This document shows positions 1 to 64,000 of a DNA stretch of 64,000 bases, in pieces. The notes under the pieces are model-generated. The model was not told where the DNA came from. It saw only the letters and a list, made by a program, of their open reading frames with translations, and did not search any database. The translations under genes and the position numbers were made by a program. Numbering within the stretch: the stretch's first letter is position 1; every line of letters begins with the position of its first letter. The stretch lies in assembly GCF_022374935.2 (NCBI RefSeq), contig NZ_CP092430.2, positions 124,001 through 188,000 of the forward strand, read 5' to 3'. Source of the stretch: Mycolicibacter virginiensis. Its GTDB lineage: Bacteria; Actinomycetota; Actinomycetes; Mycobacteriales; Mycobacteriaceae.

Positions 1-1
1 G

Positions 2-706
2 GCATCGGGCCCCTACTTCAAGGTCTCGACGCTGAACCTGATCCCGTACTGGATCCTGCAGCCCTGGGTGGACGCGGCGTTCAAGAAGCGTGGCATCTCG
101 CCCGAGGAATTCTGGCGCAACGCCGGCCTGCCGGAGTTCCGTTACCCCGACCCGAACGGAAATCGGTTCGCCAATGGTGCACCGCCGCCCGCTCCGCAGG
201 TGCTTGAGGGCACCCCCGAGCACCCCGGGCCGGCCGTCGCGCCCGGTTCGCCGTGCTCGTACGCACCTGCCGCGGGCATGTTCCCGACTCCGGGCAACCC
301 GCTGCCATGCGCCAACTTGGACCCGAACGACGGCCCGTTCGGACGGAGCGGACCGTACCCGGGGCCGACCGATGTGTTGGTCTCGCCGCCCAACCCGGAC
401 GGCATCCCGTCGTCGCCGGGCATCTCGATCGCGGGTCGTCCGGGCGAGACGCCGCCGGTGGTGCCGGGCACGCCGGTTCCGATGCCCGACGCCAACCCGG
501 GCGGGCGTTCGGAGCCGATGGGCCCGGTCGCCGGTCCGGCTCCCGCCAACCCGGGCGCGGCACCCCCACCGGCACCGCGGGCACCCGGTCCGCCTGTTCC
601 GCCTGGACCCGGCAACCAGCTACCGGCACCGTTCATCACGCCTGGTGAAGGCGGCAACAGCCAGCCCGGTGGCGGCGGTGGCGCAAGAGGGAGTGAGCGT
701 CCGTGA
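2..706 (+). CDS. mce1C: Mce family protein MceC, 3' part (mce1-type operon)
   Basis: C-terminal 234 residues of an MceC subunit; the start lies outside the window. The reading frame is open from base 2. The visible part lacks the MCE/MlaD core and contains the end of the helical region followed by a long Pro/Gly-rich, low-complexity tail (from about residue 50 to the stop), which is typical of mce1 C subunits. MceA-F subunits form a periplasm-spanning lipid-conducting tube on a YrbE permease. The TGA stop overlaps the GTG start of the next gene by 4 nt (GTGA), indicating translational coupling. Assignment to C rests on the position directly before D, E (lipoprotein) and F and on the PYW-type C-terminal sequence; the mce1 label rests on the four downstream Mas genes. 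Confidence 0.85.
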   Translation, partial: ASGPYFKVSTLNLIPYWILQPWVDAAFKKRGISPEEFWRNAGLPEFRYPDPNGNRFANGAPPPAPQVLEGTPEHPGPAVAPGSPCSYAPAAGMFPTPGNPLPCANLDPNDGPFGRSGPYPGPTDVLVSPPNPDGIPSSPGISIAGRPGETPPVVPGTPVPMPDANPGGRSEPMGPVAGPAPANPGAAPPPAPRAPGPPVPPGPGNQLPAPFITPGEGGNSQPGGGGGARGSERP

Positions 707-2268
707 GTACCGTCTTTGATGTTCGCAACCTGCGACTGCCGGAGCGATCGCGGACGACGGTGATCGTCGGGTCGCTGCTGTTGGCGCTGGCCCTCGTTGC
801 CGGCTTCGGAGGAGTGCAGCTCTTTCGCAAGCTGAACAGCACCAGCCTCGTCGCCTACTTCCCACAGACCGACGCGCTGTACCCCGGTGACGCGGTGCAG
901 ATCATGGGTGTCCGGGTGGGAGCGATCGACAAGATCGAGCCGGCCGGCGACAAGATGAAAGTCACCCTGCACTACAACAACAAGTACAAGGTGCCCGCCG
1001 ACGCCAAGGCGATCATCTTGAACCCGACTCTGGTCGCGTCGCGGACCATTCAGCTGGAGCCGCCGTACCGGGGCGGGCCGGTGCTGGCCGACAAGGCCGT
1101 GATCCCGGAGGAGCGTACCGAGGTCCCGGTGGAATGGGACACGCTGCGCAACGATGTCACCAACATCATCGACAAGCTGGGGCCGACGGCGGAGCAGCCC
1201 AAGGGCCCGATCGGTGACGCCATCGAATCCTTCGCCGACGGGCTGGCCGGCAAGGGCACGCAGCTCAACACCGCTTTCAACAGCCTGTCGGACGCGCTGA
1301 CCGCCCTGAACAAGGGCCGGGGTGATTTCTTCGCGGTGGTACGCAGCCTGTCGCTGTTCGTCAAGGCGCTGGACCACAACGACCAGCAGTTCGTCGCGCT
1401 GAACCATGATCTGGCCAAGTTCGCCAGCAACCTGAACAGCACCGACCAGGCACTGGCGACCGCCACCGACCAGTTCTACGCGACGATGACGATCGTCAAG
1501 GCGTTCCTCAACCAGAACGCAAAGCCATTGGTGCACAGCATCAACAACGTGGAACAGGTGACCACCGCCATCACGCAACCGGAAGCGCTGGATGGTTTCG
1601 AGACCGCGCTGCACATCCTGCCGAACGTGCTGGCTGGCGTGGACGAGATCTACCACCCGGCGCAGGGCATGGTGCTCAGCTACCCGGTTATCGCAAACTT
1701 CGCGAACCCGATGCAGTTCCTGTGTAGCGCGATTCAGGCCGGCAGCCGGCTGGGTTACCAGGACTCCGCGGAGCTGTGCGCGGAATACCTGGCGCCGATC
1801 GCCGACGCGATCAAGTTCAACTATCTGCCGTTCGGTATCAACATCTGGAACAGCGCGTTCACCACACCGAAGGAGATCGCCTACTCCGAGCCCCGGCTGC
1901 AGCCGCCGCCCGGATACAAGGACACCACTGTCCCGGGGATCTGGGTGCCCGACACCCCGTTCTCGCACCGCAACACCCAGCCGGGCTGGATCACCGCACC
2001 TGGGATGCAGGGCGTGCAGCCCGGCCACGACACCGAGCGGCTGCTCACCCCGGAGTCGCTGGCGCAGTTGATGGGTGGCCCCGACCCGGCACCGGTGGAG
2101 TCGCAGTTCCAGACCCCGCCCGGCCCGCCCAACTCCTATGACGAATCGCCCGGCCCGCTGCCGTTCATCGGCCAGCCTCCCGGGGTGGGTCCGATCGCGC
2201 CGCCTCCGCCGGGCCCGAACGTGATTCCGGGGCCGGTGGCACCGATGGCGCCGCGAGGTGACGGCTGA
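703..2268 (+). CDS. mce1D: Mce family protein MceD (mce1-type)
   Basis: 521 residues, close to the 530 of M. tuberculosis Mce1D. One N-terminal transmembrane anchor (about residues 20-40), then the MCE/MlaD domain (about 45-125, with the ALYPGDAVQIMGVRVG turn), a long alpha-helical stretch that builds the tube (about 140-300), and a Pro-rich C-terminal tail (after about 400). It acts in the cell envelope as one of six subunits of the lipid/fatty-acid importer energised by MceG, which is encoded elsewhere. GTG start overlaps the mceC stop by 4 nt; its own stop overlaps the next ATG by 1 nt (TGATG). Part of a single plus-strand operon. Confidence 0.92.
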   Translation: MSTVFDVRNLRLPERSRTTVIVGSLLLALALVAGFGGVQLFRKLNSTSLVAYFPQTDALYPGDAVQIMGVRVGAIDKIEPAGDKMKVTLHYNNKYKVPADAKAIILNPTLVASRTIQLEPPYRGGPVLADKAVIPEERTEVPVEWDTLRNDVTNIIDKLGPTAEQPKGPIGDAIESFADGLAGKGTQLNTAFNSLSDALTALNKGRGDFFAVVRSLSLFVKALDHNDQQFVALNHDLAKFASNLNSTDQALATATDQFYATMTIVKAFLNQNAKPLVHSINNVEQVTTAITQPEALDGFETALHILPNVLAGVDEIYHPAQGMVLSYPVIANFANPMQFLCSAIQAGSRLGYQDSAELCAEYLAPIADAIKFNYLPFGINIWNSAFTTPKEIAYSEPRLQPPPGYKDTTVPGIWVPDTPFSHRNTQPGWITAPGMQGVQPGHDTERLLTPESLAQLMGGPDPAPVESQFQTPPGPPNSYDESPGPLPFIGQPPGVGPIAPPPPGPNVIPGPVAPMAPRGDG

Positions 2269-3437
2269 TGAGACGGAGGACAGCGATGAACACGGTCGGC
2301 CGGCGCGGCTGGCAGGCGCTCGTGCTGCTGATGGCCGCGCTGACGTTGACGTCGTGCAGCAGCTGGCGCGGTATCGCCAACGTGTCGTTGCCGGGCGGTC
2401 CGGGCAGTGGCGCCGGTGCCTACACGGTCTACGTCCAGGTGCCCGACACCTTGGCGCTCAACGGCAACAGCCGGGTCCTGGTCGCCGATGTGTTCGTGGG
2501 CGCGGTCGAGCGGATCGAGCTGAAGAACTGGGTCGCCACGCTGAAGCTAAAGCTGAACAAGGATGTTCACCTGCCACGCAACGCCACGGCGAAGATCGGT
2601 CAGACCAGCCTGTTGGGTTCGCAGCATATCGAACTGAAGTCCCCGGACAACCCGGAGGGCGAACTCAGAAACGGTGACACCATCGGACTGAGCAATTCGA
2701 CGTCGTACCCGACGATCGAACGGACGCTGGCCGGTATTGCCCTGCTGCTGCAGCGCGGCGGGTTGTCGGACCTGGACACCATCACCACCGAGTTCGCCGC
2801 GCTGTCCAACGGGCGCGCCGACCAGATCCACGCCTTCCTGACCAAGCTGGACACCTTCATCGGCAACCTCAACGACCAGCGTGAGGACATCACCCGGGCG
2901 ATCGACTCCAGCAATCGGTTGCTGAGCTACTTCGGTGCCCACAACGACACCCTCGAGAAGGCCTTGACCGACTTCCCGCCGCTGTTCAAGTACTTCAACG
3001 CGCAGCAGGGGATCTTCATCAACGCCGTCGAGGCACTGGGCGCGATGGGCACCCAGGTCAACACCCAGATCGCGCCCGCGCGGTCCGACCTGCACAAGGT
3101 GCTCACCTCGTTCCAGTGCCCGGCGCGGGAACTCCGTAAGGCGTCGCCGTATCTGCCCGACCTGCTGCAGGTGATGATCACCGCGCCTTACCACGTCGAC
3201 GGTGCCTTTAAGGCGGTCCGCGGTGACTTCATCAACACCTCGCTGATGGTGGACCTCACCTACGCGTCCATCGACAACGCGATCCTGACCGGTACCGGGT
3301 TCTCCGGAATGCTGCGGGCACTGGAGCAGTCCTTTGGCCACGACCCGGAGAAGATGGTCCCGGATGTTCGGTACACGCCGAACCCGGCAACCGCACCCGG
3401 CGGTCCGTATGTGGAAAGGGCTGACCGGAATTGCTGA
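2268..3437 (+). CDS. mce1E: Mce family lipoprotein MceE (LprK type)
   Basis: 389 residues, near the 390 of M. tuberculosis LprK/Mce1E. The N-terminus has an arginine-rich n-region, a hydrophobic stretch and a lipobox (LTSC), so the mature protein is a lipid-anchored MCE subunit, as expected for the E position. An MCE domain follows (about residues 45-130) and then the helical tube region. A second ATG at 2286 with a GGAGGA Shine-Dalgarno 5 nt upstream would still give a complete lipoprotein signal; the upstream ATG at 2268 also has GAGGTG 7 nt before it and overlaps the mceD stop, so the exact start is undecided. No C-terminal Pro-rich tail. Confidence 0.92.
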   Translation: MRRRTAMNTVGRRGWQALVLLMAALTLTSCSSWRGIANVSLPGGPGSGAGAYTVYVQVPDTLALNGNSRVLVADVFVGAVERIELKNWVATLKLKLNKDVHLPRNATAKIGQTSLLGSQHIELKSPDNPEGELRNGDTIGLSNSTSYPTIERTLAGIALLLQRGGLSDLDTITTEFAALSNGRADQIHAFLTKLDTFIGNLNDQREDITRAIDSSNRLLSYFGAHNDTLEKALTDFPPLFKYFNAQQGIFINAVEALGAMGTQVNTQIAPARSDLHKVLTSFQCPARELRKASPYLPDLLQVMITAPYHVDGAFKAVRGDFINTSLMVDLTYASIDNAILTGTGFSGMLRALEQSFGHDPEKMVPDVRYTPNPATAPGGPYVERADRNC

Positions 3438-5023
3438 AACCTCAGATCAAGCGTCAACTGGCGATCTTCAGCGTCCTGACCGCGGTGGCGCTGCTGGTGT
3501 TGGGCGTTTACTACCTGCGGTTGCCGACCTTGGCGGGCCTGGGCCAGTACTCGCTGAAGGCGGACCTGCCCGAGGCGGGCGGCCTGTACAAGACCGCGAA
3601 CGTCACCTACCGCGGCACCATCATCGGCCGGGTCACCAGTGTGGAACCGACCGAGACCGGGGCGCAGGCCACCTTCCAGATCGCCAGCAAATACAAGATC
3701 CCCGTCGACGCCGGTGCCAACGTGCATTCGGTGTCGGCGATCGGTGAGCAGTACCTGGATCTGGTGTCGACCGGTAATCCGGGCCAGTACCTCAAGCCGG
3801 GCCAGACCATCACCAAGAGCACGGTCCCGTCGGCGATCGGGCCGGCGCTGGACACCGCCAACCGCGGACTCGCCGCGCTGCCGGCCGGCAAGATCGCGGC
3901 CCTGCTCGACGAGACGGCCACCGCCGTCGGGGGCCTGGGACCGTCGCTGCAGCGGCTCGTGGACGCCACCCAGGCCATCGTCGGTGACTTCAAGACGAAC
4001 CTCGCCGATGTCGACGACATCGTGGAGAAGTCGGCACCGATCATCGAGAGCCAGGTCGACTCCGGCGACGCCATCCACCAATGGGCGCGCAACCTGAACG
4101 TTCTCGCCGGCCAGGCGGCCAGCCGAGAAGACACGGTCAAGCACATCGTGTCGGATCTACCGCCGCTGATCGACCAGGTGCACACGGTGTTCAACGACAC
4201 CAAGGACACGCTGCCCCAGCTGATGGCGAACGCGTCGATCCTGACCGAGATGGCCAAGCGCTACAACCGGAACACCGAGCAGGTACTGGTCTTCCTGCCG
4301 CAGGCCGGCTCCATCATCCAGACCGTGACTGCCACCAACCCGGGCCGGGGCTCGATGGGCGTTGCCCTCGGTGCCGTCCCCGGCCCCATCTTTCCGGTGC
4401 CGGTTCCGGGCCTGAGCCTCAACACGCCGCCGCCGTGTCTGACCGGCTTCGTCCCGGCATCCCAATGGCGGGCGTTCGCCGACACCAGCCCCGCCGAACT
4501 ACCGGACGTCTCCTGCCGGATTCCGCAGGACACGCCGGCCAACAGCGTTCGCGGGGTCCGCAACATCCCGTGTGTGGACGTACCGGGCAAACGCGCAGCG
4601 ACACCCAAGGAGTGCCGCAGCGACAAACCGTACGTCCCGCTGGGCACCAACCCCTGGTACGGCGATCCGAACCAGATCCGGAACTGCCCGGCGTTGGGCG
4701 CGCGCTGTGACCAGCCGGTCGAGCCCGGCCACGTGATTCCGGCGCCGTCGGTGAACACCGGCCTCAACCCCCTGCCGGCGGACATGGTGCCGCCGTCGCC
4801 GCCGCCGGTGAACGACCCGCTGTCACGGCCGGGGACCGGTAGCGTGCAGTGCAACGGGCAACAACCGAACCCCTGCATCTACACCCCCGGTGGGGGACCA
4901 GCCGCGATCTACAATCCGCAGAGCGGCCAAGCGGTGGGGCCAGACGGCGTCGAATACTCCGTCGAGAACTCGATGAACATAGGAGACGACGGATGGAAGG
5001 GGATGCTGGCACCGTTCCGGTGA
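3431..5023 (+). CDS. mce1F: Mce family protein MceF (mce1-type)
   Basis: 530 residues beginning with TTG, overlapping mceE by 7 nt; an AAAGGG element lies just upstream. N-terminal membrane anchor (about residues 10-30), MCE domain (about 35-115), helical region (about 120-300), then a Cys- and Pro-rich C-terminal half with several CxxC-spaced cysteines that could form disulphides outside the cytoplasm. It is the last of the six tube subunits of the lipid importer. M. tuberculosis Mce1F is 515 residues, so the length fits. The 3' end overlaps the following Mas gene. Confidence 0.92.
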   Translation: MLKPQIKRQLAIFSVLTAVALLVLGVYYLRLPTLAGLGQYSLKADLPEAGGLYKTANVTYRGTIIGRVTSVEPTETGAQATFQIASKYKIPVDAGANVHSVSAIGEQYLDLVSTGNPGQYLKPGQTITKSTVPSAIGPALDTANRGLAALPAGKIAALLDETATAVGGLGPSLQRLVDATQAIVGDFKTNLADVDDIVEKSAPIIESQVDSGDAIHQWARNLNVLAGQAASREDTVKHIVSDLPPLIDQVHTVFNDTKDTLPQLMANASILTEMAKRYNRNTEQVLVFLPQAGSIIQTVTATNPGRGSMGVALGAVPGPIFPVPVPGLSLNTPPPCLTGFVPASQWRAFADTSPAELPDVSCRIPQDTPANSVRGVRNIPCVDVPGKRAATPKECRSDKPYVPLGTNPWYGDPNQIRNCPALGARCDQPVEPGHVIPAPSVNTGLNPLPADMVPPSPPPVNDPLSRPGTGSVQCNGQQPNPCIYTPGGGPAAIYNPQSGQAVGPDGVEYSVENSMNIGDDGWKGMLAPFR

Positions 5024-5646
5024 GCACGGACGAGGACCAGCAGACCGCAGATACCTCGGCCTTGGGCACTGAGGGCACTGAGGACGCGGTGCCGGTGGAC
5101 TCGCAGGAGTCGGCCGACTCGGTGGCAGTAGACGCCGAATCGGCGCCGTCGCGTCTTGGCCGTCGCCAGCAGGTGGGGATCTGTGTGCTGTTGCTGCTGT
5201 TGGCCGCCGGGTTGGTGGCAGCCGGCTTTGTCGGCCTGCGCGACCACGTGGCGAGCCAGGCGCTGGCCCGCGACAATGCCGAAGCGATCGCCGCGGCCAA
5301 GGAGTGCGTGGTGGCCACTCAGGCGCCAGATGGGCGGGACATCGCCCTGGCGCAGCAGAAGATCCTGAACTGCACGACCGGCGAGTTCCGCACCCAGGTC
5401 GCCCTGTACGCGGAGATGTTCGTGCACGCCTACCAGGCGGCGAAGGTCCACGCCGAACTCACCGAGATGGGCGCCGCGGTGGAGCGGAACAACCCCGACG
5501 GTTCGGTCGACGCCCTGGTGGCTTTCCGGGTCAAGATCGACAACATCGAGACTCAGGGCAAAGAGGTCGGTTACCGGCTGCGGGCCCGGATGGTCCGGGA
5601 GGACGGGCAGTACCGAATCGCGAAGCTCGACCAGGTGGCCAGGTGA
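4993..5646 (+). CDS. Mce-associated membrane protein (Rv0175-like)
   Basis: 217 residues. An acidic, disordered N-terminal cytoplasmic segment (residues 1-55), one transmembrane helix (about 62-82) and an extracytoplasmic domain ending in the usual Mas pattern (VGYRLRARMVREDGQYRIAKLDQV). Mas proteins follow mceF in every mycobacterial mce1 operon and are thought to stabilise the transporter. I chose ATG 4993 because AGGAG lies 7 nt upstream; the alternative GTG at 5020 would give a 4-nt overlap with mceF but has no good ribosome site. Its TGA overlaps the next GTG by 4 nt. Confidence 0.88.
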   Translation: MEGDAGTVPVSTDEDQQTADTSALGTEGTEDAVPVDSQESADSVAVDAESAPSRLGRRQQVGICVLLLLLAAGLVAAGFVGLRDHVASQALARDNAEAIAAAKECVVATQAPDGRDIALAQQKILNCTTGEFRTQVALYAEMFVHAYQAAKVHAELTEMGAAVERNNPDGSVDALVAFRVKIDNIETQGKEVGYRLRARMVREDGQYRIAKLDQVAR

Positions 5647-6599
5647 CCGACCCGCTGGCCGACGCGCCGCGCATCGAACCGGCCCGGTGGCGCGCCCGCG
5701 CGACGGCGCTGGCGATCGACCTGCTGCCGGGTTCGGCAGTGATGGTGACGATGGGCATGGCCGCCCTGTGCTTCCCGTTCGGGGGACCCTGGTGGTGGCT
5801 CGCGACCATCACCGGCGCCTTGGCGTTCTTGGCCACCGAGGTCAACCGGATCCTGTTGCCGGCGATCAAGGGCTGGAGCCTGGGCCGCGCGTTCACCGGA
5901 ATCGAAGTGGTGCGGGGCGGCGAAGGGTCGGCTCCGGCCGTCGGTGCGGCCCGGTTGTTGCTGCGCGAGGCGGCGCACCTGCTCGACACCGTGCCGGCTC
6001 TGCTCGGCTGGATCTGGCCTTTGCGGGACCGCCGCGGGCGTACTTTTGCCGACCTCGTGGCCCGGACCGAGGTCCGCCCGGCCGACCCACGACAGCCCCC
6101 GGCGAACATCCGGGTCGTGACCATGGCGGTGTTCGTGGCCGCGGCCGCCCTGAGCCTCGTCGGTGCCGCCACGGCCTACGCGGTGGTCTACCAGCGTGAC
6201 CACAAGTCGGATCTGGCCCGAGCCCAGATCGCCCGGCAGGGCCCGAAGATCGTCGCGGACATGCTGTCCTACGATCCCGAGACCTTGCAGGGCGACTTCG
6301 ACCGCGCGCAGTCGCTGGCCACCGACAAGTATCGCGAGCAGCTGGTTCCGCAGCAGGACGCGATCCGCAATGCCAAGCCGGTTCCGAACTTCTATCGGGT
6401 CACCGATGCGGCGGTACTCGACGCCGCCCCGCACCGTGCCACGATGCTGCTGTTCCTGCAGGGCCAGCGTGGAACAGCCGGCAAGGAACGTCTGATCAGC
6501 GCCACCGTCCGGGTGGCGTTCGCCGAGGCCGCGGGAACCTGGCGCGTCGATGATCTCGCCGTCGTCAGTAAGCCGCTGCCGGCCGAGGGGGAGCGATGA
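5643..6599 (+). CDS. RDD-domain Mce-associated membrane protein (Rv0176-like)
   Basis: 318 residues from GTG 5643 (GTGA overlap with the previous stop). The N-terminal half is an RDD-family membrane domain (about residues 12-150) with the conserved Arg in RWRARATALAIDLL, two hydrophobic helices, the ILLPAIKGWSLGRAFTGI segment and an LRDRRGRTFADL motif. A further transmembrane helix (about 160-182) leads into a Mas-type extracytoplasmic domain (about 185-318). This RDD+Mas fusion is characteristic of the second accessory gene of mce1 operons (Rv0176), which supports the mce1 identification. Confidence 0.9.
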   Translation: MTDPLADAPRIEPARWRARATALAIDLLPGSAVMVTMGMAALCFPFGGPWWWLATITGALAFLATEVNRILLPAIKGWSLGRAFTGIEVVRGGEGSAPAVGAARLLLREAAHLLDTVPALLGWIWPLRDRRGRTFADLVARTEVRPADPRQPPANIRVVTMAVFVAAAALSLVGAATAYAVVYQRDHKSDLARAQIARQGPKIVADMLSYDPETLQGDFDRAQSLATDKYREQLVPQQDAIRNAKPVPNFYRVTDAAVLDAAPHRATMLLFLQGQRGTAGKERLISATVRVAFAEAAGTWRVDDLAVVSKPLPAEGER

Positions 6600-7144
6600 G
6601 TCCGCGCCGCCGCGTCGACACCGACGATCAGCCGCTCTTCGTCGACCGGGCGGTGCCCCGGCGCCGGCGGCTGCCGATGGTGATCGCGAGTTCGCTGGTG
6701 GTGGCCGCCGCTGCCGTCGCGGTCAGCGCGGTGACGCTGGTGACCCACGAGCAACACCGGCGAGCAGCCTTGCGGGACGTCGAGGCGCTGGCCGCGGTGG
6801 AATCGTTCATGACGATGTTCACCTCGCCGGATCCGTTCCATGCCAACGACTATCTGGCCAATGTCATGGACCATGCCACCGGGGATTTCGCCCAGCAGTA
6901 TCAGGAGAAGGCCAATCAGATCCTGATCGCGGTGGCGCGCAGTGAGCCGACCACGGGAACGGTGACCGCGGCCGGTGTCGAACGGTGGAACGACGAAGGC
7001 AGCGTCAGCATGCTGGTGGCTGTTGAGAACAGCGGCAAGTCGTCCGACGGCAAACACGATGTCAAGGTGGCAACCCGATGGTTGGCGACAGCGCAGAAGG
7101 AAGGGGACCAGTGGAAGATCAGCAATCTGAACCAGGTGCTGTGA
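6596..7144 (+). CDS. Mce-associated membrane protein (Rv0177-like)
   Basis: 182 residues, ATG overlapping the preceding TGA by 4 nt. Short basic cytoplasmic N-terminus, one transmembrane helix (about 27-50) and a Mas-type extracytoplasmic domain with the DPFHANDYLANVMDHATGDF segment and the terminal EGDQWKISNLNQV motif typical of the family. Third of four accessory genes after mceF; likely co-translated with its neighbours and a component or stabiliser of the Mce1 transporter. Confidence 0.88.
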   Translation: MSPRRRVDTDDQPLFVDRAVPRRRRLPMVIASSLVVAAAAVAVSAVTLVTHEQHRRAALRDVEALAAVESFMTMFTSPDPFHANDYLANVMDHATGDFAQQYQEKANQILIAVARSEPTTGTVTAAGVERWNDEGSVSMLVAVENSGKSSDGKHDVKVATRWLATAQKEGDQWKISNLNQVL

Positions 7145-7788
7145 CCGAAGAGCCCGACGCCGCCGACGTAGATCTGGAAGCCGAAGCGGAGGCCCAGGAG
7201 ACGGTCGAGGAGACGGCCGAGGCCGAGGCGGTCGAGGCCGAGACGGCGGCGGACAAGCGCCCGGTCCGGCGCAAATTCGGTGTGCGGCTTGCGGTTGCGG
7301 TCTCAGCCGCGGCCTTCGTCGGCGCCGCCGCATTCGCGGGCGCGGCAGCACAGCCGTATCTCATCGACCGGGCCGAGGTAGCCACCAAGCTCGACATCGC
7401 CCGGACCGCGGCCAGGGCGATCCACACGCTGTGGAACTACACGCCGGACAACATGGATTCCCTTCCGGACCGCGCCTCGGTGTATCTCAGCGGCGACCTG
7501 GAAGCCCAGTATCGGAAATTCATCGACGCCATCGCAGACAGCAACAAGCAGGCGAGGGTCACCGACACCACCGAGATCGTCGGTGCGGCCGTCGAGACTC
7601 TGGACGGGCCCGAGGCCACGGTGATCGTCTACACCAACACCACGGCGACCAGTGAACTGAGCAAATCGATCCCGCAGATCAAGTACCTGACCTACCGGCT
7701 CTTCATGAAGCGTGACCAGAACCGCTGGGTGGTCACCAGGATGCCGACCATCACCTCGCTGGACCTCACCCCGCGTCTGCAGGGCTGA
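7141..7788 (+). CDS. Mce-associated membrane protein (Rv0178-like)
   Basis: 215 residues if translation starts at GTG 7141, which overlaps the previous stop by 4 nt as in the rest of the operon; in-frame GTG 7111 or ATG 7078 would extend it to 225 or 236 residues (Rv0178 has 244, so a longer form is possible). Very acidic Glu/Ala-rich N-terminus (about 1-40), transmembrane helix (about 47-68), then a Mas-type domain ending RDQNRWVVTRMPTITSLDL. Last gene of the mce1-type operon; a gap of 33 nt separates it from an unrelated membrane gene. Confidence 0.85.
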   Translation: MTEEPDAADVDLEAEAEAQETVEETAEAEAVEAETAADKRPVRRKFGVRLAVAVSAAAFVGAAAFAGAAAQPYLIDRAEVATKLDIARTAARAIHTLWNYTPDNMDSLPDRASVYLSGDLEAQYRKFIDAIADSNKQARVTDTTEIVGAAVETLDGPEATVIVYTNTTATSELSKSIPQIKYLTYRLFMKRDQNRWVVTRMPTITSLDLTPRLQG

Positions 7789-7821
7789 GCGCGGGCCGGG
7801 TCGAGGGTAACGGGGGGGAGC

Positions 7822-8490
7822 ATGCCGATCGCGTCGCCGTTGTCACGACGGCGCACGGTGGTGGCCTTGCTGTTGTTGACGTTCGCCACCGGCCTCGTGG
7901 ACGCGATCAGCGTGCTGGTGCTGGGGCGGGTGTTCGTCGCGAACATGACCGGCAATGCGATCTTCCTGGGGTTCCTGTTCGTCCCCGGCACCGGCTTCGA
8001 TCTGACCGCCGCGATCGTGGCGGTCGGCGGATTCCTGATGGGCGCGGTCATCGGGGGACGGCTGTTCCGGATCTTCGGTGAACACAGCCGCCGGCGCTGG
8101 CTGACGGTTGCGCTCGGTTTGGAGGCGGTGTTGCTGCTGGCGCTGGCGGCGCTGGCTGGAATGGGTGTGTTGGGCTACTACAGCAACAGCAAGCTGCTCT
8201 TGATCGCCGGCCTCGCGGTCGCGTTCGGTGTGCAGAATTCGACTGCCCGTCAGTTCGGTATCCAGGAGCTCTACACCACGGTGCTGACCTCGACGATCGT
8301 CGGTATCGGGGTGGACAGCCGGCTGGCCGGTGGGACCGGCGACCGCGGAAAGCTGCGCTACGGCGTCGTTTTCGTGATGATCCTCGGCGCCATTGTCGGC
8401 GCAACGTTGACCCACGTTGTGGTGGCGCCGGTCATCGCCATGGCCGGGGTCGTGGTCGCGGCGAGCTTGGCGTTGTTCCGCTACGGCTGA
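7822..8490 (+). CDS. DUF1275 (YoaK-like) integral membrane protein
   Basis: 222 residues with about six hydrophobic helices and the family signatures near the N-terminus (FATGLVDAISVLVLGRVFVANMTGN) and in the second half (VAFGVQNSTARQFG). DUF1275 proteins are predicted inner-membrane proteins without an established substrate. A GGGGGGGAG stretch just before ATG 7822 serves as ribosome site. It follows the last Mas gene by 33 nt on the same strand, so read-through from the mce operon is possible, but the protein is not a known Mce component. It converges with the second mce operon. Confidence 0.85.
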   Translation: MPIASPLSRRRTVVALLLLTFATGLVDAISVLVLGRVFVANMTGNAIFLGFLFVPGTGFDLTAAIVAVGGFLMGAVIGGRLFRIFGEHSRRRWLTVALGLEAVLLLALAALAGMGVLGYYSNSKLLLIAGLAVAFGVQNSTARQFGIQELYTTVLTSTIVGIGVDSRLAGGTGDRGKLRYGVVFVMILGAIVGATLTHVVVAPVIAMAGVVVAASLALFRYG

Positions 8491-8505
8491 TAGGCCCGAG
8501 CGCGC

Positions 8506-9300
8506 TCAGGACCCGCCGTACTCCGGGCGCAGGATCGAGCTGAGCGCCGACAGCGGGATGTGCGCCTGCACGTTGCCACCGTCCATGTACCACTGCATCT
8601 GGTTGTACTGAATCGGGCTGTCGTGGCTGACCGGGTAGTCGGGCATGTACAGAATCAGCTCGTCGGGGGTGAGAGCCCAAGACCGGTAGCCGCCGGAGAA
8701 GACCTTGTCGGGTGTAAAGCGCTCCGGGACAAAGGGATAGTCTCCCGGGCGGTGTTCCCAGAATGCCCGGTCCAGCGCCTCGGTGATGTAGGGCTCGCCC
8801 AGTTGCGGGATCGTCGCCAACGGGTCGATCCCGGGTTTGGTGATGTCAGCCAATTGCAGTTGCCGGCCACCGGCCCCCATGTCGAACGTGAAAGTCCGGT
8901 AGGCGTTGTTGATGTAGGGACCGTCGGAGTGGTAGTCCTCGTGGAAGACCGCGGTCAATGCATTGCCGTGCTGGAAGATCTCGTAGTTCTCGTTTCCCCA
9001 GCTGTCGGCCACCATGGAGGCGCCTTTGGTGCGCCAATTGGTGAACAACTTCGACAGGTAGTCGCGGATCGGGGGTCCGGCGATCGGGTGGTCGACCAGG
9101 TCCCCGGGCACCGCCATCCGGATATAGCGGGTGGCCAGCCGCTCCGAGTGCACATCGGTAGTGCAGTACTGCCCGTCCCAGTTGCCGCCCAGCCCGCTGC
9201 AGAACGACGGCGCCGAAGCGCCGGCGACCGGTGCCCCGGACACCGTGGCCACCGCAAGTGTCGCGGCGAGCATGCCCGTCACTAGCCGGGTCGCCCACAT
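8506..9300 (-). CDS. Secreted DUF3298/RsiV-like protein (TB22.2/MPT64-like)
   Basis: 264 residues with a Sec signal peptide (about 1-28, cleavage after an Ala-rich stretch) and then a Cys pair (FCSGLGGNWDGQYC) followed by a beta-rich domain resembling DUF3298 proteins. From memory the Cys-bounded N-terminus and overall layout resemble M. tuberculosis TB22.2 (Rv3036c), a secreted antigen related to MPT64. Function unknown; expected to be exported and soluble. It is the last gene of the minus-strand mce operon, 10 nt after the Mas gene, so it is probably co-transcribed with a lipid importer. Confidence 0.8.
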   Translation of the reverse strand: MWATRLVTGMLAATLAVATVSGAPVAGASAPSFCSGLGGNWDGQYCTTDVHSERLATRYIRMAVPGDLVDHPIAGPPIRDYLSKLFTNWRTKGASMVADSWGNENYEIFQHGNALTAVFHEDYHSDGPYINNAYRTFTFDMGAGGRQLQLADITKPGIDPLATIPQLGEPYITEALDRAFWEHRPGDYPFVPERFTPDKVFSGGYRSWALTPDELILYMPDYPVSHDSPIQYNQMQWYMDGGNVQAHIPLSALSSILRPEYGGS

Positions 9301-9310
9301 AGCATGCCTC

Positions 9311-9865
9311 CTAAGGCAATTCGACTTTGCTCGCCAGCCACCGGCCGTCGACCTTCTGCATCGTCATCTTCATCCGGGCGCGGTCCACTCGCGGGTCGGG
9401 CCGCATGGTGTTGGTGATGGTCTGGTTGACCATCACCAGCACCACAACGGTGTCCTTGGAACCTGACTGCACGGCCGACTCGACCACCGTGCCCTGTGCC
9501 CTGGCCTTGTTGTCGATCAGCAGCTGCCGCAGGTTGACGCTGGCTTTGGTGTAGGTGTCTTTGAACTCCCCGGTTGCACCGTTGAGGACCGCGTCGAAGT
9601 CGTCGTCGACCTTGTCAGAGTCGATGCTGGTCAACACCTGGGCGTAGTCCACCGCTGCCTGTCGTCCGGCGGCTTCCGCGCTCGAGACCCGATGCTGTTG
9701 CCACAACTGCCAGCCGAGCCCGATGACCAACCCGAACACTGCCAGATAGGCGGCCGCGACGAGCGCCATCCGCCACGGGACCCGACGCCTGCGCACCGGC
9801 GGCGCGGCTGTCTCTTCCACGTCCTCGGGGGCGGTCTCGGCGGTCGGTTCGTCGGCGGTGCTCAC
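9311..9865 (-). CDS. Mce-associated membrane protein of the second mce operon
   Basis: 184 residues: acidic N-terminus, arginine patch, transmembrane helix (about 31-52), then a Mas domain containing GATGEFKDTYTKAS, LRQLLIDNKARAQGTV and terminal VDGRWLASKVELP. It lies 19 nt after mceF and 10 nt before the secreted DUF3298 gene. It resembles the protein encoded at 20050-20721 far more closely than the four mce1-type Mas proteins, with whole blocks shared (LRQLLIDNKA, GRWLA-KVE-P), pointing to duplication. Confidence 0.88.
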   Translation of the reverse strand: MSTADEPTAETAPEDVEETAAPPVRRRRVPWRMALVAAAYLAVFGLVIGLGWQLWQQHRVSSAEAAGRQAAVDYAQVLTSIDSDKVDDDFDAVLNGATGEFKDTYTKASVNLRQLLIDNKARAQGTVVESAVQSGSKDTVVVLVMVNQTITNTMRPDPRVDRARMKMTMQKVDGRWLASKVELP

Positions 9866-9884
9866 CGCGGCATCTCCTTGAGCA

Positions 9885-11135
9885 TCAACGAGGCGGCTCG
9901 ATCAGCAGGGGCGGACCGCCGTAGGGGGTGGGAATCGTATAGCGGCCCTTGGGTGTCGGGTCGGTGGTCGCCGCCAGGTCTGCACCGGGCGGCGGTCCCG
10001 CGGTGTCATCGCCGGGTGGGCGTGGCGCATTGTGGGCGCCGCGCACCAGCACGGACTGGTCGGTGTCACGGCAGTAGCCGTACAGGAACGGCTCCGGGTA
10101 GTCCGCCGCAGAAGGGGGCCGCCGCGGGGTCCCGTAATCGCAGGTGTAGCGAGGATAGAGGTCGGCGGTGAACCACAACCCGTTGTCGTGGAAGGCCGTA
10201 CCGAGCGCCTCCAGCGTCGAACCGCGGTAGGCGGGGAACAACGCATTGAGCGCCGGAGTCCGGACATAGAGCAGCTGAGCCGCGGTGGTCAGGTTGCCCA
10301 GCAACCCGACCATGGTGTCGGAATTGTCATCGAAGAGTCCGTCGACCGCCGACAGCATCCCGGGCGCCTGGTCGACCAATCGATGGTAGCCGCCGATCAT
10401 CCGGTTGATGCCCGTGAGCACCTTGTCGAGGTTCTCGGTCGTCACGGCCACCCCGTTGTTGACATCGCTGAGCATGGTGAGCGCCACCCGGCTCGACTTC
10501 AGCAGGCTCACCGTCTCCGGCAGCACCGAATCCAGGGTGGACAGCAAAAAGGTGCCGCCGTTGACGATGTCGGTCAGCTTCTGCGGACCCTCGTCGGACA
10601 GGCTGAGCTCCTTTTTGATCAGGTCGAGCTTGCGCGGATCGGTTTGCGCCAGCATGCCGTTGGCGTCGGCGAGCAACTGCGACATCGGGATCGGGGTTGT
10701 GGCGCGGTCCCGCGAGACGACGCTGCCGGCGGACAGGAACGGTCCGGTCTCCGACGGGGGCTCGAAGTCGATGTACTGCTCACCGGCGGCTGACAGGCCC
10801 GACACGCGCACCGTGCTGGCCGCCGGAATCTTCACCGTCGAGGAGATGTTGGCGACCGCATCGACACCGGTACCGCTGACCCGCAGCGACTCGATCCGGC
10901 CCACCGGAACGCCGCGAACCGACACGTCCTGGTTGGCCAGCAGCCCACCGGAATCCGGCAGCGCGATCGTGATCTGGTAGGTCGAGCGGGCCGGGTTCAC
11001 CCGCAGCGCCCCCACCAGCAGGTAGCCGGTCGCGACCACCAGGGTCATCGCCAACGCGAGCCCTGACAGCAGGTTCTTTCGCCGGTCGCCGGCGCGGACC
11101 AAGCCGACGATGCGCCGGCTGAGTGCCTCGATCAT
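9885..11135 (-). CDS. mceF: Mce family protein MceF (second mce operon)
   Basis: 416 residues from ATG 11135, which overlaps the mceE stop by 4 nt (ATGA); the reading frame is open further upstream but that part is antisense-like sequence inside mceE. N-terminal anchor (about 22-43), MCE domain (about 50-130, with the SGGLLANQDVSVRGVPVGRI turn), helical region (about 140-300) and a short Pro-rich tail. Sixth tube subunit of a second Mce importer. It lacks the long Cys-rich tail of the mce1-type MceF at 3431-5023. Confidence 0.92.
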   Translation of the reverse strand: MIEALSRRIVGLVRAGDRRKNLLSGLALAMTLVVATGYLLVGALRVNPARSTYQITIALPDSGGLLANQDVSVRGVPVGRIESLRVSGTGVDAVANISSTVKIPAASTVRVSGLSAAGEQYIDFEPPSETGPFLSAGSVVSRDRATTPIPMSQLLADANGMLAQTDPRKLDLIKKELSLSDEGPQKLTDIVNGGTFLLSTLDSVLPETVSLLKSSRVALTMLSDVNNGVAVTTENLDKVLTGINRMIGGYHRLVDQAPGMLSAVDGLFDDNSDTMVGLLGNLTTAAQLLYVRTPALNALFPAYRGSTLEALGTAFHDNGLWFTADLYPRYTCDYGTPRRPPSAADYPEPFLYGYCRDTDQSVLVRGAHNAPRPPGDDTAGPPPGADLAATTDPTPKGRYTIPTPYGGPPLLIEPPR

Positions 11136-12370
11136 GGTGTCGGCCCTGGTCCCGGCGGGCCGAGCTCCGCTGCTGCTACATCGCCCTCCGCCGGGGTGGG
11201 AGGTATCGGCGGGCCGACCGCGGTCCACGGCGCCAGCCCCATATCGGAGTCCGGGCCGCGCCCCACCACGCGCTCCTGTAGTCGCCACAGCGCGTACTTG
11301 ATGGAGCCGGCCAGCTTCGCCCAGTCGTAGCGCTTCGGGCCGTGAAATGCTGGGTCTCCTTTGAAGCCGGCGTCAGGCATCGACCCCCACACCAGCCTGT
11401 CAAAACCTGCCCGTAACGAAACCGCCGACCCAGCTGTCATCTTGATGATCGGCGCCTGCAACCGGTTCAGCGCGGCCAGACTGGTGTCGGGGTCGATAGC
11501 CACGTCGTTCCATGCGCCAGCGAGCACGTTGGCGTCCTTGATGAAGCTGTGCCCGGAAGCGTCGGTCCCGGCAATCGACGGGAACCGGGCCAGCTGCTGG
11601 CTGGTCGCGCCGAGTTGCTCGACGAGATCGGCCAGCCGACCGGTGTTGTCCACCAGCGTGTCGGTGGCCGGACCCGCCGCGTCGAGCACATCGGTGAGCG
11701 CCGCGCTGCGGGCATCAAGCCGGTCGGCAAGCCGGCTGGTCTCACGCAGCGCGGTCTCGATCTCACCGGAGCGGGCGTTGAGTTTTGTCAGCAGCTCATT
11801 GGACTGGTTGATCAGCCTGCCGAACGCCTGGCCCTGATCGCCGGTCGCCTTGCCGGCGCCGTTGACGATATTGGTGAAGTTCTGCACAGCCCCACCGTTG
11901 ACCAGAAGCGCCGCCGAACTCAGCACCGATTCTACCGTAGCAGCCGACGCGGTGAACTCCAGCCCGATGATGTCGCCACCCTTGAGCAGCGGCGTCGACG
12001 GGTCGACCTGAGTCGGCGGTTTGACCGCCACGAAGACGTCACCGAGCGGGGTCGCCGACCGCAATTCAGCCGTGCTGCCCAACGGAATCCGGACACCGTC
12101 CATGATGCGCAGCGTGGTGACTGCAGTGTAGTTACGGGCGACTATCGACTCCAGCTGGCCGACATCGGCGCCGGAGAGCTTCACCTTGGCGTGCCCGGGC
12201 AGATTCAGCGCGTTGGCGAACACCGCGGTGATGAGATAGCCGCCGCTGCCGATGCCGGGAGCTGGCAACGGCAGACTGTCCAGCCCACTGGTGGTGCAGC
12301 CAGCAGTGATGACCGCGTTGCACAGCAGCGCCAGCGTCGCCCTGGGCGTTCGTTTCCGTCGCAATGCCAT
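11132..12370 (-). CDS. mceE: Mce family lipoprotein MceE (second mce operon)
   Basis: 412 residues. Basic n-region (RRKR), hydrophobic segment and lipobox ending ITAGC at about residue 25 mark it as the lipoprotein subunit of the set. MCE domain about residues 40-125, then the helical tube segment with heptad-like Leu spacing, and a short Pro/Gly-rich tail. Its start lies 3 nt beyond the mceD stop, and its stop overlaps mceF by 4 nt. It would tether the outer part of the Mce tube to a membrane. Confidence 0.92.
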   Translation of the reverse strand: MALRRKRTPRATLALLCNAVITAGCTTSGLDSLPLPAPGIGSGGYLITAVFANALNLPGHAKVKLSGADVGQLESIVARNYTAVTTLRIMDGVRIPLGSTAELRSATPLGDVFVAVKPPTQVDPSTPLLKGGDIIGLEFTASAATVESVLSSAALLVNGGAVQNFTNIVNGAGKATGDQGQAFGRLINQSNELLTKLNARSGEIETALRETSRLADRLDARSAALTDVLDAAGPATDTLVDNTGRLADLVEQLGATSQQLARFPSIAGTDASGHSFIKDANVLAGAWNDVAIDPDTSLAALNRLQAPIIKMTAGSAVSLRAGFDRLVWGSMPDAGFKGDPAFHGPKRYDWAKLAGSIKYALWRLQERVVGRGPDSDMGLAPWTAVGPPIPPTPAEGDVAAAELGPPGPGPTP

Positions 12371-12373
12371 CGC

Positions 12374-13507
12374 CTACTGCCCCATCATCGAGAGTCCGTC
12401 GAGGACGTACGTCAGCCCGAAGTCCGGGCCGTAATCCGCCAAGGTTCCGGTGCCGCAGCCTAATTGCCGCAAATGCATCATGTTGCACAGCTCCTTGGTG
12501 CTTTGACTGTCGACCAGGCTCTTGTCGACCAGGGTGTGAGCCCGGATCGCCCCGTTGTTGGTGTCGACGGCGTTGTAGATGTTGTCCAGCGCCAGCGGTA
12601 GCAGGTCTATTAGCTCCGCCAGGTCGCGCTGCTTATCCACGAGGGTGGTTACGGCAGTGTCGCCGTTGAGGATGCTCTGCTTGAGGTTGTCACGGTTGGC
12701 TTGCAGCAGGGCGGTCGCCTGCGTGATGATCTCGTTGAACTTACGCCCAGTGCGTCCCGCCCCGAAGTCCTCGTCGGCGAGCATCTGACTCAATTGGCGG
12801 GTGGTGGAACCGAATTGACGCAGCCTCGCGTCATTGCGGGCCGCCGCGTCCATCAGCGAGCTAAGATTGACGATGATCGAGGTCAACTGATCACCGGTCG
12901 CCTCGCCGCGGTCGGAGCTCAGTCGCAACGCCCGAGACAATTCGCTCAGGGCCGACTTGATCTTCGCGCCGTTGCCGCCGGCGATGTCGGCGGCGGCGTT
13001 GATCACGTCGGCTACCGGCCCGTTGCCGTTGCCGTCGCCGCTGAGCGACTTCGAAACCCTGTCGAGCATGTCAAGCACACGATCGAATGCCACTGGTGTC
13101 CGGGTGCGGTTCAGCCCGATAGTGGTGTGGTCGGCCAACACCGGACCGCCGGTATAGGCTGGCGTCAGTTCGACTTGCCGAGCGGTGAGGATCGAGGTGT
13201 TGATGGTCACCGCGTGCACGTTGGCTGGGATCTTTACGTTGCGGTCGACGGTGAACTCGGCCTCGACGTACCCGCCCTTCGGGGTGATCTTGGTGACCTT
13301 GCCCACCGGCATTCCGAGCACCGCAACCACATTGTCCTCGTAGAGGCCTGCGGCGCTGCCGAATTGGGCGGTGACGGTGATGTGTCCGCCGAACGGGTTG
13401 AGGTAGTAGGCGGCCACGGCAGTGACGAGCAGTACTCCTGCGGTCAGCGCACTCACCAGCGCGGCGACACGGCGGCGGCTGCGGGTGGCGGTCGGCGGGG
13501 CGCTCAT
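12374..13507 (-). CDS. mceD: Mce family protein MceD (second mce operon)
   Basis: 377 residues from ATG 13507 (ATGA overlap with the mceC stop); an upstream in-frame start at 13573 would run back into mceC and is less likely. Anchor helix (about 15-37), MCE domain (about 42-120: AAGLYEDNVVAVLGMPVGKV), helical region (about 130-310) and a short Cys-containing end (LCNMMHLRQLGC) before the stop. Unlike the mce1-type MceD at 703-2268 it has no Pro-rich tail. Subunit of the second Mce lipid importer. Confidence 0.92.
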   Translation of the reverse strand: MSAPPTATRSRRRVAALVSALTAGVLLVTAVAAYYLNPFGGHITVTAQFGSAAGLYEDNVVAVLGMPVGKVTKITPKGGYVEAEFTVDRNVKIPANVHAVTINTSILTARQVELTPAYTGGPVLADHTTIGLNRTRTPVAFDRVLDMLDRVSKSLSGDGNGNGPVADVINAAADIAGGNGAKIKSALSELSRALRLSSDRGEATGDQLTSIIVNLSSLMDAAARNDARLRQFGSTTRQLSQMLADEDFGAGRTGRKFNEIITQATALLQANRDNLKQSILNGDTAVTTLVDKQRDLAELIDLLPLALDNIYNAVDTNNGAIRAHTLVDKSLVDSQSTKELCNMMHLRQLGCGTGTLADYGPDFGLTYVLDGLSMMGQ

Positions 13508-14547
13508 TTGCAGTCCTTGAAGTACTCGATCATGCCGAACTGCTTGGCGCGGCCACTGATCGCGCACATCCACGAGTCGATCGCCATCCCGTTAACTAGG
13601 TAGGTTTCGAAAGCCGGTCCGTAGCCGGTGGCATTGGTCAGACCCCGCAATGGCGGCGGTGCGGCCTGCAGCAGGCTGCGCAGCAGGTCGTCATGCTGGC
13701 CGAGCATGTCGGATAGCGCACGCAGGTTGGCCAGCATGTCGTCGAGCATCGTCCGGTCGCTGACCACGATGTTGTTCAGTTGACCCACCAGACTGGTCAG
13801 CGCAGCCAGCATGGCGTGGAAGGTGTGCTGTCGCGCTACCAGTTCCCCGAGGAAATCCTGGCCCTGATCGACCAGGTTGCCCAGGTTCGTCTGCTGGTTG
13901 TGCAAGGTGTTGGCCACCCGCTGGGTGCTGGCGAGCAGGGTGCCGAGCTGATCACGCCGGTCGGCGGTGATCTTCGACAGCGTGTGCAGATTGGCCATCG
14001 CCTGTGGAACCACCGGGGGCAGCCCGCTCAGCTGTTGGCCGAGCACGGCCAGGGACTGGCCGAACTGGTCGGAGTCGACCTGGTCGAATGTGGTGGTGGC
14101 GTCCTCTAGCAGCGACTCCAGCGAATAGGGCACCTCGGTGTGGGCGAGCGGGATCCGTTTGTCGGGCAGCGAACCCGGGCCGTCGGGTTCCAGTCGCAGG
14201 TAGCGCGACCCGAGGATCGTCATCACCTGGATTTTGGCCCCGGTGTCTTTGCCCAGCGGAATGTTGTTGCGCACGGTAAAACCGGCCTCGACGTGATCGC
14301 CGGCGAGCCGCATGCTCGTTACCCGGCCCACCTCGATGCCCGCGATCACGATGGGATTGCCCGGCGCCAGCGCCGCGGCCTGGGCGAACTCCGCGGTGTA
14401 GCGGGTGTAGCCGAAGCCGGCCAGCTTGACCAGCAGCGCCGCGGCGACGACGACCGCGACAACCGCCAATGCCGCGAACCCCAGCCAGGTGGTGTTGTAG
14501 GACTCCAGTGTCCGGGAGCGCCACCTGCGGAGCGACTGATTATCCAT
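13504..14547 (-). CDS. mceC: Mce family protein MceC (second mce operon)
   Basis: 347 residues. N-terminal anchor (about 20-42), MCE domain (about 48-130, with ALAPGNPIVIAGIEVGRV) and helical region to the end; two Cys near the C-terminus (WMCAIS and FKDCK) may pair. ATG 14547 overlaps mceB by 8 nt; the stop overlaps mceD by 4 nt. No Pro-rich tail, in contrast to the mce1-type MceC at the start of the window. Third subunit of the second Mce tube. Confidence 0.92.
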   Translation of the reverse strand: MDNQSLRRWRSRTLESYNTTWLGFAALAVVAVVVAAALLVKLAGFGYTRYTAEFAQAAALAPGNPIVIAGIEVGRVTSMRLAGDHVEAGFTVRNNIPLGKDTGAKIQVMTILGSRYLRLEPDGPGSLPDKRIPLAHTEVPYSLESLLEDATTTFDQVDSDQFGQSLAVLGQQLSGLPPVVPQAMANLHTLSKITADRRDQLGTLLASTQRVANTLHNQQTNLGNLVDQGQDFLGELVARQHTFHAMLAALTSLVGQLNNIVVSDRTMLDDMLANLRALSDMLGQHDDLLRSLLQAAPPPLRGLTNATGYGPAFETYLVNGMAIDSWMCAISGRAKQFGMIEYFKDCK

Positions 14548-15634
14548 TGACGGTGTTCCTGCATCTCGGGGTGTGCCAGGCCAGGTTCTTCATGGTGATG
14601 GGCGTGGCGTTGCCGGGCGTGGCGGCGTTGACGATGATCGTGGTGATGTCGTTGAGGCCGGGAAAGAACCCGGTGATGTTCAGGTCGCAGACATACGTGG
14701 AGCCGTAGGCGCCGTCCCCGAGTACCCGACCCAGGCCTTTGAGCAGCAGTGGCAGGTTGTCGCCGGTGAAAGCCAGCTGCGGCTCGATTCCGGCCATGTG
14801 CTTGGAGAACCCGGGTTCCCGGTTGATCATCTCATCCAGGGAGGGGAAGACCTCGTCGGCGATCGTCGACAGCTGCCGGGTCACCTGGGCCAGGGAGCCG
14901 ACCGAGGACTGCAATGCCGGGCGACGCGAGTCTAGGTCGGCGACCGCTCGCCGGGCCTGCGTCAGCGCGTGGTCCAACTGATCGTTCTGCCCGGCGATGG
15001 TGCCGGTAAGCCGGTTCAGGCTGGTGATGAGGTCGCCGAGCACCTCGTCGCGCCCGGCCAGCGTCGCGGTGAGCGTCGACGACTGATCCACCAGTGCGGT
15101 GATAGACGCCTGGTCGCCTTGCAGCGACTCCAGCACACCCCGGGTCAGATCGTCGGCCTGCTTGGGATCCAGCAGCGACATCAACGGTTTGAAGCCGTTG
15201 AGCAGCGCGCCGACGTCGAAGGACGGTTCGGTGTGGTCCACCCCGATCACGCCGCCGCGGGGCAGCACTCGTTCGTCCCCCCCGGTGTACTCGCCGTCTT
15301 TGCCCAGCGACAGCCCGAGATAACGCTGCCCGATAATGTTCTGGTAGGTCACCGACGCGACGGTGTTGGCATACAGCTTCTGGTTGCTTTGGACGATGAA
15401 CGAGACCTTCGCTAACTTCCCTTCCAATGCCACCTCGTCGACCCGGCCCACCCGGACCCCGGCCATCCGGACGTCGTCGCCTTCGCGCAGGCCGTACACA
15501 TCGGTGAACACGGCCGCATACGGCGTCGTCGCACCAGAGACGTCGCGGCGCAGCGTGGCATAGACCAGCCAGGTCAGCACCATCGAGACGACCATGAAGA
15601 TGGACAGTCCGATCAGCGGGCCGCGGAATCTCAT
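14540..15634 (-). CDS. mceB: Mce family protein MceB (second mce operon)
   Basis: 364 residues. Starts with a short basic segment and an anchor helix (about 7-27), then the MCE domain (about 38-120, with VYGLREGDDVRMAGVRVGRV and TYQNIIGQRYLGL) and the helical region. C-terminal Cys pair (VCDLNIT, HTPRCRN). ATG overlaps the mceA stop by 4 nt; the 3' end overlaps mceC by 8 nt. Length matches mycobacterial MceB proteins (about 340-360). Confidence 0.93.
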   Translation of the reverse strand: MRFRGPLIGLSIFMVVSMVLTWLVYATLRRDVSGATTPYAAVFTDVYGLREGDDVRMAGVRVGRVDEVALEGKLAKVSFIVQSNQKLYANTVASVTYQNIIGQRYLGLSLGKDGEYTGGDERVLPRGGVIGVDHTEPSFDVGALLNGFKPLMSLLDPKQADDLTRGVLESLQGDQASITALVDQSSTLTATLAGRDEVLGDLITSLNRLTGTIAGQNDQLDHALTQARRAVADLDSRRPALQSSVGSLAQVTRQLSTIADEVFPSLDEMINREPGFSKHMAGIEPQLAFTGDNLPLLLKGLGRVLGDGAYGSTYVCDLNITGFFPGLNDITTIIVNAATPGNATPITMKNLAWHTPRCRNTVNG

Positions 15635-17217
15635 TTGTGGCCTCCCGTGTCGGCGGGTACGAACGAGACCGCGTTACCGCGGGCGACCGGGCCGAGCAGC
15701 AGCTGCGCCGCCACAGATGCCGGCTCACGCTGGCCGGTGATCAGGCCCAGCTGGTTGCGTTCGGCCTGGCTGCCGACCGGACCCACGTTGCCGCCGAAGG
15801 CCGCGGGGGCCGCGGGCGCCATCGGGGAGGCCGGCTGCCACTCCGGTGCATGCGGCAGTGACGGGATTGGCGGCTCGGGCGGAGGCGGCGGGCCGAGGTC
15901 GAGCGGGTCGCCGGTGCTGGGAATCCGGGGGGCCGGGCCGGTCCACCACGGCAGCGGCGGGTTGGTGCCCTCCAGGCTGCGATTCGGGTTGACCAGGGGC
16001 GGTCCGACGGCACGGAGGTTCCCATCCGGGCCGATCTCGGTGCCCGCCGGCGGTTCCAGGCCGGCCGGGAAGTGGTAGTTCTGCGGCAGCATGTTCTCAG
16101 GCAGCTCGGAACGCACCTCGATCATCGGCGCGGTGAAGCAGCTCGGCCCCTTCAGCTCGCCGTACTGCGGGCAGTCCGCGCGGGTGTAAGTGTGCATCGG
16201 GGTGAACGACAGGTTGAACCGCGTGTTCTTGGAGACGAGGTCGGGGTCGTAGAAGTGGTCGAAGAATTTCTCGGAGAGCCGATTGACCCGGGTGAAGATC
16301 GGGACGTACTTGTCGGCGTTGTTGGCCAGCACGCCAACAACGGGCGTGAGGTCGTGGGTGATCTGGATCAGTTGGTCGATGTGGTTGTCCAGGGCTTCCC
16401 GGGCCACACCCACGGTGTGCTGGCCACCGCCGACCAACGAGGCCAACTCGGCGCGCTTCTGGGCGAACGCGCGCATCGGTTCGACGGCCTGGTGCAGCGC
16501 GTCGACGAGGTCGGGAGCGGTGGACTGCAGGCCATGGGTGGCATCGAGCAAGGCCGAGACGGTCGATGGGCCGGGGTCGGTGGCGACGATGCCGTTGAGC
16601 TGATCGAGCAGCCGGGACATGTGCGCGCCCGCATTGAGCAACGCGACGCGCCGATTGTCGGTGGCCGCGCCGACGGCGGCCAGGATGCCCAGACTGTGGT
16701 CTTCGCGCCCGCGACCGGTGGCGGCCAGGATGTCGCGCAGTTTGGACACGGTGGTCTGGAAGATCACCGTGGACAGTTCGCCGTTCTCGGCGATGTGGGT
16801 GCCGGTACGGATGGTGGGTCCACCGGTTCCGGAGTCCACCAGCTGGATGGACGAGACCGCGAAAACGTTGGACGGCACCACGCGGGCGGTCACCGAATGC
16901 GGGATGTCCTTGGCGTAGTCGGGCTTGAGGTTGATGTGTACGTAGTTGGGTTTGCCGTAGGCGGCGGGGATCACGTCGGTGACATTACCGACTAGCAGGC
17001 CATGGTACTTGACGTCGGACTGGGCCGGCAGCCCGTCGCCGACGTTGATCAGGTCGGCCACCACCCGCACGTAGGAGTTGAGCATGCCGGTGGACTTGGC
17101 CAACAGGCCGCCGGTGGTCAGCGCGATCACCAGCAGGACCGCGATCCCCGCGCCCAGCAGTTGCTGTTCGGAGGGGCCGCGGCCGTCGGTGTCGAGCGAG
17201 TTGGCCATGTCAGCCAC
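15631..17217 (-). CDS. mceA: Mce family protein MceA (second mce operon)
   Basis: 528 residues, the longest subunit of this operon. Anchor helix (about 20-40), MCE domain (about 48-130; DLINVGDGLPAQSDVKYHGLLVG), helical region (about 140-310), Cys-containing segment (TRADCPQYGELKGPSCF) and a long Pro-rich tail (about 380-490). It directly follows yrbEB, overlapping by 8 nt if ATG 17217 is used; ATG 17208 is an alternative start without overlap. First of the six tube subunits of a transporter importing lipid or sterol-type substrate; the substrate cannot be read from the sequence. Confidence 0.92.
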   Translation of the reverse strand: MADMANSLDTDGRGPSEQQLLGAGIAVLLVIALTTGGLLAKSTGMLNSYVRVVADLINVGDGLPAQSDVKYHGLLVGNVTDVIPAAYGKPNYVHINLKPDYAKDIPHSVTARVVPSNVFAVSSIQLVDSGTGGPTIRTGTHIAENGELSTVIFQTTVSKLRDILAATGRGREDHSLGILAAVGAATDNRRVALLNAGAHMSRLLDQLNGIVATDPGPSTVSALLDATHGLQSTAPDLVDALHQAVEPMRAFAQKRAELASLVGGGQHTVGVAREALDNHIDQLIQITHDLTPVVGVLANNADKYVPIFTRVNRLSEKFFDHFYDPDLVSKNTRFNLSFTPMHTYTRADCPQYGELKGPSCFTAPMIEVRSELPENMLPQNYHFPAGLEPPAGTEIGPDGNLRAVGPPLVNPNRSLEGTNPPLPWWTGPAPRIPSTGDPLDLGPPPPPEPPIPSLPHAPEWQPASPMAPAAPAAFGGNVGPVGSQAERNQLGLITGQREPASVAAQLLLGPVARGNAVSFVPADTGGHK

Positions 17218-18067
17218 CGAACCTTGCGCCGGCGTCGATGCTCCACAGCGCCATCGTCAGCAGCATGTTGACCATGATCACGATCGTGATGGAAGCCCGC
17301 ATGGCCCGGCCGGAGGCCACCCCGACGCCTTCGGGTCCGCCGGAGGCGTAGAAGCCGTAGTAGCACTGCACGGTAGAGGCCAGCCACACGAACACCACGC
17401 ACTTGAGCACGGAGTAGACGATGTCCTTGCCGCTCAACATCATTGTGAAGTAGTGCGTGTACGGGCCGATGGAGCCGCCGCCGATGATGCCGGTGACCAG
17501 CTGGCAGGTCAGGTAGGTGATCGCCAGACAGGCCACGTAGAGCGGGATCACCGCGATGGTCGCGGCCAGCAGTCGGGTGGTGACCAGGAACGGAATGGGC
17601 CGGATCGCGATCGAATCGAGGGCGTCGATCTCCTCGGCGATTCGCATGGCGCCGAGCTGCGCGGTGAAGCGGCAACCGGCCTGCATCGCGAACGCCATCG
17701 AGGCCATGATCGGTGCCAGCTCGCGGGTGTTGACCAGTGATGAGATGATGCCGGTCGCGGGCCCCAGCCCCAGCAGATTCAGAAAGTTGTAGCCCTCGAT
17801 CGCCACCAGCGCACCGGCGGTGAAGCCCAGGACGATCGCCACCCCAGCGGTGCCGCCACCCACCACGATGGAGCCGTTGCCCCAGGCGATGTCGGAGAGC
17901 AACCGCAGAAACTCCTTGCGGTAGTGACGTAGCACGGTCGGAACACCGGCCGCGGCGCGGCCGAAGAACACCAGCATGTGTCCCAAGCGGATGGTCGGCT
18001 CGGACGCCATCCGGTAGGCGCGCAGCAGCGGGCGCGCGAATGCCGGGACATAGGACGACGCGGTCAT
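17210..18067 (-). CDS. yrbEB: MlaE/YrbE-type ABC permease, YrbEB (second mce operon)
   Basis: 285 residues from ATG 18067, one base after the yrbEA stop. MlaE-family permease with about five to six hydrophobic helices and the family core (LTAGALVAIEGYNFL, RELAPIMASMAFAMQAGCRFTAQLG, RIAEEIDALD) in which the Glu-rich EEID element probably contacts the MceG-type ATPase. With YrbEA it forms the inner-membrane base of the Mce transporter. An upstream in-frame start at 18121 would overlap yrbEA and is less likely. Confidence 0.94.
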   Translation of the reverse strand: MTASSYVPAFARPLLRAYRMASEPTIRLGHMLVFFGRAAAGVPTVLRHYRKEFLRLLSDIAWGNGSIVVGGGTAGVAIVLGFTAGALVAIEGYNFLNLLGLGPATGIISSLVNTRELAPIMASMAFAMQAGCRFTAQLGAMRIAEEIDALDSIAIRPIPFLVTTRLLAATIAVIPLYVACLAITYLTCQLVTGIIGGGSIGPYTHYFTMMLSGKDIVYSVLKCVVFVWLASTVQCYYGFYASGGPEGVGVASGRAMRASITIVIMVNMLLTMALWSIDAGARFGG

Positions 18068-18068
18068 C

Positions 18069-18938
18069 TCACAGCCCCGTCCGTGGGTAGAGCACGTTAT
18101 AGAGCTCGCTGATGCCGACATTGACGATCATCAGAACCAGGATCGACTCGACCACCGAAGCGTTCACCGAGTTGGCGACGCCGGCCGGACCGCCGCGGGT
18201 GGACAGTCCCTTCTGGCAGGACACCACCGCGACGATCGCGCCGTAGACCACGGCCTTGATCAGCGCGACGATCATGTCGCCGGTGGTGGCGAACGAGGAG
18301 AACGTGGCCACGAAACTGCCGGGCGCGCCCTTCTGGAAATACACGTTGAACAGGTAGCTGGCCAAAAAGCCTACGAAGCAGGTGATTCCGGTCAGCGCTA
18401 CGCCGATCATGATGGCCGCGGCGAAGCGGGGGACCACCAGCCGACGGATCACCGAGACGCCCATCACCTCCATGGCGTCGGTCTCCTCGCGCATGGTTCG
18501 CGAACCCAGGTCGGCGGTGATGGCCGACCCGACCGCGGCGGCCATCAGCATGGCCGCCACCAGCGAGGCAGCCTGCCGGATGACAGCGAGCCCGGCAGCC
18601 GCGCCGGCCAGTGAGGTGGCGCCGACCTGGTTGGCCAGCAGCGCGAACTGAATGGAGAGCGTGACCCCGATCGGCAATGCGACCAAAACCGTCGGCAGCA
18701 CAGCGGTGTTGGCCATGAAGGCGCTCTGCCGGACGAACTCGCCCCATTGGAATCGGCCGCCGAACAGGTCGGAGAAGAAGTACTGCACGGTGCGCACCGC
18801 CAGGACGCACTGTTCGCCGACGGTGGTCAGCGAGGCCAGCGGGTGGCGGTTGACATAACCGGCGGTCCAGTCCTGGATGGCTGCCACTCCGTCGAGCGCA
18901 GGCTCGGCGGCGAGGTCGCGGTCGTCCTGGGTGGTCAT
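18069..18938 (-). CDS. yrbEA: MlaE/YrbE-type ABC permease, YrbEA (second mce operon)
   Basis: 289 residues, first gene of the minus-strand mce operon. Cytoplasmic N-terminus, then the MlaE domain with about five helices: LPIGVTLSIQFALLANQVG, GSAITADLGSRTMREETDAMEVMG (permease-ATPase coupling region) and a C-terminal STRGGPAGVANSVNASVV element. Forms the permease with YrbEB; no ATPase gene lies in this operon, consistent with a shared MceG/Mkl encoded elsewhere. The start ATG 18938 has only a weak upstream purine stretch. Confidence 0.94.
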   Translation of the reverse strand: MTTQDDRDLAAEPALDGVAAIQDWTAGYVNRHPLASLTTVGEQCVLAVRTVQYFFSDLFGGRFQWGEFVRQSAFMANTAVLPTVLVALPIGVTLSIQFALLANQVGATSLAGAAAGLAVIRQAASLVAAMLMAAAVGSAITADLGSRTMREETDAMEVMGVSVIRRLVVPRFAAAIMIGVALTGITCFVGFLASYLFNVYFQKGAPGSFVATFSSFATTGDMIVALIKAVVYGAIVAVVSCQKGLSTRGGPAGVANSVNASVVESILVLMIVNVGISELYNVLYPRTGL

Positions 18939-19312
18939 TTGTCGCCGATCGTGGTCGTGAGATCACCTGAGGTTGCCGTTCGCGGGTGCGGCAGATGATC
19001 CATGGCGGCCACCATAGTCAGCGTTCGTACTCCGCGGTAGGGTTCGGAACTTCTCGGACCAACTGGTGGGTAGATAAAAAGGATACGCATGGCTACCAAG
19101 GGGGATGAGCTCATGGGGTCTCGCCGCGACCTTTCATCCGGACATGATGTCGGACACAATGCCCCGGCAAGGGCGCTTCAGGCAACATGACTCCGGTTAT
19201 GGCGGAGTTACCGGCCAGTAGCACGCGTTTTCGTGGTTTTGGCATCCTCGTGCGGGCGTCGATGGCGATACTCGACCGGGACAAGCGCGAGACGTGGAAG
19301 GAGATCGGGGCG
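18939..19312 (+). other. Divergent intergenic region
   Basis: About 370 bases between yrbEA (minus) and a secreted-protein gene (plus). It should hold both promoters. It is less GC-rich than its surroundings around 19070-19100 (GATAAAAAGGATAC). Small reading frames here overlap the yrbEA start or lack ribosome sites, so I do not call them. No clear inverted repeat or known operator was recognised. Confidence 0.5.
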
Positions 19313-19909
19313 GTGCCGAAGCGGGCAGGGTGGACCCAGATCGCTGCCACAGTCGCGTGTGCGACGGCAGTCACCGGTGTGCTGGCACCGGGTTCCGCGC
19401 TCGCCGACCCGGATCAGCCGCCGGCGCTTCCGGGATTCACCCCCGCGCCCACCGACTGGTCTCCACACATGGACATCTGGCCGTACAGCACCTTCACCTA
19501 TCAGGTGACGCCCGAGATGATCGGCGGCATGTCGGATTCGTGCCAGTGGTTCAACGCGCAGTTCGACCCGTTGATGGGGCAGATCAACGCCTTCAACCGC
19601 AACCTTGCCGACCACCGCGACGCCTACGCCGGCGTGCAGTCGCAGGCGGATGCGGTGGTGGCCAACATCGACCGGTCGACCGGCTTCCTGGGGCCACGAC
19701 TGCAGCCGTTGACCATCCGCAACACCCCCGACAACTTCGGTCCCTACTCGCCGATCTACGGCGGGGAACAGCTGACCGGCGTGCTGTTCCAGCTGTCGCG
19801 CATCGCCGACAGCATGCGCAAAAAGCAGCCGGCAGGCTTCACCCGCCCACACATCGACTCCGCAATCGGATGGGCCAACGCCCTGCGGAATTCCCGGGCC
19901 TGCACCTAA
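19313..19909 (+). CDS. Secreted protein of unknown function
   Basis: 198 residues from GTG 19313, chosen because AAGGAG lies 9 nt upstream and because this start gives a clean Sec signal peptide (basic PKR n-region, hydrophobic core, ALA cleavage site followed by DPDQPP). Upstream in-frame ATGs (19187, 19262) would bury the signal. The mature part is about 165 residues with a Pro-rich start, two Cys (SDSCQWF near the middle and the penultimate ...RACT), and several Trp/Tyr. I do not recognise a domain. It lies 140 nt upstream of a Mas gene and divergent from the second mce operon, so a link to lipid import is possible but not shown. Confidence 0.75.
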   Translation: MPKRAGWTQIAATVACATAVTGVLAPGSALADPDQPPALPGFTPAPTDWSPHMDIWPYSTFTYQVTPEMIGGMSDSCQWFNAQFDPLMGQINAFNRNLADHRDAYAGVQSQADAVVANIDRSTGFLGPRLQPLTIRNTPDNFGPYSPIYGGEQLTGVLFQLSRIADSMRKKQPAGFTRPHIDSAIGWANALRNSRACT

Positions 19910-20049
19910 GCGGCGATTGCAAGCGCGGCGAAGCCGGGCGCTGCAGGTCGCCGCCATCAAGCGAGAACCCGCGGGAGCGGGTTGGGGTAGGTTCGGGGGG
20001 CGTTGCGGCCGGACGGCCCCCAGCAGGCGGACCACGAGAGGTAGTTCAG

Positions 20050-20721
20050 GTGTCGGACCGTGAGGACGAGCAGGCGGCTACCGAAACCGAGGCCGTGGAA
20101 CCGGCGGTCGAGACCGTCGACACCGAGACCACGGACACCGAGACCGCCGATACCGAGTCCGCCGAGGGTGCGGTCGACGAGTCCGCCGACGAGTCCGCCG
20201 ACGACTCCGCCGACGAAGCCGACAAGCCCAAGCAAGGCATCGGCGGCCTGAAGCCGAACCGGCGGTGGGTCGCCGCGGCGGTCCTGGCGCTGGGCCTGAT
20301 CGGGGCGGCCTACGAGGGCTGGCTGCTGTTCGCCCACCACCAGCGCACCGTGGCCGCCGCGCAGGCGCTGGAGGCAGCCGAGAAATACACCCTGGCGCTC
20401 ACCAGTGTGGACCCCACCGCGATCGACAAGAACTTCGCCGAAATCCTCGACGGAGCCACCGGTGAGTTCAAGGACGTCTACAGCGCGTCCAGCGAGCAGC
20501 TGCGCCAACTGCTGATCGACAACAAAGCGTCCGCGCACGGCACCGTCATCGACTCGGCGGTCAAATCCGCCAGTAAGAACAAGGTCGAGGTGCTGCTGTT
20601 CGTCGATCAGTCGGTGAGCAACAAAACCGCACCCCAAGCGCAGATCGACCGCAGCCGCATCGTGATCACCATGGAGAAGGTGAACGGCCGTTGGCTGGCC
20701 GCCAAGGTCGAGATGCCCTGA
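20050..20721 (+). CDS. Orphan Mce-associated membrane protein
   Basis: 223 residues from GTG 20050. Long acidic Thr/Glu/Asp/Ser-rich N-terminus with short tandem repeats (ESADESADDSADEAD; about 1-60), transmembrane helix (about 73-94), then a Mas domain with LTSVDPTAIDKNFAEILDG, GATGEFKDVYSASS, LRQLLIDNKASAHGTV and terminal VNGRWLAAKVEMP. The last 140 residues are strikingly like the Mas protein at 9311-9865. The two lie on either side of the second mce operon on opposite strands, suggesting duplication. Likely an accessory factor for that transporter. Confidence 0.88.
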   Translation: MSDREDEQAATETEAVEPAVETVDTETTDTETADTESAEGAVDESADESADDSADEADKPKQGIGGLKPNRRWVAAAVLALGLIGAAYEGWLLFAHHQRTVAAAQALEAAEKYTLALTSVDPTAIDKNFAEILDGATGEFKDVYSASSEQLRQLLIDNKASAHGTVIDSAVKSASKNKVEVLLFVDQSVSNKTAPQAQIDRSRIVITMEKVNGRWLAAKVEMP

Positions 20722-20790
20722 CCGCGGGGGGTTCTGAACTGTTCGTCAGAATGTGATTATTCGTGATCGAATGTGTGTTTCATTGAGTGT

Positions 20791-21375
20791 GTGAAATTGG
20801 CTGAGTGGGCGCGGATACTGGGGGTGCATCCGCAAACTGCGTATCGGTGGTTCCGGGAGGACCGGATGCCGGTGCCTGCTCGCCGGCTGGAGTCGGGGAC
20901 GATCTGGGTCGACGTGGCCGACATGTCGGCTGCCGGCCGCACGGTCGTGTATGCGCGGGTGTCTTCGCACGATCAGCGTGCGGACCTGGAGCGCCAGGTC
21001 GCGCGACTGACGCAGTGGGCTACCGCCAGGGGGTATGTGGTGGGCGAGGTGGTGTGCGAGGTCGGGTCCGGGCTGAACGGGAAACGGCCGAAGATCCGGC
21101 GGGTGTTGTCCGACCCTTCTGCCAGTGTGGTGATTGTGGAGCACCGTGACCGGCTGGCCCGTTTCGGAGTCGAGCATCTCGAAGCCGCGTTGTCCGCGCA
21201 GGGCCGGCGCATCGTGGTGACAGATCAGGGTGAGACCGAAGACGATTTGGTGCGCGACATGATCGAGGTGCTGACCTCGATGTGCGCGCGCCTCTACGGT
21301 CGGCGGGGAGCGCGTAATCGGGCGATGCGGGCGGTGACGGCCACCAAGCATGTCGGGGCTGGTGTGGATGGCTAG
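20791..21375 (+). CDS. tnpA: IS607-type serine recombinase (transposase A)
   Basis: 194 residues from GTG 20791, giving the usual KLAEWA start; ATG 20773 would add six residues. N-terminal MerR-like helix-turn-helix (about 1-45: LGVHPQTAYRWFREDRMPVPAR) followed by a small-serine-recombinase catalytic domain (about 50-170) with the nucleophile in VVYARVSSHDQ and the conserved RDRLARFG motif. It catalyses the DNA breakage and joining for transposition with little target specificity. The 3' end overlaps tnpB by 8 nt. Confidence 0.92.
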   Translation: MKLAEWARILGVHPQTAYRWFREDRMPVPARRLESGTIWVDVADMSAAGRTVVYARVSSHDQRADLERQVARLTQWATARGYVVGEVVCEVGSGLNGKRPKIRRVLSDPSASVVIVEHRDRLARFGVEHLEAALSAQGRRIVVTDQGETEDDLVRDMIEVLTSMCARLYGRRGARNRAMRAVTATKHVGAGVDG

Positions 21376-22828
21376 GTTCGAGGTGCCTGAGGGCTGGGTG
21401 GCGCAGGCGTACCGGTTCGGCCTGGATCCCACGCCAATTCAGTTGCGGGTGTTGGCGTCTCATGCTGGTGCGGCACGGTTCGCGCATAATCACATGCTCG
21501 CGTTGGTGAAAGCGGTAAACGATCAGCGGGCCGCCGAACGGTCCTACGGCATCGCCGAGGATCAGTTGACCCCGGTGTTGGGGTGGTCGTTGCCGGCGTT
21601 GCGCAAGGTCTGGAATCAGCGCAAAGCCGACTGTGCTCCGTGGTGGGGCGAGAATTCGAAGGAGGCCTACAACACCGGGCTGGATGGGTTGGCACGCGGG
21701 CTGGACGCGTGGTCGAAGTCCCGCAAGGGCCAGCGCGCTGGCCGCGCGGTGGGCTTCCCGCGGTTCAAGTCGGCCCGTGCTCGGCGCTCGGTGCGGTTCA
21801 CCACCGGGGTGATTCGCATCGAGGCTGACCGCCGGCATGTCAGCCTGCCGCGGCTGGGTGCGGTGCGCACCCATGAATCGACCCGCAAGCTGGCCCGTCG
21901 CATCGAGGCCGGCACGGCGCGGATCTTGTCGGCCACCGTGGGTCAAGACAGTGCCGGGCGTTGGCATTGCGCGCTACAGACCATCGTCGCCGCCAAGACC
22001 CGACCCGCGCACGCTCTGCGGTCGGTGCATCCCGTCGTCGGGGTTGATGTTGGGGTGAAAGCGGACAGTCTGCTGGTCGTGGCGACACCGGACGGTGTCG
22101 AGGTCGATCGGATCCCGGCGCCGAAGTCCCTGAGCGCGGCGCAATCCCGGTTGCGGGCGTTGCAGCGCCGAGCCGCCCGCCAACACGGCCCCTATGACCC
22201 GGCCGCCAGGACCAGGCGGGCTCCGTCGATGCGGTGGCGGCGCACTCAGGCCCGGATCGGGCGCACCCATGCGTACGCCGCGGCGGTGCGCCGCGACGTA
22301 CTGCACAAGGCCACCACCGTGCTGGCCCAGCAGCACCAGGTCGTGGTGGTCGAAACTCTGAACGCCGCGGGCATGCGCTCCAAAGGCGGCGCTTACAAGC
22401 GCGGGCTCAACCGTGCCCTCGCCGATGCTGCGCTGGCCCAGATCCGGGGCATGCTGGGCTACAAGACACAGTGGTACGGCTGCCATTTGGTGGAGGCCAA
22501 CCGATATTTTCCGTCTTCGAAGTTGTGCACGGCGTGTGGGAGGCGAAAGCCAAACCTCACCCTCGCCGATCGAGTCTTCGCCTGTGACGAATGCGGTACG
22601 CGGGTCGATCGTGATCTGGGTGCTGCAATCAACCTCGCCCGACTCGGCGTACCCACACCCGTGGGTGAACGGAGTCCCGCCGGGAGTGGCCCGGTGGCAG
22701 GACGTGGAGCCACGCGTGAGACCGAACCCGCGCCAGCGGGCGACGCCGCCGGTGATGAAACGTCAACCCCGCACCACCACCCGGTGGATCAGACGGGGAC
22801 CGCCTCACCGCAAGGCGAGGCTGCCTGA
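21368..22828 (+). CDS. tnpB: TnpB, RNA-guided RuvC-like nuclease of IS607-type element
   Basis: 486 residues from ATG 21368 (ATG 21350 also possible). Contains the N-terminal OrfB/helix-turn-helix region (about 10-60), the RuvC-like core with Asp about 227 (GVDVGVKAD), Glu about 329 (VVVETLNAAGM) and Asp about 416 (DRDLGAAIN), and the zinc finger between the last two (CTACG ... CDECG). All three catalytic acids are present, so it should be an active nuclease. TnpB proteins are guided by an RNA made from the element's 3' end and cut donor sites to retain the transposon. A Pro/Gly/Thr-rich tail of about 60 residues after the last catalytic Asp overlaps the region expected to encode that RNA. 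Confidence 0.93.
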   Translation: MARFEVPEGWVAQAYRFGLDPTPIQLRVLASHAGAARFAHNHMLALVKAVNDQRAAERSYGIAEDQLTPVLGWSLPALRKVWNQRKADCAPWWGENSKEAYNTGLDGLARGLDAWSKSRKGQRAGRAVGFPRFKSARARRSVRFTTGVIRIEADRRHVSLPRLGAVRTHESTRKLARRIEAGTARILSATVGQDSAGRWHCALQTIVAAKTRPAHALRSVHPVVGVDVGVKADSLLVVATPDGVEVDRIPAPKSLSAAQSRLRALQRRAARQHGPYDPAARTRRAPSMRWRRTQARIGRTHAYAAAVRRDVLHKATTVLAQQHQVVVVETLNAAGMRSKGGAYKRGLNRALADAALAQIRGMLGYKTQWYGCHLVEANRYFPSSKLCTACGRRKPNLTLADRVFACDECGTRVDRDLGAAINLARLGVPTPVGERSPAGSGPVAGRGATRETEPAPAGDAAGDETSTPHHHPVDQTGTASPQGEAA

Positions 22829-22832
22829 TGAA

Positions 22833-22850
22833 CGAATGCACTCACATTCG
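22833..22850. repeat. Right-end hairpin of the IS607-type element
   Basis: Perfect 6-nt inverted repeat CGAATG / CATTCG around a 6-nt loop, 4 nt after the tnpB stop. Related words (GAATGTGATTATTC at about 20750) occur near the left end. It may be part of the recombinase binding site or of the guide RNA. Confidence 0.5.
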
Positions 22851-22869
22851 CTCACCAAAAGGCAACGGC

Positions 22870-23592
22870 TTAACGGCCCAGCCGCCTTTCCATCGCCCAG
22901 ATCAACACCTCCGACGGCGCGACCGCAGCCAGGCGTTGACCACCGCCGCCGGTGAAGCGGACCGCGTCGCCGGCATCCAAGGCGCCGGCTCCCTCCAACT
23001 CGACACCGCCGAGGGCGACGAACAGGTGCACGTACGGGGCATCGGGCACCTCGACGCTGTCGCCGGACTGCAGCCGAGCGGCGTAGAGGGTCGCGTCGGC
23101 ATTGCCCACAGTGATCGCGGCGTCCTGGTCGCGGCCTGAGGCGACGGTGACCAGCCGGCCGCCCGCCAACGCGTCACCGATCTCCTGCTGCTGATAGCCC
23201 GGTGGACGCCCCGGTGAGTCCGGCATGACCCACATCTGCACGAAATGCACCGGTTCGGAAGAAGATTCGTTCTGCTCCGAATGGAGAATGCCGGTGCCCG
23301 CCGACATCCGTTGCGCCAGACCGGGATGGATGACGCCTGCGTTGCCGATCGAATCGCGATGGCTCAACGCGCCGGACAGCACCCAGGTGACGATCTCGGC
23401 GTCGCGGTGGGGGTGGGTGTCAAAGCCGGCACCCGGTTCCACGACATCATCGTTGTTGACCAGCAGCAGCCCGTGATGGGTGTTGTCCGGGTCGTAGTAA
23501 TCGTTGAACGAGAACGAATGCCGCGAGTTGAGCCACGGCGCCCGAGTGGCCGCACGGTCGTCAGCCCGTCGCACCTCGAGCAGGCCGGTCAT
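22870..23592 (-). CDS. Pirin family protein (Rv0181c-like)
   Basis: 240 residues from ATG 23592 (an upstream TTG at 23601 is less likely). Bicupin pirin fold: the N-terminal cupin has the metal-binding set in DTHPHRDAEIVTWVLSG and GILHSEQNES (His-x-His and His-x-Glu). Pirins are iron proteins; some are quercetin dioxygenases and others act as regulators. Syntenic with M. tuberculosis Rv0181c. The TAA stop lies right at the edge of the IS607-type element, so the last codons or stop could have been affected by the insertion. Confidence 0.9.
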   Translation of the reverse strand: MTGLLEVRRADDRAATRAPWLNSRHSFSFNDYYDPDNTHHGLLLVNNDDVVEPGAGFDTHPHRDAEIVTWVLSGALSHRDSIGNAGVIHPGLAQRMSAGTGILHSEQNESSSEPVHFVQMWVMPDSPGRPPGYQQQEIGDALAGGRLVTVASGRDQDAAITVGNADATLYAARLQSGDSVEVPDAPYVHLFVALGGVELEGAGALDAGDAVRFTGGGGQRLAAVAPSEVLIWAMERRLGR

Positions 23593-23657
23593 GACTTCCA
23601 AGGTTAGCGTGCCAATGCGGCTGGTTCCGCTGGTCGCAACCGGTTAGCCTCGGTCGG

Positions 23658-25571
23658 GTGAGCCGCCCCAGCCTGCAGCACCTCCAGGTGGACGGCCTCA
23701 TCGCGGCGGCCGGCGGCGACCCGTGGGCGATCGACGACAGTCTGCAGGCCGGCAGCCCCACCCAGATCAACTTCCTGGCCCAGGCGTTCCACTCCGCCGC
23801 AGGCTCGGCCACCTCGGCCGAGGAAACCTTTGTCACCGCCCAGCAGCACTTCGAGCAGTACAACCGGGAGAACGGCGAGCAACCGATCAACAACAGCGCC
23901 GAGGTGCAGCGGGTCAAGGACGGCCTGCACGCCACCAACCAACAGCTCGGCCAGATCGCGGCCGACCTGGAGACCATCGCCGCCGCCTTGGCCCAAGCCC
24001 GCACCGCCTCGCTGGCCAACATCACCGCGCTCAACGCCAACCTGATCGTCCTCGACGCCCGCATCGGCGTGTACCTGGAGCAGGAGAGCCAGGGCCACGA
24101 CCACGACGCGGACATCGCCCAGTGCCGCCAGTTGGCCGAGGACGACACCGAGACCGCGCTGCACAACGCCACGGTCATCCGCAACGGCTACTCCAAGACC
24201 TTGCAACAGGCCTTGACGAACCTGCGGGTGCGGGACGGCTACGACCCCGACATCGCGGTGCGCAAATTCGACGCGGACGCGCCGACACCGCCACCGGGAC
24301 CGGTGCCCGACGACCCGAAACAGTTCAACGACTACTGGAACAGCCTGACTCCTGGACAGAAGGACTGGCTGTATAACTCCGACCACAACATCGGCAACCA
24401 TCCGGGCATGCCCTGTGATCCGCCGGATCATCTGGGCTACGACCACTACAACAAGCTGCACCTGGCCGACGAACTCAGCCGGGCACAGGGCGCCGCCGCG
24501 CAGGCCGACGCGTTGAAGAACCAGCACCCGGACTGGGCTGCCGGCAACAACATCCCGCGACCCAACGAGCCGGGAGCGATCTTCGCCGACCGCGTCGCCT
24601 ACGAGAATTGGCAACGTCAGTACGACGCGGCAAGGGACGGCGCGAAGTACCTGGACGACCTCAAGGCCGTCGATTCCGCCGTCAGTGGCAGTCCAGACCG
24701 CAAGTTGATGCTGCTGGACACCCACAGCGGCACCCAGGCCCGCGCGGCCATTGCCGTCGGTGATCCGGACAAGGCGACCCATGTCTCGGTCACCACGCCC
24801 GGGCTGAACACCACGGTGCACGGAGGCATCGGGAATATGACCGAAGAAGCAACCAACGTCAGACGGGAAGCATTGCGGCAATTACGGTTCGAGCCGGGAC
24901 GCGAGAGCGATACCGTCTCGACGATCGCCTGGATCGGGTACGACCCGCCGCAGGTTCCCGGCTTCGACGACAAGACCGCATCGCTGGCCGGACTCTGGGG
25001 CGTCACCCACGACGACCTCGCCAGAGCCGGCGCCCACGATCTGGCTCGCTTCTACGACGGCATCCAGGCCTCGCACCTGGGCGGCCCCGCCGACCTGACC
25101 GCGATCGGGCATTCTTACGGGTCGCTGACCACCGGACTGGCCCTGCAGGAGCCCGGCGATCACGGGGTGTCGCGGGCGCTGTTCTACGGGTCTCCCGGCA
25201 TCGAGGCGTCCACACCGGGGGACCTGCACCTGCAGCCTGGTCAGGTGTTCGCCATGGAAGCCCCCGACGACAAGATCCAATGGGTCTACGACGCCAGAGC
25301 TGTCGGCCAGGGCATTCCGATCATCGGCACCTACCTCAACAACGAGCTCGGCGACTTCGGGCCCAACCCGGCCACCAACCCCGAATTCACCCGCTTGGCC
25401 ACCGGACCCTCCACAGTGACCGACGGCCACGGTGGCACCATCACCCTGCAAGAGGCTCACGGGCACAGTGACTACCCCCGCTTCCCCGACGGCGGAGGCC
25501 TTCGGACGACCAACTACAACATCGCCGCGGTCCTCGCCGGCCTGGGCGACAAGGCGGTTCAAGGAAATTGA
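23658..25571 (+). CDS. DUF1023-type alpha/beta hydrolase with helical N-terminal domain
   Basis: 637 residues, GTG start. The first 200 residues are strongly alpha-helical (Ala/Gln/Glu/Leu-rich, few aromatics), resembling the helical leaders of type VII substrates, though no WxG motif is present. A Pro-rich linker follows, then an alpha/beta hydrolase domain of the DUF1023 type (about 350-600) with the nucleophile elbow GHSYGS and a late His in EAHGHSDY. No signal peptide. Probable esterase, lipase or amidase. It is translationally coupled to the next gene, an LppA-type lipoprotein (TGATG overlap). Similar hydrolase-lipoprotein pairs exist in M. tuberculosis (Rv2079-lppJ, Rv2542-lppA, from memory). 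Confidence 0.85.
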   Translation: MSRPSLQHLQVDGLIAAAGGDPWAIDDSLQAGSPTQINFLAQAFHSAAGSATSAEETFVTAQQHFEQYNRENGEQPINNSAEVQRVKDGLHATNQQLGQIAADLETIAAALAQARTASLANITALNANLIVLDARIGVYLEQESQGHDHDADIAQCRQLAEDDTETALHNATVIRNGYSKTLQQALTNLRVRDGYDPDIAVRKFDADAPTPPPGPVPDDPKQFNDYWNSLTPGQKDWLYNSDHNIGNHPGMPCDPPDHLGYDHYNKLHLADELSRAQGAAAQADALKNQHPDWAAGNNIPRPNEPGAIFADRVAYENWQRQYDAARDGAKYLDDLKAVDSAVSGSPDRKLMLLDTHSGTQARAAIAVGDPDKATHVSVTTPGLNTTVHGGIGNMTEEATNVRREALRQLRFEPGRESDTVSTIAWIGYDPPQVPGFDDKTASLAGLWGVTHDDLARAGAHDLARFYDGIQASHLGGPADLTAIGHSYGSLTTGLALQEPGDHGVSRALFYGSPGIEASTPGDLHLQPGQVFAMEAPDDKIQWVYDARAVGQGIPIIGTYLNNELGDFGPNPATNPEFTRLATGPSTVTDGHGGTITLQEAHGHSDYPRFPDGGGLRTTNYNIAAVLAGLGDKAVQGN

Positions 25572-26128
25572 TGTTTCACCAAGTGTCCCCACCCCAGCCG
25601 CGACGATGCCTGTTCGCTGTCTTGGCCATCGTCGCACTAACCGCAGGATGTCACGTGTCCCAACCATATGAACCCACTCCGCCCAGCGTCGCCGCCGAGG
25701 CCTTGGCCGTTCTCAAGTCGTTGCCGTCGTTTGAGGACACTCAAACTCAGGTAGCCGCCACGATGAATGAAATAACCGCCGCCGCAAAACAACTCATCCC
25801 GTCCATCGTCTGGGAGACCCTGGACGAGGGAGATGGCGGAAATTGCGAGCGGCCATATGAGCAAACCGACGGTAAGCGTTACTTCCTGCCGGACGCGGTT
25901 GCCCGGGATGTCACGGTGTCAGAGCAGGCCTGGGCCAAGCTCGAAGAGGCCGCCAAGGCGGCGGCCGCCAAGCTGGACGCCACCGAGATTCAGGTCATGC
26001 AAGATCAGCCGGGCAATCACGACGTCGGGTTCTATGGCCCCACCGGTCTTTTCATCAAAGTCGGCTATCGGGGAAACCTCGTGGTTTCCGGCTACACCGG
26101 CTGCCGGCTGCCGCAGGACAAGAAGTAA
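25571..26128 (+). CDS. LppA/LppJ-type lipoprotein
   Basis: 185 residues from ATG 25571, which shares one base with the preceding stop; AAGGAA lies 4 nt upstream. N-terminal lipoprotein signal with lipobox LTAGC at about residue 25, followed by a compact domain of about 155 residues with two further Cys (NCERPY and TGCRLP near the end), likely a disulphide. Resembles mycobacterial LppA/LppB/LppJ lipoproteins of unknown function. Tight coupling to the upstream hydrolase suggests they act together, possibly as effector and protective partner (inference). Confidence 0.82.
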   Translation: MFHQVSPPQPRRCLFAVLAIVALTAGCHVSQPYEPTPPSVAAEALAVLKSLPSFEDTQTQVAATMNEITAAAKQLIPSIVWETLDEGDGGNCERPYEQTDGKRYFLPDAVARDVTVSEQAWAKLEEAAKAAAAKLDATEIQVMQDQPGNHDVGFYGPTGLFIKVGYRGNLVVSGYTGCRLPQDKK

Positions 26129-26132
26129 CCGC

Positions 26133-27257
26133 CTACCAGTCCGATTCGTCGAACGTGATCACGCCGCGGATGTTCTTGCCGTCGACCATGTCGGCGTAGC
26201 CGGAGTTGATGTCCTCCAGCTTGTAAGTCGTGGTGATCATCTCGTCGATCTTGAGCAGCCCGGACTTGTACAGGCCCACCAGCTTAGGCGTCTCGATGTG
26301 CGAGCTACCGCCGCCGAAGATGTTGCCCTTCAACGTCTTCTGCAACATGGTGAACAAGAACAGGTTCAACTTGACGTCGGCGTCGACCATCGAGCCCATG
26401 CCGGTGACCACGCAGGTGCCGGTCTTGGCGGTCAGGGTCAGCGCCTCTTCGATGTACTCGCCCTTCATGTCGCCCACCGCGATGATCACCTTGTCGGCCA
26501 TCAGGCCCCAGGTCTCCTCCATCACCGGCATGATCGCCTCGGCCATGGACGGGTAGACGTGCGTGGCGCCGAACTTGACGGCCTGATCACGCTTGAACGC
26601 CACCGGGTCGATCGCGATGACGCGCCGCGCGCCGGACAGCACCGCGCCCTGCAGGGCGCTCATACCGATGCCGCCGACGCCGACGATGATCACGGTCTCG
26701 CCGGGCTTGACCTCGGCGACGTTGGTGGCCGAGCCGAAGCCGGTGGGCACAGCGCAACCCATGATCGCCGCGGTCTCGAACGGCACGTCCTTGTCGATCT
26801 TGACCACCGAGTCCTGATGCACGGTCATGTAGGGCGCGAACGTGCCGAGCAGGTTCATCGGGGAAACTTCATGCGAACCGGCGTGGATCCGGTTGGTGCC
26901 GTCGGCGATGGCCTTTCCGCCCAGCAACACCGCGCCCCGATCGCACAGCGAACGGAAGCCCTTCATGCACGGCGGGCAGTTGCCGCAGGCTGGGATGAAG
27001 GCCATCACCACGTGGTCGCCCTCTTCCAGGCCCGTCACGCCCTTGCCGACCTTGGTGATGACCCCGGCACCCTCGTGGCCGCCGAGTGCCGGCAGGCCGA
27101 TCGGGGTGGCCCCGGTGGTCAGGTGATAGTCGGAGTGGCACATGCCCGCGGCGTGCATCCGGACCTGGACTTCGCCTTCAACCGGGTCGCCCAGCTCGAT
27201 CTCGTCGACCCGCCACGGCGAGTTCAGCTCCCACAACAATGCGCCCTTGGTCTTCAT
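26133..27257 (-). CDS. NDMA-dependent (AdhB-like) zinc alcohol dehydrogenase
   Basis: 374 residues, the length of M. tuberculosis AdhB (Rv0761c, 375). Medium-chain dehydrogenase/reductase: catalytic zinc Cys in MHAAGMCHSDYH, GHEGAG with the zinc His, structural-zinc cysteines in ACGNCPPCMKGFRSLC, and the Rossmann GVGGIGMSALQG motif (about residue 195). The family uses a tightly bound nicotinamide cofactor and oxidises alcohols with N,N-dimethyl-4-nitrosoaniline in vitro; the physiological acceptor is probably mycofactocin. Converges with the lipoprotein gene with a 4-nt gap. Confidence 0.88.
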   Translation of the reverse strand: MKTKGALLWELNSPWRVDEIELGDPVEGEVQVRMHAAGMCHSDYHLTTGATPIGLPALGGHEGAGVITKVGKGVTGLEEGDHVVMAFIPACGNCPPCMKGFRSLCDRGAVLLGGKAIADGTNRIHAGSHEVSPMNLLGTFAPYMTVHQDSVVKIDKDVPFETAAIMGCAVPTGFGSATNVAEVKPGETVIIVGVGGIGMSALQGAVLSGARRVIAIDPVAFKRDQAVKFGATHVYPSMAEAIMPVMEETWGLMADKVIIAVGDMKGEYIEEALTLTAKTGTCVVTGMGSMVDADVKLNLFLFTMLQKTLKGNIFGGGSSHIETPKLVGLYKSGLLKIDEMITTTYKLEDINSGYADMVDGKNIRGVITFDESDW

Positions 27258-27259
27258 GA

Positions 27260-28969
<1,710 letters not shown>

Positions 28970-29014
28970 GTTGCTGTCGGCGCGGCGTCGCCGCTGTCGG
29001 TTAGCGTGGCGGCC

Positions 29015-29767
29015 ATGAGCACCGACGACAAGATGTTGGCGCGGATCGCCGCACTGTTGCGCCAGGCCGAGGGCACCGACAACGCCCACGAAGCCGATGC
29101 GTTCATGGCGGCGGCGCAGCGGCTGGCCACCGCGACCTCGATCGACCTGGCGGTGGCTCGCGCGCACTCCGCCACTCGGACAGCGGCCACCGCGCCGGTG
29201 CAGCGCACCATCACCATCGGCGAGCCCGGCGCCCGGGGGTTGCGCACCTATGTGCAGCTGTTCGTGGTGATCGCCGCCGCCAACGACGTGCGCTGCGACG
29301 TGGCGACCAACTCGACCTACGTCTACGCCTACGGCTTCGCCGAGGACATCGACGCCACCCACGCGCTCTACGCCAGCCTGGTCGTGCAGATGGTCCGGGC
29401 GTCGGACGCCTATATCGCCACCGGTGCGCACCGCCCCACCCCGACCATCACCGCGCGCCTGAACTTCCATCTGGCCTTCGGCGCTCGGGTCGGCCAGCGG
29501 CTGGCCGAAGCCCGCGACGAGACCCGACGCGATGCCGAGAAGGACCGGAGCCGGCCGCCGGGTACCGCGATTGCGTTGCGCAACAAGGAGGTCGAGCTGC
29601 GCGACTTCTACCGCGGTACGTCCAAGGCGCGGGGCACCTGGCGGGCCACCCGGGCGTCTGCGGGCTATTCGTCCGCGGCACGACGGGCCGGGGATCGGGC
29701 TGGGCGCACAGCCCGGCTGGGCGAGAGTGCTGAGCTGTCGGTGGCGCGGTCCGCGCTGGAGCGGTGA
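29015..29767 (+). CDS. DUF2786 protein (Rv0184-like)
   Basis: 250 residues (Rv0184: 249). The N-terminus carries the DUF2786 motif (KMLARIAALLRQAEGTDNAHEADAFM), usually seen in phage- or nucleic-acid-associated proteins, followed by an alpha/beta region and an Arg-rich C-terminus (about 165-250). Cytoplasmic, function unknown. ATG 29015 preferred over GTG 29006. The 3' end overlaps the next gene by 4 nt, indicating a two-gene operon. Confidence 0.88.
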   Translation: MSTDDKMLARIAALLRQAEGTDNAHEADAFMAAAQRLATATSIDLAVARAHSATRTAATAPVQRTITIGEPGARGLRTYVQLFVVIAAANDVRCDVATNSTYVYAYGFAEDIDATHALYASLVVQMVRASDAYIATGAHRPTPTITARLNFHLAFGARVGQRLAEARDETRRDAEKDRSRPPGTAIALRNKEVELRDFYRGTSKARGTWRATRASAGYSSAARRAGDRAGRTARLGESAELSVARSALER

Positions 29768-30288
29768 GCGCTGGAACATTGAGTGAGGGCGCTTCCGAGC
29801 GCGACGGTCAGCGCGCCAAGGTCTATGCCGCGGAGGTCTTCGTTCGCACCTTGTTCGACCGAGCTGCCGAGAGCGGCAGGCGAAGTGTGGAGTTCTTCGG
29901 CGCCGAGCTGACGTTGCCGCCCGAGGCCCGTTTCGGTTCGGTAGCCGCCGTCGGGCGCTATGTCGAGGACGTCATGGCGCTGTCGCCAGTGCGCGCTCGA
30001 TGGCCGGATGCTTCTGCGCTGACTGTGCGCGCCCGCCGTGGAACCACGGCGGCGCACTACGAAAAGCTCAGTGCAGCAGGCGTTATCGCCGTACCGGATC
30101 AGCGCGGCGTGGACTGGGCATTGCGAGAACTGGTGGTGCTGCACGAGATTGCGCACCATCTGTGTGACGCTCGACCGCCGCACGGCCCGGAATTCGTCGC
30201 AACGTTCTGTGAGCTGGCCGAAATGGTGATGGGCCCGGAATTGGGCTATGTGCTGCGGGTGGTGTTCGCGAAGGAGGGTGTGCGTTAG
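29764..30288 (+). CDS. Zinc metallopeptidase-like protein (Rv0185-like, TIGR04338 type)
   Basis: 174 residues (Rv0185: 169), GTG start in a GTGA overlap with the DUF2786 gene. Zinc-binding helix LHEIAHHLCD (HExxH, about residue 138) followed by HGPEFVATF, which supplies the third His as in SprT-like proteins. No signal peptide or membrane segment, so a cytoplasmic metalloprotease or hydrolase is likely; substrate unknown. The conserved pairing with the DUF2786 protein suggests a shared process. Confidence 0.87.
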   Translation: MSAGTLSEGASERDGQRAKVYAAEVFVRTLFDRAAESGRRSVEFFGAELTLPPEARFGSVAAVGRYVEDVMALSPVRARWPDASALTVRARRGTTAAHYEKLSAAGVIAVPDQRGVDWALRELVVLHEIAHHLCDARPPHGPEFVATFCELAEMVMGPELGYVLRVVFAKEGVR

Positions 30289-30353
30289 CGGCGGCGCTCA
30301 AGGGGTCACGCCACGGTCATGAGATCACCTCGAAGGCGATCGGCATGAATCGC

Positions 30354-30368
30354 TCAATCACTGATTGA
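30354..30368. promoter_or_regulatory. Perfect palindrome upstream of the TetR gene (probable operator)
   Basis: TCAATCA-C-TGATTGA, a 7+1+7 perfect inverted repeat ending 31 nt before the ATG of the TetR regulator, followed by a further GATTGAATCG copy (30375-30384). Size and position fit autoregulation by the TetR protein; the second half-site may extend the operator. Confidence 0.6.
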
Positions 30369-30399
30369 ATCGGCGATTGAATCGTGCTTTGATGCTGCT

Positions 30400-30987
30400 A
30401 TGACACGCATCGAGACGTCCACTCGCGAGCATCTGCTGAACGTGACCGAACGACTGTTGCTGGAATCCGGCTATGAGGCGGTGTCGGTGCGTGCCGTGTG
30501 CGCCGCCGCCGGAGTGAATCCGGCTGCGGTGCACTACCATTTCGGATCAAAGGTCGGTTTGGTGACGGCGCTTCTAGAGACCCGATTGGGCCCGCTGTGG
30601 GCAGATGCGCTGCCTGAGGTGACGGCGGATTGCGCGATGTCCGTCGATACCGCGGTGCGGATCGTGGTGGATCCGATCGCGACGTTGGCGGCTGATCCGG
30701 CAGGTCGGCTGTACCTGCACTTGTTGGCGCGCCTGCTGCTGGCCCGCAATGAAGTCGCGTGGACAAAAAGATGGTTCACGGTGACACCCTGGGCACGCAT
30801 TCTGTCCGCCCAGGTGGCTGGATTGAGTGAGCGGGACGCCGTGCACCGGTGGATGCTCGCGTTCGAATTGATTTTCGTACAGTTCGGCGATCCTCTGGCC
30901 GGCGACCGTCGACTCACCGAGGAGAAGGTGCGGAACCTACGGGACTTCGTGGCCGCGGGTCTGTCGGCGCCGGTGGCGGGCTCGTGA
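30400..30987 (+). CDS. TetR family transcriptional regulator
   Basis: 195 residues. N-terminal TetR helix-turn-helix (about 8-55: LLLESGYEAVSVRAVCAAAGVNPAAVHYHFGSK) with a helical ligand-binding C-terminal domain (about 60-190). Its stop overlaps the start of the old-yellow-enzyme gene by 4 nt (GTGA), so it very likely controls its own operon through the palindrome just upstream. Ligand unknown; the partner enzyme suggests an electrophilic or unsaturated compound. Confidence 0.88.
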   Translation: MTRIETSTREHLLNVTERLLLESGYEAVSVRAVCAAAGVNPAAVHYHFGSKVGLVTALLETRLGPLWADALPEVTADCAMSVDTAVRIVVDPIATLAADPAGRLYLHLLARLLLARNEVAWTKRWFTVTPWARILSAQVAGLSERDAVHRWMLAFELIFVQFGDPLAGDRRLTEEKVRNLRDFVAAGLSAPVAGS

Positions 30988-32204
30988 ATGCCGTGGCGGC
31001 CGACGTCTTCGGTCAGGCGGCACTGGGGCCGATCACGTTGCGGAACCGCGTCATCAAAGCGGCGACCTTCGAGGCGCGTACACCAGGCGGGGCAGTCACC
31101 GAAGACTTGATCGACTTCCACCGTGCTCCGGCGGCGGGTGGCGTGGGAATGACGACGGTGGCCTATTGCGCGGTGTCGCCGGAAGGGCGAACCGAACGCG
31201 ACCAGATCCTCATGACGCCGGAGGCGGTCCAGGGACTGCAGCGCCTAACCGACGCCATCCACGCGGAGGGCGCCGCCGCGTGCGCCCAACTCGGGCATGC
31301 CGGACCCGTGGCAAACGCCAAGTCCAACGGACTTCCGGCCGTCTCCCCGAGCAGATTGTTCAGTCCACTGGGTATGGCGTTCACCCGCCGCCCCGATTCC
31401 GGGGACTTGCGTCGAGTGGTTGCCGACCACGCGAGGGCGGCCAGGGTGGCGGTTTCTTCCGGATTTGACGCTGTGGAGCTGCATTTCGGACACAACTACC
31501 TGGTCAGTGCATTCTTCAGTCCGTTGTTGAACCGTCGAAGTGATAGCTACGGCGGGAGCCTGGCGAATCGCGCTCGGTTAGCTCGAGAAATTGCCCTTGC
31601 GGTTCGAGAAGAGGTTGGGGATCGCATCGCTGTCACGGCGAAACTCAATATGGAAGACGGCTTCTCCGGTGGCCTGCACACCGAGGACGGCCTGCAGATC
31701 GGTCGATGGCTGCAGGACGACGGTGCACTGGACGCACTTCAGCTCACAGCGGGTAGTTCGCTACTAAATCCGATGTACTACTTTCGCGGCCGAGCTCCCC
31801 GTACCGAGTTCGCCGGAGTCTTCCCGCGGCCGCTGAGCTGGTTCTTCGCCATCGCTGGCCGGGGCTTCCTGCGTCGGTATCCGTTTGAAGAACTCTATCT
31901 ACTCGACACGGCTCGCCAGTTCCGACGGGAATTGACCATGCCGTTGATTCTGCTCGGCGGTATCACCAATCGTCGCAGCATGGATCTGGCGATGAGCGAA
32001 GGCTTTGAGTTCGTGGCGATGGCCAGGGGTCTGCTGCGGGACCCGGGTCTGGTCAAGCGGATTGACGCTGACGCAGATTCCCGTTCCCTGTGTACGCATT
32101 GCAACACCTGCATGGTGACGACCTTCGAGCGGACCCGTTGCGTCTTGCGCCCGATCGGGATGGACCGGGAGCCCTTGTGCCCACCACGATCTCCGCGGTG
32201 CTGA
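30984..32204 (+). CDS. NADH:flavin oxidoreductase, old yellow enzyme family
   Basis: 406 residues from GTG 30984. TIM-barrel FMN enzyme: GPITLRNRVIKAAT start, QLGHAG, HFGHNYLVSAFFSPLLNRRSD with the substrate-binding His-x-x-Asn, YGGSLANRARL, LLGGIT and the FMN-phosphate segment ARGLLRDP. The end keeps a Cys cluster (CTHCNTCM) typical of Fe-S-containing family members, but the FAD/NADH domain of the large members is missing, so electrons must come from a partner. Probably reduces unsaturated carbonyls. Operon with the TetR gene. Confidence 0.87.
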   Translation: MNAVAADVFGQAALGPITLRNRVIKAATFEARTPGGAVTEDLIDFHRAPAAGGVGMTTVAYCAVSPEGRTERDQILMTPEAVQGLQRLTDAIHAEGAAACAQLGHAGPVANAKSNGLPAVSPSRLFSPLGMAFTRRPDSGDLRRVVADHARAARVAVSSGFDAVELHFGHNYLVSAFFSPLLNRRSDSYGGSLANRARLAREIALAVREEVGDRIAVTAKLNMEDGFSGGLHTEDGLQIGRWLQDDGALDALQLTAGSSLLNPMYYFRGRAPRTEFAGVFPRPLSWFFAIAGRGFLRRYPFEELYLLDTARQFRRELTMPLILLGGITNRRSMDLAMSEGFEFVAMARGLLRDPGLVKRIDADADSRSLCTHCNTCMVTTFERTRCVLRPIGMDREPLCPPRSPRC

Positions 32205-32273
32205 AGCGTTTCCGAAGCGGGCGTTTCATCAGCCCCTGGCGCCTAGATGGTGGTGTACACCAAGAGCAGGCGT

Positions 32274-32310
32274 CCGGTGACGCACAACGGTCGAGGTTGT
32301 GCGTCACCGG
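32274..32310. terminator. Bidirectional hairpin between the OYE and mymT genes
   Basis: A perfect 15-bp inverted repeat (32274-32288 and 32296-32310, arms CCGGTGACGCACAAC / GTTGTGCGTCACCGG) with a 7-nt loop between two convergent genes. No T-run follows, but mycobacterial terminators often lack one. Confidence 0.7.
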
Positions 32311-32326
32311 CGCCGCCTGTCTGTCG

Positions 32327-32476
32327 TTAGCTCTTGACGGGTACCAGCTCGTCGCCGCAGGTGCAGCGGTAGGCCTGCCCCGAGCCAGAGCAGTGGCACG
32401 CCGTCTCGATGCGGACGCGGCAGCCGCAGCCTTCGTGGCCGCACGTCAGCAGGGTTCCATCCTCGTAGTTCGCCAT
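32327..32476 (-). CDS. mymT: Copper metallothionein MymT
   Basis: 49 residues, too short for most gene callers. Seven cysteines arranged as in M. tuberculosis Mym[32 protein letters not shown], ending VPVKS. MymT binds several Cu(I) ions as a solvent-shielded core and protects against copper stress. The start ATG 32476 gives the NYEDGTLL leader seen in the known protein. A RicR-type palindrome lies 53 nt upstream, so the gene should be repressed by RicR and induced by copper. The repressor itself is encoded at 36255-36548. Confidence 0.93.
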
Positions 32477-32528
32477 GTGTCACACCTTCCTCTGTGATCC
32501 CCGGCGGCGGCCGGGTGCCCTGACTATA

Positions 32529-32543
32529 TACCCCATAGGGGTA
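32529..32543. promoter_or_regulatory. RicR operator in front of mymT
   Basis: TACCCCATAGGGGTA, matching the RicR/CsoR-type palindrome (TACCC-N5-GGGTA). It lies in the divergent region between mymT (minus) and the O-methyltransferase gene (plus), inside an AT-rich promoter-like stretch. A second copy with nearly the same sequence precedes the ricR operon. Confidence 0.9.
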
Positions 32544-32589
32544 TGGGGTAAAGAAAAATCAGGAGCCAGAATGGCGATCGCGGGCTAGC

Positions 32590-33258
32590 GTGGATGAAGT
32601 GACTGAAAAGCCCACGCCCCGCGATGTTGATGCCCTGCTGGACAACCTGTTCGCCGGAGAAGACCCGGCACTGACCGCGGCGCTGGCCGCCAGCGACGAG
32701 GCCGGACTTCCGCCCATCGCAGTCTCGGTACAACAGGGCAAGTTCCTGAATCTGTTGGCGGCCGCGGCCTGTGCCAGCCGAATCCTGGAGATCGGCACGC
32801 TGGGCGGCTACAGCACCATCTGGCTGGCGCGAGCTGTGGGACCGACTGGCTCGGTGGTGACGCTGGAGTACGAGCCCAAGCATGCCGAGGTCGCACGCGG
32901 CAATCTGGACCGTGCCGGCGTCGGTGATCGGGTGCAGATTCTGGTGGGTGCCGCCCTGGAGACCCTGCCGACGCTGACCGGCGAGCCGTTCGATCTGGTG
33001 TTCATCGACGCCGACAAGGAGAACAACGTCGGCTACCTGAATTGGGCCGTGCAGCTATCCCGCCCCGGCTCGGTGATCGTGGTGGACAACGTGATCCGCG
33101 ATGGCGCGATCCTGGATCCGCGCTCCGACGACGCGACGGCGCGCGGCAGCCGGGACGTGTTGGAGCTGATGGGCACACACCCGCGGCTGCGGGCCGCCGC
33201 CCTGCAGACCGTCGGGTCCAAGGGCTGGGACGGCTTCGCCCTGGCCGTGGTCGATTAG
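32590..33258 (+). CDS. SAM-dependent O-methyltransferase (Rv0187-like)
   Basis: 222 residues, GTG start (Rv0187: 220). Class I methyltransferase of the catechol/caffeoyl-CoA O-methyltransferase type: ILEIGTLGGYSTIWLA (SAM site, about residue 65), FIDADKENNVGYL (metal-binding Asp and substrate region) and VVDNVIRDG. A divalent metal such as Mg is expected. It is divergent from mymT, sharing the RicR-site intergenic region; whether it responds to copper is not known. Confidence 0.92.
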   Translation: MDEVTEKPTPRDVDALLDNLFAGEDPALTAALAASDEAGLPPIAVSVQQGKFLNLLAAAACASRILEIGTLGGYSTIWLARAVGPTGSVVTLEYEPKHAEVARGNLDRAGVGDRVQILVGAALETLPTLTGEPFDLVFIDADKENNVGYLNWAVQLSRPGSVIVVDNVIRDGAILDPRSDDATARGSRDVLELMGTHPRLRAAALQTVGSKGWDGFALAVVD

Positions 33259-33386
33259 CAGTGGCCGACGGTCGGTTGGCGGCGAACATTTCGTTGCTGG
33301 CAAACGGCGGCCGGGCGTAATCTTTCATCAGATGGATGGGTGCAGCTGGCACCAAACCGCCTGTTAAATAACAGAAAGGTTACGAA

Positions 33387-33830
33387 ATGAGTACAGTCCA
33401 TTCATCAATCGAACACCACCCCGATCTGTTAGCTCTGCGGGCACGGTACGAGCGCGCCGCCGAGTCGATGACGGCTCAGGGAACCTTCGGATTGACGCTG
33501 CTGGCGGCCGTCTACGGGGCGGCATCCCCGTGGATTGTCGGATTCGAGGCGACCACCAGGTTGGCCATCACGAACCTGGTCGTCGGGCTCTGCGTCGCCT
33601 TCCTGGCGTGCGGGATGGCGGCGGCGCTCGATCGCATGCACGGGCTTGCGTGGACCCTGCCGTTCTTCGGGGTCTGGTTCATCGTGTCGCCCTGGATCCT
33701 GATGAACGGATCACCGAGCGCCGAGATGATCTGGTCGAACGTGATCACCGGTGCGCTGATGACGATCCTCGGCCTCAACGCCGCGTATTTCGGTATGCGG
33801 GCGCGCAGTGAGTCAGCCCGGCACACCTGA
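33387..33830 (+). CDS. SPW-repeat membrane protein (Rv0188-like)
   Basis: 147 residues (Rv0188: 143). Four hydrophobic helices with the two SPW motifs (AASPWIVGF and IVSPWILMN) that define the family. Cytoplasmic N-terminus. Function unknown. The start has AGAAAGG about 10 nt upstream. Converges with ilvD. Same gene order as in M. tuberculosis. Confidence 0.88.
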   Translation: MSTVHSSIEHHPDLLALRARYERAAESMTAQGTFGLTLLAAVYGAASPWIVGFEATTRLAITNLVVGLCVAFLACGMAAALDRMHGLAWTLPFFGVWFIVSPWILMNGSPSAEMIWSNVITGALMTILGLNAAYFGMRARSESARHT

Positions 33831-33887
33831 CGAACCGATCGCGAATAGTCCCCCCGCAGGCGGGTGGGCCCCACTGGCCGCCGACGG

Positions 33888-35609
33888 CTAGCCGCAGACG
33901 GCGCCGTTGGCGGCGGAGCCCACCAGCTTGCGGTACTTGGCGAGCACGCCGGTGGTGTAACGCGGCGGCGGCGGCGTGAAACCCTGGGCGCGGGCAGCGA
34001 ATTCATCCGGATCCGCCACCACGTCCAGGGTTGCATTAGCCACGTCGAGGCGGATCTTGTCGCCGTCGCGCAGGAACGCAACCGGTCCGCCGTCCACCGC
34101 CTCGGGGGCGATGTGGCCGACGCACAGGCCGGTGGTGCCGCCGGAGAACCGCCCGTCGGTCAGCAGCAGGACGTCCTTACCGAGACCGGCACCCTTGATG
34201 GCCCCGGTGATCGCCAGCATCTCCCGCATACCCGGGCCGCCCTTGGGGCCCTCGTAGCGGATCACCACGGCGTCGCCGGCGCTGATCGTGCCGTCTTCCA
34301 GCGCGTCCAGCGCCGCCCGCTCGCCGTCGAAAACCCTTGCGGTGCCTTCGAACACGTCGGTGTCGAAGCCCGCGGACTTGACCACCGCACCCTCGGGCGC
34401 CAGCGAGCCGCGCAGAATGGTGATGCCGCCGGTCGGGTGGATCGGGTTGGTCAGTGCGTGTAGCACCTTGCCGTCGACGACCGGGGGATTGAGCTCGGCG
34501 ATGTTCTCCGCCATCGTCTTTCCCGTGACGGTCATGCAGTCGCCGTGCAGCAGACCGGCTTCCAGCAGGGTCTTCAACATGACCGGCACCCCGCCGATCT
34601 TGTCGATGTCGTACATGACGTGCGCCCCGAACGGCTTGACGTCGGCCAGGTGCGGCACTTTGGCGCCCACCCGAGAGAAGTCGGCCAGGGTCAGATCCAC
34701 CTCGGCCTCGCGGGCGATCGCCAGCAGGTGCAGCACCGCGTTGGTCGATCCGCCGAACGCCATCACCACCGCGATCGCGTTCTCGAACGCCTCTTTGGTC
34801 AAGATGTCGCGTGCCGTGATGCCACGGCGCAGCAACTCCACCACGGCCTGACCGCTGGCGCGCGCATAGCCGTCGCGGCGCCGGTCGATCGCCGGCGGGG
34901 AGGCGCTGCCGGGCAGCGACATGCCCAGCGCCTCGGCCGCGCTGGCCATGGTGTTGGCGGTGTACATGCCGCCGCAGGCGCCCTCGCCGGGACAGATCGA
35001 GCGCTCGATGATGTCGACGTCCTCTTGGGACATCAGCCCGCGCGAACAGGCGCCGACCGCCTCGAACGCGTCGATGATCGTCACCTCGCGCTCGGTGCCG
35101 TCGGACAATTTTGCGTAGCCCGGCATGGTCGATCCCGCGTAGAGGAAGACTGAGGCCAGGTTCAGGCGTGCCGCGGCCATCAACATCCCCGGCAGCGACT
35201 TGTCGCAACCGGCCAGCAACACCGAGCCGTCCAACCGTTCGGCGCACATCACGGTCTCAACGCTGTCGGCGATCACCTCGCGCGAGACCAGCGAGAAGTG
35301 CATGCCCTCATGGCCCATCGAGATGCCGTCGGAGACCGAGATGGTGCCGAATTCCAGCGGGTAACCACTGGCCTGAAGGACGCCCTCTTTGGCGGCCTTG
35401 GCCAGCCGGTCCAGCGACAGGTTGCAGGGCGTGATCTCGTTCCATGACGACGCCACACCGATTTGGGGCTTGGCGAAGTCGTCGTCGCCCATGCCGACGG
35501 CGCGCAGCATGCCGCGGGCGGCGGTCTTCTCCAGGCCGTCGGTGACGTCACGACTGCGCGGTTTGATGTCGACGGACGCCCCGGCGGCGTTGGTGCTCGG
35601 CGAATTCAC
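33888..35609 (-). CDS. ilvD: Dihydroxy-acid dehydratase
   Basis: 573 residues (M. tuberculosis IlvD: 575). Converts dihydroxy-acids to the 2-keto acids that precede valine, isoleucine, leucine and pantothenate. The Fe-S cluster cysteines are visible: Cys62 ([10 protein letters not shown]), Cys in [13 protein letters not shown] and Cys in [14 protein letters not shown]. The C-terminal IlvD motifs [15 protein letters not shown] and [16 protein letters not shown] are complete. GTG start. Fe-S dehydratases are prime targets of copper toxicity, which is noteworthy given the copper genes on both sides. Confidence 0.96.
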
Positions 35610-35653
35610 CAGCTCAGTATGCCGGTAGGGCCGGACCGGGCAAAACGAATAAA

Positions 35654-35668
35654 TACCCCAAGGGGGTA
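35654..35668. promoter_or_regulatory. RicR operator in front of the DUF305-ricR operon
   Basis: TACCCCAAGGGGGTA, same architecture as the site before mymT. It ends 17 nt before the ATG of the DUF305 lipoprotein, so bound repressor would block the operon that encodes RicR itself (autoregulation), with possible influence on the divergent ilvD. Confidence 0.88.
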
Positions 35669-35685
35669 TGCGCTAAAGTGGGCGC

Positions 35686-36258
35686 ATGAGATCGGTTCTT
35701 ACCGTCGTCGTCGCGGCCACTGTCGGCATGGCCGCCGGCGGTTGTCACCACGCGCCCACTCCGGCGCCCGAAGCGTCGTCCAGTGCGGCAGGCATGGCCT
35801 CCGGCAGCCCCGCCGACGTGAGGTTTCTCGAAGACATGGTGATCCACCACCAGCAGTCCCTGGAACTGGCGGCCATGGTGTACAGCCAGAGCGGCAACCC
35901 GGCGCTGGTGGCATTCGCCGATCAGAGCGCAACCCAGCAACGCACCGAACTGCAGGGTTGTCAGGCGCAGCTGTTGCAGTGGGAGGTCCCCGGCGGGCAC
36001 TCCGAGCAGGCCCGGGACGCCGACATTCCCGGCATGGTGGACAAGGCCGCCATCGACAAGCTGCGCAGCCTGCGCGGACCGGCATTCGACACCCTGTGGC
36101 TGCAAACGATGATCGCCCATCAGCGTGGTGCGATCACGCTGGCGCAGAACGAGATTCAACATGGTGAGAGTCCCGAGGCGATCAGTATCGCGCAATCGCT
36201 CCTGCCGTTTCAGCAAGCCGAGATCAACCAGATGAACCAACTGTTGGGGGCGCCATGA
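35686..36258 (+). CDS. DUF305 (CopM-like) lipoprotein
   Basis: 190 residues. Lipoprotein signal with a Cys at about residue 20 (MAAGGC) and a His pair right after it (CHHAP). Two DUF305 repeats follow: DMVIHHQQSLELAAMV and TMIAHQRGAITLAQNEI, each with Met/His ligands. DUF305 proteins include the cyanobacterial periplasmic copper protein CopM, so metal binding is plausible. It sits directly behind a RicR operator and overlaps ricR by 4 nt, so copper-inducible expression is expected. As far as I recall M. tuberculosis has no such gene before ricR. Confidence 0.87.
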   Translation: MRSVLTVVVAATVGMAAGGCHHAPTPAPEASSSAAGMASGSPADVRFLEDMVIHHQQSLELAAMVYSQSGNPALVAFADQSATQQRTELQGCQAQLLQWEVPGGHSEQARDADIPGMVDKAAIDKLRSLRGPAFDTLWLQTMIAHQRGAITLAQNEIQHGESPEAISIAQSLLPFQQAEINQMNQLLGAP

Positions 36259-36548
36259 CCACCGATGCTCCGGGATACTCCCCGCGCAAAGACAACTACG
36301 CCAAACGGATGCGCCGCATCGAGGGCCAGGTGCGCGGCATCGCCAAGATGATCGAAGAGGACAAGTACTGCATCGACGTCCTCACCCAGATCAGCGCGGT
36401 CAACAGTGCGCTGCGGTCCGTGGCGCTGAACCTGGTCGACGAACACCTGGCGCACTGCGTCAGCGGGGCAGTCGCAAGCGGCGGCCCGGAGGGCGACGCC
36501 AAACTCGCCGAAGCCTCGGCAGCGATTGCGCGGTTAGTTCGTTCCTGA
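36255..36548 (+). CDS. ricR: Copper-sensing repressor RicR (CsoR family)
   Basis: 97 residues, all helical, CsoR/DUF156 family. Conserved DNA-contact region (RMRRIEGQVRGIAKMIEE) and the Cu(I) ligand set Cys39, His64, Cys68. Binds palindromes of the type TACCC-N5-GGGTA and releases them on binding Cu(I); two such sites lie in this window. ATG overlaps the DUF305 stop by 4 nt (ATGA). Position next to ilvD and an MFS gene matches Rv0190. Confidence 0.95.
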   Translation: MTTDAPGYSPRKDNYAKRMRRIEGQVRGIAKMIEEDKYCIDVLTQISAVNSALRSVALNLVDEHLAHCVSGAVASGGPEGDAKLAEASAAIARLVRS

Positions 36549-36627
36549 CCCTCGCGCCGTTACCATGTGAGCCAGCAGTTACCGGGAGCGCCCTGCGCCA
36601 CACACCACTCGACGCTGCCCCCAATAC

Positions 36628-37839
36628 ATGACTGTTGAAACCGGAAATGCCCGCTTGAGGCCGTGGACGCCACAGACCACGGCGCGGTTGGCGATTCTGT
36701 CGGCCGCGGCTTTCATCTACGCCACCGCTGAGATCCTGCCGGTCGGTGCGCTGCCTGCGATCTCGGCCGGTCTGGACGTCAGCGAGGCGCTGGTCGGGAC
36801 GTTGCTGGCCTGGTACGCGGTGGTGGCCGCAGCGACGACGCTTCCGCTGGTGCGCTGGACCGCGTTCTGGCCGCGCCGCCGGGTGCTGCTGCTCACCCTG
36901 ATCTGCCTGACCGCTTCCCAGGTGATCTCGGCGCTTGCGCCCAACTTCGCCGTGCTGGCCGGCGGCCGGGCGCTGTGCGCCGTCACACACGGCCTGATGT
37001 GGTCGGTGCTGGCGCCCATCGCCACCCGACTGGTGCCGCCCAGCCATTCGGGCCGCGCGACGACAGCGATTTATGTCGGCACCAGCCTCGCGCTGGTGGT
37101 CGGCATCCCCCTGACCTCGGCAATGAGCCTGCTGTGGGGATGGCGACTGGCCGTCGTGGTGATCACGGTGGCGGCCGCGGCCATCACCTTGGCAGCCCGA
37201 TTGGCGCTGCCGGCCCTGGTGCTCAGCACCGACCAGCTGGCGCTGGTCGGCAACCATCACCACCGCAACGGGCGACTGGTGGCGGTGAGCGCGCTGATGC
37301 TGATCGCTGTCACCGGGCACTTCATCTCCTACACCTTCATCGCGGTGATCATCGGTGACGTGGTCGGCGTGCCGGGGGCCCGCCTGGCCTGGTTGCTCGC
37401 GGCGTTCGGGGCCGCCGGGTTGATCGCGATGCCGCTGCTGGCCCGACCCGTCGACCACCGACCCAAACTGGTCACCGGCGGCTGCATGGCCGCGATGTCG
37501 GCGGCCTTCGTAGTGTTGGCGGCGCTGTCCCTCGGCGGGCACCACACCACCGGGACGACGGCGGTGGGGGCGGCCGCGATCGTGCTCTGGGGTGCGATGG
37601 CGATGGCGGTATCGCCGATGCTGCAGTCGGCGGCGATGCGCACTGCGCCCGACGACCCCGACGGCGCGTCGGGGCTGTACGTGACGGCGTTTCAGGTCGG
37701 CATCACCGGCGGCTCGCTGGCCGGCGGGCTGCTGTTCGAGCGGGCCGGGACCTCGGCCATGTTGGTGGCCTCGGCACTGCTGGTCGGCGTCGCCGCAGTC
37801 GGTATCGCGGCCAGCAAGCGCCTGTTCGTCGTTCCCTGA
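36628..37839 (+). CDS. MFS transporter, DHA1 family (Rv0191-like)
   Basis: 403 residues with 12 predicted helices. AraJ/drug-efflux type major facilitator: FIYATAEILPVGALPAIS in helix 1 and LAGGRALCAVTHGLMWSV after helix 3. The loop after helix 2 is short. A cytoplasmic loop near the middle has a His run (GNHHHRNG). Likely a proton-driven efflux pump; substrate unknown. It is 80 nt after ricR without an obvious second RicR site, so possible read-through from the copper operon. Confidence 0.88.
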   Translation: MTVETGNARLRPWTPQTTARLAILSAAAFIYATAEILPVGALPAISAGLDVSEALVGTLLAWYAVVAAATTLPLVRWTAFWPRRRVLLLTLICLTASQVISALAPNFAVLAGGRALCAVTHGLMWSVLAPIATRLVPPSHSGRATTAIYVGTSLALVVGIPLTSAMSLLWGWRLAVVVITVAAAAITLAARLALPALVLSTDQLALVGNHHHRNGRLVAVSALMLIAVTGHFISYTFIAVIIGDVVGVPGARLAWLLAAFGAAGLIAMPLLARPVDHRPKLVTGGCMAAMSAAFVVLAALSLGGHHTTGTTAVGAAAIVLWGAMAMAVSPMLQSAAMRTAPDDPDGASGLYVTAFQVGITGGSLAGGLLFERAGTSAMLVASALLVGVAAVGIAASKRLFVVP

Positions 37840-37999
37840 CGTTCCTGGAGCGGTAACGTTCGCCACTCCGGCCTTTATCAACACTGCTGGTCAGGCGCAT
37901 TGGCGCTCGGATCTCGCGCCGCATCCCACCCACTTCGAGAGTTAGCTGGCAACCATCCTGTGAGACACTGGGATCAAGATCGTGACCGGAGGTAGGTAG

Positions 38000-39136
38000 A
38001 TGTCGGGATGGAAGCTCGCGCAGTTCGGCGCGTGGCTCAGCGCGGCTGGCTTGGCCGCGAGTCTCACGCTCGGTTGCGGATCAGCCCTGGCTGATCCGCC
38101 GCAGCAGCCCGGCGATCCGGCCGCAGCGGACGCCGGGCCGGCCGACCCGGCCGCGCCGCCGCCCCCGCCGGAGTTCCCGCAGTTCCCGCCGCCTCCGCCG
38201 GAGCTGCCTCCGCCGCCGCCACCGCCGGGCGAGCCGCCGGCGTTCCCGCCACCGCCCGAGCTCGCACCCGGGTTACCCGCCGCGCCCGAGGGCGTCCCCC
38301 CAGGTCCGGACCCGCAGGCAGTTCCGGCCGGCTCGGCAGACCCGGCAGCCCCGGGGCAGCCCGGTGCGGTGCCGGCCGCCGCTTCTGGACCGGTCGTGGG
38401 ACAGAACCCGGAGCCGTTCACTGGCACGGCGCCGTTCCTGCCGCCGTCGTTCAACCCCGTCAACGGCTCGATGGTGGGTGTCGCCAAGCCGATCATCATT
38501 GACTTCCAGCGGCCGATCGCCGACAAGGCAATGGCCGAGCAGGCCATCCACATCTCGTCGAACCCGCCGGTGTCCGGCAAGTTCTACTGGATGACACCCA
38601 GCCAGGTGCGGTGGCGTCCGCTGAACTTCTGGCCCGCCCACACCGTCGTCAACATCGACGCAGGCGGTACCAAGTCGAGCTTCCGCACCGGTGACTCCCT
38701 GGTGGCCACTGCCGATGACAAGACGCACCAGATGACGATCACCCGAGACGGCAAGGTGGAGAAGACCTTCCCGATGTCGATGGGGATGAGCGCGGGTGGG
38801 CACGAGACCCCCAACGGCACCTACTACGTGCTGGAGAAGTTCCCCACGGTGGTGATGGACTCCTCCACCTACGGCGTTCCGGTGAACTCCAGTTGGGGAT
38901 ACAAGCTCACCGTGCAGGATGCGGTCCGGATCGACAACAGCGGCGGCTTCGTGCACAGCGCGCCGTGGTCAGTGGCCGACCAGGGCAAGCGCAATGTCAG
39001 CCACGGCTGCATCAACCTCAGCCCGGCCAACGCCAAGTGGTTCTACGACAACTTCGGCAGCGGCGATCCCGTCGTGGTGAAGAACTCCGTCGGTAGCTAC
39101 ACCAAAAACGACGGTTCCCAAGACTGGCAGATGTAA
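38000..39136 (+). CDS. L,D-transpeptidase (Rv0192/LdtMt4-like)
   Basis: 378 residues. Sec signal peptide (about 1-33, SALADPP cleavage), a Pro/Ala-rich flexible stretch (about 34-145, including runs of proline), an Ig-like domain (about 150-240) and a YkuD catalytic domain (about 245-365) with the invariant SHGCINLS Cys-His motif. Makes 3-3 cross-links in peptidoglycan or attaches proteins to it, and is the target of carbapenems. Syntenic with Rv0192 (LdtMt4). A strong bidirectional terminator follows. Confidence 0.92.
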
Positions 39137-39162
39137 GGCGCACCCTCGACCGCGAGTAGTCG

Positions 39163-39200
39163 CGAAAGCCCCCATTTCAGCTTGAAAATGGGGGCTTTCG
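39163..39200. terminator. Bidirectional terminator between ldt and zmp1
   Basis: A perfect 15-bp inverted repeat (39163-39177 and 39186-39200, core AAAGCCCCCATTT / AAATGGGGGCTTT) with an 8-nt loop and A/T runs on both flanks of the stem. It lies between convergent genes and can stop transcription from both sides. Confidence 0.88.
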
Positions 39201-39253
39201 TTGGGGGCACCTCCCGCTTGCGGGGGACCGCTCGCGCCGTAAGAAGGGGACCG

Positions 39254-41299
39254 TCAGTTCCAGATCCGGACGCGGGATGCGGGCTCGAGGTAGAGCGCGT
39301 CGTCCGGCGTGACGCCGAAGGCGTCGTAGTAGGCGTCCATGTTGCGGATCACCCCGTTGCAGCGGAACTCCGGCGGTGAGTGCGGATCCACGGCCAGGCG
39401 CCGGATCGCTTCGGCGTCACGGGATTTCGTGCGCCACACCTGCGCCCAGCCGAAGAAAACGCGCTGCGTGCCGGTCAAGCCGTCGATCACCGCAGCCTCG
39501 GTGCCGGCCAGTGACAGCTGGTAGGCGAGCAGGGCAATGGAGAGCCCGCCCAGGTCGCCGATGTTCTCGCCGACGGTGAACGCACCATTCACGTGGCGGT
39601 CGCCGTCGAGTTCACGCGGCACATAGTTCTCGTACTGGGCGATCAATGCGCGTGTGCGGGAACCGAATTCGTCGCGGTCGGCGTCGGTCCACCAATCGAT
39701 CAGGTTGCCGTCGCCGTCATACTTGGCGCCCTGGTCGTCGAAACCGTGCCCGATCTCGTGGCCGATCACCGCGCCGATACCGCCGTAGTTGGCCGCGTCG
39801 TCGGCGTCGGCGTCGAAGAACGGTGGTTGCAGGATCGCGGCGGGGAAGACGATCTCGTTCATCCCCGGGTTGTAGTAGGCGTTGACGGTCTGCGGTGTCA
39901 TGAACCATTCGTCGCGGTCCACCGGCTGGCCCAACTTGGCCAGTTCGCGGTCGTAGTTGACCGCATAGCCGCGCAGGTAGTTGCCGTAGAGGTCGGCGGG
40001 GTCGGTGACCAGCGCGGAGTAGTCCCGCCACTTTGCGGGATAGCCGACCTTGGCGGTGAACTTGTCCAGCTTGGCCAGCGCCCGCTCTCGCGTTTCCGGG
40101 GTCATCCAGTCCAGGTTGGTGATGCTGACCCGGTAGGCCTCGCGCAGATTCCCTACCAGCTCGTCGATGCGTGCCTTGGCGTCCGGCGGGAAATGCTTTG
40201 CCACGTAAAGCTTTCCGACGGCGTCGCCCATCAGGGACTCAACCACGGACACGCCGCGCTTCCAGCGGTCCCGGATCTGCTCGGTGCCCGACAGTCGGCG
40301 TCCGTAGAACTCGAAGTCCTCGGCGATCAATTCCTCGGTCAGTAGCCCGGCGCGCGCATGAATGACCCGCCACCGTGCCCAGTCCTGCCAGTCGGCGAAG
40401 TCCGCGCTCTCCCACAAGGCGGCGAAGGCCGTCAGGAAATCGGGTTGCCGCACGACCAGCTCGTCGGCCGCCGCGACGGCGACGCCGAGAGCGCCCACCC
40501 AGCCGGCCCAGTCGAAGCCAGGCGCCTCGACCGGCAGCCCGGCGAAGGTGCGCAGGTTGTAGGTCAGCTCGGCGTCGCGGCGCTTCACCACGTCCCAGTG
40601 CGCGCCCGCCAAGCGGGTCTCCAACGCCACAATGCGTGCCGCGGTCGCGGCGTGCTCGTCCGGTTCCCCGCCGTAGACCAGAGCGAACATCGCTGCGATG
40701 TGCCCCGGGTAGGCCGCCAGGATCTCGGCGTGCTGCTCCTCGCGGTAGTAGGACTCATCGGGCAGCCCGATGCCCGACTGGTTCAGGTGCAGTAGGTAGC
40801 GAGTCGAGTCTTTCGAGTCGGTGTCCACGTAGAGCCCGACGCCGCCGCCGATCCCCGTGCGCTGGCCTGCGCCCACCACCCGCGCCAAGGCCTCGCGGTC
40901 ACCGGCATTGTCGATCGCGGCCAGCTCCTGACGCAGCGGCTCCACCCCGCGCTCGCGGACAGTCTGCTCGTCGATGAAGCTGGCGTAGAGTTCGCCGATC
41001 CGGCGCTCGTCGGTATCGGCCGCGTCCGCGCCCGCCGCGGCGGGTTCACGCGCCGATCCCAGCTTCGCCTCTCCTGCGTCGAACCTCGCTGAATCGGCGG
41101 CTTCGTCGAGCAAGTCGCGGACCTGGCTCTCGGCCCGATCAAACAGAGCGCGAAAGGCTCCGTCGGTGGCACGGTCCGCCGGCATCTCGTAGCCGTCGAG
41201 CCACCGGCCGTTGACATGACCGAACAGATCGTCCTGCGGGCGGACACCACTATCTATATAGGTGAGATCAAGGCCGGAACGGGTGGCTGGTGAGGTCAC
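39254..41299 (-). CDS. zmp1: Zinc metalloprotease Zmp1 (neprilysin/M13 family)
   Basis: 681 residues from GTG 41299 (M. tuberculosis Zmp1: 663); the frame extends further upstream but that stretch lies opposite omamA. M13 peptidase: VNAYYNPGMNEIVFPAAILQPPFF, zinc helix HEIGHGFDDQG at about residue 514, and ENIGDLGGL supplying the third ligand Glu. An Ala/Asp-rich insert at about residues 75-100 probably accounts for the extra length. No signal peptide, as in M. tuberculosis, where Zmp1 is nevertheless exported and affects phagosome maturation. Confidence 0.94.
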   Translation of the reverse strand: MTSPATRSGLDLTYIDSGVRPQDDLFGHVNGRWLDGYEMPADRATDGAFRALFDRAESQVRDLLDEAADSARFDAGEAKLGSAREPAAAGADAADTDERRIGELYASFIDEQTVRERGVEPLRQELAAIDNAGDREALARVVGAGQRTGIGGGVGLYVDTDSKDSTRYLLHLNQSGIGLPDESYYREEQHAEILAAYPGHIAAMFALVYGGEPDEHAATAARIVALETRLAGAHWDVVKRRDAELTYNLRTFAGLPVEAPGFDWAGWVGALGVAVAAADELVVRQPDFLTAFAALWESADFADWQDWARWRVIHARAGLLTEELIAEDFEFYGRRLSGTEQIRDRWKRGVSVVESLMGDAVGKLYVAKHFPPDAKARIDELVGNLREAYRVSITNLDWMTPETRERALAKLDKFTAKVGYPAKWRDYSALVTDPADLYGNYLRGYAVNYDRELAKLGQPVDRDEWFMTPQTVNAYYNPGMNEIVFPAAILQPPFFDADADDAANYGGIGAVIGHEIGHGFDDQGAKYDGDGNLIDWWTDADRDEFGSRTRALIAQYENYVPRELDGDRHVNGAFTVGENIGDLGGLSIALLAYQLSLAGTEAAVIDGLTGTQRVFFGWAQVWRTKSRDAEAIRRLAVDPHSPPEFRCNGVIRNMDAYYDAFGVTPDDALYLEPASRVRIWN

Positions 41300-41350
41300 C
41301 GTCCCATCCTTCCACGACGGATGCTGCAGCTCTCCTGTAGCGTCACCGCC

Positions 41351-42064
41351 ATGCCTGACGAGCAGCAACCCGACGACGCCACCGAGGTGGATGCTGAGAT
41401 CACCGAGCTCGACGACGTCACTGTCGAGAGCGCCGAGGACCCGGCCGCCGCAGAGCAGGTCCACGAAAAGGCGCCAGCGAAGGCCGGCAAAAAGGGCACG
41501 CACGCCCAACCGGCGGCGGCCTCAGGCGGCGGCCTCTCCGGCTACGGATGGGGCTCGGTGGCCCTCGGCGTGGTCGCGGTGGCGGCGTTGATCTTCAGCC
41601 TGATCACCTGGTACGAACACCACGAGGATGTCAACGAGCGCGGCTATCGCAGTCGGGTGCTGCAGACCGCCGCCAGCTGGACCAGCGTGCTGATCAACTT
41701 GAACGCCGAGAACGTCGAGAAGGGCATGGCGCGGCTGCGCGACAAGACCGTCGGCGAACTCAACAGCGAATTCGACGCCGCCTTGGCGCCCTACCGTGAC
41801 GTGGTGCAGCGAATCCAGTCGCGCAGCAGCGGCCGGATCGAAGCCGTCGCCATCGAGCTCGAGCACCACGATCTCGACGAGCCGGCCGCGACCGGAGCCG
41901 ACAAGCCGTCGAACCCCGGCCGTACCGATCCGGTGATGGTGATCGCCACCTCGATCGCCGAGAACGTCGGCGGCAGGCCCCAGACCGTGCACTGGGCTCT
42001 GCACCTCGACGTCACCGACGTCGCCGGCAACATGATGATCTCCCGATTGAGGTCGATTCGATGA
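41351..42064 (+). CDS. omamA: Orphaned Mce-associated membrane protein OmamA (Rv0199-like)
   Basis: 237 residues from ATG 41351. Acidic N-terminus (about 1-60), transmembrane helix (about 66-87) and a Mas-type extracytoplasmic domain. In M. tuberculosis OmamA stabilises Mce1 and Mce4 complexes and is needed for cholesterol use, although it is not encoded in an mce operon. Identity is supported by the partner gene overlapping its stop by 4 nt and by the neighbours zmp1 and mmpL11. It starts 51 nt from the divergent zmp1 start. Confidence 0.88.
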   Translation: MPDEQQPDDATEVDAEITELDDVTVESAEDPAAAEQVHEKAPAKAGKKGTHAQPAAASGGGLSGYGWGSVALGVVAVAALIFSLITWYEHHEDVNERGYRSRVLQTAASWTSVLINLNAENVEKGMARLRDKTVGELNSEFDAALAPYRDVVQRIQSRSSGRIEAVAIELEHHDLDEPAATGADKPSNPGRTDPVMVIATSIAENVGGRPQTVHWALHLDVTDVAGNMMISRLRSIR

Positions 42065-42774
42065 GCAAGCTGGAACTCTTGAAAACGCAATCTCTGTGGC
42101 GGGTGGTGGCCGTCGACATCGCCGCGCCGCTGGCCGCGGTCGGCGGCCTGCTGCTGGTCGGGCTGACGCTGGACTGGCCGGTCTGGTACGTGTCGCTGTG
42201 CTCGGTGCTGATCCTGCTGATCGTCGAGGGCATGGTCGTCAACTTCGTGCTGCTGCGCCGTGACGCGGTCACGGTCGGCACCGACAACGAGCGGCCCGGT
42301 CTGCGCTTTGGGGTCGTCGGCCTGGCCGCGGCCGCGCTGGTGGCCGCAGCAGTGCTCGGATACCTGCGCTGGACCGTTCCGGACCGTGACCTGGAGGTCG
42401 ACTCGGTTGAGGCGGTCAAGACCGCCGTCGCCATGGCCGAAGCTGCGGCCACGGTCTCGCCGGCCAACCCGGACGCATCGATCGAGAAGGCTGCGACCTA
42501 CATGGTCCCGGACCGGGTCAACGCGTTCCGGGAGAGCATCGGCCGGACCGCCACCGACATGGCCAACCGCAATATCGCGGTCGAGGCGCAGACGCTCAGC
42601 GCCGGTGTCGAGGCGCTCGGGCCGTCGGCCGCGCGGGTCGCAGTTGTGATGCGCAGCGTCCAGACAGTGGCGAACCAGCAGGTCAAGCAGTCGGTCGTGC
42701 CGGTGCGGGTGACACTGACCAAGCGCGGCGGTCAGTGGCTGGTCCTGGAGATGTCACCGATCCACGCTCGCTGA
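42061..42774 (+). CDS. omamB: Orphaned Mce-associated membrane protein OmamB (Rv0200-like)
   Basis: 237 residues, ATG in an ATGA overlap with omamA. Two hydrophobic helices in the first 65 residues, a short basic loop and a third helix (about 83-103), then a Mas-type extracytoplasmic domain ending TKRGGQWLVLEMSPIHAR. Partner of OmamA in supporting Mce transporters. Converges with the HTH gene. Confidence 0.87.
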   Translation: MSKLELLKTQSLWRVVAVDIAAPLAAVGGLLLVGLTLDWPVWYVSLCSVLILLIVEGMVVNFVLLRRDAVTVGTDNERPGLRFGVVGLAAAALVAAAVLGYLRWTVPDRDLEVDSVEAVKTAVAMAEAAATVSPANPDASIEKAATYMVPDRVNAFRESIGRTATDMANRNIAVEAQTLSAGVEALGPSAARVAVVMRSVQTVANQQVKQSVVPVRVTLTKRGGQWLVLEMSPIHAR

Positions 42775-42797
42775 CGCGGAAGGCGCAGCGCCCGGCG

Positions 42798-43292
42798 TCA
42801 GACGATGTCGGGCGCCTCGCGGGTCTGCAGCTTGACGAAGCGGTCGGACAATCGGCGCATCCGGATCATCAGCGAGGCCGGCGGGCTGACCGTACCGCTG
42901 AGGTATTCACCGAGCGTGTCGGCTGGGACACCGACCCGTGAGGCGAACTCGTGCTGGCTCAATCCCGACCGCTCGATCAGCACCCGCATGTGACGCGCGA
43001 CCTCCGCGCGTTCGTTGGCCTCCAGGTGGGCCCGGGTGCGGGCCAGGACCTCCGACAGGGCCTTGGCGATACCGAAGGATTCGGTGCCCTCCAGCACCTC
43101 TTCGACCTGGCGCGCGGTGCGGCCGTAGGGATCGCGCTTGAGTGCCACCACGATGAGCTGCCAGGTGGAGATGTCGCCGGTCTGCAGCGCAGCGCGGATG
43201 GCCGACGTGGGCCAGAACTCGACCGGCCGGTCGGTGTCGCCGGACGGCTGCCGGGGCAGCGGCCCACGGCGTCGATCCGCGGCCAACGTCAC
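42798..43292 (-). CDS. XRE-type helix-turn-helix regulator (Rv0201c-like)
   Basis: 164 residues from GTG 43292, which overlaps the mmpL11 stop by 4 nt; an upstream start at 43430 would lie inside mmpL11. The C-terminal half holds an XRE helix-turn-helix (SGLSQHEFASRVGVPADTLGEYLSG, about residues 108-132). Its N-terminal domain (PTSAIRAALQTGDISTWQLIVVALKRDPYGRT) resembles regulators fused to toxin-antitoxin-like HTH proteins. Translational coupling to mmpL11 suggests it may regulate the haem/lipid transport genes around it; no operator was identified. Confidence 0.82.
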   Translation of the reverse strand: MTLAADRRRGPLPRQPSGDTDRPVEFWPTSAIRAALQTGDISTWQLIVVALKRDPYGRTARQVEEVLEGTESFGIAKALSEVLARTRAHLEANERAEVARHMRVLIERSGLSQHEFASRVGVPADTLGEYLSGTVSPPASLMIRMRRLSDRFVKLQTREAPDIV

Positions 43293-46276
43293 CTCGCCTC
43301 CTCCAGCATCGCCACGGCAACTGCCAGGCAGCGCCCTTGGACGTGTTCCCAATCCGTACTCGCCCCAAGCGCATCGTCGCCGGAGGTGTAGTCGCCGCGT
43401 GCGGTGGGCTCCGGATCGGCGAGTCGACATACCAGCTGGGTGGCCATCCAGTGTCCGTCGGCTGGTTGACCAGAGTAGTACGCATCGATTCCGCGGAGGG
43501 CCCCAGCAACGGTTTTCGGGCCCAGCGCATCGGCGAGCTCAGCCAGCCCGGCGTAGTCGCGCGAGCTGTTGCGTGCCAGCACCAGGTAGCCCGCCAGGCG
43601 TAGCGTTTCGGCGCCGGTGGGGATCTGTAACCGGTCTCCGGTGGGCAGTTGGACGGCGGCGGCTTCCATCGGACGGCACCGGGTCAATGCCGGAACATCG
43701 AGCCCGATCTCGGTGGCCGCCCATGACTCGGTTTCCAGGGCGTCGAGGGCGATGGCGAGCCGGCGGCGCCACACGGTGACCGGATGAACCGGACGGATGG
43801 TGCGGGGCTGCGCCCGGACGGTACCGGTACGCGACTGCCAGCCGCCGGTCAGCCGGGCCAGCGCATGGCTGACCATGGTGCCGCCGGAGGGGGCCGGCCC
43901 GGTAGCGACCGGCACCGCTTGGATCTTGCTGGTGGCCATCTCGGCGATGCCGCAGCCGCGCAGTGCCAGCGGGTCGCTGACACAGACCGCGTCGGGCACC
44001 AGCCCTTTGAGCCGGGCCGCCGACTTGACCACGACACGAAGGTCGGCGCTGGGGGTGATCAGGGTGGAGATGTCATCGGGGATGACCACGACGTCACCTA
44101 AATCGACTGTGGGTAGGGGCTTTTCGAAGTCGACCGACGGCAGGATTCGGGCCAGCCAGCGCGGCAGCCACCAGTTCCACTCGGCGAACATCGCCATCAG
44201 CGCCGGAACCAGCACCAACCGCACCACGGTGGCGTCGACCGCGATCGCCACCGCGCAGGCCACCCCCAGCTCGGCGACCAGCGGCATCCCGGCAAACGCG
44301 AATCCGATGAACACCGCGATCATGATCAGGGCCGCGCTGGTGATGGTGCGTGCGCTGGTACTCACCCCGTAGGCGACTGCGTCGTGGGTGTTACCGGTCT
44401 GCAGGAAACGCTCGCGGATGCGGGTCAGCAGGAAGATCTCGTAGTCCATCGACAAGCCGAACGTCATCGCCAGCACGAGTGGCGGAATGAACGTGTCGAT
44501 GGAACCGGTCGATGCGAAGCCGAACCGTTCCAGCCAGCCCCACTGGAACACCATCACCAGGCTGCCGTAGGCAGCCGCCACCGACAGCACCGTCATCACC
44601 ACGCCCTTGAGCGCCAGCAACACCGATTGGATGGAGACCAACAGCATCAGGAAGGCGATCAGCGCCACGAAGACCAGCACCATCGGTTCGGCCGCTGCGA
44701 CCCGGTCGTCGAAATCCTTGATCAACGCTGTCGGTCCGCCGACATCCACCTGCACCGCCGGCGAGCCAGCCGCCTCCGGCAGGTGTTCGCGCATCCAGTC
44801 GACGGTTGTCCGAGCGGCCATGTCCTCGGGATCGACGGACAACACCGCGGACAGCAGGCCGCTGCTGTTGTCGTCGCCGAAGACCGGCGGCGACACCGAA
44901 GCGATGTTGGGGGCCTGCGACATCTCCTGGCGGATCGCGGCAAACGTCTCGGCATGGGCCGGCGCCGATGCGTCCGCGCCGGGGATGGTCACCAATACCC
45001 GGATCGGTCCCAGCGCACCCGGGCCCAGGGCTTGGGCGGCCGCGGCCACCCCGCCCCGGATCTCGTGGGAGGAGTCGAACTGGCGAAGCATGCTGTTGCC
45101 CAGCGACAGCGACAGCGCCGGCGCCGCGAGCGCCAGCAGGAATCCCGCAGCCACCAACGCCGAGGCCCAGGGACGTCGCATCACCGAAGCCGTCCAGCTG
45201 GTCCAGAACCGTGATTGGACGGTCTGGGGGCTGCGCGCCCAGTGCAGCAGCGCCGACCGCTTGGCCACTGCCCGGCCGAACACGGCCAGCACCACCGGTG
45301 TCAGGCTGACCGACGCCAGCACCGCCACCGACACAGCCAGGATCGCTCCGGTCGCCATCGACACCAGCACCGGTGTGTTGATCAGATAGATCCCGGTCAG
45401 GGAGGCCACCACGGTGAGACCCGACAGCACCACCGCCAGCCCCGACGTCGCCATGGCCGCGTCGACGGCCTCCTGCGGTTGCCGGCCGGCCCGCAGTTCC
45501 TCGCGATAGCGCATCAGGATGAAAAGCGAGTAGTCGATCGCCAACGCGATCCCGAACATTGACACCGTGGACGTGACGAACACCGACATCGTGGTGAACA
45601 ACGACAGCAGATAGACCAGGCCCATGGTGACGATCACCGTGCCGATCCCCAACGCCAGCGGGATTGCGGCGGCCGCCAGTGAGCCGAACACGGCCAGCAA
45701 CACGACCAGCACGATCGGCAGATTCCATCGCTCTGCTGCGCCGATGTCCTGCTTGGTCTTCGCCGACGCTGCGGCGCCGAGTGCGCCCTGCCCGATCACG
45801 TAGAGGTTCACCGAACCGTTTTCGACCCGGCCGGGATGTTCGCCTTCCACGCCCAGCTTGGTGCGCAGCTTCTTGGCGACATCGACCGCGCCGGTGTTAT
45901 TGAAGTCCACTCGCAGGGACACCACGTACGGCCGGTCGGGCCGCGGCGGCGGCTGCGTCGTATCCGGCAGCACCGTCACGCTGGGAACTTCGCCGGCGGC
46001 CCGCTGGAGCAGCGCGACGGCGTCTTTCATGTCTCGGTAGGTGGCATCGGCGCGGGGTGCGGCCACCAAGGCCAGCGGTGAGGCGCCCTGCTCGGGAAAA
46101 TGGTCCTCGAGCTGGTACTGCACATGCAGCGACTGCGATCCCTGAACCTCAAAGCCCCCACCGGTGAGATGGCCGGACTGGGTGGCGGCCAGGTAGAGCG
46201 AGGGGATCACAGCAAGTAACCACCCTGTGAAGACCACCCAGCGGAATCTGCGCAGGTTGCTGCTGAAGCGCATCAT
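43289..46276 (-). CDS. mmpL11: RND transporter MmpL11
   Basis: 995 residues (M. tuberculosis: 966). Two sets of membrane helices each with a periplasmic loop; proton-relay Asp-Tyr pairs in LAIDYSLFILMRYREE and GLSMDYEIFLLTRIRE, as in MmpL3. C-terminal cytoplasmic domain of about 260 residues. In M. tuberculosis it exports wax esters and a mycolate-containing glycolipid and helps haem import together with Rv0203, encoded divergently here. ATG 46276 or 46273 starts; the frame remains open upstream. Confidence 0.95.
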   Translation of the reverse strand: MMRFSSNLRRFRWVVFTGWLLAVIPSLYLAATQSGHLTGGGFEVQGSQSLHVQYQLEDHFPEQGASPLALVAAPRADATYRDMKDAVALLQRAAGEVPSVTVLPDTTQPPPRPDRPYVVSLRVDFNNTGAVDVAKKLRTKLGVEGEHPGRVENGSVNLYVIGQGALGAAASAKTKQDIGAAERWNLPIVLVVLLAVFGSLAAAAIPLALGIGTVIVTMGLVYLLSLFTTMSVFVTSTVSMFGIALAIDYSLFILMRYREELRAGRQPQEAVDAAMATSGLAVVLSGLTVVASLTGIYLINTPVLVSMATGAILAVSVAVLASVSLTPVVLAVFGRAVAKRSALLHWARSPQTVQSRFWTSWTASVMRRPWASALVAAGFLLALAAPALSLSLGNSMLRQFDSSHEIRGGVAAAAQALGPGALGPIRVLVTIPGADASAPAHAETFAAIRQEMSQAPNIASVSPPVFGDDNSSGLLSAVLSVDPEDMAARTTVDWMREHLPEAAGSPAVQVDVGGPTALIKDFDDRVAAAEPMVLVFVALIAFLMLLVSIQSVLLALKGVVMTVLSVAAAYGSLVMVFQWGWLERFGFASTGSIDTFIPPLVLAMTFGLSMDYEIFLLTRIRERFLQTGNTHDAVAYGVSTSARTITSAALIMIAVFIGFAFAGMPLVAELGVACAVAIAVDATVVRLVLVPALMAMFAEWNWWLPRWLARILPSVDFEKPLPTVDLGDVVVIPDDISTLITPSADLRVVVKSAARLKGLVPDAVCVSDPLALRGCGIAEMATSKIQAVPVATGPAPSGGTMVSHALARLTGGWQSRTGTVRAQPRTIRPVHPVTVWRRRLAIALDALETESWAATEIGLDVPALTRCRPMEAAAVQLPTGDRLQIPTGAETLRLAGYLVLARNSSRDYAGLAELADALGPKTVAGALRGIDAYYSGQPADGHWMATQLVCRLADPEPTARGDYTSGDDALGASTDWEHVQGRCLAVAVAMLEEAR

Positions 46277-46603
46277 GAACTGCTGGATTTCGTCTCTCCC
46301 CGCTCTCGCCCGCACTGGTGCGTCGCGTGCTGCGAGCCTACCGCAGCAACCGATTGCGCTGGCCGTTTCTGTCGCCTCTGAGCTGCTCCGATGCCGTCCG
46401 GGAACCACACTGTGACCAGCCTGACCTGTGCTCGGGTGGCGGCATCAAGTGGTTACTGTCAGGATGGGCGAAAGGCCGTCTTTCGATCTGCCGTTGCTGC
46501 CGGGGGGCATCGCGCGCACACAGACCATCGTCGAAGCGTCGTCCGCAATGTGGCGGGACTCGTCGGGGCCGATCGGAGATCTCGCCAGTCGTGAGGAGAA
46601 TTC
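46277..46603. other. Intergenic region between mmpL11 and the Rv0203-like gene
   Basis: About 330 bases between divergent genes, expected to hold both promoters. The only plausible coding content is the small frame at 46464-46607. No operator, hairpin or repeat stood out. Confidence 0.5.
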
Positions 46604-46607
46604 GTGA
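46464..46607 (+). CDS. Possible small leader protein (47 residues)
   Basis: ATG 46464 opens a 47-residue frame (starts MGERPSFDLPLLPGG, ends SREENS) whose TGA overlaps the GTG start of the haem-binding protein gene by 4 nt, the same junction used by genuine gene pairs in this window. Upstream ribosome site is weak (TCAGG). No known domain. It may be a short protein coupled to the next gene or a chance frame; codon choice looks normal for this genome. Confidence 0.35.
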   Translation: MGERPSFDLPLLPGGIARTQTIVEASSAMWRDSSGPIGDLASREENS

Positions 46608-47149
46608 ACATCACCCACGCCACCGTGCGTCGCAGTCTGCCGGGCAAGGGGGTCCTTGCCGCCGTGCCTGTCATTCTTGGCGGGGCCGTCACGGCCGCGC
46701 TGCTGGCCACCCCGTCGGCGCCCTCGGCGACCGCCGCCAAAGACCCGTGTGTGGCCAGCGAGATCGCCCGGACCGTGGGCAAGGTCGTCACTTCGACCGG
46801 TGACTACCTGGACTCGCACCCGGACACCAACCAGGTGATGACCGGTGCACTGCAGCAGCAGCCCGGCCCGCAGACGCTGGCAAACCTGAAGGCGCACTTC
46901 GATGCCAACCCGAAGGTCGGCGACGACCTGGCCAAGATCACTGCGCCGGTTCAGGAGGTGACTGACCAGTGCAAGCTGGCGATCAGCCTGCCGCAGGTGC
47001 TCGGGCTACTGCAGGCCGTGCAGGCTCAGGGCGGACTGCCGGGTGGCGGCCTGCCTGGCGGCCTGCCCGTGGGCGGCCTGCCGGTGACCGGCCTGCCGGT
47101 GAGCGGACCTCCGGCCGGTGCGGTGACCCAACCGATCGCGGTTCGCTGA
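46604..47149 (+). CDS. Secreted haem-binding protein (Rv0203-like)
   Basis: 181 residues, GTG start, with a Sec signal (about 1-45, cleavage near SATAAKDPC). Tyr68, His72 (YLDSH) and His98 (KAHFD) keep exactly the spacing of the published haem ligands Tyr59, His63 and His89 of Rv0203. The helical core with two Cys (KDPCVAS, TDQCKLA) matches. Unlike the 136-residue M. tuberculosis protein it has a C-terminal extension of Gly-Leu-Pro repeats (about 140-181). Shuttles haem to MmpL11/MmpL3. The extension overlaps the convergent gene. Confidence 0.88.
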   Translation: MNITHATVRRSLPGKGVLAAVPVILGGAVTAALLATPSAPSATAAKDPCVASEIARTVGKVVTSTGDYLDSHPDTNQVMTGALQQQPGPQTLANLKAHFDANPKVGDDLAKITAPVQEVTDQCKLAISLPQVLGLLQAVQAQGGLPGGGLPGGLPVGGLPVTGLPVSGPPAGAVTQPIAVR

Positions 47150-48257
47150 GGACCGGCGCGTACTCGTCGGTGTCGTGGTCGGCCGCGTTGTCGGTGCGGA
47201 AGACGCAGAAGAACACCACCCAGCCGGCGGCTGAGATCAGCACCCAGCTGATCATCCGGTAGATCAGCACGGCAGAGATGGCGTCTGGCAAGGTCAGCCC
47301 GCTCGACACCAGACCCGGCACCAACACGGCCTCCACCACCAACAAGCCACCCGGGATCAGGGGAATCGTCCCCGCCGCGCGGGCCGCGGCGTAGGCCACC
47401 GTCAAACCGGCAACCGACGCCCGCCCACCGGTGGCATAGGCGGCGCACGCCAGGCAGGCGACGTCGGCGACCCAGTTGAACAGTGACCAGCCGAACGCCG
47501 TCGACAGGTCCCGGCGGCCCAGGCTCACCGACTCCAGTTGGCCCAGCAGCCGGCGCCAGGTCGCCAACCCGGCGTCGGTGGGCCGGGCGCGCATCGAGTT
47601 AAACCAGGACAGCACGCGAACTCCGATGCCGTCGATCAGCTCCGGTCGTGAGGCCACCGCCTGCGCCAGCAATAGCAGCGCGATGAACCCGCCGAGGGTG
47701 AACAACAGTGAGAACGGGTTGCTGCGCGCACCGAGGAGGAACGCGCCGCCGAGGCCCAGCACGGCCAGCCCGACCGCCTGCAATACGCCCGACATCACCA
47801 GCTGCCATGACGCCACTACCGGGGTCGCGCCCCAACGGCGTTGCTGCCGGTACAGGAAGGTTGCCGACAGCACCGGGCCGCCGGGCAGGGTGGTGCTGAG
47901 CGAGTTGGCGGCGTAGAAGGCGGCCTCGGACTGCCGCTGGGACACGTGCACGCCGGCCGAGCTCAGTAGCGTCCGCTGGATCTGCGCGAAGCTGTGCATC
48001 GATGCCGCCGCGGCCACCACCGCTCCGACCAGCCAGCGGGCGTCGGCACGACCGAGACTGCACCACGCGGCGGAAACCTGGTCCCACACCAGCACGAGTT
48101 CGACCGTGAGCACGAGCGCGACCAGACTCGCCACGACTGGGCGCACCCACCGGGATTTGCCACCGGCGCGCTGTGGAGCCGCGGGTTCTTGCCCGCCGAC
48201 GCCATGAACGACGACGTCGGGATCGACGCGGTCGTCCGAAACGGGGGCGTGGGGCAC
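46983..48257 (-). CDS. Flippase-like (LPG synthase-type) membrane protein (Rv0204c-like)
   Basis: 424 residues (Rv0204c: 412), GTG start. Cytoplasmic N-terminus, then about eight helices (about 38-350) with the UPF0104/lysylphosphatidylglycerol synthetase-type membrane signature (SLSTTLPGGPVLSATFLYRQQRR and the GTIPLIPGGLLVVEA segment). C-terminal tail of about 65 residues rich in Arg/Pro/Ala/Gly is encoded opposite the end of the Rv0203-like gene (167 nt overlap). Probably moves or modifies a lipid across the membrane; the substrate is unknown. Sits between haem and mycolate transport genes. Confidence 0.85.
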   Translation of the reverse strand: MPHAPVSDDRVDPDVVVHGVGGQEPAAPQRAGGKSRWVRPVVASLVALVLTVELVLVWDQVSAAWCSLGRADARWLVGAVVAAAASMHSFAQIQRTLLSSAGVHVSQRQSEAAFYAANSLSTTLPGGPVLSATFLYRQQRRWGATPVVASWQLVMSGVLQAVGLAVLGLGGAFLLGARSNPFSLLFTLGGFIALLLLAQAVASRPELIDGIGVRVLSWFNSMRARPTDAGLATWRRLLGQLESVSLGRRDLSTAFGWSLFNWVADVACLACAAYATGGRASVAGLTVAYAAARAAGTIPLIPGGLLVVEAVLVPGLVSSGLTLPDAISAVLIYRMISWVLISAAGWVVFFCVFRTDNAADHDTDEYAPVLSEPRSVGSPHRPEVRSPAGRSPAGRPRAGRQAGRHPAVRPEPARPAVARAPAAG

Positions 48258-48335
48258 GAATTTAAAGGTTAGCCGCGGTAGGTCGATATTCAGCTACCTG
48301 ATGTGCACCCGCTGCGGCATCGTTACGCTACCGGA

Positions 48336-49490
48336 ATGTCAGCCAGCGCAGACGAATCCGTACATCCGACGGTGCGCAAGGCGGCGGCCTGGGCCTGGCG
48401 CCTGCTGGTGCTGTTCGCCGCGGCGCTGCTGGTGCTGCTGATCATGCGGCGCCTCGAAGTGATCGTCGTCCCGGTGGCCATCGCAATGATGATGTCGGCG
48501 CTGCTGCTGCCCGGCGTGGACTGGCTGTCCAAGCACGGGGTGCATCGGGGGCTTGCGGTGTTCCTGCTGCTGCTCGGCGGGCTAGCAGTGCTCGCCGGGC
48601 TGCTGAGCTTCGTGGTCGACCAGTTCATCGACGGGGTGCCGGAACTGGTCGAGCAGGTCACCCAGGTGATCAACTCGACCCAGCACTGGTTGGTCGAGGG
48701 TCCACTGCACCTGAGCAGTGAGCAGATCGACAGCGCCGGCGACACAGTAGTCAACGGCCTGCGCAACAATCAGGCCAAACTGACCAGCGGCGCGCTGTCC
48801 ACGGCAGAGACCATTACCAAGATCATCACCGGCGCCTTCGTCGTGCTGTTCACGCTGATCTTCTTCCTCTACGGCGGCCGCAATATCTGGCAGTTCACGG
48901 TGAAGTTCTTCCCGAGCCAGGTGCGCGAGCGGGTGCACGCTGCCGGCATTGCGGGATTCGAATCACTGATCGGCTACGTGCGGGCTACGTTCCTGGTGGC
49001 GCTGGTCGACGCCCTCGGCATCGGCATCGGCTTGGCTGTGATGGCCGTGCCCTTGGCGTTGCCGCTGGCCTCATTGGTGTTCCTGGGGGCTTTCATCCCG
49101 CTGGTCGGTGCGGTGCTCACCGGGTTGCTGGCCGTGCTCGTCGCCCTGATCGCCAAGGGCTGGATCTACGCGCTGGTCACCCTGGGGCTGATCATCGCGG
49201 TCAACCAGCTGGAAGCCCATGTACTGCAGCCGCTGGTCATGGGGCGTGCCGTCTCGATCCACCCGCTGGCGGTGGTGTTGGGCATCTCCACCGGCGGAAT
49301 CCTGGCCGGCATCGTCGGTGCGCTACTCGCCGTCCCGACGATCGCCTTCATCGATCGGGCGGTGCGAGTACTGGTCGGAGCCTCGGACCCCGACCCGGAC
49401 ACGCCGTACCCCGCGGATCCCGATACGCCGGACTCAGAAGCCGACGACGTCAGTACCGACCCTCCCGACGCAGCAGTTCAGCAGCGCTGA
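48336..49490 (+). CDS. AI-2E family (PerM/YdiK-like) permease (Rv0205-like)
   Basis: 384 residues from ATG 48336. Typical UPF0118 layout: two to three N-terminal helices, a soluble helical segment (about 85-160), and a C-terminal membrane block with [43 protein letters not shown] and [28 protein letters not shown]. Disordered acidic tail at the end. The family includes exporters; M. tuberculosis PerM acts in cell division, but Rv0205 itself is uncharacterised. Its last 41 nt overlap the 3' end of mmpL3 (convergent). Confidence 0.88.
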
Positions 49491-52338
49491 GACCGCCGGC
49501 GGCACCACGCCGCTGGGGGCTCTGCGGGTTGTCTGCCGCGTCGTCGCCGGGTTGATCGCCGACCGCGGTGAACTTCTCGGTGGCCGGGTTCTCGGGGTCC
49601 GTTGCGGGGCCCTGAGCCGGGATCGCCGTCGTGGGAGCGTTCTCGGTGTTGTCTCCGCCGGTAGGTTTGGGCAGCGACCGGGTTCGCTCGTCGGACGCCT
49701 CCGGCTCAGTACCGCGTCGGGCCTGCGACGTGTCACGGCCGCCGCGCAGTTCACCCAGCCACGACTCGATTTCGCGTTCCTCACCCGGTCCCGCGGATTC
49801 CTTGGCGGGGGACGTCACCCGCTCGGTCGCCGGGTCGGCTGCCGAGAAGCGGGTGGTAGGCGGCTCGGCCGGGCCGGTGTTGATCCGATTGGTTCGGGCG
49901 TTGGACGGATGGCCGCTCACCGGCCGGGTCGGAAGCTGCTCCGCGGGATGACGTGCCGGGGCAGCGCGGCCCGGGGAGGGGTGCGTGGGGTCGTGCGTCG
50001 GGCGCGGGGCGGCCGCACCTGCCGGGGCCGGTGCGACGGTTGCCGTCGCGGGGCGGCGGGTCACCCGGCGCCGCTCGTCGGGCAGCCGGATTTCGCCCAG
50101 ACCGATCCGGTTCTGCAGGCGCTTCATCCAGCGTGGTGCCCACCAGCAGTCGTCGCCGAGCAGCTTCATCACCGACGGCACCAGGAACATCCGGACCACC
50201 GTGGCGTCCAGCAACAGTGCCGCCATCAGACCGAACGCCAGGTACTTCATCATCACGAGGTCGGAGAACACGAACGACGCGGCAACCACGGCGAGAATCA
50301 GTGCGGCCGCGGTGATCAGCCGGCCGGTGGTAGCCGTGCCGATCCGGATCGCCTCGGTGGTGGACATCCCGGATTCTCGTGCCTCCACCATCCGGGAGAC
50401 CAGGAACACCTCGTAGTCGGTGGCCAGGCCCCAGCCCACCGCAACGACCAGCGCAATCACCACCACCATCAGTGGAGTCGGGGTGAAGTTCAGCAGCCCG
50501 GCGCCGTGCCCGTCGACGAACATCCAGGTCAAGATGCCCATCGTCGACCCGATCGTCAACGCGCTCATCACCGCGGCCTTCAACGGCAGCACCAGGGACC
50601 CGAACGCCAGGAACATCAGCAGCGTTGTCGTGATCAGCAAGAGCGCCAACATCAGCGGCCCCTTGTCGACCATCGCATGGATGCTGTCCTGTTCGAGCGC
50701 GGGTGTTCCGCCGACCAGTACGTCCAGGCCCTTGGGTGTGCTCAGTGCGCGCAGCGCCTTGATCTTCTGCGCGGCGTCGTTGCGGTTGACCAAACCGTTC
50801 TCGATCACCCGGACCGAGGGAGCCTTAGAGGCCCCGGGAAGGTAGGGGCGTTCCTTCCACATCTCGGCGGGATCATCATCGGGAACGACGAATCCGCTGA
50901 TCGCCATCGCGCGGTTGCGGATATCAGCAACCTGCTGGTCGGTGACCGGTTTGTCGGTATCGCTCGTGATTACCAGGGTCAGCTTCTCGGTACGGAAGCC
51001 CGGGAAGATCTCGTCGAAGTGCTCCTGGGCCACCCGGGCGGTGTTGTCCGGCGGCAGATACTTTTCGCTCATCCCGCCGAACGACAGTTTGCCCAGCGGG
51101 ATGATCAACAGGATCATCGCGACCACGATCGGGATCGCGAAGGCCAGCGGTCGCTGCATCACGTAGTTGACCAGCTTGCCCCAGAACCCGCCCTCGACTT
51201 CTTCGCGGGTCTTGGTCTTCTGGGTCTTCTCGGCGAACCAGCCGATGATGCGGTTGGAGAAGTCCCATTCCCGCAGGAACGGAATGCGGTACAGGGTGCG
51301 GACCCCGAGTGCGTCGACGTTGGTGCCCAGCACACCCAGAATGGCGGGCAGCAGCGTGATCGACAAGATGGCCGCCAGTCCCACCGAGGCGAAGAACGCG
51401 TAGGTCAGCGAGTGCACGAAGCCCTGTGGCAAGACCAGCAGGCTGGCGCACGAGACGATGATCAGCACCGCCGAGAACACCACGGTGCGCCCGGCCGTCA
51501 TCACCGAGCGCCGTACCGCAGCCTCGGTGTCGTAGCCCTCGGCGATCTCTTCTCGGAATCGGCTCACCACGAAGAGGCCGTAGTCGATCGCGATACCCAG
51601 GCCGATCAGCGAGACCACCGGTTGGGCGAAGAAGTGCACCGGCCCAAAATGGGTGGTGAGCTGCAGGATGCCCGTCGCCCCGGCGATGCTCAATCCACCG
51701 ACGATGACCGGCAGGCTGGCGGCGATCACCCCGCCGAACACGAAGAACAGCACCACCGCCACCAACGGCAGCGCCAGCACCTCCATACGCTGTTGGTCGC
51801 TGGCGATAGTTCCGGTCAGGGCGTTGGCGATCGGTTGCAGGCCGCCGAGTTCGACCTTGCCGCCGTCGAGCTTCTGCAGATCCGGCTCGACAGCCTGGTA
51901 ATTCTTGAGGATGGTGTCGTCGTCGTCGCCCTTGAGCTGGATCGACGCGAACGCGTGCTTCTTTCCTGCGTCCGCCATGTTGGCCAGCGCTTCGGGATTG
52001 GTGAAGTAGCCGACCCAGCTCATGATCTGATCGGGGTGGTCATTCTTGACCTTGTTCAGCCCATTCTTGGCCGCGTCGAACCATTCCGGGTCGTCGACCG
52101 TCTCGCCCTTGGGCGCGGTGAAGACTGCCACCACATGGCTGGTGCGGTCCCGGCCGTAGACCTCGTCGCCGACGATCGAAGCCTGCACTGACTGGCTGCC
52201 ATCGTCGTAAAACCCGCTCTGGGTGACGTGGTCGCCCAGGCTCATTCCGTAGACGCCGCCACCCAGGCAAAGCGCCACCATCACGCCGATTACGATGAAT
52301 CGGTAGCGGTATACAGTTCGACCCCACCAGGCGAACAC
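49450..52338 (-). CDS. mmpL3: Trehalose monomycolate flippase MmpL3
   Basis: 962 residues (M. tuberculosis: 944). RND-type transporter: 12 helices, two periplasmic loops, Asp-Tyr proton relay pairs in [17 protein letters not shown] and [15 protein letters not shown] long disordered cytoplasmic C-terminus (about residues 740-962) is rich in Pro/Ala/Thr/Arg. Exports trehalose monomycolate for outer-membrane assembly and is essential in mycobacteria; target of several drug classes (SQ109, indole carboxamides). ATG 52338; 74 nt separate it from the NYN-domain gene upstream on the same strand. Confidence 0.97.
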
Positions 52339-52412
52339 CTATACGCTCCTTACTAAGATCTGTGGAGAAATCTTTCGGACCCGCGCGCCCCTTGTTTCGG
52401 GCTCTCCAGTTG

Positions 52413-53108
52413 TCACTCTCGCGAGTTCAGTAGGGAGCTCAGCGGCCGGAACGGCTGGAGCCACGCCCCCTGTTCTGGCAGCGAATCCAGGCTGATCCGC
52501 GGCAGCCTCTCCCGGAACACACCAGGAATGTCCTCCAGGTCGACAAACTCCAAGGTATCCGAGGCTAGCGCCCAGCTCGCATGTTCGCGAAATCCGAGCA
52601 CAGAGGCGGCTATACCGAGACTGCAGAGTTCTTCCAGCGGTTCCCGGAACGCCTGACCGTCGGCGGAGGCGACTGCCACCGCCACCAGTCCCTGTTCTTT
52701 CCGAAGCGCGATGTGTTCGAGCATGTCGGAGTCGACATCGCTGTCCTCATCGATCTTCGGCTTGGCGAAGACTGCAAAACCCACGTTACGCAACGCTTCG
52801 ACCCAGGGCCGGACGACGTCGGCGCTGCCCGGGGCGATATTGGTGAACACGGTCGCTTCGGGCTCCACCCTGACCTGCGGGTGCAACGCCGCCACCTCGG
52901 CTGTGCGGTTGAGCAGCCAGCGTCCCAGTGCGTCGAAACGGGGTCGCTCCACGCCGGTCGGACGACGGCCCAGGATCGCGCCCAGGCCCATGTCCAGGTT
53001 CGGGGCGTCCCACACCAGCAATACCCGTTGCGTCGGTGGTCCCTCGACGGTCGGGTCGGTCCCGGTGGGCTCGGCGTCCACTCCGACTTTCAGGTCGGGG
53101 CTGGTCAT
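52413..53108 (-). CDS. NYN-domain (PIN-like) protein (Rv0207c-like)
   Basis: 231 residues from ATG 53108 (Rv0207c: 242). NYN/PIN-like fold: VLLVWDAPNLDMGLGAILGRRP at the start, acidic residues in DEDSDVDSDMLEHI and VASADGQAFREPL. These acids suggest metal-dependent RNase activity. It is coupled to trmB (TGATG overlap) and lies just upstream of mmpL3, an arrangement conserved in mycobacteria. Confidence 0.87.
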   Translation of the reverse strand: MTSPDLKVGVDAEPTGTDPTVEGPPTQRVLLVWDAPNLDMGLGAILGRRPTGVERPRFDALGRWLLNRTAEVAALHPQVRVEPEATVFTNIAPGSADVVRPWVEALRNVGFAVFAKPKIDEDSDVDSDMLEHIALRKEQGLVAVAVASADGQAFREPLEELCSLGIAASVLGFREHASWALASDTLEFVDLEDIPGVFRERLPRISLDSLPEQGAWLQPFRPLSSLLNSRE

Positions 53109-53878
53109 CAGACCCGCTCCCAGACGAACTCGTTGATCGCGCTGCCCGCAGTGCGGCCCTTCGCCTCGTACTTGGTGGTCGGGCGAGCGACCGAGATCGG
53201 CAGGGTGGCGTCCCCGAAAGGATTGGTTACCCGGCGCAGGCCCGGTTCGCCGTCGCCGGACTCGGCGATCTGCACCGCGTAGTCGGCATGGTCGGTGGCC
53301 GCGTGCAGGATTCCGCCCGGCTGCAGCCGATCGGCGATCAGCGCCATGGTGGCCGGCTGCAACAGCCGCCGCTTGTGGTGCCGGGCCTTGGGCCAGGGGT
53401 CGGGGAAGAAGACGCGCACCCCGATCAGCGATGACGGGGCGATCAGGTATTCGAGCACGTCGAGGCCGTCGCCGCGCAGCAACCGGATATTGCTCAGCTG
53501 TTCGCGGTCGATCGCGCACAACAGTTGCGCCAGCCCGCGCTCGTAGATTTCGACGGCGATGACGTCGAGGTTCGGTTCGGCCTGTGCCATCGCCACCGTG
53601 GAGGTCCCGGCTCCGCAGCCGATCTCGAGCACCAGGGGAGCGTCGCGGCCGAACCAGCGCTGCGGGTCCAGCGGCTGGGGGCGGTCGGGACCGTCCGGCG
53701 GAACGACCTCGGCGCCCAGGTCGGGCCAGAGCCGGTCCCAGGTCTGGCGCTGACCGTCCGACAATGCGGAGTGCCGGTAGCGGACGCTGAAGTTGCGGAA
53801 ACGGCGTGGAGCGGGGGTGTCGACGCCAGGGACGTCCGGTGCTGACTCGACGTCGCGCTGAGCATGCATGCAGTCCAT
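53108..53878 (-). CDS. trmB: tRNA (guanine-N7)-methyltransferase TrmB
   Basis: 256 residues from ATG 53878; ATG 53869 (giving MHAQRD) is an equally possible start, 253 residues. SAM-binding LEIGCGAGTSTVAMA, acidic VIAVEIYERGL, and the family signature VRVFFPDPWPKARHHKRRL with the catalytic/tRNA-binding residues; ATDHADYA follows. Methylates G46 in the tRNA variable loop. Stop shares one base with the NYN-protein start. Syntenic with Rv0208c. Confidence 0.93.
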   Translation of the reverse strand: MDCMHAQRDVESAPDVPGVDTPAPRRFRNFSVRYRHSALSDGQRQTWDRLWPDLGAEVVPPDGPDRPQPLDPQRWFGRDAPLVLEIGCGAGTSTVAMAQAEPNLDVIAVEIYERGLAQLLCAIDREQLSNIRLLRGDGLDVLEYLIAPSSLIGVRVFFPDPWPKARHHKRRLLQPATMALIADRLQPGGILHAATDHADYAVQIAESGDGEPGLRRVTNPFGDATLPISVARPTTKYEAKGRTAGSAINEFVWERV

Positions 53879-54040
53879 GGTGGCCCATGGACGCCTCTGT
53901 ACCCACTTCGCGGTCCACATTGATACCCAACAGTTGCCTACGGTGGGCCCCTGGGCGGCATAGGCACGCGGTGACTCGCGTCGCGGCGGAGCAGCTGACA
54001 CCATGGGCCCCCGGGGCCGAGCGCGCAGGGAGGCAGGGCC

Positions 54041-55000
54041 GTGACACAGGGGCACCAGCTCTTCGCCGACGAGCTGACCGCGCTGGCCATGCAGAACTCC
54101 GACCCGCGACTGGCGATGATCGCCGCAGACATCGCTGCGCCGTTGCAGGTCGCGGTGCGTGGCCGTCGCGGTGTCGGCCGGCGCACCGTTGCCGCGGCGC
54201 TGGCCGCCGCCGGGGTGCTCGTCGCCGAGCAGCCTGCCGCGTCCGAAATCGCCGACTTGTCCGTTCATGTCGTGGCTGAGGTGATCAAGCCCGAGGACAC
54301 CGCCGCGCTGCATGCCGCGCGTCGGCACCCGGTGCTGGTGGTGCTGAACAAGGCCGACCTGCGCGGCCATGTCGGTGTCTTCGAGGTCGCTTGCGCGACC
54401 CGAGGGCCGGTTGAACCGATGTCGGCGTTGTTCGCGCTGGCCGCGCTCGGCAGTGGGCTGGACGAGGCACTGTGGGAGGCGCTGGGCCGCGTCGCCGCGC
54501 GGCCCGCCGACCTGCGCTGCGCCGAGCAGTTCGTGAGCCGTCCGCACCCGGTATCGCGCCAGACCCGCGAGCGGCTGTGCGCCACCGTCGACCTCTCCGG
54601 GGTCGCGGCACTGCTTGAGCTGGCCGAGAGCGGTGGAACCGTGGCACAGGCGCGCGCCCGGATGCGTCAGCTCAGCGGTGTCGATCATGTCGTCGCTCGG
54701 CTGAAGATGATGGGAGGCGCCGTCTACCACCGGCGGATGTCGGAAGCGGTGATCCGGCTGGAGGCGATGGCGGTCGGGGACAGCCGCATCGACGAGTATC
54801 TGAACCGCGACGCGACGATCGCCGCTCGGCTGACCGCGGCGGCGGCTGCGATCGACATCCCGAACGAACCCATGCTGGCGCGGGCCCGCCGCTGGCAGGC
54901 GCACCGCAGCGCGCCGGTCAACGCCGCCCAGCGGTCCTGCTCCGCCGACATCGCCAGGGGATCGCTGCGGGCCTGGGCGGCGACACGGGACCGCCCATGA
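54041..55000 (+). CDS. Degenerate GTPase-like protein (Rv0209-like)
   Basis: 319 residues, GTG start (Rv0209: 361). An N-terminal G-domain-like region has a P-loop-shaped sequence VRGRRGVGRRTVAAAL in which the invariant Lys is replaced by Arg, and an NKAD guanine-specificity motif (LVVLNKADLRG, about residue 107). The rest is helical with no signal peptide. Partner of the following gene (4-nt overlap). May be a nucleotide-binding scaffold rather than an efficient GTPase. Function unknown. Confidence 0.8.
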   Translation: MTQGHQLFADELTALAMQNSDPRLAMIAADIAAPLQVAVRGRRGVGRRTVAAALAAAGVLVAEQPAASEIADLSVHVVAEVIKPEDTAALHAARRHPVLVVLNKADLRGHVGVFEVACATRGPVEPMSALFALAALGSGLDEALWEALGRVAARPADLRCAEQFVSRPHPVSRQTRERLCATVDLSGVAALLELAESGGTVAQARARMRQLSGVDHVVARLKMMGGAVYHRRMSEAVIRLEAMAVGDSRIDEYLNRDATIAARLTAAAAAIDIPNEPMLARARRWQAHRSAPVNAAQRSCSADIARGSLRAWAATRDRP

Positions 55001-56493
55001 CCGCCTCGGGTGCAGATTCAGTCGATCCGGACCCCACCACCGGTGTCGACGCCCTCATCGCGGAGGTCGCTCCCGAAGTGCGTCCACCGGCGGTGCGGCG
55101 CTGCGACGTGGTGGTGGTGACCGGCCCCTGGCTGGCGGGGGTCAGTGCGATGACTCAAGCCCTGGCCGACCGGATGCCGCAATGGCTGGTGATGGAAGCC
55201 ACCGAACTAGCCCCGGGGGAGGTGCCACTGGCGGTGGTGTTCGTGGTGTCGGCAGCCGCCGCACTGACGGAGTCGGACTGTGCGCTGCTCGATGCCGTGG
55301 CCGCGCACACCGATGTGGTGATCGGCGTGGTCTCCAAGGTCGACGTCCACCGGCAGTGGCGCGAGATGCTGGTAGCAGCCCGCGAAACCCTTACCGGCCA
55401 CGCGCCGCGCTACCGCGACGTGGCATGGGTGGGGGCAGCCGGGGCACCCGAACGCGGCGACCCGCGGATCGACGACCTGATCGCGGAACTGACCCAACAG
55501 CTGGAGGAAGGTGACGCCCCGCGGCGTAACCGGCTGCGGTCTTGGGAGTTCCAGTTGCGCACCGACGCCGAGCGCATCGACCGCGACGCCCGGGCGGAAG
55601 GGCGCCGCGCTCGAGTGACGCAACTGCAGGAGCAGCGTGACGAGGTGGTGCGGCAGCGGCGAATGTCGAAATCGGAGCGCGTGATCGCTCTGCGCAGCCG
55701 CATCGCCCAGGCCCGCGTGCAACTCTCCTACTTCGCCAGCAAGCGGTGCGCCTCGGTACGCGGTGAGTTGGGCGAAGACGCGGCGGGTATGACGCGCCGC
55801 CGGTGGGCCGAATTCGAGTCCTATGTCCACGACCGGCTGACCGAGGTGGTGGCGGAGGTCGATCAGGGGGTCACCGACCATTTGGCCGACGTCGCCCAGG
55901 AACTGGGGTTGGCCGCCCACGAACCGTCGGCCGGGTCGGCGGTGCCACTGCCGCAAGTCGACTCCGGCAAGCCGCCGTTGGAGTCCCGACGGTTGGAGAC
56001 TCAGTTGATGGCGGTGCTGGGGATCGGCTTCGGGCTGGGCGTGGCGTTGACCTTGAGCCGGGTCTTCGCCCACCTCGCGCCGGGACTTGCCGCGGTGGGT
56101 GCGGCCGGATGCGCCATCGCCGGGGTGGTGGCCACGGTGTGGGTGGTCAGGATTCGGGGGCTGTTGCGCGACCGGGTGGTGCTCGATCGGTGGGTGGGAC
56201 AGGCCACCAGCGCAGTGCGGTCCTCGGTCCAGGAGCTGGTGGCTCTGCGGGTGGTGGCCGCCGAGTCGGTGCTCACCGCAGAGCTTGCCGGGCACAACGA
56301 GACCGAGGCCGCGCGCGTCGCCGACCGCGTTGCCGCATTGGACCGGGAACTGCGTGAGCATGCGGCCGCCACGGCACGTGCTGCCGCGGTACGTGATCGC
56401 AGGCTGCCGGCGTTGCGGCGCGCGCTGGAAAATGTGCGCGCTGAGCTGGGTGAATCAGGCCCGGTAGACGCCGCCGTCACGGACGACAGATAG
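54997..56493 (+). CDS. Dynamin-like/GTPase-like membrane protein (Rv0210-like)
   Basis: 498 residues (Rv0210: 492), ATG in an ATGA overlap with the previous gene. N-terminal G-domain-like fold ([15 protein letters not shown] in place of a P-loop; [10 protein letters not shown] similar to a G4 motif), long coiled-coil-type stretch (about 175-300, Arg/Gln/Glu-rich), two membrane helices (about 338-390), and a second helical region. The pair looks like a bacterial dynamin-type couple, comparable in layout to IniA/IniC, but with degenerate nucleotide sites. Function unknown. Confidence 0.8.
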
Positions 56494-56526
56494 CTCGAGT
56501 TGCGATTGTTTCGATCCGTGTAGCTA

Positions 56527-56562
56527 TTGACGGTAATCTCTTATTTAATGACGGTATAAGAG
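56527..56562 (+). promoter_or_regulatory. Promoter/operator region of pckA
   Basis: An AT-rich stretch in an otherwise GC-rich window. TGACGGTA occurs twice (56528-56535 and 56549-56556), 21 bp apart, about two helical turns, with an interleaved inverted repeat CTCTTA (56538-56543) / TAAGAG (56557-56562). TATAAG at 56555 could be a -10 box. Likely the binding site of a regulator of gluconeogenesis. Confidence 0.55.
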
Positions 56563-56624
56563 GTGACAGCGGCGCGCAGCTGCGGCAACGCCACCGAGTG
56601 ACACAGGTTACACAGGAGAGCTCA

Positions 56625-58445
56625 ATGACCTCAGCGACCATTCCCGGTCTGGACACCGCCCCGACGAAGCATGGCGAGTTGCTGGCCTGGGTTCGGGAGG
56701 TCGCGGAGCTCACCCAGCCCGACCGGGTGGAATGGTCCGACGGTTCCGAGGAGGAGTGGAACCGGCTGATGGCCCTGCTGGTGGAGTCCGGCGCGGCGGT
56801 CAAGCTCGACGAAGAGAAGAAGCCCAACTCCTACCTGGCGCTGTCCGACCCGGCCGACGTCGCGCGGGTCGAGTCGCGCACCTTCATCTGTAGCCGCACC
56901 CAGGAAGGTGCCGGCCCCACCAACAACTGGATGGACCCGGACGAGATGCGGGCCACCATGACGGAGCTGTACCGCGGTTGCATGCGCGGCCGCACCATGT
57001 ACGTCATCCCGTTCTGCATGGGCCCGCTGGGCGCCGACGACCCCAAGCTGGGCGTCGAGATCACCGATTCGCCCTACGTGGTGGCGTCGATGAAGGTGAT
57101 GACCCGGATGGGCACCGCGGCGCTGGAGAAGATCGGCACCGACGGCGCCTACGTCAAGGGCCTGCACTCGGTCGGCGCCCCGCTGGCCGATGGCGAGCAG
57201 GACGTGCCGTGGCCGTGCAACTCCGAGAAGTACATCACCCACTTCCCGGAGACCCGCGAGATCTGGAGCTATGGCTCGGGTTACGGCGGTAACGCGCTGC
57301 TGGGCAAGAAGTGCTACGCGCTGCGGATCGCGTCGGCGATGGCCCACGACGAGGGCTGGCTGGCCGAGCACATGCTGATCCTCAAGCTGATCTCGCCGGA
57401 GAACAAGGCTTACTACGTCGCGGCGGCGTTCCCGTCGGCCTGCGGCAAGACCAACCTGGCGATGATCCAGCCGACCATCCCGGGCTGGCGGGCCGAGACC
57501 CTCGGTGACGACATCGCGTGGATGCGGTTCGGCAAGGACGGCCGGCTTTACGCGGTGAACCCGGAGGCGGGCTTCTTCGGCGTGGCGCCGGGCACCAGCC
57601 GCAGCTCCAACCCGAACGCGATGATCACGCTGGAGCGCGGGAACACCGTCTACACCAACGTCGGCCACACCGACGACAACGATGTGTGGTGGGAGGGCAT
57701 CGACGGGGAAACCCCGGCGCACCTCACCGACTGGAAGGGCAACGACTGGACGCCCGAGTCGGACACCCCTGCCGCGCACCCGAACTCGCGCTACTGCACC
57801 CCGATGTCGCAGTGCCCGATCCTGGCGCCGGAGTGGGACGACCCGCAGGGCGTGCCGATCTCGGCGATCCTGTTCGGCGCCCGTCGCAAGACCACGGTGC
57901 CGCTGGTGAGCCAGGCCCGCGACTGGCAGCACGGCGTTTTCATCGGCGCGACCATGGGCAGCGAGCAGACCGCGGCCGCCGAGGGCAAGGTGGGTGCGGT
58001 GCGCCGCGACCCGATGGCGATGCTGCCGTTCATCGGCTACAACGCCGGGGACTACATGCAGCACTGGATCGACACCGGTAAGCACTCCGACGAGTCGAAG
58101 CTGCCGAAGGTGTTCTTCGTCAACTGGTTCCGTCGTGGCGACGACGGCCGCTTCCTGTGGCCGGGCTTCGGCGAGAACAGCCGCGTGCTGAAGTGGATCG
58201 TCGAGCGGGTCGAGGGTAATGCCGGCGGCCAGGAGACCCCGATCGGCACCGTGCCCAGCGCTGCCGACCTGGACCTGGACGGCCTGAACGTGACCGCCGC
58301 CGACGTGGACCAGGCGTTGATCGTTGACGCCGACGAGTGGCGCGCGGAGCTGCCGCTGATCGAGGAGTGGTTCGAGTTCATCGGCGACAAGCTGCCCACC
58401 GGCCTGCGCGACGAGTTCGAGGCCCTCAAGCAGCGTCTGGGCTAG
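56625..58445 (+). CDS. pckA: Phosphoenolpyruvate carboxykinase, GTP-dependent
   Basis: 606 residues, same length as M. tuberculosis PckA (Rv0211). Converts oxaloacetate and GTP to PEP, CO2 and GDP, the entry to gluconeogenesis when fatty acids or sterols are the carbon source. Visible motifs: [12 protein letters not shown] (P-loop with the reactive Cys), the metal-binding DDIAWM, and the guanine-binding region [21 protein letters not shown] 56625 with CAGGAGAG 5 nt upstream. Strong terminator after the stop. Confidence 0.97.
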
Positions 58446-58472
58446 TAGCTCCGTTTCGAATACTTTAGCGAG

Positions 58473-58510
58473 CCGCACTCAGGGGATTCCCTGAGTGCGG
58501 TTCTGTTTTC
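58473..58510 (+). terminator. Intrinsic terminator of pckA
   Basis: A perfect 12-bp stem (58473-58484 and 58489-58500, CCGCACTCAGGG / CCCTGAGTGCGG) with a GATT loop and a T-rich tail (TTCTGTTTTC). Separates pckA from the acyl-AMP ligase gene. Confidence 0.92.
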
Positions 58511-58548
58511 TCCGGGTACGGGGGCCGGCTCGCGCGACTGACGCCCCC

Positions 58549-58566
58549 ACTTGACAGCCGTCAAGT
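58549..58566. promoter_or_regulatory. Perfect palindrome in the fadD4 promoter (probable operator)
   Basis: ACTTGAC-AGCC-GTCAAGT, a 7+4+7 perfect inverted repeat ending 22 nt before the ATG. It contains a TTGACA -35-like hexamer, so a bound repressor would occlude the promoter. TetR-type regulators of fatty-acid genes use sites of this kind; the regulator is not identifiable here. Confidence 0.6.
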
Positions 58567-58588
58567 TTGGCCCCAGTACAGTCAGCCC

Positions 58589-60106
58589 ATGCAGATTCGC
58601 GAACATCTCGATGCCGAGAACCCGGCCGTCATCCTGCACCCCTCGGGCACCATCGTCACCTTCGGTGAGTTGGAAGCCCGGGCGAACCGGTTGGCGCACT
58701 TCTTCCGGGCCGCGGGCCTGGTGGAGGGCGACGTCGTCGCGATCATCATGGAGAACAACGAGCACATCCACGCCGCGATGTGGGCGGCACGACGCAGCGG
58801 CCTGTACTACGTGCCGATCAACACCCACCTGACCGCTGCCGAAGCCGCGTACATCATCGACAACAGCAACGCCAAGGCGATCATCGGCTCGGCCGCGCTG
58901 CGCCAGACCTGCGCCGACCTCGCCGAGCACCTCCCGGCCGGCCTGCCCGGTCTGTTGCTGATCGCTGACGGCGACCTGGACGGCTGGCAGCGATACCCGG
59001 AATGCGTTGCCGACCAACCGGATACACCCATCGATGACGAGATCGAGGGTGATCTGCTCCAGTACTCGTCGGGCACCACCGGGCGACCCAAAGGCATCAA
59101 ACGGCCGCTGCCGCACCTGCCCCCGACCGAGGTTCCTGGGCTGATGGCGATGCTGGTCTCGGTATGGATGGGCCCGGGTGCGGTCTATCTGAGTCCCGCC
59201 CCGCTATATCACACCGCGCCGTCGGTGTGGTCGATGCAAGTGCAGGCGGCCGGGTTGACCACCGTCGTCATGGAGAAGTTCGACGCCGAGTCCGCGCTCG
59301 AGGCGATCCAGCGCTATCACGTCACCCACGGACAGTTCGTGCCCGCGCACTTCACCCGGATGCTGAAACTTCCTGCGGAAGTTCGGGATTCGTATGACGT
59401 CTCCAGCCTTAAGCGGGTCATGCACGCCGCCGCGCCGTGCCCGGTGGAGATCAAGCAGCAGATGATCGACTGGTGGGGGCCGATCGTCGATGAGTACTAC
59501 GCCTCATCGGAGGCGCACGGCTCCACGCTGATCAGTGCCGACGAATGGCTGAAGCATCCCGGCTCGGTGGGCAAGGCGATGTTCGGTGCGGTGCATATTC
59601 TCGATGAGGACGGGAATGAGTTGCCGGCCGGGCAGGCCGGCGAGATCTACTTCGAGGGCGGCAATGTTTTCGAGTACCTCAACGATCCGGACAAGACCGC
59701 GAAATCTCGCCATGCGCAAGGCTGGACAACCGTCGGCGACGTAGGCTACCTCGATGATGAGGGCTATCTGTACCTCACCGATCGGCGCCACCACATGATC
59801 ATCTCCGGCGGGGTGAACATCTACCCGCAGGAAGCGGAGAACCTGTTGATCACGCACCCAAAGGTGTTGGACGCCGCGGTGTTCGGGATTCCCGACGACG
59901 AGATGGGTCAGAGCGTGAAAGCGGCCGTTCAGACCGTCGACCCGGCCGACGCCACGCCCGCGTTCGCCGCGGAACTACTCGATTGGGTACGGGATCGCTT
60001 GGCGCACTACAAATGTCCGCGATCGATTGCGTTCGAGGAGCAGTTGCCGCGCACCGACACCGGCAAGCTCTACAAGAACGAACTGGTGGCCAAGTATTCG
60101 GCGTGA
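58589..60106 (+). CDS. fadD4: Fatty-acid-CoA/AMP ligase FadD4-like
   Basis: 505 residues (M. tuberculosis FadD4: 537). ANL-superfamily enzyme: AMP-binding QYSSGTTGRPKGIK (about residue 155), EYYASSEAHG, TVGDVGYLDDEGYLYLTDRRHHMIISGG in pieces typical of the hinge, and the C-terminal catalytic Lys in RTDTGKLYKNEL. Activates an acyl substrate with ATP, then transfers it to CoA. It has a dedicated palindrome in its promoter. In M. tuberculosis fadD4 follows nadR and Rv0213c, which I do not see here. Converges with the PGRS gene. Confidence 0.9.
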   Translation: MQIREHLDAENPAVILHPSGTIVTFGELEARANRLAHFFRAAGLVEGDVVAIIMENNEHIHAAMWAARRSGLYYVPINTHLTAAEAAYIIDNSNAKAIIGSAALRQTCADLAEHLPAGLPGLLLIADGDLDGWQRYPECVADQPDTPIDDEIEGDLLQYSSGTTGRPKGIKRPLPHLPPTEVPGLMAMLVSVWMGPGAVYLSPAPLYHTAPSVWSMQVQAAGLTTVVMEKFDAESALEAIQRYHVTHGQFVPAHFTRMLKLPAEVRDSYDVSSLKRVMHAAAPCPVEIKQQMIDWWGPIVDEYYASSEAHGSTLISADEWLKHPGSVGKAMFGAVHILDEDGNELPAGQAGEIYFEGGNVFEYLNDPDKTAKSRHAQGWTTVGDVGYLDDEGYLYLTDRRHHMIISGGVNIYPQEAENLLITHPKVLDAAVFGIPDDEMGQSVKAAVQTVDPADATPAFAAELLDWVRDRLAHYKCPRSIAFEEQLPRTDTGKLYKNELVAKYSA

Positions 60107-60127
60107 TGCCGGCCAGTCGGGGCGCGG

Positions 60128-61507
60128 TTAGGAAGCGATGCCCGGCTGACCGGGGGCGCCTTGACTGCCCGCCTGCCCGTGGACGGTGCCCGGTCCGGCG
60201 GCACCGCCGGGGCCACCTGCACCGGCGGTAGACCCGTCGCCGCCATTGCCGCCTGCGCCGCCGTCGCCACCGTCACCGCCGAAGCCGATTCCGTGGCCGC
60301 CGTCGCCGCCATGGCCGCCGGTCCCGCCGGTCCCCCCAACGCCAATGGCATTGCCGCCGTTGCCCGCCGTACCGCCGTTGCCCCCGTCGCTGCCGCTGGT
60401 GCCGACTGTCACCGGGGTGGCACCGCCGCCGGCCCCGCCGTCACCGCCGCGGCCGCCCCGGCTGCCGGTACCGGTGGCCGTGCCGCCGTCACCGCCGTGA
60501 CCGCCCTGCCCGCCTCCGGCCACGTCGCCGCTGCCGCCGATTCGGCCGCCGTCACCGCCGTGGCCCCCGGACCCGCCGGTAGTGCTGTTGCCGGTCGCCG
60601 CCCCGCCGTGGCCTCCGATGCCGCCCGCACCTCCGCCACCGGACAGCTGGCCGCCGTCGCCTCCGCGGCCGCCGTTGCCCCCCGCTCCGGCCGTCCTACC
60701 GTCGCCCACCGCGGCGCCGCCGTTGGCGCCATCCCCACCGGCGCCCCCGCTGCCGTACAGGTAGTTGCTGTCGCCGCCGTTACCACCGTTGCCGGCCGAA
60801 CCGCCATCTTCGGCGCCATCGCCCCCGCGCCCGCCATTGCCTCCGTTGCCCCACACTTCGCCGCCATTACCGCCGCTACCTCCGTCAGCGCCCAACCCAC
60901 CTGCGCCGCCGTCACCGCCATTGCCGAACAGGCCGGCGCTGCCGCCGTTACCAGCAGCGACACCCTCGAGGTCCGACGACCAACCGTTGCCCCCGTCGCC
61001 GAACCACAGGCCGCCGGCGCCACCGTCTGGATGCTCCGCTGTCCCATCGGCACCATTGCAGATCACGCCGCAGCCGCCGTCGGCCAGCGGTGCGAACAGC
61101 GGGTTGACCAGGTTGTCGAACAACTGGCCGGCCGGACTGTCGATCCAGTCCTGCATGGTCTCGTGCAGCCACTCGTAGAGACCGGCTGTACCGGACGCAT
61201 CGGCGGCCAGTGCCAGCACGTCGCTGCCGCTGGGATCTGGGCTCGCCAAGCTCCAGACGGTGGGGTCCAGCCAGGCCAGGCCCGCGGCCGATGCGCCCGT
61301 GTCTTGGTCCGTCACCCCGAGAAGCGGGCTGAGCAGATCGGCGATCCAATCGAACTCGTCCGCGTGTGCGTACGGCGCTAGACCGACCGGGGCCAGGCCG
61401 AAAGCGGCCAGTGCCGTCAGCGCGGGAACGCTCCGTCGTACGCGGCGACCTGGCGCGGCGGGATGCGCCTGGCGATCCTGTGTGGCCTTACTGCGGTGAA
61501 GCGGCAT
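60128..61507 (-). CDS. Secreted PGRS-type glycine-rich protein lacking a PE domain
   Basis: 459 residues. Basic n-region, hydrophobic stretch and Ala-rich cleavage region (about 25-48, APYAHA) form a Sec signal peptide. A unique segment (about 50-145) with Cys-x-x-x-Cys (GGCGVICNGADGT) is followed by about 300 residues of GGxGG / GNGG / GGDGG repeats, the PGRS signature. The ICNGADGT block resembles the GRPLI-type linker between PE and PGRS domains of PE_PGRS proteins. No PE domain is present. Probably exported by Sec to the cell surface. Paralogue of the next gene, transcribed divergently. Confidence 0.87.
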   Translation of the reverse strand: MPLHRSKATQDRQAHPAAPGRRVRRSVPALTALAAFGLAPVGLAPYAHADEFDWIADLLSPLLGVTDQDTGASAAGLAWLDPTVWSLASPDPSGSDVLALAADASGTAGLYEWLHETMQDWIDSPAGQLFDNLVNPLFAPLADGGCGVICNGADGTAEHPDGGAGGLWFGDGGNGWSSDLEGVAAGNGGSAGLFGNGGDGGAGGLGADGGSGGNGGEVWGNGGNGGRGGDGAEDGGSAGNGGNGGDSNYLYGSGGAGGDGANGGAAVGDGRTAGAGGNGGRGGDGGQLSGGGGAGGIGGHGGAATGNSTTGGSGGHGGDGGRIGGSGDVAGGGQGGHGGDGGTATGTGSRGGRGGDGGAGGGATPVTVGTSGSDGGNGGTAGNGGNAIGVGGTGGTGGHGGDGGHGIGFGGDGGDGGAGGNGGDGSTAGAGGPGGAAGPGTVHGQAGSQGAPGQPGIAS

Positions 61508-61786
61508 TGCTGAGCAACCTTCCGGGAGCGCGTAGTGCGAAGCGGACGGTAGGCGCCCGTCCGGGTGGACCTTTCGCGGCAGGTCAGGCCGTAGCCCGAG
61601 GAATGACTTGCAGTCTATGTATCTGAACCAAACCAGCCGATTGGTATGACTTTATAGCAATTGACCGTATGTTCAAGTGGACAACGGTTGGCTCCAACGC
61701 TACTGTCAAGCACCGTAGGGGGACGGGCACAGTTTCTGTTAAGCCCAAACAAAGATTTAGTCAAGTTCAGAAGGGGTGGGCCAACG
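61508..61786. other. Divergent promoter region of two PGRS genes
   Basis: About 280 bases, clearly richer in A/T (especially 61600-61770) than flanking DNA, as expected for promoters serving both PGRS genes. TTGACC at about 61661 and TCAAG words near 61670-61770 are seen, but no convincing operator. No gene recognised. Confidence 0.55.
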
Positions 61787-64000
61787 GTGGCACATATTCG
61801 GCGCGATAGTCAGAACACTCAATCCGCAACGCGGCGGCGCGACCGTGCGATCGGGGCGGCAGCCTCGGTCGGAGCGTTCTTGGCGTTCGGCATGGCGCCG
61901 CTGGCGTCCGCCCCTTCGGCACAGGCCGATGATTTCGGTCTTGACGCGTTCTGGGACATGTTCGGCGTCGGCGACAGCAACACCTCGGGATTCGACCTGT
62001 TTGACGGCTCCGCATGGGGCGTACCGGGCGCGGCCGACGGTGGCCTGTTCGACGCTGACTTTGCCCAGATGTGGCAGGACAGTTTCTATCTCCCGCTGCA
62101 CGCCATGATGCAGGACTGGATCACCAGCGACTTCGGGTCGAGCGTCAACGGTGTGGTCAACCAGCTCTTCGCGCCCTTTACCGACGGCTTCTGCGGGATG
62201 ATCTGCAACGGCGCCGACGGTACCGAGACCAACGTGGACGGGCAGGCCGGTGGGTTGTGGTTCGGCGACGGCGGCAACGGCTGGACCTCGAACCTGGAGG
62301 GCATTGCCGGCGGTAATGGCGGGCACGCCGGCGGTATCGGCAACGGCGGCGATGGCGGCGCGGGCGGCCTGGGCGCCGACGGCGGCAACGGGGGCCACGG
62401 CGGCGAGATGTGGGGCAACGGCGGCGACGGCGGCGCCGGCGGTGACGGCACCGCCACGTTGGACGCGGGTAACGGCGGCAACGGTGGCTCGTCGGGGCAG
62501 GCCCAGGACTTCTTCGGCATGGGCGCGTGGGGTAACGGCGGTAACGGTGGGGTCGGCGGCGCCGGCTGGACCGGTACCAACGGCTCCGCGGGCAGCGGTT
62601 CCGGGGGCGCCGGTGGTGACGGTGTGGCCGGTGGCAACGCCGGCAACGGTGGCGCTGGCGGGGCTGGTTCCTCGTACGTCGGCATCGGCGGCAACGGTGG
62701 TGCGGGCGGAGTCGGTGGCGCCGGCGGCAATGGCGGCAACGGCGCGGCCGGTGATGCTGGCACGTTCGCCAACAACGGTTCTGGAGCGGGCGCTATCGGC
62801 GGCAACGGCGGTAACGGCGCCGTGGGTGGCAAGGGTGGTGCCGGCGGTGCCGCCGGTACCGGTGGATCCGCCAACGGCACGGTCGGTGCGGCCGGCAACG
62901 GTGGCGTCGGTGGTAACGGCGGCCTCGGTGGCGACGGCGGTACCGGTGCCGATGGCCTCGCGGTGAACGGCGTCGGCGCCAACGGTGCGGCCGGTGGCAA
63001 CGGTGGCGCGGGCGGTAACGGTGGTGCCGCGGCTGCCGGTGGTGCAGCAGGTGGAGCCGGGGCCAGCGTGGGCGCTGCCGGTGTCGACGGCGACGGCGGT
63101 AACGGTGGTAACGGCGGCAACGCCTCCGCTGCTACCGGTGGCCAGAACGGTGTGAACGGATCGACCGCGGCTGGCGGCGGCATCCTGGACCCGGCAATCC
63201 CGGCCACCAGCGGTGGTAACGGTGCCGCCGGTGGTAACGGTGGCGCCGGCGGTGCCGGTGGCGGCCAGGCCGGTAACGGCGGCAACGGCGGCAACGGCGG
63301 CGTCGGTTCCGACGGCGGTAACGGCGGCCACGGCAGCGTCGGGGTCCACGAGGACACCGACTCGGTGCACGGCCTCTACCACGCCCCCGGTAACGGTGGC
63401 GCCGGTGGTGCCGGCGGTAACGCCGGTGCGGCGGGTGCGGGCGCGGCCAACGGCAACGACGGCATCATCGGCAACGGTGGTAACGGCGGCAACGGTGGCG
63501 TCGGTGGCGACGTCGCGGACGTGCGGGACTACGCCTCGGTTGAGGGCCCGGGTGGTTCCGGAACCCTGGGACCGCAAGGTCAGGCTGGTGTGGGCGGTAA
63601 CGGTGGTGCCGGTGGGTCCGGCGCAACGGGCGGTAACGGCGGCGCCGGTGGTAACGGTGGTAATGACCTGTACGCCGGTGGCACCCACGGCGGCAACGGC
63701 GGCCAGGGCGGCGCCGGCGGTGAGGGCCTGGCGAATGCCGACGGCACCGGTGGTGTCGGTGGCGACGGCGGTGCCGGCGGTAACGGTGGCGACGGCAGCA
63801 ACATCCGTTGGGGTGACCCGGACTGGAACACCACCTCCGGTGACTCTTCCTCGGGTCCGATCGACGGTGTCCACGGCGGCGTCGGAGGCGACGGTGGCGC
63901 CGGCGGTACTGGTGCCAACACCGGTGGAAACGGTGGCAACGCCGGAAACGGCGGCAACGTCCTCACCCCGGCATTCGGTGACGACGGCCTCAACGGCGGT
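61787..64000 (+). CDS. Secreted PGRS-type glycine-rich protein lacking a PE domain (partial)
   Basis: At least 738 residues; the gene continues beyond the window. GTG 61787 with AAGGGG 10 nt upstream. Signal peptide (about 1-48; basic RRRDR, hydrophobic GAFLAFGMAPLAS, then AQADD), unique region (about 50-145) ending CGMICNGADGT, then more than 580 residues of GGNGG/GGAGG repeats broken by short hydrophilic islands (AQDFFGMGAW, HEDTDSVHGLYHAPG, NDLYAGGTH, IRWGDPDWNTTS). The first 250 residues align with the divergent neighbour almost without gaps. No in-frame stop was found up to the edge. Confidence 0.87.
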   Translation, partial: MAHIRRDSQNTQSATRRRDRAIGAAASVGAFLAFGMAPLASAPSAQADDFGLDAFWDMFGVGDSNTSGFDLFDGSAWGVPGAADGGLFDADFAQMWQDSFYLPLHAMMQDWITSDFGSSVNGVVNQLFAPFTDGFCGMICNGADGTETNVDGQAGGLWFGDGGNGWTSNLEGIAGGNGGHAGGIGNGGDGGAGGLGADGGNGGHGGEMWGNGGDGGAGGDGTATLDAGNGGNGGSSGQAQDFFGMGAWGNGGNGGVGGAGWTGTNGSAGSGSGGAGGDGVAGGNAGNGGAGGAGSSYVGIGGNGGAGGVGGAGGNGGNGAAGDAGTFANNGSGAGAIGGNGGNGAVGGKGGAGGAAGTGGSANGTVGAAGNGGVGGNGGLGGDGGTGADGLAVNGVGANGAAGGNGGAGGNGGAAAAGGAAGGAGASVGAAGVDGDGGNGGNGGNASAATGGQNGVNGSTAAGGGILDPAIPATSGGNGAAGGNGGAGGAGGGQAGNGGNGGNGGVGSDGGNGGHGSVGVHEDTDSVHGLYHAPGNGGAGGAGGNAGAAGAGAANGNDGIIGNGGNGGNGGVGGDVADVRDYASVEGPGGSGTLGPQGQAGVGGNGGAGGSGATGGNGGAGGNGGNDLYAGGTHGGNGGQGGAGGEGLANADGTGGVGGDGGAGGNGGDGSNIRWGDPDWNTTSGDSSSGPIDGVHGGVGGDGGAGGTGANTGGNGGNAGNGGNVLTPAFGDDGLNGG

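Follow-up and report, generated by a model that had tools for sequence, protein, structure and literature searches.

Divergent PGRS genes with a predicted signal peptide in place of the PE domain in Mycolicibacter virginiensis, a form that probably pre-dates the PE_PGRS proteins

How would a PGRS protein that has no PE domain leave the mycobacterial cell, and which of the two forms came first? PE_PGRS proteins, which join a PE domain (PF00934) to PGRS repeats (PF21526), are ESX-5 substrates. The question is raised by two divergent genes at the end of the window (the whole 64,000-nucleotide stretch of M. virginiensis DNA analysed here), separated in the ORF map by an intergenic stretch at 61508..61786. 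Gene 1 (60128..61507, minus strand) has an ATG start and 459 aa including the stop, and gene 2 (61787..64000, plus strand) has a GTG start and crosses the window end to a stop codon at 188,123 in the genome, giving 778 aa. Their PGRS regions lie at 60131..61063 (minus; residues 149–459) and at 62201..64000 (plus; from residue 139), with PF21526 matches at residues 149–216 (50.8 bits) and 139–206 (43.8 bits; Pfam cut-off 27). Each is entered through a linker, CGVICNGADG in gene 1 (61043..61072, minus; residues 146–155) and CGMICNGADG in gene 2 (62192..62221, plus; residues 136–145), at the position homologous to the GRxLI-like linker of PE_PGRS proteins. The PGRS repeats that a sequence-only reading of the window had proposed for both genes are borne out, and the linkers can be called GRPLI-like by position.

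No PE domain was found at either gene. Pfam searches up to E 1 returned no family besides PF21526 and no PF00934, NCBIfam gave no match for either gene, and a PDB sequence search up to E 1 was likewise empty. The sequence-only reading had staked itself on there being no PE domain upstream in frame, and none is there: the frame of gene 1 has no start codon upstream of the ATG at 61507, that of gene 2 opens at 61658 but our PE profile finds no PE in the upstream part, and none of the 15 PE matches in the genome falls near the pair. Plasmid and phage searches with a single 95-residue segment, low-complexity filter on, also found nothing. With residues 1–150 of gene 1 as query, no homologue at E ≤ 0.001 appeared among 7,997 scored candidates; with candidate numbers capped and repeats dominant, this empty search does not show absence.

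In place of PE, both proteins begin with a predicted signal peptide, at 61361..61507 in gene 1 (minus; residues 1–49, cleavage after AHA) and at 61787..61927 in gene 2 (plus; residues 1–47, cleavage after AQA). These predictions come from a home-made rule (charged n-region, hydrophobic stretch, AxA site) rather than SignalP, applied from start codons picked by the analyst. The rule is passed by all 43 members of the family in this genome (the paralogue at 4,777,793 only at a wider setting) as against 41 of 880 shuffles, and it is also passed by 11 of the 34 other ORFs of the window. The earlier proposal of a signal peptide where PE would be therefore stands for both genes in this form. Judged from sequence, the two N-termini are signal-peptide-like; passage via Sec, perhaps without ESX-5, is what we infer from them.

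An alternative is that the signal peptide is present, yet export needs ESX-5 or uses Tat. The genome does encode ESX-5 (MycP5, E 1.3e-222; EccD5, E 3.7e-206), so it may have a role in the export of these proteins, and the predicted helix hairpin ahead of the repeats loosely resembles a T7 substrate. Against this, the T7 signal YxxxD/E occurs in seven of 42 own N-termini, compared with 35 of 36 PE_PGRS; the single match in gene 1, YAHAD, straddles the predicted cleavage site, and gene 2 has none. For Tat, an RR lies near the hydrophobic stretch in 30 of the 43 N-termini, but the strict motif [ST]RRx[FLVIM][LVIMFK] is found in one. Moreover, relatives are present in four genomes in which no PE match was found, and fast growers are reported (PMC1660551) to be without ESX-5. 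On balance we consider the alternative unlikely, and regard signal-peptide export as the probable route.

Between signal peptide and linker, the sequence-only reading had placed a unique domain of about 95 residues containing a Cys-x3-Cys pair. Part of this domain held up, as a conserved module of about 45 residues before the linker, with two predicted helices and the pattern YxPxH...WIxSPxG...IN; the rest proved to be a variable acidic and aromatic stretch upstream of the module. The module lies at 61085..61198 in gene 1 (minus; residues 104–141, YEWLH...QDWIDSPAG...LVN), as identified by predicted helices and by a module profile that has gene 1 among its seed, and at 62087..62164 in gene 2 (plus; residues 101–126, YLPLH...QDWITSDFG...VVNQ), as identified by the profile. 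The cysteine pair did not hold as a domain feature: it lies within the linker (C146/C150 in gene 1, C136/C140 in gene 2) and is found in only eight of 42 paralogues. It reflects a variant form of the linker, CGxICNG in place of GRPLIGNG, and not a new domain. This CGxICNG form accounts for about a fifth of own paralogues and for none of the 36 PE_PGRS read, while a GRxLI-like linker is found in seven of 42 own paralogues versus 33 of 36 PE_PGRS.

The two genes are part of a large family. The 4.98 Mb genome holds 43 signal-peptide PGRS loci, 38 of them above the PF21526 cut-off, and none of its PE domain matches coincides with a PGRS match. The PE model also matches one of 14 control genomes (E. 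coli), and weak PE matches may therefore be chance. The 43 loci here and the absence of PE from 78 of 80 named loci indicate that the arrangement is common in the lineage, a condition that the sequence-only reading had considered.

Relatives were sought by a genus scan that scored nine candidates per genome; 222 of 396 genomes matched, PE_PGRS genomes included, a figure that counts genomes and not gene copies. From at least about 150 scan rows, 90 loci were read (30 loci plus 60 stretches), so that part of the matches is represented, and the genomes in the trees were picked mostly for holding PGRS. One row (G437), whose frame leaves the fetched stretch, was excluded from every sequence set. 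The PE profile matched none of 109 signal-peptide-type N-termini (42 own, 35 from the mid set, 18 from presumed fast growers and 14 from five other genera) and 35 of 36 PE_PGRS; one of the 36, an incomplete sequence (L189), scores only 0.0068. This comparison is partly circular, as the PE label of the 36 was set by eye and the profile that served as a check was made from those 36. The Pfam PE model recovered the domain in both PE_PGRS submitted to it (L119, L121), as well as in a further pair of named loci (L290, L291) that do not belong to the 36 and that the PE profile also picked out. Conversely, the signal-peptide rule, applied at each ATG or GTG upstream of the linker, was passed by 33 of 35 mid, 17 of 18 fast-grower and all 14 other-genus relatives, that is, by 64 of 67 non-own relatives, and by none of the 36 PE_PGRS; for L126, L136 and L166, all from fast growers, the start that passes is far inside the frame and could be a false call.

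Are the two kinds of protein related at all? They share PGRS repeats, a linker at the GRPLI position and, in some, C-terminal domains, but the signal-peptide proteins have a signal peptide for PE and mostly lack YxxxD/E. PGRS repeats are of low complexity, glycine-rich repeats arise readily, and the 16 PF21526 matches in other genera include weak ones (E 3e-13 to 2e-4, with one of 13 genomes under the cut-off), all of which would suit convergence of unrelated proteins. The non-repetitive module argues otherwise, as a PE_PGRS subset carries a module of identical type before the linker. The module profile was seeded from this genome alone and excludes linker and repeats (five proteins missed by the linker pattern and three without a profile match were left out of its set), and at E < 1e-3 it found the module in 27 of 35 mid, 10 of 18 fast-grower, 9 of 36 PE_PGRS and 2 of 14 other-genus segments, leaving 8 fast-grower and 12 other-genus segments without a match. 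The nine PE_PGRS score between 1e-6 and 6e-14, with a clear gap to the remainder (0.1 or more), and the best E among 2,900 shuffles was 0.0094. Six residues of the module (Y15, H19, W25, S28, G31, N39) are invariant across 12 diverse rows, and Pfam confirms both PE and PGRS in four PE_PGRS that bear the module, including that of M. gordonae DSM 44160. Predicted models give the two kinds the same helix hairpin, with helices at residues 104–123 and 125–141 in the model of gene 1 and at 108–138 and 140–157 in that of the M. gordonae PE_PGRS, in each case upstream of PGRS. Convergence was rejected because the non-repetitive module is present in both kinds of protein, and we consider it very improbable.

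The order of events is a separate matter. On an rpoB DNA tree (G147 left out, its sequence being a fragment), the PE_PGRS genomes form a single clade (100/100) nested in the signal-peptide genomes, with other genera outside; on the rpoB protein tree the window's clade stands at the genus base (89/87) and the PE_PGRS genomes beside fast growers (87/96). A PEPCK tree placed the window's clade low on a long branch, mixed PE_PGRS and signal-peptide genomes and drew three other-genus rows inside the genus; because this placement of our own clade is doubtful, rpoB was chosen as species marker. Trees of the short PGRS-protein sequences disagree on the closest signal-peptide relative of PE_PGRS. In a 60-row tree (kept from 145 segments: 25 of 42 own, 14 of 35 mid, 10 of 18 fast, 9 of 36 PE and 2 of 14 other-genus), eight of the nine module-bearing PE_PGRS stand beside a GRELIGNG-type signal-peptide group (95/94). 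A larger linker-only tree with fewer columns, holding 115 of the 145 rows after dropping 13 named outliers, rows with fewer than 60 residues past the linker and one half of the paralogues from this genome (a chosen set being restored), shows no such grouping; as its 69 columns serve 115 rows and its bootstrap was unsettled, it was not used for direction. A topology that keeps all PE_PGRS together survives the AU test (p 0.31 on the 60-row tree, p 0.19 on the 115-row tree), and root and direction therefore rest on distribution, not on gene trees.

It could be that PE_PGRS is the older form, and that signal-peptide PGRS arose by loss or replacement of PE, perhaps repeatedly. The AU results are compatible with this, and a PE_PGRS-like linker such as INAPF..LFGRDLIGDG is seen in some of the signal-peptide paralogues. 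Distribution speaks against it: signal-peptide PGRS occurs on all fast-grower branches of the rpoB tree and extends to five other genera or more, four genomes with PGRS show zero PE matches, and no PE–PGRS fusion was found among the loci read outside PE_PGRS genomes. Consistent with this, of 14 PE frames longer than 300 codons in mid, fast-grower and other-genus genomes, the 13 read contain neither linker nor PGRS repeats (the other, G188 C107, has 301 codons). We thus think a PE_PGRS origin improbable. The sequence-only reading had left open whether PGRS was joined to a different export route or pre-dates it; the observed spread favours a signal-peptide form pre-dating PE_PGRS, with the direction deduced from that spread.

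Our preferred reading is that genes 1 and 2 probably encode PGRS surface proteins exported by a signal peptide, and that this form is the older, PE having joined later. The precursor would pass the inner membrane through Sec and be cleaved by signal peptidase after AxA, and the mature chain, a helix hairpin followed by a flat polyglycine-II PGRS sheet, might be held at the cell envelope by a hydrophobic edge, as proposed for PE_PGRS. PE is reported to be cleaved off PE_PGRS proteins at the surface, and both routes would therefore yield nearly identical mature proteins. More broadly, and with slightly less confidence, PGRS seems likely to be an old envelope module in the wider family rather than a type VII invention, exported by a cleavable signal and multiplied here to about 40 copies, in which PE took the place of the signal once, in slow growers. 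There, a PE domain would have been added upstream of the two-helix module, bringing PGRS under ESX-5, and the module afterwards lost from most PE_PGRS, so that its presence in a subset may be a scar of the fusion.

A large PE-free family in Mycolicibacter, with a few copies in fast growers and other genera, would uncouple PGRS from ESX-5 and virulence, make ESX-5-free models available for PGRS function, M. smegmatis being one species reported to lack this system, and offer a testable account of PE_PGRS origin. PE_PGRS proteins are, as a rule, described as restricted to pathogenic mycobacteria (PMC10216338) and linked with PE and ESX-5. PGRS-domain proteins are also known from M. smegmatis and other Mycolicibacterium, likewise outside the PE_PGRS-bearing pathogens, and an ancestral household function has been suggested for them in a review that calls their N-termini questionable and leaves the PE domain open (PMC11939664). 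Loci read here from four named species (Mycolicibacterium sphagni, senegalense, setense and rhodesiae) have no PE, and three of them have starts that look signal-peptide-like by eye. Similarly, Mycolicibacter engbaekii ATCC 27353 is listed with 0 pe_pgrs (Table 1 of PMC12209268), a count that omits PE-free PGRS genes such as the one we read in this strain (L287).

Finally, the gene 1 model has block mean pLDDT values of 84–97 across residues 111–300 and lower values beyond. The best fold matches of its PGRS part are polyproline/polyglycine-II antifreeze proteins (7jjv, E 1.2e-4; 3bog and 2pne, E 0.26 and 0.42) of springtail and snow flea; with low TM-scores of 0.26–0.42 by target, and unrelated function and organisms, the likeness is one of shape only.

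Two divergent genes of the window, gene 1 (60128-61507, minus strand, 459 aa) and gene 2 (plus strand, from a GTG at 61787 past the window end to genome position 188,123), are separated by a 279-bp intergenic region. Pfam finds PGRS repeats in both and a PE domain in neither, and NCBIfam matches neither gene; the PGRS repeats without PE described in a sequence-only reading are real, and the observation is general. That reading had raised the possibility that such proteins are common in this lineage, and 43 such loci occur in the window's genome alone (a single contig of 4,980,142 bases, hereafter the own genome). There, a search with the gene 1 N-terminal region returned 41 matches and one with the Pfam PGRS model (PF21526) returned 42, 38 of these above cut-off; merged and read in frame, these correspond to the 43 loci and one look-alike without PGRS. 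PF21526 is above cut-off in 38 of the 43 and below it in three, while loci 4,706,351 and 4,645,012 have glycine-rich repeats by eye only, with no PF21526 among the listed matches. The signal-peptide check proposed for the pair was made with our own rule (charged n-region, hydrophobic stretch, AxA site), by which all 43 loci have a signal-peptide-like N-terminus. Of the 15 PE domains in the own genome, not one falls on a PGRS match; there are also 46 PPE matches above cut-off, and ESX-5 is encoded (EccC, EccD, EccE and mycosin by NCBIfam), with MycP5 and EccD5 the nearest solved relatives. This content fits the pattern reported for Mycolicibacter terrae (42 ppe, 12 pe and no pe_pgrs; PMC12209268).

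A scan of the genus, PE_PGRS genomes included, gave a match in 222 of 396 genomes, with nine candidates scored per genome, and 90 loci were read from 22 of the matching genomes. Three kinds of N-terminus precede a common linker, the counterpart of the GRPLI region of PE_PGRS proteins, and PGRS: (i) a signal peptide and short region, in the own genome and six more of the same architecture (the mid set: G030, G147, G338, G387, G281 and G188), (ii) a signal peptide and long Ser/Pro/Thr/Ala-rich stretch, in ten presumed fast-grower genomes (the fast set, mostly 5.5-6.8 Mb with one of 4.8 Mb, a label that rests on genome size, placement in the tree and resemblance to named Mycolicibacterium loci) and (iii) PE. 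Run from each ATG or GTG upstream of the linker in these relatives, the signal-peptide rule was passed by 33/35 mid, 17/18 fast (three with a doubtful start, chosen by the rule deep in frame), 14/14 other-genus and 0/36 PE_PGRS proteins. Outside the genus, 301 genomes of the family gave 16 PF21526 matches in 13 genomes of seven other genera, above cut-off in 12 of the 13; G442 has a weak match below cut-off and lacks the linker pattern, and the G437 protein start lay beyond the stretch read. No PE was found in the 14 other-genus proteins with a recognisable linker (11 genomes, five genera), and four of the 13 genomes (G396, G403, G425, G553) gave no PE domain match. Mid, fast and other-genus genomes have 14 PE frames of > 300 codons, and in the 13 of these that were read neither PGRS repeats nor linker occur (best profile E 0.49).

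The order of parts is signal peptide, variable stretch, a conserved two-helix module of about 45 residues (YxPxH...WIxSPxG...VN..IN) and the linker, which is homologous to the PE_PGRS GRPLI region. The Cys-x3-Cys pair, earlier assigned to a unique domain, belongs instead to a linker variant, CGxICNG, found in 8/42 own, 11/35 mid, 1/18 fast, 3/14 other-genus and 0/36 PE_PGRS proteins. The AlphaFold2 model of gene 1 has helices at residues 104-123 and 125-141, followed by PGRS without regular secondary structure (pLDDT block means 84-97 over residues 111-300, lower elsewhere, mean 70.6). By E-value, and with low TM-scores, the solved structures that match it best are antifreeze proteins of springtail and snow flea, which are polyproline/polyglycine-II bundles, in agreement with the polyglycine-II model reported for PGRS (PMC9436101). 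A Mycobacterium gordonae PE_PGRS model, built from eight sequences, has helices at 108-138 and 140-157 that correspond in position to those of gene 1; its confidence is modest (block means 52-79) and its PE part is poorly predicted (28-59).

The profile search suggested for the unique region of the pair traced this module to most mid and to some fast, other-genus and PE_PGRS segments. Built from 42 own paralogues only, a profile of the 46 residues leading up to the linker matched 27/35 mid, 10/18 fast, 2/14 other-genus and 9/36 PE_PGRS segments at E < 1e-3. The module-bearing PE_PGRS scored E 9.5e-7 to 5.7e-14, the remaining PE_PGRS no better than 0.1, and the lowest E among 2,900 shuffles was 0.0094. 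The eight fast and 12 other-genus segments in which this search found no module weigh against a general claim. In a scan of named loci, the best 80 of 268 confirmed relatives all carried the module and only two carried PE (one in M. gordonae DSM 44160, the other in a metagenome-assembled genome); 62 of the 80 are titled Mycolicibacter, and the remainder include Mycolicibacterium sphagni, senegalense, setense and rhodesiae. Because the module, with like-placed helices, is also present in a subset of PE_PGRS, the fusion joint would lie upstream of it. A histidine phosphatase domain forms the C-terminus of three of four module-bearing PE_PGRS examined, the fourth ending at a contig edge. Separately, one PE protein (L196, genome G096) has the two-helix module and a GRDLIG linker with no PGRS, and its text past the linker resembles histidine phosphatase by eye.

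Which form is older was addressed with rpoB trees. In the DNA tree of 29 genomes, rooted on other genera, fast genomes split off first, all slow growers group together (100/99) and the six PE_PGRS genomes make up a single clade (100/100) adjoining the own and mid genomes (81/93). The protein tree again gives one PE_PGRS clade (100/98), here adjoining fast genomes (87/96), with the window's clade at the genus base (89/87). Signal-peptide PGRS thus flanks the PE_PGRS clade on both sides in both trees and is the simpler ancestral state, losses being uncounted because the genomes were chosen for having PGRS. In a PEPCK tree, PE_PGRS genomes are intermixed with mid genomes and three other-genus rows fall inside the genus; the window's own PEPCK (56598-58445) places its clade on a long branch near the genus base, unlike the rpoB DNA tree. 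Gene trees built on the short start of PGRS give weak evidence: in one, eight of nine module-bearing PE_PGRS form a clade (99/98) adjoining a signal-peptide group with GRELIGNG-type linkers (95/94), the second does not show this placement, and under AU tests a single PE_PGRS group is not rejected for either tree (p 0.31 and 0.19). That PGRS pre-dates PE_PGRS is well supported by its spread and the shared module, if short of proof.

A published account describes PGRS domains from M. smegmatis and further Mycolicibacterium, terms the N-termini of these proteins questionable and suggests an ancestral household protein (PMC11939664). Others restrict the PE/PPE/PGRS family to Mycobacterium alone (PMC6016250) or report PE_PGRS as not found in M. 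[...] avium complex (PMC1660551). In the open-access literature searched, as judged from abstracts and passages, no account of signal-peptide PGRS proteins or of the shared module came to light.

As to export, a strict Tat motif occurs in 1/43 own N-termini, and YxxxD/E in 7/42 own proteins versus 35/36 PE_PGRS. From their sequences, signal-peptide PGRS proteins are predicted to be exported by Sec, independently of ESX-5; the signal peptide would be cut after AxA and the PGRS sheet may be held at the envelope via its hydrophobic edge. A surface protease is reported to remove PE from PE_PGRS (PMC9436101). If PE is so removed, mature PE_PGRS and mature signal-peptide PGRS would be near-identical objects, and PE and signal peptide interchangeable export tags.

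Several own-genome loci have further features. Thirteen of the 43 lie in a minus-strand island outside the window (C1 4,587,000-4,708,000), where some open frames run to 2,000 to 5,110 codons. The C-terminal ~50 residues of gene 2 (L081:4950-5124) are by eye closely like those of the distant paralogue 4,645,012 (PAFGDDGLNGGAG...), which suggests recombination between PGRS genes. One signal-peptide PGRS paralogue (L073:1165-2706) has a C-terminal (His-Asp)n tail that may bind metal. Another (L076:999-2375) has a PE_PGRS-like GRDLIGDG linker and a C-terminal DUF2599, so that at least one own paralogue, like some PE_PGRS, carries a C-terminal domain. A protein with a PGRS-family-like signal peptide (L074:1306-3090) lacks PGRS but contains a phosphoesterase domain (PF04185), and look-alikes occur by eye in G387, G188 and G147 (L154, L163, L165). 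Finally, three copies of SSLLRRASLNRRV lie in frame upstream of the signal peptide of one paralogue (C1 4,777,793-4,778,560).
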